DNA of 32,474 nt, from the IMG/VR virus record IMGVR_UViG_3300047320_000066, positions 1-32,474 of that record; one strand, written 5' to 3'. Below, in pieces: positions 1 through 32,474 of this stretch. A program made the position numbers and the translations under genes. Each line of letters starts with the position of its first letter. Positions within the stretch are counted from its first letter, which is position 1. This DNA comes from a virus. The notes beneath the pieces are model-generated. The model saw only the letters and a list, made by a program, of their open reading frames with translations. It ran no database searches and had not been told where the DNA came from.

Positions 1-2
1 AC

Positions 3-221
3 AACTGCCACTGCTACGCGGAGCCTGTGTTCTCGCGCGAGCAGTACGACAGCTCGTCCGCGTACGAGCTGAACCGCCGGTACGAGGAGCTGTGGCCCAA
101 GGTCACACGCGGCCTGTCCGGCAAGGCGGCTGTGTCCGCCTGGCGCCGGTTCATCCGGCAGGAACAGAAGGCCGCAGCCCAGGAGGCTCGGCAATCCCCG
201 ACGAGCGTCCAGGAGGCGTGA
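3..221 (+). CDS. MuF-like minor head protein / capsid maturation protein, C-terminal end only
   Basis: The reading frame is open from the left edge, so only the last 72 residues are present. It begins with NCHCYAEPVF. A Cys-x-Cys group followed by a short hydrophobic strand is typical of the end of the SPP1 gp7 / Mu F-like domain, where it follows a conserved His (outside the window). The rest is a charged helical tail. Position supports the call: proteins of this type sit between portal and scaffold genes and are packaged inside the procapsid, sometimes fused to a protease. The stop overlaps a possible GTG of the scaffold frame, and the scaffold ribosome site (AGGAGG, 211-216) lies inside this gene. 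I cannot tell whether a protease domain is present, because the N-terminal part is missing. Confidence 0.6.
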   Translation, partial: NCHCYAEPVFSREQYDSSSAYELNRRYEELWPKVTRGLSGKAAVSAWRRFIRQEQKAAAQEARQSPTSVQEA

Positions 222-223
222 GA

Positions 224-745
224 GTGCCCGAGCAGGAAACCCCCAGCACCGAAGAGACCCCGAGCTCCGAGTCCGTCGAGACGCCCCCGGAGGGCAGCAC
301 CCCCGCGGGTGAGCAGACGACGGAGGAGAAGCCGGCCGAGGAGACCGTTCCCGCTGATGTGCTTCGCAAGGAGCTGACCAGCGCGAACGCCGAGGCTGCG
401 AACTACCGCACCAAGCTCCGTGAGACGGAAGCCAAGCTCTCCAGTGCCAAGACGCTGGAGGAGTTCGAGGCGGCCACCTCCGAGCTGCGCGGTCAGGTCG
501 AGGCGCTGGAGCGGACGATCCTGCTCAACGACGTGGCGCGCAAGTTCGAGCTCCCCGAGGCCCTGGCCAAGCGGCTGACGGGCACCACCGCGGAGGAGCT
601 GGAGGCGGACGCGAAGGAGCTTCAGAAGCTCGTCGCCCCGCAGAACGCGCCCGAGTCCCTTGCCGGCGGGCTGACGCCCGAGGACGGCGAGGACGACTTC
701 GACCCGGTCAAGGCCGCCCGCGCCGCACGTCGGCGCAGGTACTGA
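224..745 (+). CDS. Capsid scaffolding protein
   Basis: A 173-residue protein directly before the major capsid gene. The first ~45 residues are rich in Glu, Pro, Thr and Ser. A long, highly charged predicted coiled-coil helix follows (about residues 45-125), then an acidic stretch, and the protein ends in a basic tail (AARAARRRRY). An acidic coiled coil with a positively charged C-terminus is the usual build of siphovirus scaffolds, which guide coat assembly and then leave the procapsid. I chose the GTG at 224 because AGGAGG (211-216) lies seven bases upstream. A GTG at 218 overlaps the previous stop but is too close to the ribosome site. The function is inferred from composition and position, since scaffolds have little sequence conservation. 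Confidence 0.75.
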   Translation: MPEQETPSTEETPSSESVETPPEGSTPAGEQTTEEKPAEETVPADVLRKELTSANAEAANYRTKLRETEAKLSSAKTLEEFEAATSELRGQVEALERTILLNDVARKFELPEALAKRLTGTTAEELEADAKELQKLVAPQNAPESLAGGLTPEDGEDDFDPVKAARAARRRRY

Positions 746-758
746 CCTCATGCCTCGG

Positions 759-772
759 TGTGTAAGTTTCAC
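759..772 (+). promoter_or_regulatory. Stoperator-like motif 1 (scaffold-capsid gap)
   Basis: TGTGTAAGTTTCAC, a match to the window-wide consensus TGTGYAAGTTKSNC, in the 80-base gap between scaffold and major capsid genes and in the direction of transcription. No start codon depends on it, as the capsid gene has its own AAGGAG at 811-816. Confidence 0.7.
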
Positions 773-825
773 AGCTTTGCGCGCCGAGCCTCCCCCCTTT
801 CCTCAACCGCAAGGAGTTCAACTCA

Positions 826-1881
826 GTGGCCTACACCCCGCACGACGTCATCAAGCCCGAGCAGATCGCCGCGACCGCGGCGGTCGCCCTGGAGGAGGCG
901 CTGGTCATTCCCGCGATCTTCCAGCGCGAGGGCATCGACCAGTTCAAGGGCGCCAAGAACGACGCGATCAACGTCAAGGTCGAGGGCGTTCTGCCCTTCC
1001 GGTCCTACGGCTTCCGTAACGACCGGTCGACCGAGATCCAGTTCGACACCTACGCCGAGAAGACCGTCCAGGTCACCTTCGGCGGGGACATCTACTCGGC
1101 CGTCCAGCTCACCGACGAGCAGAACGAGTTCGACCTGGACGGCTGGGCCAAGCTCATGGCCAAGCAGACCGAGGCTGTCGGTCGCGGTCTGGAGTACCAG
1201 GCCGTCGACTACGTCCTCGACCAGAACTACGCCGTCACCCTCGGTGGTGCGGTCGCCGGCCGCGACTTCCGCAAGACGCTGATCCGCGCCCGCGACGTCC
1301 TGAACAAGTTCCGCATCCCGAAGGAGTCCCGGACCCTTCTGGTCGGTACCGACTGGGAGACCGCGCTTCTGGCCGACGAGAGCCTGAACCTGGCCTCCAA
1401 CGTCGGCGAGGCCGAGGCCGTCTCCGCTCTGCGCGAGGCCACCATCGGCCGGCGCTACGGCTTCAACATCGTCGTCTCCAACGAGCTGCCCGCGGACAAG
1501 GCCGTCGCCATGACGCAGTCCGCGTTCATCTTCGCGACCGGCGCCCCGTCCGTCCCGCAGTCCGTCCCCTTCGGCGCCTCCGCCTCACACAACGGCGTGG
1601 CCCTGCGCTGGATTCGCGACTACGACGCGACCCGCCTGGTCGACCGCTCCGTGGTCAACACCTACAAGGGCTTCCGCTCCGTCGAGGACATCCTCATCGG
1701 CCGCGACGCCACGTCCGGCCAGGCGTTCGTCTCGGAGTACGAGCACTTCGTCCGCGCGATCGAGCTCGACCTCGACGCCACCGCGGACGTCCTGCCCGAC
1801 CCGGACGGCCCGGACCTGAAGCAGAAGGAACTCGCCGCCATCACTGGCGTGAGCGCGAACGCTGACGGCCCGACTGTCTGA
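826..1881 (+). CDS. Major capsid protein (HK97-type fold)
   Basis: A 351-residue protein starting at GTG 826, ten bases after AAGGAG. It has no obvious cleaved delta domain, and a separate scaffold lies upstream. The N-terminal ~60 residues contain the pattern seen in many actinophage coat proteins (MAYTPHDVIKPEQ at the N-terminus, then PAIFQREGIDQFKG). The central part alternates beta-rich stretches with a long helix (about residues 105-135). The last ~35 residues are acidic and low in complexity and are probably variable. Genes on both sides (scaffold, then head-tail connector) make the assignment secure even though the fold is inferred. P22-coat-like and HK97-like are both possible subfamily labels. 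Confidence 0.85.
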   Translation: MAYTPHDVIKPEQIAATAAVALEEALVIPAIFQREGIDQFKGAKNDAINVKVEGVLPFRSYGFRNDRSTEIQFDTYAEKTVQVTFGGDIYSAVQLTDEQNEFDLDGWAKLMAKQTEAVGRGLEYQAVDYVLDQNYAVTLGGAVAGRDFRKTLIRARDVLNKFRIPKESRTLLVGTDWETALLADESLNLASNVGEAEAVSALREATIGRRYGFNIVVSNELPADKAVAMTQSAFIFATGAPSVPQSVPFGASASHNGVALRWIRDYDATRLVDRSVVNTYKGFRSVEDILIGRDATSGQAFVSEYEHFVRAIELDLDATADVLPDPDGPDLKQKELAAITGVSANADGPTV

Positions 1882-1905
1882 TCTGGCTGAGTGAGCGGGC
1901 GGGGG

Positions 1906-1919
1906 TGTGCAAGTTGCGC
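1906..1919 (+). promoter_or_regulatory. Stoperator-like motif 2 (capsid-connector gap)
   Basis: TGTGCAAGTTGCGC in the gap between major capsid and head-tail connector genes, in the direction of transcription. It starts 25 bases after the capsid stop and lies upstream of the AAGGAG (1943-1948) of the next gene. Confidence 0.7.
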
Positions 1920-1954
1920 ACCTCCGCCCCTCCTCGTGAGTGAAGGAGAACCAC

Positions 1955-2419
1955 TTGGCGGACTTCGCCACACTCGACGAGCTCAAGGCCCGCCTGGACT
2001 GGACGCTCGACGCTGACGAGGAGCGCATCGCTACCTCAGCTCTTGAGGACGCATCCGACCTGGCCCGCGGCTACGCAGGCCGCGACTGGGAGCCGTCCTC
2101 CACCGCTCCCCGCCTGATGAGGACGCTCGTCCTCAAGGCGTGCAAGCGGTACATGACCAACCCCTCGGGCTACACGCAGTCCCGAGCCGGCGACGAGACG
2201 CTGGGCTGGAACGACACCCAGGGCGAGAACGCCGGCACCGTCTACTTCACGCACGACGAGCAGAAGATGCTCGCCGAGCTGGGCGGTCGCCGGACCGGCC
2301 TGGTCTCCGCGGAGGTCACGGCCTGGAACGGCCGCATCCATCGCGGCCCCGGCTACGTCCCGGTGGCCGGAAGCTCGAAGCAGTTCCCCCTCTTCGCTGA
2401 CGAGGTGGAGCCCTGGTGA
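1955..2419 (+). CDS. Head-tail connector protein
   Basis: A 154-residue protein following the capsid gene, where the first connector ring protein normally lies. It is largely helical at the N-terminus (residues 1-65, DELKARLDWTLDADEERI), with a polar C-terminal part. This resembles the gp6/gp15-type connector family that docks on the portal. I chose TTG 1955 because AAGGAG (1943-1948) lies six bases upstream. GTG 1940 is in frame and would add five residues, but it starts inside the ribosome site region. The end overlaps the next start (GTGA at 2416). The family assignment rests on position and helix pattern. Confidence 0.65.
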   Translation: MADFATLDELKARLDWTLDADEERIATSALEDASDLARGYAGRDWEPSSTAPRLMRTLVLKACKRYMTNPSGYTQSRAGDETLGWNDTQGENAGTVYFTHDEQKMLAELGGRRTGLVSAEVTAWNGRIHRGPGYVPVAGSSKQFPLFADEVEPW

Positions 2420-2757
2420 GCTCGATGCAACGCAGACGCGGTGTGCTCGCGAAGGTCTGGAAGACCCACGTCCACCTCGACAACCGCGGCAACGAGGTCC
2501 AGGTCGCAGACGGCGACGGGCCGTACGAGGTCCGGTGCGCGCTCATCCCGCAGCGCAGCGCCAGGGCCGAGGTCCCCGGTCAGCAGCAGATCAACATCAC
2601 CCGCATGATCGTGGACGCCGACCTCGACGGCGTCACGCTGTGGTCCCGCGTGGAAGTGCTCGGCCAGGTCTGGGACGTCGTCTCGCCGCCGGCCTACCAC
2701 CACGGGGAGCGCAAGACGCGGCACTGGGCGCTCGACATCCGCGAGAGGCCGAGCTGA
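2416..2757 (+). CDS. Head-tail stopper / neck protein
   Basis: A 113-residue, beta-rich protein (for example VHLDNRGNEVQVAD and WSRVEVLGQVWDVVSPPAY) that overlaps its neighbours by one codon or less on both sides, so it is translationally coupled. Small beta-barrel proteins in the second place after the capsid are usually head-closure (stopper) proteins that seal the connector channel. No catalytic motif is visible. The C-terminal segment (HWALDIRERPS) resembles the last strand of such barrels. Confidence 0.5.
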   Translation: MSSMQRRRGVLAKVWKTHVHLDNRGNEVQVADGDGPYEVRCALIPQRSARAEVPGQQQINITRMIVDADLDGVTLWSRVEVLGQVWDVVSPPAYHHGERKTRHWALDIRERPS

Positions 2758-3194
2758 TGGCCTTCATCTACAAGGACACCCCGAAGGTCATCGCCCAACA
2801 CGAGGGCGTTCAGGCCGAGATCTGGGAGCGCACCTTCGAGATCGCCGTCCGTGCCGAGGAGTTGCTGAAGCAGCACCGCGCGGAGGGCATCGCAAGCATC
2901 GACATGGCCAAGGGCAACATCGACGCCTACGTGGTGCTCGAAGACAAGAACGCCACGAACAAGGGGACCGGCGCCAACTCCGCCCTTTCGATCGAGTACG
3001 GCCGCAACGCGTACCAAGTCGTGGTCGTGGACGACGCCGGCAAGGCCGTCACCACCTACGAGGTCGGCGCGATGGAGGGCCTGCACATCCTCGAAGAGGC
3101 GTCGCACCTGCCCAAGCGCGGAGGCCCGAAGGCCAGCGTCCCGAAGGTCGTCAAGGTCAAGGCCAAGAAGAAGCGCGGCGGGGGGCGAGGCTGA
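2757..3194 (+). CDS. Neck protein, DUF5403-like
   Basis: A 145-residue protein whose ATG (2757) overlaps the previous stop. The N-terminal half is helical. The middle has the arrangement SALSIEYGRNAY followed by GLHILEEASHLP, which resembles DUF5403 proteins of actinophages, where a small residue plus IEfG precedes GLHIL. This family always lies between the connector and the tail terminator and is thought to be an HK97 gp10-like neck component. The end is very basic (KVKAKKKRGGGRG), perhaps for contact with DNA in the channel. The family call is from memory of its conserved pattern. Confidence 0.6.
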   Translation: MAFIYKDTPKVIAQHEGVQAEIWERTFEIAVRAEELLKQHRAEGIASIDMAKGNIDAYVVLEDKNATNKGTGANSALSIEYGRNAYQVVVVDDAGKAVTTYEVGAMEGLHILEEASHLPKRGGPKASVPKVVKVKAKKKRGGGRG

Positions 3195-3691
3195 TGGCCG
3201 GCCTGCCCGCAGAGATCAAGGCGCTCGCTGAGCTCTCTCCCGTCGAAGACCTCATGCTCGCCGTCCTACGGGACGGCCTGCCTGGCATCGAGGTCAAGTC
3301 CCTGATCGCCAAGAACCAGGGGTTCCCCCTCGTCCTGGTCCGCCGCGACCCGTCCTTCGGGAACTGGGGCGGCGACACCCGATTCCTCGACGCTGCACGC
3401 GTCGCGATCCACACCTTCAGCCAGGACCCCAACGGCGACGAGGACGCAGCGATCCTCTCCGAGGCCGTACGCGTCGTCATCCGGGACGCCTGGCTGACAC
3501 AGAAGGTCGTCCCCGGCCGCGGTCACATCACGCGCGCCGACCTCTCTTCCGCTCCTCGACGGGTCACCGACTGGGCTACGGCCACCGGGCCCGTCCAGTA
3601 CGCGGACCTTCCGACTGGTGTCTGGCGCTACGAGGCGACCTACGACATCGAGATCCGCAAGCCGCGGACCCGCCCCTTCCCCCTTCAGTAA
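3194..3691 (+). CDS. Tail terminator protein
   Basis: A 165-residue protein translationally coupled to the gene before it (ATGA at 3194) and immediately before the major tail protein. It shows the alternating helix-strand pattern of lambda gpU-like terminators: an N-terminal helix, then IEVKSLIAKNQGFPLVLVRR, an acidic helical segment, and a final strand (YEATYDIEIRKP). Terminators cap the tail tube and join it to the neck. The role is inferred from position and the strand pattern. Confidence 0.6.
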   Translation: MAGLPAEIKALAELSPVEDLMLAVLRDGLPGIEVKSLIAKNQGFPLVLVRRDPSFGNWGGDTRFLDAARVAIHTFSQDPNGDEDAAILSEAVRVVIRDAWLTQKVVPGRGHITRADLSSAPRRVTDWATATGPVQYADLPTGVWRYEATYDIEIRKPRTRPFPLQ

Positions 3692-3703
3692 GGAGACTGC
3701 TTC

Positions 3704-4444
3704 GTGGCACTGAACGACAACGCCACTCTCGTCATCGGAAGCGGTAACTACCTGACCGCTCCGGTAGGTACCGACATCCCGGCCGACCTGCTCGTCCCGA
3801 CCTCCCCGTGGTCGAACGTCGGTCACACCAGCCTGGAGGACATCTTCTCGATCTCCTCCGAGGGTGGCGAGGCGACCGTCATCGGGTCGCTTCAGAACAA
3901 GAGCCTGCGCACCAAGTACTCGGCGCGTACCGAGACCATGGCCTTCACCCTTCAGCAGTTCGACGTGGACGGCCTGAAGCTCTACTACGGCTCGAACGCG
4001 CCGATCCTGACGGACGGTTCGGTCGGTGTCCCCTCGGACCCGACCCCGACCCAGGCCGCCTTCCTCGCGGTGTTCGTGGACGGCGAGAACGTCTTCGCGT
4101 TCTACGCGCCCAAGGCCGAGATCTACCGGGCCGACGACGTGTCCTTCGGTGACACCGAGTCCCTGGCCGGCCTGCCGCTCGGCGTCAAGCCGATGGCCTA
4201 CGGCGCCAACTCCTGGACCTACGCGATCACGCCGCTCGGCAGCGCTGTTGCCACGGGCGCGACCGCCGGTTCCCCCGGCTCGTTCACCCCGTCCGGCACC
4301 ACGGCCCCCGCCAACCTGGCGGCCCTGGCCGACGTCATCGCCACGCCGACCAGCGCGTGGACCACGGGTCAGCACGTCGTTCTCGGCGACGCCTCGAAGG
4401 CGTACTGGAACGGCACTGCGTGGGTTGCCGGCCAGGCTTCCTGA
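3704..4444 (+). CDS. Major tail tube protein
   Basis: A 246-residue protein starting at GTG 3704 after AAGGAG (3690-3695). Residues 1-180 have the beta-rich composition of siphovirus tube proteins (for example TKYSARTETMAFTLQQFDVD). A Gly/Ser/Thr/Pro linker (about 185-205) leads to a short extra C-terminal module ending in YWNGTAWVAG. Small C-terminal add-on domains that decorate the tube are common, and a similar WNGTAW string occurs in the S74 fibre of this phage (residues ~185-190), so the two may share a module. Its position between terminator and chaperones fits. Confidence 0.8.
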   Translation: MALNDNATLVIGSGNYLTAPVGTDIPADLLVPTSPWSNVGHTSLEDIFSISSEGGEATVIGSLQNKSLRTKYSARTETMAFTLQQFDVDGLKLYYGSNAPILTDGSVGVPSDPTPTQAAFLAVFVDGENVFAFYAPKAEIYRADDVSFGDTESLAGLPLGVKPMAYGANSWTYAITPLGSAVATGATAGSPGSFTPSGTTAPANLAALADVIATPTSAWTTGQHVVLGDASKAYWNGTAWVAGQAS

Positions 4445-4449
4445 CCCAG

Positions 4450-4463
4450 TGTGTAAGTTTCGC
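4450..4463 (+). promoter_or_regulatory. Stoperator-like motif 3 (after major tail gene)
   Basis: TGTGTAAGTTTCGC, beginning six bases after the major tail protein stop and upstream of the hairpins in the same gap. It is in the direction of transcription. Confidence 0.7.
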
Positions 4464-4488
4464 TCCCGCGGAACTCACCTTCTCCCCT

Positions 4489-4554
4489 GGCGTGCGAGTG
4501 GTGCGGACCTCCTCGCACGCCGGGGGCCCTTCGGGGCTCCCCTTCGAGGTCCGC
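4489..4554 (+). terminator. Strong nested RNA hairpins between tail tube and chaperone genes
   Basis: Three pairings are visible. GGCGTGCGAG (4489-4498) pairs perfectly with CTCGCACGCC (4512-4521), leaving a 13-base loop. A GC hairpin with a TTCG loop follows at about 4522-4541. GCGGACCTC (4503-4511), inside the first loop, is also complementary to GAGGTCCGC (4546-4554). There is no T run, so this may be an attenuator or processing site that lowers expression of the genes downstream of the very abundant tube protein, rather than a full terminator. Confidence 0.55.
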
Positions 4555-4594
4555 TTCCTGATCAACCATCACACTCTTGGAGGTCCGCAACCCC

Positions 4595-4936
4595 ATGGCC
4601 GTTTTCTCTCTCGACAACATCCGTGCCGCCGCCGAGGCCAAGTACGGCTCGACCGACATCGAGCTGGCTGACGGCTTCGTCGTCCGCCTGCTGAACCCGC
4701 TGCGCCTGTCGAAGGCCGCCCGCGCCGAGCTGCTGTCCATCCAGTCCAAGCTCGAAGGCGACGACGTCGACCAGGAGGCGGTGCTGTCCGAGGCCATCGC
4801 CCTGGTCGCCGAGAACGAGACCGCGGGCAAGCGGCTCCTCGACGAGGTGGGTAGCGACCTCGCCGTCCTGGCCCAGATCTTCGACGCCTACGGCAGCGGG
4901 ACCCAGGTGGGGGAAGCCTCGGCCTCGCAGAGCTGA
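4595..4936 (+). CDS. Tail assembly chaperone, short form (G-type)
   Basis: A 113-residue protein starting at ATG 4595, with GGAGG at 4579-4583 as ribosome site (spacing 11 bases, rather long). It corresponds to lambda gpG. It lies between the major tail and tape measure genes, is helical, and its 3' end carries a slippery run that allows a minority of ribosomes to make a longer G-T form. These chaperones bind the tape measure protein and tube subunits during tail assembly and are not in the virion. The N-terminus (VFSLDNIRAAAEAKYGSTDIEL) is typical of actinophage versions. Confidence 0.8.
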   Translation: MAVFSLDNIRAAAEAKYGSTDIELADGFVVRLLNPLRLSKAARAELLSIQSKLEGDDVDQEAVLSEAIALVAENETAGKRLLDEVGSDLAVLAQIFDAYGSGTQVGEASASQS

Positions 4937-5322
4937 TCGACTCGTACGGCGAGGGCATCTACCCCGACCTACTCTTTCACTTCGGTGTCGACCTGACCGA
5001 GGTGATCGCAGGCCGGGGGCCCTCGCCGGCACTGGTCAACCTGCTCGTGCAGAGGCTTCCCGACACCTCGCTCACCGTCGCCCTCGCGTCCGGCGGCCGT
5101 GAGCACTTCGGCTGGGGCATCGACCGCCACATGACCGCCGACATCTTCGACGCGCTCAACCAGAACACTCGCGCCACCGGCCAGTGGGGCAAGGGCAAGG
5201 CGCCCAAGTTCCAGCCGTGGCCACGTCCCAAGGCTCCCAAGAAGAAGGAGAGCCAGAAGGACAAGCCCGCTCGCCGCATCTCGGTGGCGGACATCTACAA
5301 GAAGTTCACCACCCGGAGGTAG
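4595..5322 (+). CDS. Tail assembly chaperone, frameshifted long form (G-T fusion)
   Basis: A -1 frameshift at the five-G run 4909-4913 (zero frame GTG GGG GAA) lets the ribosome leave the short form before its TGA at 4934-4936 and continue in a frame open to TAG 5320-5322. The predicted fusion is about 242 residues. The shifted frame reads LAELIDSYGEGIYPDLLFHF just after the slip, which matches the usual start of the T part. It ends in a Lys/Pro-rich tail (PRPKAPKKKESQKDK) before the tape measure gene. No good start codon with a ribosome site exists for the second frame alone. The exact slip base is inferred. Confidence 0.75.
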
Positions 5323-5326
5323 GCGT

Positions 5327-8300
5327 ATGCCCCAGGGCCAGGTAATCGGGCGCGTCAGCGTCCGCGTCCTGCCGAACACCGACGACTTCAAGAGGACTGC
5401 GCAGAACCAGCTCGACCGGATCGAGTCCAAGCTCGAAGTCAAGGTCCAGGTCATGCCGAACATGGCCGGGTTCGAGCGGCAGATGCTCGAAGAGATCAAC
5501 AAGATCAACCAGCGCAACCGGAACTCGGACGCGCGGAAGATCAAGCTCTACACCCGCATCGACACGAGCACCATGACCGGCGAGCTGGCCAAGGCGATCC
5601 GGAAGTACAACGACAAGGCGAAGTCTGGCTCCAAGGTCGAGCTCCAGACGGAGCTCGATGCCGGCGACGTCAAGCTGAAGATCAGCGACGAGTCGTTGCG
5701 CGACATGAGTAAGCAGCTCGACGACTGGCGGGACCGCAACAGCCCGCAGAAGATCAAGATCGAGCCGGACGTTGCAGCCTCCTCCAGCCTGGCGACCTCC
5801 GCCCGACTCGGGGTCCTGACCCGTCCGCGCACCGTCTCGATCATCCCGAAGCTGAACGAGGCCGCGCTCGCCAAGGTGGGCACGGCCCTGGCCATGCTGT
5901 CCGGCGCCCGCGTGCTGAAGAAGCTGTTCGGTGAGATCGGCGAGACCCTGATGAACCTGGACCGCAGCGTCCCGGTCATCGGCTCCCTGGCTGCGGCCAT
6001 CGCTGGCGTCGCCGGCTTCGCCCTGTCGGCCGCGAGCAACCTCTTCTCCCTGTCGGCGTCGCTGGCGCAGATCGGACCAACGGTCGCGCTCCTGCCCGGA
6101 CTCATGGGCGGCTTCGCGGTCGGCATCGGCGTCACGATCGCCGCGCTGAAGGACTTCAACAAGGTCATCCCCGAGGTCAAGCAGACCCTCTCCGGTCTCC
6201 AGGACACGATCAGCAAGAACTTCTGGGCCAAGGCCGAAGAGCCGATCCGGCACATGGTCGACGCACTACTCCCCGCCTTCCGTAAGGGAGTCGCGGACAC
6301 GGCTACCGAACTCGGCGGCTTCTTCGGGTCGTTCGCCAAGAACCTCGGTACCTCCCTCTCGCCGGCCATGGGCCAGATGTTCGACGACCTCTCGAAGTCG
6401 ATCAACATCGCGACCACCGGCACGGGTGCGTTCGCCGACATCATCGCGACCCTCGGCAAGGTCGGCACGTCCTACCTGCCGCAGCTCTCGCAGTGGTTCG
6501 TCAACCTGTCGAAGCAGTTCGCCGACTTCCTCAAGGCCAAGGGCGAGAACGGGATCAAGGCCGAGATCGACCAGGGCATCCAGGCCCTGAAGGATCTGGG
6601 CGGCGTCCTCTACAACGTCTACGGCATCTTGTCCGGTGTCGCGAAGGCGGCGACCGACGCGGGCGGTACGTCCCTCGGCTCCCTGAACGACGCGCTCGCG
6701 AGCATCCACAAGACGGTCGACTCTCCCGGCTTCCAGGCTGGCCTGGTCGACGTGTTCAACGCGGCGCACGTCGCCATGAACAACATCGCCGGCCGCTCCG
6801 GTCCGGCGGTCAAGAACCTGTTCACCGAGATCGGCAAGCTCGCGACGACGGTCCTGCCCCAGGCGGGCGAGATCATCGGCACGGCGTTCGGCGCCATCGC
6901 TGACGCGCTCGCGCAGCCGGCCGTGACGCAGGGCGTGAAGGATCTGTTCACCGGCCTCGACGGCGCGGTCCAGGCCCTCGCTCCCGCGCTGGCCCCGGTT
7001 GGCCAGGCGCTCGGCGCCATCCTCTCGGTGGTCGGCGCGGCGCTGCCGGTGTTCGCCCAGCTCGTCTCGGCAGCGATCATCCCGCTCGCGGGTGCGTTCT
7101 CGACGCTCGCCCCGCAGCTCACGCCGATCATCCAGCTCCTCGGCGGCGCGCTGACGCAGGCGTTCGAGACGCTGGCCCCGGTCATCGAGCAGATGGTCCC
7201 GGTCGTCGGGCAGATGCTCGGCGCCGCGTTCAGCTTCCTGTCGACGATCCTGCCTCCGATCGCTGCGATCTTCCAGCAGATCCTCCAGGCGGCCATGCCG
7301 CTGGCCTCCGCGTTCATGGATGCGCTGGCCCCGATCCTGCCGGTCCTCGCCGACGCGCTCGGTCAGGTCATGTCGGCGCTTCAGCCGCTGATCGAGACGG
7401 CACTGAAGATCATCTCAGCCGTCATCACGCCGCTCCTCCCCATGCTGAGCGAGGTCATCCAGTCGGTTCTCCCGCCCCTGGCGGACGCGGTCACACGCGT
7501 GGTCGAGGCGCTTCAGCCCTTCATCGAAGCGCTGCTCTCGGTCGTGAACTTCCTGATGCCGATCCTCGTACCGGTCATCCAGTTCATCGTCGAGCTACTG
7601 GCCGGCGCCCTGGTCGCCGCCATCAACGGCGTGGGCCTGGTCCTCGAAGGACTCAAGGAGTACTTCGTCGGAATCTGGGAGTACGTCTCCGGATGGTTCC
7701 AACTCTTCCTCGACCTCTTCACCGGCAACTGGGACCAGCTCGGCGCAGATCTCAAGCAGATCTGGGACGGCATCGTCGACATGCTGCACGGCGTCTGGGA
7801 CATCATCCTCGGCGCGCTGGAGTTCTTCTTCAACGTCGGCATCCTCGGCACCGCAGGCAAGGCCCTCAAGGGTCTGGGTGCGCTGTTCAAGGCTGGCTGG
7901 AAGGCCATCACCGATCTGTTCACGGGAGCCTTCGCGGCGATCCGTGGGTACATCGGCCTGTTCTTCACGGGGGCCAAGGGCCTGGCGCTGGACGGAATGA
8001 AGGCCATCGGGAAGTTCTTCTCGGACGGCTGGAAGTCCATCACCGGCTACGTCCGGGTGTTCTTCACGGGCGCCAAGCAGATCGTCCTCGACGGCCTGTC
8101 GTCCATGAAGCAGTTCTTCGTGGACGGCTGGAACTCGATCCGCACGACCGCGGTTTCCAAGTTCACCTCACTGGTGTCGACGGTCTCCGAGTGGATCGGC
8201 AAGGCAGTCGCCAAGGTGAAGGAGCTGCCCGGCAAGGCGAAGGCCGCGCTGAGCTCGCTCGGGTCGACGCTGAAGAACGCCGGTATTGAGCTCATCAAGG

Positions 8301-9409
8301 GCTTCATCTCCGGTATCAGTTCGATGTTCAGCTCGGTCAAGTCCAAGCTCGGTGACCTCACCAGCAAGCTGACCGACTGGAAGGGCCCCCTCCCCAAGGA
8401 CAAGGTCCTTCTCTACAACGCCGGTGTCGTGATCATCAAGGGCCTGATCAAGGGCCTGGAGTCCCAGTACGACAACGTCAAGAAGTCGCTCGAAGGACTC
8501 ACCGCCCAGATCAGCAAGGCCAAGTTGAGCAAGGGCCTGACGGCCACGCTCAAGTCGGACCAGTCGAAGCTCAACACCCTGCTCAAGTCCTGGGACTCGA
8601 TCAACACCAAGCTCGACGACGCGAAGAAGAACCTCGCCGACCTCAAGAAGGCGAAGGCCGACTACGCGGCAAGCATCGCCCAGAAGATCGTCGACGACGC
8701 CAACGTCACGCACATGGAAGGCGGCTTCACCGGGATCATCGAGCAGCTTACGCAGGCTCGTGACCAGGCGAAGCACTTCGCTGACGTGCTGGCCAAGCTG
8801 AAGAAGCTGGGCCTGAACTCGGAGATGTTCGACCAGCTCGCGCAGGCCGGACCCGAGGCCGGCATGGCTGCGGCCGAGGCGATCCTCGGCGCCGGCCAGG
8901 CGGGCGTCGATCAGGTCAACCAACTGGAGAAGCAGATCTCCAGTGCGGCCGACAAGGTCGGCGCGACGGCCAGCCAGGTGATGTACGACAACGGCATCCA
9001 CATGGCCGAGGGCCTGGTGAAGGGCCTGGAATCCCAGGCCAACGCGATCGAGAAGCAGATGCTCAAGATCGCCGACTCGATGGTCAAGGCCATCAAGAAG
9101 GCGCTCGGCATCCACAGCCCCTCGCGTGTGTTCGCCCGGCTCGGTGCCTTCGTGGGCCAGGGCTTCAGCAAGGGCCTGCTCTCCGAGTCGACGGGCGTGA
9201 TGAGCGCGGTCGAACAGAGCTTGCTCCTGAACACCGGCTCGGTCGGTGCTGGCCAGAACATCGCCTCGGCGGTGACCAGCGCTCTCGGCGACACCTCGTC
9301 GAGCGGGGGCGTGACCAAGGTTCTCAACTACTACGCGGCCCCCGGCTCGTCCATCGACGCCGAAGAGGATCTGTTCGCCGCGGCCAACCGAGCACGGATG
9401 GGATGGTGA
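5327..9409 (+). CDS. Tape measure protein
   Basis: At 1360 residues this is the longest gene in the window. It starts at ATG 5327 after GGAGGT (5315-5320). Residues 1-170 are charged and helical, and a hydrophobic, possibly membrane-crossing segment follows (about 216-275). A long Ala/Pro/Leu-rich helical repeat region (about 500-780) contains recurring AP-L-P segments, and further aromatic-rich repeats with FFTGAK lie at about 880-930. The C-terminal motif GIHSPSRVFARLG (about 1259) is a hallmark of tape measure proteins. The protein sets tail length and is ejected during DNA entry. I see no peptidase or lysozyme motif, so the N- and C-terminal regions appear purely structural. Confidence 0.92.
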   Translation: MPQGQVIGRVSVRVLPNTDDFKRTAQNQLDRIESKLEVKVQVMPNMAGFERQMLEEINKINQRNRNSDARKIKLYTRIDTSTMTGELAKAIRKYNDKAKSGSKVELQTELDAGDVKLKISDESLRDMSKQLDDWRDRNSPQKIKIEPDVAASSSLATSARLGVLTRPRTVSIIPKLNEAALAKVGTALAMLSGARVLKKLFGEIGETLMNLDRSVPVIGSLAAAIAGVAGFALSAASNLFSLSASLAQIGPTVALLPGLMGGFAVGIGVTIAALKDFNKVIPEVKQTLSGLQDTISKNFWAKAEEPIRHMVDALLPAFRKGVADTATELGGFFGSFAKNLGTSLSPAMGQMFDDLSKSINIATTGTGAFADIIATLGKVGTSYLPQLSQWFVNLSKQFADFLKAKGENGIKAEIDQGIQALKDLGGVLYNVYGILSGVAKAATDAGGTSLGSLNDALASIHKTVDSPGFQAGLVDVFNAAHVAMNNIAGRSGPAVKNLFTEIGKLATTVLPQAGEIIGTAFGAIADALAQPAVTQGVKDLFTGLDGAVQALAPALAPVGQALGAILSVVGAALPVFAQLVSAAIIPLAGAFSTLAPQLTPIIQLLGGALTQAFETLAPVIEQMVPVVGQMLGAAFSFLSTILPPIAAIFQQILQAAMPLASAFMDALAPILPVLADALGQVMSALQPLIETALKIISAVITPLLPMLSEVIQSVLPPLADAVTRVVEALQPFIEALLSVVNFLMPILVPVIQFIVELLAGALVAAINGVGLVLEGLKEYFVGIWEYVSGWFQLFLDLFTGNWDQLGADLKQIWDGIVDMLHGVWDIILGALEFFFNVGILGTAGKALKGLGALFKAGWKAITDLFTGAFAAIRGYIGLFFTGAKGLALDGMKAIGKFFSDGWKSITGYVRVFFTGAKQIVLDGLSSMKQFFVDGWNSIRTTAVSKFTSLVSTVSEWIGKAVAKVKELPGKAKAALSSLGSTLKNAGIELIKGFISGISSMFSSVKSKLGDLTSKLTDWKGPLPKDKVLLYNAGVVIIKGLIKGLESQYDNVKKSLEGLTAQISKAKLSKGLTATLKSDQSKLNTLLKSWDSINTKLDDAKKNLADLKKAKADYAASIAQKIVDDANVTHMEGGFTGIIEQLTQARDQAKHFADVLAKLKKLGLNSEMFDQLAQAGPEAGMAAAEAILGAGQAGVDQVNQLEKQISSAADKVGATASQVMYDNGIHMAEGLVKGLESQANAIEKQMLKIADSMVKAIKKALGIHSPSRVFARLGAFVGQGFSKGLLSESTGVMSAVEQSLLLNTGSVGAGQNIASAVTSALGDTSSSGGVTKVLNYYAAPGSSIDAEEDLFAAANRARMGW

Positions 9410-9416
9410 TGCAGTA

Positions 9417-10274
9417 GTGCCAAAGCTCCTGCTCGTGAGCGGCGCGGACGTGATCGACCTCAACGAGATCGACGACAAGGGGGTGGGCTTCCAGGCCAAG
9501 ACCGGCACCAACGGTCTGGGCCTGCCCCCCGTCTCGGTCCAGTGGCTCGAAGGTGCCGGCGACGGCGCCACGTACCGGGCGACGCGGGTCCAGTCCAGGA
9601 CCATCGACCTCCCGATCGAGATCCTGGCGAACGACCGCGTGGAGCTCCAGGCGCAGCTCTCCCGGCTGGCACTCATGCTGGCCGGGGGCTGCACCCTGGT
9701 GCTCGACGAGGGCAACGGGGTCACCTGGTCGACCGAGGTCCATCGGACCGGCGGAGGCGACTACACGTACGGCGGCGACACCATCGGCGAGCGTGAGTTC
9801 TCCACGACCATCACGCTCATGGCCGGCGACCCGTACTTCACGTCGTCCGAGCAGCAGGTTCGGTACGTCGGCGGCAACGCCGCCACGGCCGCGTTCCTGT
9901 CGAGCCTGGCGAACGTGAAGGTGGCCCCCTCGCAGGCGATCGGCGAGATCACCCTGTCCAACTCCGGTGACGCCCCGGCGTACCCGGTGTGGGAGGTGAC
10001 CGGTCCCGGCGACCACTTCGTGGCCACCTCCTCGACCGGGGAGACGCTGAAGTGGAACGGCACCCTGACCGCTGGCCAGAAGCTCACCGTCGACACCCGC
10101 AAGGGCACGGTCGTGGACCAGTCCGGCGCCAACCGCTACGACCTGCTCGACACTGCCCCACGGTTTTGGACCGTGCGGCCTGGCACGTCCACCGCGGTGG
10201 CCTCCCTGTTGAACACGACGACGGCCTCACGGATCACCTGCTCCTGGTATCCGCGCAAGTGGATGGTGGTGTGA
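9417..10274 (+). CDS. Distal tail protein (Dit-like)
   Basis: A 285-residue protein directly after the tape measure gene, starting at GTG 9417. The first ~150 residues alternate strands with the pattern VQSRTIDLPIEILANDR and REFSTTITLMAGDPYF. The latter segment, in which an aromatic/Asp-Pro-Tyr-Phe group ends the first domain, is typical of siphovirus Dit proteins. The second half is a beta-sandwich-like domain (YPVWEVTGPGDHFVATSS). Dit forms the ring at the tail tip that connects the tube to the baseplate hub. Confidence 0.75.
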   Translation: MPKLLLVSGADVIDLNEIDDKGVGFQAKTGTNGLGLPPVSVQWLEGAGDGATYRATRVQSRTIDLPIEILANDRVELQAQLSRLALMLAGGCTLVLDEGNGVTWSTEVHRTGGGDYTYGGDTIGEREFSTTITLMAGDPYFTSSEQQVRYVGGNAATAAFLSSLANVKVAPSQAIGEITLSNSGDAPAYPVWEVTGPGDHFVATSSTGETLKWNGTLTAGQKLTVDTRKGTVVDQSGANRYDLLDTAPRFWTVRPGTSTAVASLLNTTTASRITCSWYPRKWMVV

Positions 10275-11489
10275 GTGCGCCTGCAAGACATCACCGTCGA
10301 GGTGCGAGACAAGACGTTGAAGCGTGTTGGACAGATCAGGCCCGAGGAACTGAGCCTGGAACTGACCGACAACTTCAACAACGTGGGCTCCTGGTCCCTG
10401 ACGCTCGCGGCCGAGCATCCGCTGTGTGACGCACTGCGGACGCCCGGCTCGGGCCTCATCGTCACCGGCCCGGACGACGTCCTGCTGTCCGGGCCCATGG
10501 TGAAGTCGGAGTTCGCCGCGACCCCCACGGACATCGGGGGATCGGTCAGCTTCGAGGGCGTGTCAGACACTGTCTGTCTGGCTGACTCGCTGGCGTTTCC
10601 ACAGCCGTCCAACCCGGACGGCGCCAGTCAGACGCTGTCGCACGACGTGCGCACCGGCAAGGCCGAGACCGTCATGCACGCGTACGTCAACGCCAACATC
10701 GGCCCCCTGGCCCCGGCCGCTCGGCGCAAGGCCGGGCTCATCATGGGCACGGACGGGGCGCGCGGGCCGTCCGTCAACCAGTCCGCCCGCTTCCCCGTGC
10801 TCGGCAACCTGCTCACCGAGATCGCCCTGCTGGGCAGCCTCGGCTTCCGCGTGGTGCAGCGCGGGGCGAACCTGGTCTTCGAGACGTACGTCATCACCGA
10901 CCGCACCAAGCTGGTCCGACTTGACGTACGCAACGGAACCCTCTCCGGTCAGCGGGTGGCCATCTCTCCGCCCGGCACAACGCGAGCGATCGTGGCCGGC
11001 CAGGGCGAGCAGGAAGACCGCCAGTTCCTCCAGGTCGACACCCCCGAGTCCATCGCCGCCGAAGCGGACTGGGGCCGGCGGATCGAGAAGTTCGTCGACC
11101 AGCGCAACACCGACGACTGGACCGAGCTCCAGCAGGCCGGCGACGAGGCCATGGCCGACGAGGGCTTCACCGCGATCAACGTTCAGATCGTGCCGCTCGA
11201 AGACAGCCCCGTCCGCTACGGCAAGGAGTGGGGCCTGGGCGACCTGCTCACCGTCATCGTCGATGACCAGGAGCTTCAGTCGGTCGTGACCGGCATCGTC
11301 ATCAAGGCCAACTCGGACGGCTTCAAGGTCGGCGCCCTGATGGGCGACGCGACCGGCTTCGACGCGAGCGCAGCCCTGAACAAGCGGGTGTCCAACACCG
11401 AGACCCGGCTCTCCGCGCTGGAAGCCAACACCGCATCGTCGTCCAGCGCAGTCAACGATCAGATCCTTCAAATCATGGGGGTGTGGTAA
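10275..11489 (+). CDS. Tail tip/baseplate hub protein, Gp37-like
   Basis: A 404-residue protein whose GTG start (10275) immediately follows the Dit stop. The N-terminal part (ITVEVRDKTLKRVGQI, then LELTDNFNNVGSWSLTL) and the later R-x-V-A-I-S-P-P-G-x-T-R-A-I-V-A-G-Q-G-E segment (about residues 227-248) match the siphovirus ReqiPepy6 Gp37-like family. Members occupy this place in many actinophages and act as the hub below Dit. The last ~40 residues (VSNTETRLSALEANT) look like a short coiled coil, perhaps for trimer formation. No lytic enzyme motif is visible. Confidence 0.72.
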   Translation: MRLQDITVEVRDKTLKRVGQIRPEELSLELTDNFNNVGSWSLTLAAEHPLCDALRTPGSGLIVTGPDDVLLSGPMVKSEFAATPTDIGGSVSFEGVSDTVCLADSLAFPQPSNPDGASQTLSHDVRTGKAETVMHAYVNANIGPLAPAARRKAGLIMGTDGARGPSVNQSARFPVLGNLLTEIALLGSLGFRVVQRGANLVFETYVITDRTKLVRLDVRNGTLSGQRVAISPPGTTRAIVAGQGEQEDRQFLQVDTPESIAAEADWGRRIEKFVDQRNTDDWTELQQAGDEAMADEGFTAINVQIVPLEDSPVRYGKEWGLGDLLTVIVDDQELQSVVTGIVIKANSDGFKVGALMGDATGFDASAALNKRVSNTETRLSALEANTASSSSAVNDQILQIMGVW

Positions 11490-11493
11490 CCCG

Positions 11494-11799
11494 ATGGCGA
11501 ACACGCCCAAGCGCCTGTCCAGGGGCAACACTTCGACGACGCTCACGAACGTCTACTCGGTACCGACCGGCGCGACGACGATCGTGACGAACATCGTGGT
11601 GGCCAACTCGGGTACCAGCGCGGCGACGGTCCTGATCCAGCTCAACGGGCTGGCGATCATCCCGAACACCTCGATCCCCGGCAACGGCATCTTCACCCTC
11701 GACATCGCCCAGGTGATGGACGCGGGCAACACGATCCACGTCCAGGGCAACACAACCACCTGCCAGTACTTCATCAGCGGAGTGGAGGTGACAGCCTGA
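11494..11799 (+). CDS. Small tail tip protein
   Basis: A 101-residue protein, beta-rich and Thr/Ala/Asn-rich, with two Ala/Thr/Val strands (for example TTIVTNIVVANSGTSAATV) and a final strand CQYFISGVEVTA. It lacks charged helices and looks like a single beta-sandwich domain. It lies between the hub and the large tail fibre-like protein and overlaps the latter by ATGA at 11799, so it is probably a virion component of the tip. No family is recognised. Confidence 0.6.
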   Translation: MANTPKRLSRGNTSTTLTNVYSVPTGATTIVTNIVVANSGTSAATVLIQLNGLAIIPNTSIPGNGIFTLDIAQVMDAGNTIHVQGNTTTCQYFISGVEVTA

Positions 11800-13730
11800 T
11801 GGGATTCAGCGTGATCCCGGAGCCTGCCATCTCGGGCTTCACCGGTCCGCAGGGCCCGGCCGGAACTGTCGCCGCCAACCAGGTGATCGACGGTGGCATC
11901 GGCGTGAACGACACGACCGGCGACCCGAACATCGACATCAAGAAGAACAACTCGCTGCGCTGGAAGATCCGCTCGGCCGGCACCGAGTCCGGCTCGAACA
12001 ACGGGTCCGACCTGTGGGTGGAAGCCTTCGCTGACGATGGCACCACGAAGATCAACGACCCGATCTGGATCTCCCGCACGGGAGGCCAGGTCGTCATCGG
12101 CCAGGCCGACAGCGCGCAGGGCGGCGTAAGGCTCAGCGTCAACGGCGCCATCGGCACTCGGGACCTGACCGCGGACCCGGCGACGACGAGCATGGGAGCG
12201 CAGCTCTACTCGAAGTCCGGCAAGCTCTGGGTTCAGACCGGGAGCGGCGCCGAGAAGTTCCAGGTCGTCGAGTCGCTGCCGAGCAAGGCGAACGCGACGC
12301 TCAGCGCGACGTACATGAACATCGACAAGGCGGCCGGCAGCTACCGCGCATACCGCTGGCTGACCGATGGCGTCAGCCGCTGGGAGGCCCAAGTCGATGA
12401 CGTCGCCGAGGCCGGCTCGGCTGTCGGCTCCGACTTCCGCCTGTCTGCCCGCAACGATGACGGCTCGTTCAACAAGACCGTCATCCACGCCAAGCGGTCG
12501 GACGGCACGATCACCTTCGGCACGACGGTGCACCACGGCACGGCGCAGGTCACCTCGGCCGGCGCGGTCGGCCTGCGAGACATCACCACCGATCCGGCCA
12601 CGGCCACGGGCGGCGTCTTCCTGTACTCGAAGGGCGGCCTGCCCTACATCAAGCAGGCGGACGGCACGGTGTTCCAGGTCGGGGCTGGCGGCGGCACGGC
12701 CCCCGTCTCCTCGGTCAACACCAAGACCGGCGCGGTCGTCCTGGCGGCGTCTGACGTGAACGCCCTGCCGTCCAACGCGGACGGCTCGACGTCCGGCAGG
12801 GTCACCTCGGCGAAGGGCTTCACGGTCACGTCGACCGACGTGAACCAGAACCCCATCGTCTCGGACTCTCCGACAGGACAGGCGGCCCGCCTTCAGGTCA
12901 TGCGCGTGAACGGCGTGGACATGTTCTCGCTGGACGCGTCCGGCGCCTTGACGCTCGCGGCCGGCCTGACCGCTGGCGGGACGAGCACAGTCCCCAACCT
13001 GCGCGTCGGCTCGTCCGGCACCTTCGGTGGCGCGTCCGGGTCGGTCGTCGCCATGGCCAACGTGGGCACCACCCCCACCTCGAACCCGGTCGGCTCGATC
13101 CTCTACACCTCCGCCGGTATCCCACGGTTCCGCGAGTCGAACGGCGCCGACTACGCCGTGACTCCTCCGAGCTCGTTCACGCCCGAGTCGCTGGGCGTCC
13201 TCGCATGGGCCGGCGACCCCGGCACGCTCGCGTCAGGCAGTGACTACTCCGGTGTTGGACAGGGCCGTATGACAGCGGTCTACATCAGCCGGGCCATGTC
13301 GGTCTCGAAGATCGTCTGGCACATGCAGGGCTACGCGGGCGGTCTGCTCACCGGCTCCTGGGCCGCGATCTACGACACGGCCGGCACCCTGAAGGGCGCG
13401 ACCGGCGACATGAGCACCGCGACGTACGAGCCTGCCACGCAGTCCGTGACCGCTGGCGGCTGGTCCTCGGCTCCGCTGACGGCATCGGTCACCCTGTCGC
13501 CCGGCGTCTACTACGTGTGCTGGCGGTTCAGCTACACCGCCTCCCCGGTCGATGGTCCGGCCCTGGCCCGCTGGGACAGCACCGGCACGACGAACGGCCC
13601 GATGGGCCTGGGCACTTCGGTCTGGCGCTTCGCGAAGTTCACCAGCTCGGCCACCACTGCGCCGTCGACCATCACCCCGTCGTCCCTGTTCTCCGCCAAC
13701 GGCGTCCAGTTCTGGGTCGCCCTCGCGTAA
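11799..13730 (+). CDS. Tail fibre-like minor tail protein with repeated beta modules
   Basis: A 643-residue protein. Near the N-terminus a short collagen-like string occurs (GFTGPQGPAG, residues ~13-22). Three related modules follow in which a Gly-rich strand leads to an aromatic strand: GTRDLTADPA with GKLWVQTGSG (about 119-150), GLRDITTDPA with GLPYIKQADG (about 257-290), and a third with GIPRFRESNG (about 435-450). The remaining ~180 residues form a separate, Ser/Thr/Trp-rich C-terminal domain (WAAIYDTAGTLKG, YYVCWRFSY) of the kind seen in receptor-binding tips. It is most likely a trimeric side or central fibre that contacts the Streptomyces surface. It overlaps the preceding gene by four bases. 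Confidence 0.7.
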   Translation: MGFSVIPEPAISGFTGPQGPAGTVAANQVIDGGIGVNDTTGDPNIDIKKNNSLRWKIRSAGTESGSNNGSDLWVEAFADDGTTKINDPIWISRTGGQVVIGQADSAQGGVRLSVNGAIGTRDLTADPATTSMGAQLYSKSGKLWVQTGSGAEKFQVVESLPSKANATLSATYMNIDKAAGSYRAYRWLTDGVSRWEAQVDDVAEAGSAVGSDFRLSARNDDGSFNKTVIHAKRSDGTITFGTTVHHGTAQVTSAGAVGLRDITTDPATATGGVFLYSKGGLPYIKQADGTVFQVGAGGGTAPVSSVNTKTGAVVLAASDVNALPSNADGSTSGRVTSAKGFTVTSTDVNQNPIVSDSPTGQAARLQVMRVNGVDMFSLDASGALTLAAGLTAGGTSTVPNLRVGSSGTFGGASGSVVAMANVGTTPTSNPVGSILYTSAGIPRFRESNGADYAVTPPSSFTPESLGVLAWAGDPGTLASGSDYSGVGQGRMTAVYISRAMSVSKIVWHMQGYAGGLLTGSWAAIYDTAGTLKGATGDMSTATYEPATQSVTAGGWSSAPLTASVTLSPGVYYVCWRFSYTASPVDGPALARWDSTGTTNGPMGLGTSVWRFAKFTSSATTAPSTITPSSLFSANGVQFWVALA

Positions 13731-13740
13731 GGAGGTGCTG

Positions 13741-14127
13741 GTGGGAGCTTCCCTGTACCCGCCCCCGCAGGCCCCGGCCGTGACGGCGACCGTGGTCACA
13801 TCCGGCTTCACGCCGACGTCCGGCTTCACCGTCAACAACTTCGAGGCGAGGAAGATCAACGGCGTCTGTTCGTTCGGCCTCGACCTTTCCGTGGTGACCA
13901 CGATCAGCGCCGGCTCGGGCCCGCCTTGGAACCTGCCCGACACCGTGATCGGCACCCTGCCCGCGGGCTTCACCCCACCCCGGACGTACACCGCCGTCTT
14001 CGGCACTGGCTTCGCGGACGGCGAGGCGGACGTCACGTCCAGCGGCACGGTCACGCTTCGCAGCACGAACTCTTACGACATCACCGCCGGGAACACCGTC
14101 AGGATCTCCGGCTCCTGGGTGATGTAA
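13741..14127 (+). CDS. Small tail-associated protein of unknown function
   Basis: A 128-residue protein starting at GTG 13741, where AAGGAGG (13729-13735) gives five-base spacing. A Pro-rich start (YPPPQAPAVTATV) precedes a strand-rich, Thr/Ser/Gly-rich domain with few charges, consistent with a compact beta domain exposed on the virion. It sits between two fibre-like genes and may be a receptor-binding or fibre-capping subunit. A longer version of the reading frame upstream overlaps the previous gene and has no ribosome site. Confidence 0.6.
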   Translation: MGASLYPPPQAPAVTATVVTSGFTPTSGFTVNNFEARKINGVCSFGLDLSVVTTISAGSGPPWNLPDTVIGTLPAGFTPPRTYTAVFGTGFADGEADVTSSGTVTLRSTNSYDITAGNTVRISGSWVM

Positions 14128-14142
14128 CCCCCTTCTACTTCC

Positions 14143-14172
14143 GACCCCTCGGGCCTCACGGCGCGGGGGGTC
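14143..14172 (+). terminator. Hairpin between tail genes
   Basis: GACCCC (14143-14148) pairs with GGGGTC (14167-14172) around a GC-rich 18-base loop in the 72-base gap between the 128-residue protein and the S74 fibre gene. There is no T run, so it may be a weak terminator or pause site. Confidence 0.4.
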
Positions 14173-14199
14173 TTCGCGTTCCCCAAGGAGGCCCCCCGC

Positions 14200-15477
14200 G
14201 TGACGATCACGTCCTACCCCTTCGACAACACCGCGGTCACCGAGACCGACTACTCCCGCCTGTTCCGCGAGTTCCAGAGCACGGGCGTTGCGGACTCTCT
14301 GGGCGGTGTGTCGTTCTACGCGTACGCGGACGGCACCGGCATGACCGTGAAGGTCAGTTCCGGGTTCGCCATCATCCGCGGCCACGCCGTCTACTCGACG
14401 GCCACCGAAGTACTGCCCATCGCAGCCGCGGGCACCTCGGCCCGCGTCGACCGCGTGGTCCTGCGCCTGGACCCGGTCGCGAACAGCATCACCCTCGTCG
14501 TGCTCCAGGGCACGGCCGGCTCGTCGACTCCGCCCGCCCCGACGCAGACCGACACCGGCACCTACGAGTTCCCCCTGGCGACCGTCGCGGTCGGCGCGAA
14601 CGTCACCTCGATCGCCGCAGCCGCGGTGACTGGCGAGCGGAAGTTCATCGGCAACACGGTCGGCGCCTGGACGACGAGCACGCGCCCGACCGTCAACCTG
14701 CGCATCGGCCGGCTCGGCTACAACAACGACACCAAGGGCTGGGAGTTCTGGAACGGCACCGCGTGGGCGGACGTCTCGCAGGCGGCGGACTGGTCGACCA
14801 TCAGCAACAAGCCCGCCACCTTCGCGCCCTCGACGCACACGCACGCTTGGGCTGACGTCACCGGCAAGCCGACGACGTTCGCCCCGTCCGCCCACACTCA
14901 CGACTGGGACGACGTCAGCGGCAAGCCCAGCACCTTCGCGCCGTCGTCGCACTCGCACTCCTGGTCCTCGATCACCTCGAAGCCGTCCACGTTCACGCCG
15001 AGCTCGCACAGCCACGACTCGTACCTGACGTCCGGCGACACGATCTCGTGGGCGAACGGTTCGAAGAAGCCGTACTCGAACACCGCCACTGACGGCACCT
15101 GGTACGCGGTGTGGGTCGAGGGGTCGGGCACGTTCTGCCGCAACACCTCGGCGAGGAAGTTCAAGGAGAACATCCAGGACTTCGAGATCAACCCGGACAC
15201 CGTGCTGAAGATGCGGCCGGTGATCTACGACCGCAAGGACCAGATCGACGAGGAGACCGGCAAGGTCCGCCCCGGCCGCAAGGGCGAGGTCGGACTGATC
15301 GCGGACGAGGCGCACGACCTCGGCCTTGAGTGGCTGGTCCAGTACATGGACGGCGAGATCGACGCCCTTCGCTACGACCTCCTCGGCGTCGCTCTGCTTC
15401 CTGTGGTGCAGCGCCAGGCCGCGCAGATCGAAGACCTCGAAGGCCGCCTCGCGGCGCTGGAGGCCCGTCTGTCGTGA
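14200..15477 (+). CDS. Tail fibre with HxH repeats and C-terminal S74 self-cleaving chaperone domain
   Basis: A 425-residue protein starting at GTG 14200 after AAGGAGG (14185-14191). Residues 1-200 form a beta-rich shaft attachment region. Four 19-residue repeats follow (codons beginning 14809, 14866, 14923, 14980), each with K-P-x-T-F-x-P-S and a His-x-His pair. HxH groups of this kind bind metal ions along the axis of trimeric fibres. Residues from ~315 form a peptidase S74 (intramolecular chaperone) domain: Ser317 in TSARKFKENI with Lys322 five residues on, as in the known Ser-Lys dyad, then GEVGLIADEA, and a terminal coiled coil (QRQAAQIEDLEGRLAALEARL). The chaperone drives trimer folding and cleaves itself off before Ser317. 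Confidence 0.85.
   Translation: MTITSYPFDNTAVTETDYSRLFREFQSTGVADSLGGVSFYAYADGTGMTVKVSSGFAIIRGHAVYSTATEVLPIAAAGTSARVDRVVLRLDPVANSITLVVLQGTAGSSTPPAPTQTDTGTYEFPLATVAVGANVTSIAAAAVTGERKFIGNTVGAWTTSTRPTVNLRIGRLGYNNDTKGWEFWNGTAWADVSQAADWSTISNKPATFAPSTHTHAWADVTGKPTTFAPSAHTHDWDDVSGKPSTFAPSSHSHSWSSITSKPSTFTPSSHSHDSYLTSGDTISWANGSKKPYSNTATDGTWYAVWVEGSGTFCRNTSARKFKENIQDFEINPDTVLKMRPVIYDRKDQIDEETGKVRPGRKGEVGLIADEAHDLGLEWLVQYMDGEIDALRYDLLGVALLPVVQRQAAQIEDLEGRLAALEARLS
14809..15036 (+). repeat. Four tandem 57-base repeats coding for HxH fibre units
   Basis: Four in-frame 57-base units begin at 14809, 14866, 14923 and 14980. Each encodes a 19-residue unit with Lys-Pro, a Phe and a HTH or HSH triplet. The units have diverged (HTH, HTH, HSH, HSH), so this is an old protein-level repeat rather than a recent DNA duplication. 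Confidence 0.8.
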
Positions 15478-15827
15478 CGGTCCTCGCCATGGAGCCGAGT
15501 GTGCAAGTTGCGCTGGTGACCGCAGGAAGCACGGTGATCGTCGCCCTGGTGGGCGTCGTCGTCGAGCTCCTGCGGCGCCAGGCCGGCGCCCTGCGCGAGG
15601 TGCGCGAGCACGCCCAGGAAGCCCGCGACCAGGTGGCCAACACCCACAGCACGAACCTGCGCGACGACCTCGACGCGGTGGCCTACCGCATCGACCGAGT
15701 CCTCGCCCTCCAGGAGCAGCACAGCACGGACATCGCCGCGGTGCGCTCCGACATCGCCCACGAACGCCGAGAGCGCCTGGCCGTTGCCGAACGCCTCGAC
15801 GACCACATGGCCGCGACCGCGGCCTGA
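15474..15827 (+). CDS. DUF2746-like membrane protein of the lysis region
   Basis: A 117-residue protein with one N-terminal membrane segment (VTAGSTVIVALVGVVVELL), then a long charged coiled coil to the end. This is the build of DUF2746 proteins, which lie next to endolysin genes in many actinophages and have been suggested to act as holins or lysis regulators. I chose GTG 15474, which overlaps the fibre stop (GTGA), with GGAGG at 15454-15462 upstream. ATG 15489 would give 112 residues. A stoperator copy (15500-15513) lies inside the coding frame and encodes part of SVQVAL. Confidence 0.65.
   Translation: MTVLAMEPSVQVALVTAGSTVIVALVGVVVELLRRQAGALREVREHAQEARDQVANTHSTNLRDDLDAVAYRIDRVLALQEQHSTDIAAVRSDIAHERRERLAVAERLDDHMAATAA
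15500..15513 (+). promoter_or_regulatory. Stoperator-like motif 4 (inside DUF2746-like gene)
   Basis: TGTGCAAGTTGCGC within the first codons of the DUF2746-like gene, in the direction of transcription. A perfect match in coding sequence suggests it is kept for DNA binding as well as for protein sequence. Confidence 0.6.
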
Positions 15828-15849
15828 TCCTCAAGGAGGACAGAACACA

Positions 15850-16686
15850 GTGAGTTCACAGGTAGAGAAGGTTCTCGCGCTCGCCGAGGGCGAGGTCGGG
15901 TACCACGAGGGATTCGCCAACGGGCACTGGAACAACAAGGAGAAGTACGCGGGCGAGGTGCCGGGCCTGGCCTGGGCCGACTACCAGGCGTGGTGCGCCA
16001 CGTTCGTGAGCTGGCTCGCCTACAAGGCCGGCGTCGCGGACCTCTTCCCGCGCACCGCTTCCTGCCTGACCGGCGTGAACTGGTTCAAGCAGCGCGGCCG
16101 GTTCAGCGCGTATCCCGCGATCGGTGCCCAGGTCTTCTACGGGAAGAACGGCGGCACGCACACCGGCATCGTCTACGACTACGACGCCGACTTCATCTAC
16201 ACGATCGAGGGCAACACCAACGCGGACGGCTCGGCCGAGGGCGACGGCGTCTACAAGAAGAAGCGGCTGCGGCGCAGCGACAACACGTACGGCTACGGCT
16301 ACCCGAAGTACGCCGAGGGCATCAAGTCCGCCGACCCTGCCTTCAAGAACGAGGCGCCGAAGGCGGAGGCCAAGCCCGCCCACTCCAAGCCCGCCCCGGC
16401 CAAGCCGAAGCCGGCCCCGGCGAAGTCGACGATCGTCGCCCTGAACAAGGCGGTGAAGCCGGGCGCCACGCACGCCCAGGTGAAGGAGCTCCAGCAACTC
16501 CTCGTGAAGGCCGGCTACGGCCCGATCAAGGGCGCGTACACCGCGTACTACGGGGCGGAGACGCAGAAGGCCGTGGCCCGCTTCCACAACAAGAACCCGC
16601 AGTTCAAGAGCGCGGGCAAGTCGTACGACCCGGCGATCGGGGCGTCCGGCTTCAAGCACCTTCAGCAGGAGGCTGGTCGTAAGTGA
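15850..16686 (+). CDS. Endolysin: CHAP amidase/endopeptidase with C-terminal cell wall-binding domain
   Basis: A 278-residue protein starting at GTG 15850 after AAGGAGG (15833-15839). Residues ~1-150 form a CHAP domain with catalytic Cys49 (QAWCATFVSW), His104 (GGTHTGIVY) and an acidic/amide pair in TIEGNTN (Glu120, Asn122). A Lys/Pro/Ala linker (about 175-200) leads to a peptidoglycan-binding domain (about 205-275, THAQVKELQQLLVKAGYG and QKAVARFH). It has no signal peptide, so release should depend on a holin. It cuts the Streptomyces cell wall at the end of infection. The stop overlaps the next start. Confidence 0.9.
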   Translation: MSSQVEKVLALAEGEVGYHEGFANGHWNNKEKYAGEVPGLAWADYQAWCATFVSWLAYKAGVADLFPRTASCLTGVNWFKQRGRFSAYPAIGAQVFYGKNGGTHTGIVYDYDADFIYTIEGNTNADGSAEGDGVYKKKRLRRSDNTYGYGYPKYAEGIKSADPAFKNEAPKAEAKPAHSKPAPAKPKPAPAKSTIVALNKAVKPGATHAQVKELQQLLVKAGYGPIKGAYTAYYGAETQKAVARFHNKNPQFKSAGKSYDPAIGASGFKHLQQEAGRK

Positions 16687-16889
16687 GCAAGCACGCAGCA
16701 CCCACCCGCAAGGCGGTCTCGCTCGTCGTGGGCCACCTGCCCACCCGGTACCGCTCGAAGACGGGGCTCGTCGCCGCAGCCCTCGGTGTGATTCTTTCGC
16801 TTGCCTCCGTGTTCGCGACCGATCACCCCGAAGTCGCGGTCGCCATACAGGCCCTGACCGCGCTGGGCTTCGTCGAGAAGTCCGAGTAA
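16683..16889 (+). CDS. Holin-like small membrane protein
   Basis: A 68-residue protein overlapping the endolysin stop by four bases (GTGA at 16683). A basic N-terminus (about 28 residues) precedes a hydrophobic stretch (GLVAAALGVILSLASVF) and a second weaker one (VAVAIQALTALGF). Size, position after the endolysin and translational coupling fit a holin. No holin family motif is recognised, and the DUF2746-like gene is the other candidate. Confidence 0.6.
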   Translation: MSKHAAPTRKAVSLVVGHLPTRYRSKTGLVAAALGVILSLASVFATDHPEVAVAIQALTALGFVEKSE

Positions 16890-16895
16890 CACGAA

Positions 16896-16927
16896 CGCCC
16901 CCGCTGGCCGTCTGGCTGGCGGGGGCG
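16896..16927. terminator. Bidirectional terminator between convergent genes
   Basis: CGCCCCCGC (16896-16904) pairs perfectly with GCGGGGGCG (16919-16927). It lies seven bases after the holin-like stop and 12 bases from the stop of the leftward histone-like gene, so it can end both transcripts and marks the end of the late operon. Confidence 0.75.
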
Positions 16928-16939
16928 CTTGTCGTGTCT

Positions 16940-17350
16940 TCAGTCCTGTTGCTTCTGGGCCTCGATCTCGTCGAGGGTCACAACCTTGGCGCGGCGCCGG
17001 CCGCTCGTGGTCTTCTTGGCCGTTGTCGCCTTCTCGGCCGGTGCCTTCTTGGCGGTCGCCTTCTTCGCGGGGGCCCTCTTGGCTGGGGCCTCCTTGGCTG
17101 TGACCAGGATGTTCGTGGCCGCCTGCTTGACCGGCTCGGGCTCGGGCTCAACCTCGGGCGCCGCGCCGGATGCAGGCTCCTCCCCGGCCTGCTCCTCTTC
17201 CTTCAGTAGTTCTGCGATCAGCTCCTCGATCTTGACTGCGTGCCTCGCGCACAGATCAGCAGAGAACTCGCGGCCGTCGCTGACCTTGAGCTCATACGTG
17301 AGGGCGGGCACCTCGCCGTCCTTGTCGCAAGCGGTGACCTGGATCTTCAT
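16940..17350 (-). CDS. Histone-like protein: Cys/His N-terminal domain and Lys/Ala-rich tail
   Basis: The only leftward gene in the phage part. Residues 1-50 (MKIQVTACDKDGEVPALTYE, then EFSADLCARHAVKIEELI) resemble the N-terminal domain of small Lsr2-like or zinc-ribbon actinophage proteins, with Cys8, Cys34 and His37 as possible metal ligands (two Cys only). An acidic Pro/Glu segment follows, then a Lys/Ala/Pro tail (residues ~88-125, repeating A-K-K) as in histone H1 and actinobacterial HU. It may bind DNA without specificity. It is divergent from the candidate repressor gene and shares an intergenic region with two stoperators, so both may be under one control. Confidence 0.65.
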   Translation of the reverse strand: MKIQVTACDKDGEVPALTYELKVSDGREFSADLCARHAVKIEELIAELLKEEEQAGEEPASGAAPEVEPEPEPVKQAATNILVTAKEAPAKRAPAKKATAKKAPAEKATTAKKTTSGRRRAKVVTLDEIEAQKQQD

Positions 17351-17360
17351 GAGCCCTCCG

Positions 17361-17374
17361 TGTGCAAGTTTCTC
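17361..17374 (+). promoter_or_regulatory. Stoperator-like motif 5 (divergent control region)
   Basis: TGTGCAAGTTTCTC, beginning ten bases upstream of the leftward histone-like ATG. Its placement could block that gene's promoter or leader. Confidence 0.7.
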
Positions 17375-17393
17375 AGTGACTTACGCCATGCGG

Positions 17394-17407
17394 TGTGCAA
17401 GTTGACT
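17394..17407 (+). promoter_or_regulatory. Stoperator-like motif 6 overlapping a -35-like box
   Basis: TGTGCAAGTTGACT. Its last six bases read TTGACT (17402-17407), a possible -35 box for the rightward candidate repressor gene, although no good -10 is seen at 16-18 bases. A weaker relative, TGTGGAAGTGTAAC, follows at 17421-17434. Overlap with the promoter would fit autoregulation. Confidence 0.65.
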
Positions 17408-17466
17408 CTCGCTGAAGTAGTGTGGAAGTGTAACGACCCGTCAAGATCATCTACGAGAGGAGCTAC

Positions 17467-17928
17467 ATGCCAGCCAGCAAGATCGTGAACGAGTCGGAAG
17501 TCATCCGCTGGTTCGAAGAAGGACGCACGTACCAATGGATGATCAACGAGTACAAGCGTAAGTACGACATCGACACCGTGGCATCGATGTGGGGGAACTT
17601 TCGCAGAAGGAGGGGCCTTGATCCGCGGATCGTCCGGGACACGGAGCTGATCCCCTGGGAGATCAAGGCCGATCATCGCTGGAAGTACCCGGTCGCGATG
17701 CTCAGGCTGGAGGCTCGCGTCAGGGCCGGCGCCAAGCTGACCAAGGACGAGAAGGCCAGGCTCGCCTCATGGCGGGAGATGCTGGCGGAGGAGGGGGCGG
17801 TCGTGCACTACGACCCCGAGACAGAGGACGGCTTCTTCTACGTCCCACGTCAAAAGGGAGACGATGACCTCATCCACCGGCCAGCAAAGAACGCAAAGTT
17901 GCGATCCACGGACAAGGAGGACATGTAG
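17467..17928 (+). CDS. Helix-turn-helix DNA-binding protein, candidate immunity repressor
   Basis: A 153-residue basic protein starting at ATG 17467 with GAGAGGAG at 17454-17461. Residues ~5-45 (EVIRWFEEGRTYQWMINEY, then TVASMWGNFRRRRGLD) have the spacing of a helix-turn-helix. The rest is helical and charged, ending in a segment with GFFYVPRQKGDDDLI. It is a single-gene transcript with a strong terminator at 17951-17983, and two stoperators lie directly upstream. Proteins of this type are common in R4-like Streptomyces phages. Its place opposite the histone-like gene and ahead of the early promoter is what one expects of the phage repressor. Repressor function is inferred; a Cro-like or other regulator role is also possible. 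Confidence 0.6.
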   Translation: MPASKIVNESEVIRWFEEGRTYQWMINEYKRKYDIDTVASMWGNFRRRRGLDPRIVRDTELIPWEIKADHRWKYPVAMLRLEARVRAGAKLTKDEKARLASWREMLAEEGAVVHYDPETEDGFFYVPRQKGDDDLIHRPAKNAKLRSTDKEDM

Positions 17929-17950
17929 CCCACAACTGAACACAAAGCAC

Positions 17951-17983
17951 AGAGACCCCGGCGTTCGAGTCACCGGGGTCTCT
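17951..17983 (+). terminator. Intrinsic terminator after the candidate repressor gene
   Basis: AGAGACCCCGG (17951-17961) pairs perfectly with CCGGGGTCTCT (17973-17983) around an 11-base loop, followed by GTCTGTTTTTC. The T run makes it the clearest factor-independent terminator in the window, and it isolates the repressor transcript from the early operon. Confidence 0.9.
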
Positions 17984-18035
17984 GTCTGTTTTTCACCGTA
18001 CATCCCAGTAGGTCTACCTTCAAATTCCGTTCATT

Positions 18036-18113
18036 TTGTACCCGTGGCCCGTACAACCTTTGGCGGACTGGGTGGGTCGTATGGGGTATGCGGAACCGGT
18101 GACTCCGTTGTAC
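18036..18113. repeat. TTGTAC/GTACAA inverted repeats in the early control region
   Basis: TTGTAC (18036-18041) and GTACAA (18051-18056) form a dyad with a nine-base spacer. A further TTGTAC is at 18108-18113 (as GTTGTAC, 18107-18113, the inverse of GTACAAC at 18051-18057). The 253 bases from 17984 to 18237 contain no gene and are much more AT-rich than the rest of the window, so they are probably regulatory. A serine-integrase attachment site here is another possibility. Confidence 0.4.
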
Positions 18114-18125
18114 CACTGAGTAACG

Positions 18126-18143
18126 TTCGTACGCGCGTACGAA
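18126..18143. repeat. Perfect 18-base palindrome upstream of the early promoter
   Basis: TTCGTACGCGCGTACGAA reads identically on both strands. It lies 25 bases upstream of the -35 box of the early promoter, a suitable place for an activator or repressor dimer. It shares the GTAC core with the TTGTAC repeats just upstream. Confidence 0.6.
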
Positions 18144-18167
18144 TTTTGCGAGTGTGATGATCCTGTG

Positions 18168-18196
18168 TTGACAAAGCTTTGAAGTTCAACCAGGAT
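18168..18196 (+). promoter_or_regulatory. Early promoter, TTGACA-17-CAGGAT
   Basis: TTGACA (18168-18173), a 17-base spacer, and CAGGAT (18191-18196) match the vegetative sigma (HrdB) consensus of Streptomyces very well (TTGACN, 16-18 bases, TAGRRT). The expected start is near 18203. An imperfect dyad of about 37 bases (ATCCTG at 18160-18165, CAAAGCTTTG at 18172-18181, CAGGAT at 18191-18196) covers the promoter, and an inverted stoperator lies just downstream. It drives the early operon starting at 18238. Confidence 0.75.
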
Positions 18197-18207
18197 GATC
18201 GACGTAA

Positions 18208-18221
18208 GCGCAACTTACACA
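18208..18221 (-). promoter_or_regulatory. Stoperator-like motif 7, inverted, at the early promoter start site
   Basis: GCGCAACTTACACA, the reverse complement of TGTGTAAGTTGCGC. It is the only clear copy pointing against transcription. It lies at about +5 to +18 from the predicted start, where a bound repressor would block initiation, so it is the best candidate for the true operator of the system. Confidence 0.75.
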
Positions 18222-18237
18222 CTGAGGGGGTCTGTAG

Positions 18238-19119
18238 ATGGTTCTGTCAGATGGGGAGCTGAGGCGGCTGGGGCCCTTCGTCCCTGCCGACGAGGATGTT
18301 CCTCATGAGGGCGCGCTTCCCGACCTGTACGCACTGGGAGGGTGGCGTGGGGAGTACAGCTCCCCGGACGGCCTGATCGTCCTGCGCGTGGACGAGGAAG
18401 CGTATGACTTCCACATTGACGCGAAGCCGGACCACAAGTCCGCCGACATGCGAGCCGTCCTGGCAATGGCTGAGAGCCGCGGCCTTGAGCCGCTGGACGA
18501 GGACGAGTGCGAGCCCGAGATCCTGGAAGACGGCACTGTCCGGATCTACCTGGCGCACTTCGAGCAGCCGGCCGAGCTGGAGAAGCCGGCCGAGCCGACG
18601 CGAGTCGACTACATCGCAGCCCGCAAGAACATCAGGCGCATGACCGTGGGCTTCGGCCTGGCGGCCAGCATCATGACGGCCCTGCTGATACCGAGCCCGC
18701 TACAGCATGTGAATGTTTCACCTACCGCTGACGACACGATCGTCACCCACAAGGGCAACAGCCCTGCCCCCCTGTCCCCGAACAAAGGAGCACTGAGTGG
18801 CACTGAACCTCATCGACCTACCGCAAGCCCGTCCGGTACATCCGAACCTCTCCGTTCCAAGGGACGGGTGGGGGCGACCGCTCATCGTGCCGCAGCAGGG
18901 GGGAAGGCCCAAGGGGCACACCCGAACGACGACGTTCATCGACTGCATCGAGGACAAGAGCAGTCTGACGGACTGGGCAAAGCGGATGGTCCTGGTGGGA
19001 GCAGCCCGACGCCCCGACCTGGTGGAACGAGCCCGTCACCTCGACCCGGAGGTGAAGGAGGACAAGGCATCGCTGAATTCCTTGGCGGAGTCCTTGACGG
19101 ACTCCTCGGGAGCAAATGA
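18238..19119 (+). CDS. Membrane-anchored early protein of unknown function, overlapping the next gene by 323 bases
   Basis: A 293-residue protein, the first of the early operon, starting at ATG 18238 with GAGGGG upstream. Residues 1-135 are soluble and acidic (LYALGGWRGEYSS, FHIDAKPDHKSADMRAVL). One membrane segment follows (VGFGLAASIMTALLI, about 140-155). The last ~135 residues are rich in Gly, Pro, Ser and His and end in GIAEFLGGVLDGLLGSK. The frame stays open through the first 323 bases of the nuclease gene, so about 107 codons are read in two frames. The C-terminal third may be shaped by the other frame, although the amphipathic last segment looks like protein. Being first in the operon, it may act on the host membrane or exclusion. 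No family is recognised. Confidence 0.7.
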   Translation: MVLSDGELRRLGPFVPADEDVPHEGALPDLYALGGWRGEYSSPDGLIVLRVDEEAYDFHIDAKPDHKSADMRAVLAMAESRGLEPLDEDECEPEILEDGTVRIYLAHFEQPAELEKPAEPTRVDYIAARKNIRRMTVGFGLAASIMTALLIPSPLQHVNVSPTADDTIVTHKGNSPAPLSPNKGALSGTEPHRPTASPSGTSEPLRSKGRVGATAHRAAAGGKAQGAHPNDDVHRLHRGQEQSDGLGKADGPGGSSPTPRPGGTSPSPRPGGEGGQGIAEFLGGVLDGLLGSK

Positions 19120-19771
19120 CAAGAGCCGGCGGGGCACCTACCTGCACGACCTGACCGAGTACGTCGACCGGGGCGAACCGCTTCCGGCCGGCATCTCGGC
19201 CGAAGACCTGGACGACATGGCCGCTTACATGGTCACGACCTCAGTCCTCAAGGTGATCGCTGTCGAGCAGTTCGTGGTAGTGCCCGAGCTGGGTGTCGGC
19301 GGGACGTTCGACCGGCTGTCGTACTACGAGGGCCCTGGCCCGGACGGCAAGCCGATCGCCGGCAACTTCATCACGGACACCAAGACCGGGTCGGTGCAGT
19401 ACGGCAAGCTGAAGATGGCGTCGCAGCTCGCGGTGTACTCCCGCGGCAAGCTGTACGACCACACCAGGTTCCCGGTGAACCCTTCGGACAAGAAGGAGTT
19501 TGCCGCCTGGAAGAAGACCGAGTTCACCGCTGAGGAGGCCGCCTCGGCGTACTCGGACCTGCCGCCGGTAAGCCAGGACTGGGGCATCATCGTGCACCTG
19601 CCCGCAGGGACGGGCGAGTGCGAGCTGTACTGGGCCAACCTGAACATCGGGTGGCGGCTGGCGCAGCTTGCCTTGACGATCAGGCAGGAGCGCAGCACCA
19701 AGGGAGCCCTCGTTCCCTTCGTGAGCCAGGTCACGAAAGACGGAGTTGCTTTCGACTCCGCGAGTGTGTAA
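18797..19771 (+). CDS. RecB/Cas4-like PD-(D/E)XK exonuclease
   Basis: A 324-residue protein starting at GTG 18797, six bases after AAAGGAG (18784-18790), inside the previous gene in another frame. Motifs in order: GTYLHDLTEYVDRG with His117, GTFDRL with Asp172, and FITDTKTG with Asp194 and Lys196, followed by a Gln-containing helix (KMASQLAVYSRG). The His, Asp, Asp-x-Lys, Gln series is that of RecB-family nucleases. R4-like and cluster A phages encode one near the start of the early operon (L5 gp69 place), probably for recombination or end processing. Its TAA stop lies within stoperator 8. Confidence 0.8.
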   Translation: MALNLIDLPQARPVHPNLSVPRDGWGRPLIVPQQGGRPKGHTRTTTFIDCIEDKSSLTDWAKRMVLVGAARRPDLVERARHLDPEVKEDKASLNSLAESLTDSSGANDKSRRGTYLHDLTEYVDRGEPLPAGISAEDLDDMAAYMVTTSVLKVIAVEQFVVVPELGVGGTFDRLSYYEGPGPDGKPIAGNFITDTKTGSVQYGKLKMASQLAVYSRGKLYDHTRFPVNPSDKKEFAAWKKTEFTAEEAASAYSDLPPVSQDWGIIVHLPAGTGECELYWANLNIGWRLAQLALTIRQERSTKGALVPFVSQVTKDGVAFDSASV

Positions 19772-19778
19772 GTTGGAC
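19765..19778 (+). promoter_or_regulatory. Stoperator-like motif 8 (contains stop codon of nuclease gene)
   Basis: TGTGTAAGTTGGAC. The TAA at 19769-19771 is the stop of the upstream nuclease gene. It is paired with motif 9, 74 bases downstream. Confidence 0.7.
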
Positions 19779-19838
19779 AACGTCAACGGGGAACGCCCCG
19801 GAGGCGAAGATGGCGACAGCCCTTCACTTTACACCGGG

Positions 19839-19852
19839 TGTGTAAGTTGGAC
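19839..19852 (+). promoter_or_regulatory. Stoperator-like motif 9
   Basis: TGTGTAAGTTGGAC, identical to motif 8 over 14 bases. Motifs 8 and 9 flank a gap that contains a small hairpin (CGGGG 19787-19791 with CCCCG 19796-19800). Confidence 0.7.
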
Positions 19853-19882
19853 GGCGACGGCGAGAGAGGAGCACCGCACAGA

Positions 19883-20368
19883 GTGAGCGAGACAACGGTC
19901 ACGATCAAGTACGGCAAGGGGTATGACGACACCTGGGCCGTCTTCCGGGGGAGGCCCGAGGAGATCCGGTCGGACATCCTGTCGTACTTCGGGATGGACC
20001 CCGAAACGCAGCGAGGGCTCAGCCTGAGCAGCATCGTCATCAACGCCACGAACGTGGCGCACGGCAAGGGCCTGATCGCAACGGCCCTCGGTGCGACGGT
20101 CGTTGAGGAGACCACCACCGACGAGCCGGCCCGTCCGTCGTCCGACCCGTGGGCGGCTGCGGCCAGCACCACCCCGGTCCACACCGTCGCCGACCAGGCG
20201 CCGGCCAAGGAAGACCCGAACGCCTGGATTCTCGGGGAGATCGAGAAGCAGACCGACGTTCAGGGGGTGAAGAAGCTCTGGGCCGAGAACCAGTCCTTCT
20301 TCAGTGACGCGTCGGTCATGGCTGCCTGGAAGGCCAAGGGCAAGGCCCTTCAGGAGGCGACCGCTTGA
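19883..20368 (+). CDS. Early protein of unknown function
   Basis: A 161-residue protein. I chose GTG 19883 (after GAGAGGAG, 19863-19870); a GTG at 19838 is in frame but lies in stoperator 9. Residues 1-75 look like a compact alpha/beta domain (TVTIKYGKGYDDTWAVFRG, RSDILSYFGMD). An Ala/Thr/Pro-rich linker leads to a helical end with GVKKLWAENQSFF and VMAAWKAKGKALQ. The W-A-x-N-Q and A-A-W-K-A-K-G-K pattern is a repeating feature of some actinophage early proteins found next to an SSB-like gene. Function is unknown. The stop overlaps the next start. Confidence 0.65.
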   Translation: MSETTVTIKYGKGYDDTWAVFRGRPEEIRSDILSYFGMDPETQRGLSLSSIVINATNVAHGKGLIATALGATVVEETTTDEPARPSSDPWAAAASTTPVHTVADQAPAKEDPNAWILGEIEKQTDVQGVKKLWAENQSFFSDASVMAAWKAKGKALQEATA

Positions 20369-20565
20369 GCAAGGTGACGATCGTCGGATCGGTGACGTAC
20401 GCGGTCGAGCTCGACATCCCCCTCGGCTTTCTGGTGGACGAGCGCGAGTTGGCCCGTCAGCAGACGCAGGAGCTGAAGCGGACCATGCGGGCCGGCACTC
20501 CCGAGGGCTCCAAGCTCCTGGACGTGCAGGCCACTCACGTGGTCGTGACCGGGCCGCCCTGGTAG
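20365..20565 (+). CDS. Small early protein of unknown function
   Basis: A 66-residue protein starting with TTG at 20365 (overlaps the previous TGA), with CAGGAGG upstream at 20351-20357. It has an N-terminal strand (KVTIVGSVTYAVEL), a charged helix (ERELARQQTQELKRTM) and a final strand. No membrane segment and no motif. Coupled at both ends with its neighbours. Confidence 0.55.
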   Translation: MSKVTIVGSVTYAVELDIPLGFLVDERELARQQTQELKRTMRAGTPEGSKLLDVQATHVVVTGPPW

Positions 20566-20723
20566 TGCGCCGCAGGCCCAGTAAAGGCGAGGACATCGCC
20601 ACCATCATCTTGCTCGTGGTCGCCCTGATCGCGAGCGTCTGGACCTGGGCGTCCGCCCCTTGCGGGCTCTGGTCCCTTGCAAAGGCCGGCGACATGCCGT
20701 CCCGCTGCCTCGACACCAAGTAA
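20565..20723 (+). CDS. Small single-pass membrane protein
   Basis: A 52-residue protein whose GTG (20565) overlaps the previous TAG by one base. A basic start (MRRRPSKGED) precedes one hydrophobic segment (IATIILLVVALIASVWTW), then a short tail with two Cys. A positive N-terminus before the membrane segment predicts the N-terminus inside. The role is unknown. It might be a superinfection-exclusion or host-takeover factor, but nothing in the sequence shows this. Confidence 0.55.
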   Translation: MRRRPSKGEDIATIILLVVALIASVWTWASAPCGLWSLAKAGDMPSRCLDTK

Positions 20724-20747
20724 CTCGATCAAAGGAGAACCCACACA

Positions 20748-21191
20748 GTGACTTTCGCTCTCAACCTCAAGGAACTCCCGGTCCAGGGCGGCGGCTGGTT
20801 CAAGCCGAAGGACAACGTCAACGCCGTCGCCATCCTGGTGGAGGTCCACTCCTTCGAGCGCCAGCGCCCGACCCCGAACGGCCCGAAGGACTCGGCCCTC
20901 GCTGACGTGACGGTGTTCCTTGACGGCGGTTCGCTCCAGGCCGGCACCCCGCAGGTGACCAAGGGCCAGCGCATCGAGCAGACCATCCTCGCCCGCGACC
21001 TGGAGACCATCGTCGGCGGCGCCACGATCGTGCGCCTGGAGCAGGTTCCCCCGAAGAAGCCCGGTGCTCACCCGGCGTGGGTGTGGCGTCCGGTCACCGA
21101 TGCCGGCGTGCGCAACGCCGTGATCGCCTACGCCGAGAAGCGTGAGGCCACCGCGGAGGCTGCTCTGGCTGACGTCCCCGACTTCGACTGA
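20748..21191 (+). CDS. Early protein, possible single-stranded DNA-binding protein
   Basis: A 147-residue protein starting at GTG 20748 after AAAGGAGAA (20730-20738). The first ~110 residues alternate strands (NAVAILVEVHSFERQ, LADVTVFLDGG, TIVGGATIVRLEQV) in the way of an OB-type barrel, and a short helix is followed by an acidic end, ALADVPDFD. A flexible acidic tail with a terminal aromatic/acid group is typical of SSB proteins and T7 gp2.5-like proteins. It is located among replication genes. The SSB role is inference; strand count and tail are the only evidence. Confidence 0.45.
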   Translation: MTFALNLKELPVQGGGWFKPKDNVNAVAILVEVHSFERQRPTPNGPKDSALADVTVFLDGGSLQAGTPQVTKGQRIEQTILARDLETIVGGATIVRLEQVPPKKPGAHPAWVWRPVTDAGVRNAVIAYAEKREATAEAALADVPDFD

Positions 21192-21197
21192 TCCGAG

Positions 21198-21211
21198 TGT
21201 GTAAGTTTCAC
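21198..21211 (+). promoter_or_regulatory. Stoperator-like motif 10 (before dCMP deaminase)
   Basis: TGTGTAAGTTTCAC, identical to motif 1 over 14 bases, in the gap between the SSB-like gene and the deaminase gene. Confidence 0.7.
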
Positions 21212-21266
21212 GGCGTGTGGGAGGGAGGTGCATGACGGGGCGAGCGCCCCGAGGAGGGAGGTTCCA

Positions 21267-21743
21267 GTGAGACCGAGCTGGGACGAGTGGGCCTTGGGTA
21301 TTGCCGAGGCCGTGGCCACGCGAGCGGACTGCACGCGGGCCCAGGTCGGCGCGGTCATCCTGAGCAAGAGGAACAGGGTGATCGGCCAGGGGTACAACGG
21401 CCTCCCGGCCGGGGTGCCTGGATGTGCCACCGCGGGGAACTGCCCGCGAGGCCGGCTGTCCGTCGAGGCGTGTGCTCGCGACAGCGACTACTCGAACTGT
21501 GCGGCCACCCATGCGGAGCGGAACGCGATCGAAGACGCCCTGGACAAGGGCATCGACGCGTCGGAGCTCCAGGCCGCGACTCTCTACGTCACGCGCAAGC
21601 CGTGTCCTGCTTGCACCACCTTGATCACCGCCGTGGGTATCCGGCGCGTGGTCGTCGAGCGAGAGGAGATCGGCAACCAGTGCTCACCCCCGGAAGGTCC
21701 CTTGCGCTTCATGCTGAATCGGGCCGTGAACTCCCGCGGGTAG
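21267..21743 (+). CDS. Deoxycytidylate (dCMP) deaminase
   Basis: A 158-residue zinc enzyme that converts dCMP to dUMP, the precursor for dTMP. The zinc-binding and catalytic set is present: His82-Ala-Glu84 (THAERNAI) and Cys113/Cys116 (KPCPACTTL). A further Cys cluster between them (GCATAGNCPRG, SNCA) is the second, structural zinc site of T4-type dCMP deaminases. I chose GTG 21267 with GGGAGG at 21257-21262. An in-frame GTG at 21228 would add 13 residues without conservation. It works with the ribonucleotide reductase downstream to supply phage nucleotides. Confidence 0.9.
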   Translation: MRPSWDEWALGIAEAVATRADCTRAQVGAVILSKRNRVIGQGYNGLPAGVPGCATAGNCPRGRLSVEACARDSDYSNCAATHAERNAIEDALDKGIDASELQAATLYVTRKPCPACTTLITAVGIRRVVVEREEIGNQCSPPEGPLRFMLNRAVNSRG

Positions 21744-22558
21744 AGGCGTTCGACGACCTCTACGCGATGGGCGTCCGTCCCCGGCATGGCGAGGTCGTCA
21801 TGATCGCCGGACGGAGTGGCACGCAGAAGTCGGGCTTCGCCCTGTTCTGGGTTGCCCAGATGAATCTCCCCACCCTGTACTTCTCCGCCGACATGAGCGC
21901 CTTCACGGCCAGCTCGCGGCTCGCGTCCATGGCGACGCGGGACACCACGACGATGGTCGAGGCCGGCATGGCGGAGGGCGGGAAGTACCGCCAGGCGTAC
22001 ATCGACGCGCTCGCCGACTCGAAGATCACCTTCTCGTTCGGGTCGCCCATCTCCTGGCGTGCGATCGACGAGGAGCTGGAGGCGTACGTCGAACTGTGGG
22101 ACGCGTACCCGGAGATCCTGGTGTTCGACAACCTGATGGACTTCGAGAACGCCGAGTCGGACTACACCGAGCAGATGGCCGTGATGCAGGGCTGCACCGA
22201 GCTGGCCCGCGCGACCGGCGCGACCGTCATCATCCTGCACCACGCGAGCGACAAGGCATGGGAGGCGAAGACGTCCCCCTGGAACCCGCCCTCGCGCGAC
22301 CAGGTCAAGGGCGGCCTGTCCGAGAAGCCCGAGCTCGCCCTGTCCGTGGCGCTCGACCCCACCTCGCTCGCCTACCACGTGGCCTGCATCAAGCAGCGCA
22401 TGGGCCCGTGCGACCCGACCGCGCAGCGCTACGCCACGATGATCTGTGAGCCCGAGTACACCCGCTTCAAGAAGGCGGAGCGCCGGGCAATCATCCAGGA
22501 AGCGAAGCAGGCCGAAGAGTGGTCACCCACCAAAGTCGCCTTGACCATGGGTTCCTGA
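21680..22558 (+). CDS. DnaB/RecA-like ATPase (replicative helicase-like)
   Basis: A 292-residue protein with Walker A GRSGTQKS (Gly44-Ser51) and Walker B EILVFDN (Asp150), followed by VIILHHAS, the position of the sensor strand in RecA-fold hexameric helicases. It lacks the N-terminal DnaG-binding domain, so it is a short form, as in cluster A phages. The start is uncertain: GTG 21680 (AGGAG at 21664-21668) overlaps the deaminase gene by 64 bases. ATG 21767 would remove 29 residues and still leave Walker A intact. It is likely loaded with the primase pair downstream. Confidence 0.75.
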   Translation: MLTPGRSLALHAESGRELPRVEAFDDLYAMGVRPRHGEVVMIAGRSGTQKSGFALFWVAQMNLPTLYFSADMSAFTASSRLASMATRDTTTMVEAGMAEGGKYRQAYIDALADSKITFSFGSPISWRAIDEELEAYVELWDAYPEILVFDNLMDFENAESDYTEQMAVMQGCTELARATGATVIILHHASDKAWEAKTSPWNPPSRDQVKGGLSEKPELALSVALDPTSLAYHVACIKQRMGPCDPTAQRYATMICEPEYTRFKKAERRAIIQEAKQAEEWSPTKVALTMGS

Positions 22559-22560
22559 AG

Positions 22561-22574
22561 TGTGTAAGTTGGAC
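22561..22574 (+). promoter_or_regulatory. Stoperator-like motif 11
   Basis: TGTGTAAGTTGGAC, two bases after the ATPase stop. It is identical to motifs 8 and 9 and is followed by a small hairpin and then motif 12. Confidence 0.7.
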
Positions 22575-22579
22575 GAACC

Positions 22580-22598
22580 GCCGAGCGCTGAGCTCGGC
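22580..22598 (+). terminator. Small hairpin between two stoperators
   Basis: GCCGAGC (22580-22586) pairs with GCTCGGC (22592-22598), loop of five bases, followed by TTTA. It may be a weak terminator or pause site that helps a bound repressor stop RNA polymerase. Confidence 0.5.
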
Positions 22599-22613
22599 TT
22601 TACGAGAGCGAGG

Positions 22614-22627
22614 TGTGTAAGTTGAGC
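22614..22627 (+). promoter_or_regulatory. Stoperator-like motif 12 overlapping a TTG start codon
   Basis: TGTGTAAGTTGAGC. The TTG at 22622-22624 is the chosen start of the resolvase-like gene, so a repressor bound here would also cover the translation start region of the DNA. Confidence 0.65.
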
Positions 22628-22999
22628 AACAGCGTGGCGGCGCGGAACCGGCGCAACAAGCGCAAGGGCGCCGAGTGGGAGACCGAGCTGCGGGACGGCC
22701 TGCGCGGCGACGGCTTCGACATCGAGTCCCTGCGCCTGGCCGGCGCCGAGGACGAAGGCGACATGGTCATCCGCGAGGGCAGCGGCACGTACCTGGTGAT
22801 CGAGGCGAAGAACGCCAAGTTCGAGCCGGGCGTGTTCCTCGGTGAGGCCCTGGTCGAGCGGGAGAACTTCGCCAAGCACCGCGGCCTGGACCTCGAAGAC
22901 GTCGAGTCGATCGTGGTCGTGAAGCGCCGCGGGAAGAACTGGCGCCAGGCGTTCGTGCTCACCACCGTCGAGGACTACTTCGACTTGGAACCGCGGTGA
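22622..22999 (+). CDS. PD-(D/E)XK endonuclease, Holliday-junction-resolvase-like
   Basis: A 125-residue basic protein. The motif order is Glu22 in a helix (WETELRDGL), Asp47 in DEGDMVI, and Glu61-Ala-Lys63 in YLVIEAKNAK. This is the core of archaeal Hjc-type and VRR-NUC-related nucleases, which cut branched DNA. A basic N-terminus (RNRRNKRKG) could contact DNA. I chose TTG 22622 (GAGCGAGG at 22606-22613 upstream). GTG 22613 is in frame but begins in the stoperator. In related phages an enzyme of this kind sits between helicase and primase genes. Confidence 0.7.
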   Translation: MSNSVAARNRRNKRKGAEWETELRDGLRGDGFDIESLRLAGAEDEGDMVIREGSGTYLVIEAKNAKFEPGVFLGEALVERENFAKHRGLDLEDVESIVVVKRRGKNWRQAFVLTTVEDYFDLEPR

Positions 23000-23139
23000 T
23001 CGGCTTCATGGGTTGGGAGTTCACGGACTACGACGCGGCATGGGACGAGGCGGAAGCCTTCTTCGCCTACGTCGAAGACCCCGACGCCGACCTGGCCCTG
23101 GTCCTCGCCGTCGAGGAGTGGCTGGGGGTGCGCCTGTGA
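22996..23139 (+). CDS. Very small acidic protein (47 residues)
   Basis: The frame is bracketed by GTGA overlaps at both ends: its GTG (22996) overlaps the resolvase stop, and its stop overlaps a GTG of the next frame (23136). The product is strongly acidic and aromatic (GWEFTDYDAAWDEAEAFFAY) and ends in a hydrophobic-acidic helix (ALVLAVEEWLGV). DNA-mimic or inhibitor proteins often look like this, but no family is recognised. ATG 23008 is an alternative start. Confidence 0.5.
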   Translation: MIGFMGWEFTDYDAAWDEAEAFFAYVEDPDADLALVLAVEEWLGVRL

Positions 23140-23180
23140 GATGGCGCCGAGTCGAGGAGCGGGGCGGCGGGGGAGAGGAC

Positions 23181-23570
23181 GTGAAGCCCACCCTCGAAGC
23201 GGCCATGGAGCACTTCGGCGTGAAGTTCAACTCCAGCCGCAACACCGGCATGGCGCAGTGCCCGCTCCACGACGACCGCACCCCCTCGTTCTCGTACCGC
23301 CTCGACGAGGGCCTGTGGAACTGCCACTCCTGCGCGAACGGCGGGGACAGCTTCACCCTCATCGCCAAGTACAGCGAGATGCAGGAGGGCAAGGAGCTCA
23401 CCTTCCCCGAGGTGAAGCAGTACGCCAAGGACAAGGCCATCGAAGAGGGCGCGGCACCGGCCCGCGAGGAGACGTACACCAGCCGCTACGGAGGCGGGCG
23501 GCGGCCGGCGAGCAAGTCGTCCGCACGCAAGACAGGTGGCGGCTACGTCCCCGCCTGGAAGAGGAAGTAA
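23181..23570 (+). CDS. DNA primase, zinc-binding (CHC2) subunit
   Basis: A 129-residue protein with a CHC2 zinc site: Cys27 and His30 (QCPLHDDRTPSF), then Cys48 and Cys51 (WNCHSCANGGD). This is the template-recognition domain at the N-terminus of DnaG-type primases. Here it is a separate gene, and the TOPRIM catalytic part follows as the next gene, the split form also known in L5. The C-terminal half is basic and low in complexity (YGGGRRPASKSSARK), probably a DNA or partner contact. I chose GTG 23181 (GGAG five bases upstream). GTG 23136, overlapping the previous stop, would add 15 Gly/Arg-rich residues. Confidence 0.8.
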   Translation: MKPTLEAAMEHFGVKFNSSRNTGMAQCPLHDDRTPSFSYRLDEGLWNCHSCANGGDSFTLIAKYSEMQEGKELTFPEVKQYAKDKAIEEGAAPAREETYTSRYGGGRRPASKSSARKTGGGYVPAWKRK

Positions 23571-23583
23571 GGAGGACAACAGC

Positions 23584-24252
23584 TTGGCCGAGCATGACCC
23601 GCTCCAGCCGCTCTCGACGACCCAGAAGGAGATGCTGGAAGAGGCGGTGAGCACCTACCAGGCGCACATCACGCCCGAGGTAGCGAAGTACCTCCTCGAC
23701 CGCGGGATCGGCCGCGAGGAAGCCGTGGCCCATCGGCTCGGGCTCGTCGCCGATCCGTCTCCGGGACACGAGAAGTACCGGGGGATGCTCGCGATCCCCT
23801 ACCTCGACCGCAACGGACAGCCGCTCACCGTGCGCTTCCGCTGCCTGCAAGAGCACAACCACCGCGACTACTTCCACGGCAAGTACAACACCATCTCGGC
23901 CGACATCCCCCGCATGTACGGGATCGGCTCGATCCACCAGGCCGGCGAGGACATCCACGTCACCGAAGGTGAGCTCGACCGGATCGTCCTGTGCAAGCTC
24001 GGCCTCCACGCGGTCGCCATCCCCGGCGCCAACATGTGGTTCGGCCGACACCGCCGGATGCTCGCCGGCTTCAACCGCGTGTGGGTCTGGTCCGATCCGG
24101 ACGACGCGGGCGCCGAACTCCTCGGCAAGATCACCAGGGCCCTGCGCTCCGCCAAGGCGGTGCGACTGAAGGCCGACGTAACCGACACCTACCTGGCCGG
24201 CGGCGCGGACGCGCTGCTCAACCTCATCGCGAAGGAGAACGCACCCAAGTGA
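23584..24252 (+). CDS. DNA primase, TOPRIM catalytic subunit
   Basis: A 222-residue protein starting at TTG 23584 with AAGGAGGA (23569-23576) upstream. The TOPRIM core is present: catalytic Glu128 in VTEGELD, then the Asp-x-Asp group Asp171-Pro-Asp173 in WSDPDDAG. A conserved YRGMLAIPYLD segment (about 60-70) precedes them, as in primase catalytic domains. Together with the CHC2 protein 13 bases upstream it rebuilds a DnaG-type primase in two chains. The helicase-binding domain of DnaG is absent. Confidence 0.82.
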   Translation: MAEHDPLQPLSTTQKEMLEEAVSTYQAHITPEVAKYLLDRGIGREEAVAHRLGLVADPSPGHEKYRGMLAIPYLDRNGQPLTVRFRCLQEHNHRDYFHGKYNTISADIPRMYGIGSIHQAGEDIHVTEGELDRIVLCKLGLHAVAIPGANMWFGRHRRMLAGFNRVWVWSDPDDAGAELLGKITRALRSAKAVRLKADVTDTYLAGGADALLNLIAKENAPK

Positions 24253-24581
24253 CCGACATCATCGAGACCACCATCGCCGAGACCGAGACCCCGAAGAAGA
24301 CCGCCCGCAAGGCCGACCCCCTCGCCCGCATCCTCGGCGACGTCCGCGCGGCCGTGAAGGAGCTCGGCGAGTTCTCCGCGGAGGCCACCCCCGAGCACCG
24401 CAAGGCCCACCACGCGGGCCGCTCCAGCGCCTGGACGCAGCAGTACGCCCACGAGGGCACCGGGGACTCCCTGCTCCTGGCCCGCGCCTTCCATGCCGCC
24501 TCGACCGGCGAGCACCAGGCCCTCGTCGACCTCGCCGCCGTGGCCCTGGCCCAGGCCGAGAAGCTGGTCGGTGCCAAGTGA
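24249..24581 (+). CDS. Early protein of unknown function
   Basis: A 110-residue, mostly helical protein starting at GTG 24249 (overlaps the primase stop). An acidic/Thr N-terminus (DIIETTIAETET) precedes helices rich in Ala and Leu (DPLARILGDVRAAVKELGEF) and a segment HHAGRSSAWTQQYAHEG. The stop overlaps the next start by four bases. Nothing visible indicates a function. Confidence 0.6.
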   Translation: MTDIIETTIAETETPKKTARKADPLARILGDVRAAVKELGEFSAEATPEHRKAHHAGRSSAWTQQYAHEGTGDSLLLARAFHAASTGEHQALVDLAAVALAQAEKLVGAK

Positions 24582-24796
24582 GCGACGAGCACCCGGAGTT
24601 CATCGACCCCGAGGAGTGGGAGAACGTCGAGATCGTTGACGTCCAGCCGGTCGTCGACTCCTACGCCGGGGTGAAGCGGGCCGCCTCGATCGTGGGCGAC
24701 CTGCGCAAGGAACTGCGCGACGAGGGCTTCACCCGCGAGGAGACGTTCGAGCTGGTCCGGATGTACTGGGCCGCCGAAATGGGGCTCCTTGAGTAG
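24578..24796 (+). CDS. Small acidic early protein
   Basis: A 72-residue protein starting at GTG 24578. The acidic start (MSDEHPEFIDPEEWENVEIV) is followed by an amphipathic helix (RAASIVGDLRKELRDEGFT) and another with aromatic residues (ELVRMYWAAEMGLLE). Coupled to both neighbours by short overlaps. No family recognised. Confidence 0.55.
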   Translation: MSDEHPEFIDPEEWENVEIVDVQPVVDSYAGVKRAASIVGDLRKELRDEGFTREETFELVRMYWAAEMGLLE

Positions 24797-25016
24797 CGCC
24801 CTGCCCGGCGAACCGGGCCCCACGCTGGCCGCCATCTGGGACCAACTCACGGACGGCGAGAGGTACGCGCTCTCGCTTCACCTGCTGGGCGAGACGTCCG
24901 CCGACTGGCTGTCGACCACGCTCCGCAGGTTCGGACACGACGTGTCCGCCACCACCATCCGCACATACCGCCGGGCGATCCGGCAGGAAGGAGGCTCCAG
25001 TGAGCGAGCTGCTTGA
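24789..25016 (+). CDS. Small helix-turn-helix-like protein
   Basis: A 75-residue protein starting at TTG 24789 inside the end of the previous gene. It is helical and contains LLGETSADWLSTTLRRFG followed by VSATTIRTYRRAIRQ, which has the spacing of a helix-turn-helix with a basic recognition helix. Similar small proteins occur in many Streptomyces phages. It may regulate transcription or act as a DNA-packing accessory. It overlaps the phosphoesterase gene by 17 bases. Confidence 0.6.
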   Translation: MSSALPGEPGPTLAAIWDQLTDGERYALSLHLLGETSADWLSTTLRRFGHDVSATTIRTYRRAIRQEGGSSERAA

Positions 25017-26190
25017 TGAGCTCCTGGCCAAGCCGACCGGCCCTTCCGTGCCGGCCCGAGCGACCGACCCCGAGCGGGACTTCACCAAGCAGATCGAGGT
25101 GAGCGGCGACGAGGCCGCCGTCACGGTCCGCGGGGAGACCTTCGAGAGCAACGAGTCCGCGGCCACCGCGGTGCTTCAGGGCCAGGGCCTGGACCCGGCC
25201 GAGTGGACCGTCACCGGCCTGCGCTCCTCGGAGTGGACGATGGCGAACGGAGCCACGGGCGTCTCCACCCGCTTCACCTTCAGCCGCAAGTGTGCAACTT
25301 TCGCAGAGCGTCCGCCGATTGACGATCTGCTCGCCGTCATCGACCGGCAGTACACCGAGCCCGCCCTGACCGAGGTCGACGGCGAGTACACGTTCATCGT
25401 CGCCCTCGGCGACATGCAGTTCGGCAAGGTCGACGGCGACGGGATCGAGGGCACCGTCCAGCGGACGATCGCCAGCCTGGACCGCGCCGTCGAGCTGCTG
25501 GCCGAGTACCGCAAGCGCTTCAGCATCGAGCACGTGCACATGGCGTGGCTCGGTGACCACGTCGAAGGGTTCGTGTCGCAGGGCGGGGCGAACACCTGGC
25601 GGACACAGCTCACGCTCACCGAGCAGATCCGCCTCACTCGCCGCGTGATGCTCCACGGCATCCTCGGCTTCGCCCCGCTGGTCAACCGGCTCACGGTGGC
25701 CGCGGTGCCGGGCAACCACGGTGAGGCCGTTCGGATCAACGGCAAGGGCGTGACCCGCTACGACGACAGCCACGACACCGAGTCCCTGATCGCCGTGAAG
25801 GACGCGACGGACCTTGCCCCCGAGCGGTTCGCCAACGTCGAGTTCTTCGTCCCGGACACCGACGAACTGACCGTCGTCGTCGAGTGCTCGGGCTCGATCG
25901 TCGCCCACGCCCACGGCCACCAGTGGCGGCCCGGCAAGCACTTCGACTGGTGGAAGGGCCAGGCGTTCAACAAGGACTCCGCGCTCCACCAGGCGGACCT
26001 CCTGCTCGCCGGCCACCTGCACCACGAACACGTCGACACGGACGGGCCGAGGACGTTTCTCCAGCCGCCGGCCATGGAGTCGGAATCCACGTGGTGGCGC
26101 CACGCCAAGGGCACGACCGGGGCTCCCGGACTGATCGTCGCCATCACGCGAGACGGGCGAGTGCCCGTGAAGGAGGTAGTGCACCAGTGA
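25000..26190 (+). CDS. Metallophosphoesterase (MRE11/SbcD-like nuclease or phosphatase)
   Basis: A 396-residue protein with all calcineurin-type metal motifs: GDMQFG (Asp138, with Gln140 in the usual His place), GDHVEG (Asp186, His187), GNHGE (Asn239, His240), HAHGH (His303-His307) and GHLHHEH (His339-His344). Gln140 in place of the first His is a small deviation. Residues 1-110 form an extra N-terminal region. Cluster A phages carry a related gene (L5 gp66 place). The substrate is unknown; nuclease and protein-phosphatase roles are both known in the family. A stoperator copy lies inside at 25291-25304. Confidence 0.8.
   Translation: MSELLDELLAKPTGPSVPARATDPERDFTKQIEVSGDEAAVTVRGETFESNESAATAVLQGQGLDPAEWTVTGLRSSEWTMANGATGVSTRFTFSRKCATFAERPPIDDLLAVIDRQYTEPALTEVDGEYTFIVALGDMQFGKVDGDGIEGTVQRTIASLDRAVELLAEYRKRFSIEHVHMAWLGDHVEGFVSQGGANTWRTQLTLTEQIRLTRRVMLHGILGFAPLVNRLTVAAVPGNHGEAVRINGKGVTRYDDSHDTESLIAVKDATDLAPERFANVEFFVPDTDELTVVVECSGSIVAHAHGHQWRPGKHFDWWKGQAFNKDSALHQADLLLAGHLHHEHVDTDGPRTFLQPPAMESESTWWRHAKGTTGAPGLIVAITRDGRVPVKEVVHQ
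25291..25304 (+). promoter_or_regulatory. Stoperator-like motif 13 (inside phosphoesterase gene)
   Basis: TGTGCAACTTTCGC, one base different from the consensus core (AACTT for AAGTT), in the coding frame (encodes the CAT of KCATFA). It is one of two copies inside genes, at a point between the N-terminal extension and the catalytic domain. Confidence 0.5.
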
Positions 26191-26531
26191 GTCTCAACCT
26201 GGTCGACATCGAGTTCAGCACCTCGACGACCGAGCACCCGGACTGGTCCGTCGTGACCGAGGAGATCGACGGCATCGCTCAGCGCGTCGCCCGCAAGGCC
26301 GGCGAGCAGTACGGCATGACGCTGGAGTTCGAGGACGCCTACCAAGAGGCGCTGATCCTGCTCGCCACGCGCCCCAGCAGGGCCAGGGCCGCCTACGAGA
26401 CGGGTCCGGGCGCCCTGTACCGGTGGCTGTCTCAGAGGCTGCGAGACGAGCACCTGACCGAGGCCCGGCACCGCTCGAAGGCGAAGTCCTGGGAGGTCAA
26501 CCAGGCCCAGCTCGAAGCGGCGGGGTACTGA
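26187..26531 (+). CDS. Protein with sigma-70 region 2-like pattern
   Basis: A 114-residue helical protein, GTG 26187 overlapping the previous stop. The segment LEFEDAYQEALILLATRPS is similar to the region 2 helix of sigma-70 factors (where D-x-x-Q-E-A-L/F is conserved). Next comes ALYRWLSQRLRDEHLTEARH, where a second region 2 helix with conserved Trp and Arg would be. The next gene carries a region 4-like helix-turn-helix, so the two could be parts of one split sigma-like factor. This is inference from short patterns. Confidence 0.5.
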   Translation: MSLNLVDIEFSTSTTEHPDWSVVTEEIDGIAQRVARKAGEQYGMTLEFEDAYQEALILLATRPSRARAAYETGPGALYRWLSQRLRDEHLTEARHRSKAKSWEVNQAQLEAAGY

Positions 26532-26924
26532 GTGGCCGGTGGTTACAACCGGGCCCTCGTCGAGCGGATGCTCACCGTCCTGTGGGACCCCGACGCCGCG
26601 TACGGCATGAAGAACGAGCTCGCCCCCGACGCCGACATGCCCAAGGGGCACGTCGACAAGAAGAAGGGCAGCAGCTTCCTCGTCCACCTGGCCGACATCC
26701 GGCACGGCTACCGCACCTCGGCCCTGACGACGATCGAGCGGCAGTCCCTCGTTCTGCGTTACGGCCTGGACTGGGAGTACGACGAGATCGGCGCGACGCG
26801 GGGCGTGCGCAAGCAGTCCGCGCAGGAAGCGACCGAGCGGGCGGTCGGCAAGCTCACCGCCCACCTGAACGGCGAGCACTACATCGACGGATACGACGAC
26901 CTGAACGAGGAGGACGGGCAGTGA
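26532..26924 (+). CDS. Protein with sigma-70 region 4-like helix-turn-helix
   Basis: A 130-residue protein starting at GTG 26532, immediately after the previous stop. Residues ~73-110 (LTTIERQSLVLRYGLDWEY followed by DEIGATRGVRKQSAQEATERA) show the L-x-x-E-R-x-x-L-V-L-R-Y and recognition-helix spacing of sigma-70 region 4. Residues 1-70 carry many charges and no region 2 pattern. It is read after a gene with region 2-like pattern, which supports a split factor. It could also be a stand-alone helix-turn-helix protein. The stop overlaps the next start. Confidence 0.55.
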   Translation: MAGGYNRALVERMLTVLWDPDAAYGMKNELAPDADMPKGHVDKKKGSSFLVHLADIRHGYRTSALTTIERQSLVLRYGLDWEYDEIGATRGVRKQSAQEATERAVGKLTAHLNGEHYIDGYDDLNEEDGQ

Positions 26925-27286
26925 GCGACGGAGCACCGGCCGGAATGGCTGACTACATGAGCGAGTACTGGGACAACACCGGTCTCATGTACTACTGGCG
27001 CAACCTCGACGACGGGCTGATCTACTCCCGCCCGTTCAACGAGGAGGAGTTGGCCGGTATCGCCAAGCGGCAGATGCTCGACCAGCTCGGCGAGGAGGCG
27101 AAGGAGGCGATCGTCCTGAACGACGGATGGATCGACCAGAACGACGCCTTCCTCCTGATCGAGGCGCCGACCGACGACGACGTCCTCACGCAGCTCCGCT
27201 CGCTGACCTTGCAGGCCAGCTACCAGGCGGGCACCGCCAAGCGCGTGATCAAGGTATTGGCCGAGCTCACTGGCCGCCAGGTGTGA
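26921..27286 (+). CDS. Acidic early protein of unknown function
   Basis: A 121-residue acidic protein starting at GTG 26921, with GAGGAGGAC (26908-26915) upstream. It has aromatic groups at the start (YMSEYWDNTGLMYYWRNLDD) and helices later (RQMLDQLGEEAKEAIVLNDG). The end (GTAKRVIKVLAELTGRQV) is basic. No family recognised. Its TGA stop lies inside stoperator 14. Confidence 0.6.
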   Translation: MSDGAPAGMADYMSEYWDNTGLMYYWRNLDDGLIYSRPFNEEELAGIAKRQMLDQLGEEAKEAIVLNDGWIDQNDAFLLIEAPTDDDVLTQLRSLTLQASYQAGTAKRVIKVLAELTGRQV

Positions 27287-27295
27287 AAGTTTCTC
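27282..27295 (+). promoter_or_regulatory. Stoperator-like motif 14 (before ribonucleotide reductase)
   Basis: TGTGAAAGTTTCTC, close to the consensus with A for Y at position five. It holds the stop codon of the previous gene. A hairpin follows immediately. Confidence 0.6.
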
Positions 27296-27296
27296 A

Positions 27297-27321
27297 GGGG
27301 GCAGTCCATTCGGGCTGTCCC
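27297..27321 (+). terminator. Hairpin after stoperator 14
   Basis: GGGGGCAG (27297-27304) pairs with CTGTCCCC (27314-27321) with one G-T pair and a nine-base loop. There is no T run. As with motif 11, a hairpin follows a stoperator, which may be a shared way of pausing RNA polymerase. Confidence 0.5.
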
Positions 27322-27366
27322 CTCGGGGCGGTGAAAGACCACGAACTTCCAAGGAGGACTTACACA

Positions 27367-29433
27367 GTGACGACCGACAACCAGGTTCCCTTCGGCCCGA
27401 CCGGGCAGCTCGTCTACGAGCGGACCTACTCCCGGACGCTGGCCGATGGCTCGAAGGAGACCTGGCCTGACACGGTCCGCCGCGTTGCCCGCGGCAACCT
27501 CGCCCTCGTCCACGGCCCCGACATGGAGAGCTGGCCGCAGGCAGCGCGAGACGAGCACGACGAACTCGTGGCGTTCATGGACGTGTTCGCCGTGATACCC
27601 GCTGGCCGCCACCTGTGGGCGACGGGCGTAAAGGGCAGGCAGTACCTGTTCAACTGTCACGTCGCGCCGTGGGGTGAACGGCTCAGCCGGCACTTCGAGT
27701 TCACGTTCATGCGCCTCATGGAGGGCGGCGGTGTCGGCGGCAACTACAGCTCGAAGTACCTGCGCCCGTACGGCTCCCCGCGCCGCGAGCTGAAGGTCCA
27801 CGTGGTGTGCGACCCGGCCCACCAGGACTACGAGGAGATGCGAGCCGCGGGCCTGCTGTCCGAGGAGTACAACTCCGACTGGGCCGGCGCCTTCGAGGTC
27901 GAGGACTCCCGCGAGGGCTGGAGCGACGCCCTCGTGGACCTGATCGACACGTTCATGACCGACGACGAGGTCCGCCACGCCGACCGCGTGTACGACGTGA
28001 GCCGAGTGCGCTGCAAGGGCAGCCGCCTGAAGACCTTCGGCGGCACCGCGAGCGGCCCCGGCCCCTTCGCCCGCATGATGATCGAGATCGGCCGCATCCT
28101 GTCCGCCTCCAAGGGCGAGCACATCACCCCCACCGAGGCGATGGAGATCGACCACGCCGTGGCGGAGTGCGTGGTGTCCGGCGGCGTGAGGCGCAGCGCG
28201 AGGATGGCGATCTGCTCCTGGGACGACCCTTTCATCGACGACTTCCTGGCGTGCAAGGCGGACGGCTCGAAGCACTGGACGACGAACATCTCGGTCGAGA
28301 TCGACCAGCGGTTCATCCAGGCCCTCAACGAGGTGACGGACGGACGGCACGCCGAGGCCGTGCGCGTCCACCATCAGGCGGTCGCCGGCATGTTGCTCAA
28401 CGGCGAGCCGGGCTACTGGAACTCCTCGTACTCCAACGAGGGCGAAGTCAACGAGGTCATCGCGACCAACCCATGCGGAGAGATCGCATTGCCCCCGACC
28501 GGTGCGTGCGTACTCGGGCACGTCAACCTCGACCACTTCGCCCCCAAGGAGAAGGGCGGCCGGGTCGACCGCGAGGGCCTGGAGCGGGCGCACCAGCTCA
28601 TGACCCGCTTCCTGATCCGCGCGACGTACGGCGACATGACCGACGACGAACAGCGCCACGTCATGCACACCGAGCGGCGCATCGGCGTCGGCCACCTCGG
28701 AGTGCAGGGCTTCCTCGCCAAGCAGGGCATCCGCTACTCCGACGCCCCGCACCGGTACGACGTCCGCAACCTGCTGAACGACCTGTACGACGTGGTCCGC
28801 GACGAGGCCCGCGAGTACGCCTTCGCCCTCCGCGTCCCGGAGCCGGTGAAGGTCTCGACCGTGGCGCCGACCGGCTCGATCGCGAAGATGCCCGGCGTGA
28901 CCGAGGGCATCCACACGATCTACGCCCGCTTCTTCAAGCGGCGCGTGCGCTTCTCGATGGTCGACCCGGCGCAGGTCAAGACCGTCGAGGACGCCGTGCG
29001 CCAGGGGTACGAGGTCGAGAAGTGCATCTACGACCAGTCCGGCAACACGATGGTGGTCACCTACCCCACCAAGGAGAAGCTGGTCGCCGAGGTGGAGGCC
29101 CTGGGCTACGACCCGGCGATCGTGGAGTCCGCGGACGAGATCGAGCTGAACGCGATGCTCGCCTTCCAGGCCATGTACCAGAGCGAGTACGCCGACAACG
29201 CCGTCTCGTTCACGGTGAACTTCCCCGAGGGCAAGTACGAGGTCGACGAGGCCGCCGCGATCATCCAGTCGTGGCTCCCGGACCTGAAGGGCACGACCCT
29301 GATGCCGGACGGGACCCGTGCACAGGCCCCGTACGAGCGCATCACGGCCGAGGAGTTCGCCCGGTACGAGGTGACGTCGGTGGAGGACTCCACTGACGAG
29401 GATTGCTCGACCGGCGCCTGCCCCGTTCGGTAG
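27367..29433 (+). CDS. Adenosylcobalamin-dependent (class II) ribonucleotide reductase
   Basis: A 688-residue monomeric enzyme starting at GTG 27367 after AAGGAGG (27351-27357). All catalytic residues of the Lactobacillus leichmannii enzyme can be placed: Cys97 (FNCHVAP), the thiyl-radical Cys370 and Glu372 (NPCGEI), Cys381 eleven residues on, and the C-terminal redox pair Cys680/Cys685 (CSTGAC, as in the C731/C736 pair). It reduces ribonucleotides to deoxyribonucleotides using coenzyme B12, independent of oxygen, and supplies dNTPs for phage DNA synthesis. L5 gp50 is the known relative. It is the last recognisable phage gene before the junction region. Confidence 0.92.
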   Translation: MTTDNQVPFGPTGQLVYERTYSRTLADGSKETWPDTVRRVARGNLALVHGPDMESWPQAARDEHDELVAFMDVFAVIPAGRHLWATGVKGRQYLFNCHVAPWGERLSRHFEFTFMRLMEGGGVGGNYSSKYLRPYGSPRRELKVHVVCDPAHQDYEEMRAAGLLSEEYNSDWAGAFEVEDSREGWSDALVDLIDTFMTDDEVRHADRVYDVSRVRCKGSRLKTFGGTASGPGPFARMMIEIGRILSASKGEHITPTEAMEIDHAVAECVVSGGVRRSARMAICSWDDPFIDDFLACKADGSKHWTTNISVEIDQRFIQALNEVTDGRHAEAVRVHHQAVAGMLLNGEPGYWNSSYSNEGEVNEVIATNPCGEIALPPTGACVLGHVNLDHFAPKEKGGRVDREGLERAHQLMTRFLIRATYGDMTDDEQRHVMHTERRIGVGHLGVQGFLAKQGIRYSDAPHRYDVRNLLNDLYDVVRDEAREYAFALRVPEPVKVSTVAPTGSIAKMPGVTEGIHTIYARFFKRRVRFSMVDPAQVKTVEDAVRQGYEVEKCIYDQSGNTMVVTYPTKEKLVAEVEALGYDPAIVESADEIELNAMLAFQAMYQSEYADNAVSFTVNFPEGKYEVDEAAAIIQSWLPDLKGTTLMPDGTRAQAPYERITAEEFARYEVTSVEDSTDEDCSTGACPVR

Positions 29434-29434
29434 G

Positions 29435-29719
29435 TCAAGTGACTGGTGTCCCCGGCTGGTTCGCGGCCGGGGACGCCTGGCCGGCGACCGGCGGCTGGGG
29501 CTGGTTTCGCGCGGAGTTGTCGCCGGACTTCAGCACGGCAGCCCAGCCAGCAGAACCGAAGAAGACCGTACAGAAGGCGGTGCCGCCGGCCGCCAGCGAA
29601 ATCAGCGGTTCCGAGGGGTTCCGCGCCATGACGATCCATCCAGTTCCGCAGGCAACCGCGAGCGCGGCGAGGGCCGCGTAGGCCATGAAGTGGACGACCG
29701 TCCTGTGGTTGGCACTCAT
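29435..29719 (-). CDS. Small two-pass membrane protein
   Basis: A 94-residue leftward protein starting at ATG 29719, with GGGAG upstream. It has two hydrophobic segments (YAALAALAVACGTGWIVMA at ~13-31 and ISLAAGGTAFCTVFFGSAGW at ~40-60) and a polar Pro/Ala/Gln-rich tail. It stops two bases from the reductase stop, in convergent orientation, and lies where phage sequence is expected to end. I cannot say whether it is phage or host. A longer in-frame reading up to 29965 has no ribosome site and is probably spurious. Confidence 0.6.
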   Translation of the reverse strand: MSANHRTVVHFMAYAALAALAVACGTGWIVMARNPSEPLISLAAGGTAFCTVFFGSAGWAAVLKSGDNSARNQPQPPVAGQASPAANQPGTPVT

Positions 29720-30016
29720 GCCCGGTGTTCTCTCCCTTGATCGGAGGTGACCGGGCGACTCGGACAGCGACTCGACCGGCCACCTACATGAAGTAGGTCG
29801 GCACAAGGCGCGGCCATCCGACTGGCGGAGGATCGGATGCCATCGCCTGAGCGAACGGCGTTGGCGGTCGCCGTTGCTCGGTCGAGTTCTGTCGCAGTAG
29901 TCCTGTGCTACAAAACCCGTGGTGTTGCGGTGTGCTGTAGTACGACCGGGAGCGTTTGGTGCCAACTGTGGCCACTCTCCGGAAAGGCCCCCAGTGGACT
30001 ACTGACGCCGGGGGCC

Positions 30017-30040
30017 GAGGCCCCGCACTGGCGGGGCCTC
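30017..30040 (+). terminator. Strong GC hairpin
   Basis: GAGGCCCCGC (30017-30026) pairs perfectly with GCGGGGCCTC (30031-30040) around a four-base loop (ACTG), followed by AGTTGCTTTCT. Likely a terminator in the rightward direction. Confidence 0.7.
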
Positions 30041-30090
30041 AGTTGCTTTCTCTGCCGCCAGGATACGACCGCGATGTGCTTGATCACAAA

Positions 30091-30128
30091 GCACAAAGCC
30101 CCCGGCCAACTGACCAGGGGCTTTGTGC
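30091..30128 (-). terminator. Terminator of the leftward XRE operon
   Basis: GCACAAAGCCCC (30091-30102) pairs perfectly over 12 bases with GGGGCTTTGTGC (30117-30128), loop 14 bases. In the leftward direction it follows the stop of the 120-residue gene (30148) and is followed by TTTGTG. It may end the two-gene leftward transcript. Confidence 0.8.
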
Positions 30129-30147
30129 AGTTGCGGACCGTGGATGC

Positions 30148-30510
30148 CTACCGAAGGCTGTCCTCGACGGCCTCGAAGATGTCCGAGTCCGTCTCCTTCT
30201 GCCAGTCCGGCAGGTCCGGCCAGTCGGCCACATACCCCGGCTTCGGGTCCTCGAAGTGCTTGAACATCTGCGCCGTCCAGCACGTCGCGACGAACCGGCC
30301 CTTCTGCTCGCGCGACAGGCGAGAGGCGTGACCGCCACTCAGTTCGAGGAACTGGTGAACCTGCTCGTACACAGCGCCGGCCGCACCGCGCTCCCACTCG
30401 GGCGTGTCCTCCCACGGGGTCACGTAGCTCGGCTTCGGCTCGCCGGGGAAGTGCTTGTGCACCCCAGCGATCCACGCCTCGCGGAAGACCCGCGCGCCCT
30501 CAATCGTCAT
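30148..30510 (-). CDS. Internally duplicated protein of unknown function (RyR-like pattern)
   Basis: A 120-residue leftward protein made of two related halves. The first has VHKHFPGEPKPSYVTPWEDT and the second MFKHFEDPKPGYVADWPDLP; each is followed by an acidic segment and a helix ending in Leu. The K-P-x-Y-V-x-x-W pattern is somewhat like RyR repeats of Streptomyces, but I cannot confirm this. It starts 15 bases after the XRE-TPR gene stop and probably shares its transcript. Pairs of this type recur in Streptomyces near mobile elements, as far as I recall. Function unknown. Confidence 0.65.
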   Translation of the reverse strand: MTIEGARVFREAWIAGVHKHFPGEPKPSYVTPWEDTPEWERGAAGAVYEQVHQFLELSGGHASRLSREQKGRFVATCWTAQMFKHFEDPKPGYVADWPDLPDWQKETDSDIFEAVEDSLR

Positions 30511-30525
30511 GCCGTCCCCTTCTCG

Positions 30526-31758
30526 TCACGCCGTCAGGGTGCCGATCTCGGCCTTCAGCTCGGCGATGTGCCGGTCGCGCCCGAAGTTGCCCAGCTCGGC
30601 AGTCAGGCTTTGGAGTCTACGGGCGACGTACCCGGACCCGGAGGCCCGCGCCAGCCGCAGGGCTTCAAGCCCGTACTGCATGACCTGCTCCGAGTCCTTG
30701 CGCTTGGCGCCGATGGCGGCCAGGTCGACGAGCACCGCGCCCCGACGTCGGAAAGAGTGGCCAGCGGCCAGGGGAGCGAGCGACAGCGCATCCTTCAACG
30801 CGGTCTCGGCCAGGCCGATCCGGTTGAGCTGCAAGTACCGGGCGCCACGCTCCTCCGCCAGCCGCGAACCATCGAAGCGCAGCCATCCGCCGTTCGACGC
30901 CTGACTGTTCAGGCTGGCCACCTTCTCGGCCTCGTCCAGCGCCTCCTCGCAGGCATCAAAATCGCCGAGCCAGGCGTACGCCTCGGCCTGCACGGCTGCG
31001 GCCCAGTGCTTCGTCGCAAGGCTGCTGTCCCCACGCAAAGCGACACGGCGTGCGGCCCCCAAGGTGTCCGCGGCTCGCTTGTACCGGCGCTCGGAGAGGT
31101 CGACGTAGGCGCTCCGGATCAGGGCGCACGCCCACAGGTCGTAGGCACCGGCCTCTTTGCTCGCGCTGGCCGCCAGCGAGTACGAGGCGGCGGCATCGTG
31201 GTACCGGTTGCCGTCGAAGGCCAACTCGCCCGCCAACTGGAACAGGTCGCCGGCCGCGAAGCAGAGTGGCCCCGTCTGGGCACGCCCGTCGCGCAGCGCA
31301 TCGTTCAAGGCCGTGAGCTGAGCCTGCACCACGGGGTACACCGAGTGCTTGGCGCGGGCGAGTTGGTACACCTGCCACAGATGGCCGTTCATACGCCCGA
31401 AGTCGTCGGCGCCGTCCTCCAGGGCTTCCGCCTCGCCCGCGGGTATGGCGGCGCCTACACCTGACACCGCCATGAGGCGCAGAAACTCGCGTCGGATCAT
31501 GTCGTCTGGGTCCCCTGGGCCGTGGTGGGCACTCGACGCTGACCGTTCGGGCCTCGGCAACACCTCGGTCGGGGAGAGCAAAGCGTCGAGTTCTTCGAGG
31601 TCCATCTGTAGCACCTCGGCAACCTTCGGCCGCTGGGGAGGCTGGGGTCTGGATGTACCCCGCTCCCATCGACCTACGGTGCGCCGGTCGACGCCTGCCG
31701 CGTGGGCGAATCCCTCTTGAGTGAAGCCCAGAGCCCTACGCCTGTCGGCGATGCTCAT
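30526..31758 (-). CDS. XRE-family regulator with TPR-like helical domain
   Basis: A 410-residue leftward protein. Residues ~1-60 are an XRE helix-turn-helix (ALGFTQEGFAHAAGVDRRT, then VGRWERGTSRPQPPQRPKV). A linker with DMIRREFLRLMAVSGVGAAI follows. From ~130 to the end it is all helical, with TPR-like pairs (AGELAFDGNRYHDAAASYSL; AALDEAEKVAS-type repeats; RYLQLNRIGLAETALKDALS). Proteins of this kind are very common in Streptomyces chromosomes and may respond to a peptide or partner. I chose ATG 31758 because GGAAGGGGG lies just upstream; the frame is open for 42 codons further upstream without a ribosome site. It is not phage-like and supports host or element DNA on this side. Confidence 0.85.
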   Translation of the reverse strand: MSIADRRRALGFTQEGFAHAAGVDRRTVGRWERGTSRPQPPQRPKVAEVLQMDLEELDALLSPTEVLPRPERSASSAHHGPGDPDDMIRREFLRLMAVSGVGAAIPAGEAEALEDGADDFGRMNGHLWQVYQLARAKHSVYPVVQAQLTALNDALRDGRAQTGPLCFAAGDLFQLAGELAFDGNRYHDAAASYSLAASASKEAGAYDLWACALIRSAYVDLSERRYKRAADTLGAARRVALRGDSSLATKHWAAAVQAEAYAWLGDFDACEEALDEAEKVASLNSQASNGGWLRFDGSRLAEERGARYLQLNRIGLAETALKDALSLAPLAAGHSFRRRGAVLVDLAAIGAKRKDSEQVMQYGLEALRLARASGSGYVARRLQSLTAELGNFGRDRHIAELKAEIGTLTA

Positions 31759-31920
31759 GCAGCCCCCTTCCCCGGATCTTGCCGCGCTCAACCATGGCGC
31801 CTGTCCCATGTCCCAGAGATGTCCCAACACTGACCCATGAACGCCGTGGTCCGCACGTCTTTCGCGCGGAACGCTGGTCTCCATCCGGTGAAACCGCCGT
31901 CAGCCAGCGAGGGATACGCC

Positions 31921-32298
31921 GTGAAGACCGAGACCAGCAGATTCGAAGTGACGGAGTCGGCCGAGGACGGCGTACCGATCGACGTCGAACTGATTCAGGA
32001 CAGCACCGATGCGGCGCTCGCCATGAGGCTGGGCACCTCGACCCGCAAGGACGTGGACGCCCGGACGCCGGTCCTGCTCGGGCACCTGGGTGCACTCCTG
32101 GCTGAGGACTTGGGCGCGGACGAAGACGAACTGGTGCGGGAGCAGTTCCGCAAGGCGTACGAGCTGCTTGACCTCAAGCGGCGTCCCTCGGAGGACGCCA
32201 CCACGTTCACGACCTACTTCTTCATGCGCGAGGTCGCCGACGTGACGCGTCGGCTGCTGTGGATCTACATCCAGAGGAGCGGGACGGGTGCAGCGTGA
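31921..32298 (+). CDS. Protein of unknown function
   Basis: A 125-residue rightward protein divergent from the XRE-TPR gene. I chose GTG 31921 (GAGGGA six bases upstream); ATG 31837 would add 28 residues of unlikely composition. An acidic N-terminal strand region (SRFEVTESAEDGVPIDVELI) precedes helices (LLGHLGALLAEDLGADEDEL, then FRKAYELLDLKRRPSE) and a final aromatic helix (RLLWIYIQRSG). The stop overlaps the next start (GTGA), so it is the first gene of a rightward operon. Proteins of this size next to the XRE pair occur in integrative elements of actinomycetes. No function is visible. Confidence 0.6.
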   Translation: MKTETSRFEVTESAEDGVPIDVELIQDSTDAALAMRLGTSTRKDVDARTPVLLGHLGALLAEDLGADEDELVREQFRKAYELLDLKRRPSEDATTFTTYFFMREVADVTRRLLWIYIQRSGTGAA

Positions 32299-32438
32299 GC
32301 CCCAGGGCGCAGCAGGTGGCTTACGTGATCGCCCTGCTCGGACTCATGGCCGCTCTGGCAGTCGGCATCCACGCCGATTACGCGGGAGGCACAGACGCTC
32401 GCTCGGCTGGCGTCAGTGGATCTTCCAGGGGCTCATGA
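32295..32438 (+). CDS. Small membrane protein or frame-disrupted start of a larger one
   Basis: The GTG at 32295 overlaps the previous stop. The first 34 residues include a membrane segment (AYVIALLGLMAALAVGIHA), but the frame ends at TGA 32436-32438 with a Gly/Ser-rich end. In another frame the last 75 bases of the window read as GWRQWIFQGLMILASVSLM, which looks like a second membrane segment. Either this is a 47-residue protein followed by another gene cut by the window edge, or a frameshift has split one two-pass protein. Confidence 0.35.
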   Translation: MSPRAQQVAYVIALLGLMAALAVGIHADYAGGTDARSAGVSGSSRGS

Positions 32439-32474
32439 TCCTCGCCTCTGTCTCGCTCATGGCCGCCTACTGGC

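Follow-up and report, generated by a model that had tools for sequence, protein, structure and literature searches.

In the translational operator of E. coli infC-rpmI-rplT, a long-range pseudoknot forms with the rpmI ribosome site and is bound by L20. A pseudoknot in the repZ leader of ColIb-P9 (IncI-alpha) activates translation and is controlled by an antisense RNA, and the preQ1-II and SAM-II riboswitches also have a pseudoknot at the Shine-Dalgarno sequence. Long-tailed phages need very many tube subunits and few chaperones from neighbouring genes, and attention has so far been on the programmed -1 frameshift within the gene for the tail assembly chaperone (TAC). Here we describe a three-part element between the tube and TAC genes, a candidate new RNA family with an unusual design in which one loop has two targets.

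The window, which is the whole 32,474-base stretch of DNA that we analysed, is an IMG/VR record of an R4-like Streptomyces siphophage; its nearest named relatives, Sentinel, phiScoe1 and Omar, are ~83% identical over the tail genes. On the plus strand, the gene for the major tail (tube) protein (3704-4444; PHROG 117 major tail protein, E=1.9e-63) is followed by the first frame of the TAC gene (4595-4936, with its ATG at 4595; PHROG 330, E=2.4e-28) and by the second TAC frame, which runs to 5322 (PHROG 5813, E=7.4e-28); the tape measure gene lies from 5327. Near the end of the first TAC frame there is a canonical -1 slip site, G GGG GAA (GGGGGAA, 4909-4915), that leads into the second frame.

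The element lies on the same strand. Because its hairpin P1 starts ~40 nt past the stop codon of the tube gene, that upstream gene should be unaffected. The core stem of P1 (4489-4498/4512-4521, GGCGTGCGAG / CTCGCACGCC) is lengthened by an outer extension (4484-4488/4522-4526) to a hairpin that spans 4484-4526 (stem 4484-4498/4512-4526), and its loop (4499-4511, TGGTGCGGACCTC) contains a segment, X (4503-4511, GCGGACCTC), with the core GCGGACC at 4503-4509. A second hairpin, P2 (4522-4541, GGGGGCCC-TTCG-GGGCTCCC), has 4522-4526 in common with the outer P1 extension; it is missing from many prophage versions and from locus L007. Downstream are two complements of X: c1 (4546-4554, GAGGTCCGC), the proposed decoy, and c2 (4579-4589, GGAGGTCCGCA), which includes the TAC Shine-Dalgarno sequence GGAGG (4579-4583). 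A coordinate check places GAGGTCCGC at both 4546-4554 and 4580-4588 and GGAGGTCCGC at 4579-4588, and the loop-c2 helix reaches 11 bp with T4502-A4589 included. The hairpin, the complementarity of its loop, the second copy and the overlap with GGAGG had been pointed out in an earlier note on this DNA, and we verified every coordinate in the sequence. A hairpin loop complementary to a ribosome site in cis, as found here, is one mark of the pseudoknots that control translation through a loop and a ribosome site. Across the loci compared, the usual distance from X to the 3′ strand of P1 is 0-2 nt, a few nucleotides precede X, and c1 tends to lie ~6-28 nt past P1, whether P2 is present or not; this spacing fits a predicted H-type pseudoknot.

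Examination of these parts shows both likenesses to and differences from the described systems. As in infC-rpmI-rplT, the loop of an upstream hairpin would pair in cis with a ribosome site further down, but the sequence is unrelated and there is a second, competing copy of the ribosome-site sequence, whereas the E. coli operator has a ribosomal protein target and a known protein trigger. As in ColIb-P9 repZ, a hairpin loop would pair with a short sequence near the Shine-Dalgarno; there the pseudoknot activates, whereas here it is proposed to close the ribosome site. The preQ1-II and SAM-II riboswitches share the pseudoknot geometry over the ribosome site, but here no ligand-like core is conserved apart from the helices, the genes are phage tail genes and no Rfam family matches: the window, L007, L033 and L035 gave none at the gathering threshold, and further searches gave sub-threshold, chance-level hits alone. 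No description of this element was found in the open-access literature, the part searched. We read the resemblance to loop-ribosome-site operators (rpmI-rplT, repZ) as a probable likeness in working, with an added decoy, that does not imply kinship. The programmed -1 frameshift concerns the same gene pair and, like the control proposed here, acts at the RNA level on chaperone products, but the element sits upstream of the slip site at 4909-4915. A frameshift pseudoknot would lie a few nucleotides downstream of its slip site; here the slip site is ~320 nt downstream of c2, and thus the three-part element is not a frameshift stimulator.

How much of this could arise by chance? We kept P1 and dinucleotide-shuffled the 71 nt downstream: a single 9-mer match appeared in 0.24% of the shuffled sequences, and none of 5000 contained any loop 7-mer in two copies. 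Over 32 kb, chance is expected to produce a hairpin of at least 9 bp with one downstream 8-mer complement ~2 times per strand, and one with two downstream 8-mer copies 0.03 times. A lone complementarity in 32 kb is unremarkable; the double one, together with its conservation, is remarkable. The window by itself is suggestive rather than decisive, and it is the comparison with relatives that decides. An explanation by repeats was considered and set aside, since the window shows no enrichment of GAGGTCCGC with at most one mismatch (34 sites against 27.5 expected).

The P1 loop, c1 and c2 are present upstream of TAC in 28 of the 28 named R4-like Streptomyces phages compared, in which GCGGACC in the P1 loop is followed by GGTCCGC soon after P1 or P2 and by GGTCCGC at the ribosome site; Celia and VieEnRose have one mismatch in c1. 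An IMG/VR scan for the three parts together gave 100 matching stretches. Almost all precede TAC genes, and some are prophages with unrelated stems; two (L082, L099) resemble chance matches in GC-rich sequence. TAC-guided searches revealed more prophages in Streptomyces, Actinacidiphila, Cellulomonas, Saccharothrix, Lentzea, Kribbella and other actinobacteria, and the element is also found in mycobacteriophage relatives of HelDan and Naca; this distribution is that within the phage and prophage groups searched. A TAC search of genome contigs with the window protein alone gave no match, whereas an alignment-based search did find prophages, and single-protein IMG/VR searches from Naca and L007 gave few additional relatives. 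The c2 segment is always at or adjoining the start codon region; in L253 and L273 it is ~30 nt ahead of the start, on the 5′ side of the Shine-Dalgarno. In two phage groups a tRNA-Phe or tRNA-Lys gene is inserted between c1 and c2 (L220, 1374-1446; L264 and L265, 1378-1452). Extra c1-like copies also occur: GAGTCCGC is present twice before c2 in L286, and at least two CCCGCC stand between P1 and c2 in 29 of 58 sites among mycobacteriophage loci L321-L440. The P1 loop of many R4-like phages reads ACCTCC(TT) (window 4503-4512; L016 and L023 are examples), with GCGGACCCGC instead in the Camvirus type; ACCTCC(TT) has the letters of the anti-Shine-Dalgarno end of 16S rRNA.

The loop is not the same in all lineages. 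We found the variants GCGGATC, GCGGACTC, GCAGACC, GGTCCC, GGGTCTC, GTAGGTC and GCGGGCC, with c1 and c2 altered in step. Specifically, GCGGATC goes with GATCCGC twice (L253, L273), GCGGACTC with AGTCCGC or GAGTCCGC (L264, L271, L286), GCAGACC with GGTCTGC twice (L306), TGTAGGTC with GACCTACA twice (L007), CGGGTCTC with GAGACCCG and GGAGACCC (L307), and GGTCCC with GGGACC twice (L287, L295); L220 has the c2 of L264, L271 and L286 and a c1 that pairs over only 6 bp. The mycobacteriophages combine the loop GGCGGGCC with GGCCCGCC or GCCCGCC as c1 and GGTCCGCT, GGTTCGCC or GGTCTGCC as c2. Covariation extends to the flanks, where TAGCGGACC occurs with GGTCCGCTA (L252, L254) and GTGGCGGACC with GGTCCGCCAC (L283). 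Loop variants fall at several separate positions on a TAC tree that leaves many forks unresolved and has several long branches; counted by sequence class, and hence approximately, there appear to have been at least six separate loop changes.

Pair counts agree with this pattern. X and c2 (taken as the closest match near the start) form seven of seven standard pairs in 123 of 123 distinct element-bearing sequences, X-c1 is perfect in 107 of 117, and the non-Watson-Crick pairs at c2 in the sequences counted are G-U (L218, L305 and the mycobacteriophages). In 43 representative sequences, with alignment rows hand-built from the loci and the L307 row two columns off, which makes that row count partly against the structure, 98.7% of P1 is paired and both-side changes occur at nine of nine scored pairs, and X-c2 and X-c1 are 95.3% and 89.2% paired with both-side changes at six of eight pairs each. 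Sliding single helices as a control left ~20-45% paired, and the real pair counts are also far above shuffled ones. Because c1 and c2 were found partly via complementarity, we used two further controls, which offset this only partly. When the loops of ten lineages were swapped against each other's regions, 0 of 100,000 permutations matched the true assignment, either in the 20 nt preceding the start codon or, tested on its own, between P1 and that stretch. When the mycobacteriophage loop and GAAAGGT were fixed and the following bases left free, all 58 distinct matches before a TAC-like open reading frame continued with CCGCT, TCGCC or CTGCC, each able to pair with the loop; none of the 12 commonest continuations among 58 non-TAC matches was one of these. 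Pairing of the loop with either the ribosome site or the second copy, as the earlier note had envisaged, is thus conserved with compensatory changes in several lineages, pairing kept by compensatory change being a further mark of loop-ribosome-site pseudoknots, and we consider the X-c1 and X-c2 pairings well supported by the comparison.

The two pairings are not predicted to be equal in strength. Nearest-neighbour energies for the helices only, with the pseudoknot penalty excluded, have medians of -12.9 kcal/mol for X-c1 and -18.3 kcal/mol for X-c2, and X-c2 is the stronger in 112 of 150. The automatic c1/c2 assignment in this set is imperfect where both segments are near the start: some mycobacteriophages and L307/L295 had c1 chosen as c2, and these were read by eye. 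In HelDan- and Naca-type phages X-c1 is a perfect helix and X-c2 has G-U pairs, and the predicted c1/c2 balance in these phages is different from that in the others.

Several lineages have no recognisable element (L217/L279, L229, L231, L237/L281, L262/L299, L277, L297, L303, L304). Their ribosome sites, for example GGAGGTTGCTG, GGAGGCCCACG, GGAGGTCCTCC, GGAGGTCACAA and GGAGGTCCCAC, keep the Shine-Dalgarno and lack GGTCCGC. L293 is an exception, in which the hairpin is gone and GGAGGTCCGC is retained, perhaps by a recent loss of the hairpin; L291 has several parts in decayed form, and L298 and L300 are partial. The earlier note had counted relatives with a ribosome site and no complementarity against its proposal. 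About nine lineages are of this kind, yet their hairpin is gone too, and the c2 tail is lost in all but L293, as the model predicts. The c2 tail thus tends to disappear with the hairpin, which suggests that pairing with the loop, rather than use by the ribosome, is what preserves the bases 3′ of the Shine-Dalgarno.

These observations suggest how the element might work. The comparison shows that X, 7-11 nt at the 3′ side of the P1 loop, is complementary to both c1 and c2, the two pairings being mutually exclusive. In a closed state, the X-c2 pseudoknot would conceal the TAC ribosome site and reduce chaperone translation; in a competing open state, decoy pairing of X with c1 would leave the ribosome site free, and the balance between the two would keep the chaperone well under the tube protein. 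This balance could be tipped by the order of folding, by a bound protein or simply by competition with ribosomes; with less confidence, we would favour folding order, in which c1 is made first, or a bound protein. We think that the element is probably a cis-acting translational control element that holds TAC output below that of the tube protein, and it is plausible that loop pairing sets the tube:chaperone ratio. We offer more tentatively, as somewhat short of an even chance, the idea of a phage-specific three-part switch in siphophages of Streptomyces, Mycobacterium and other actinobacteria, in which the loop chooses between decoy and ribosome site and would time or ration the chaperone relative to the tube protein by co-transcriptional strand exchange or tail-protein binding. 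Counting against control of this kind, several phages manage without the element, c2 stands apart from the Shine-Dalgarno in L253 and L273, the balance in HelDan- and Naca-type phages differs, and processing of a tRNA gene between c1 and c2 could part P1 from c2.

A different role for the same parts is that a P1-c1 pseudoknot forms the 3′-end structure of the tube mRNA, ending transcription or blocking exonucleases, which would leave much tube mRNA and little mRNA from downstream, with the c2 pairing secondary. P1 is long and GC-rich and is followed by TTTCTT in L007, c1 makes the better helix in HelDan-type phages, and processing of the tRNA genes found between c1 and c2 in some phages would leave P1 and c1 on the tube mRNA. 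RNA-seq of mycobacteriophage Kampy, cited for expression alone, is also in line with it, as the highest late expression spans genes 14-22 and gene 22 is the major tail subunit (PMC4626039). However, a scan of 3600-5400 for a GC-rich hairpin followed by a T run found no intrinsic terminator, and the c2 pairing is kept as strictly as that of c1 or more so, and at the ribosome site, which a 3′-end structure does not need; we judge this role unlikely. A sigma-70 scan of the same interval found nothing.

Less likely still, X, c1 and c2 could be one inverted and two direct copies of a site at which a protein of phage or host binds DNA or RNA, with complementarity a by-product and the copies shifting with the protein's preference. 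The near-invariant GCGGACC core in R4-like phages and the layout of inverted and direct repeats would suit such a protein, but X is always next to the 3′ arm of a hairpin that stays paired while its stem sequence varies freely, deviations from Watson-Crick pairing at c2 in the sequences counted are G-U, which base pairing tolerates, and spacing varies, up to the insertion of a tRNA gene, while c2 is tied to the ribosome site. A narrower version, with GCGGACC itself as the protein site, is weakened by the lineages with variant loops. It is quite improbable that the loop acts in trans, with X exposed on abundant tube mRNAs that end at P1 or beyond it and repressing the ribosome site on chaperone mRNAs, more tube mRNA giving less chaperone: the same pairings would serve, and where a tRNA gene lies between c1 and c2 the X-c2 complementarity is kept though processing could separate the parts, but the parts adjoin in cis, usually within ~100 nt, and free P1 fragments are not indicated here. 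Fortuitous complementarity to an ordinary hairpin, although single 8-mer complementarities do occur randomly in 32 kb, is contradicted by the swap control and by the way the parts are kept through compensatory changes in several lineages, and is extremely improbable.

If control by the element is real, the amount of chaperone is under a conserved, separate control at the ribosome site, and this in the model phages R4, Joe, phiHau3, HelDan and Naca. The element also suggests that the chaperone start annotations of HelDan and Naca are wrong. The annotated TAC starts are upstream of the element (L137 (Naca), 611; L310 (HelDan), 778), and the ATG after c2 (701 and 892, respectively) is more likely to be the real start. 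Directly upstream of P1 in HelDan (L310, ~778-800) is CTTGACATCGCACACGCGATGTC, which resembles the cluster A stoperator.

Another motif, GTGTGTAAGTT, is repeated in the window, mostly on one strand and in or near intergenic gaps. It is found at 758, 4449, 19764, 19838, 21197, 22560 and 22613 on the plus strand and at 18215 on the minus strand, with GTGCAAGT variants at 1907, 15501, 17362 and 17395; exact GTGTAARTT sites number 8 against 0.02 expected. A repressor or stoperator-type site is one possibility. Of 119 gap sequences from R4-like phages, GTGTGTAAGTT lies before P1 in 10, within the 5′ strand of P1 in 59, in both places in 2 and in neither in 48.
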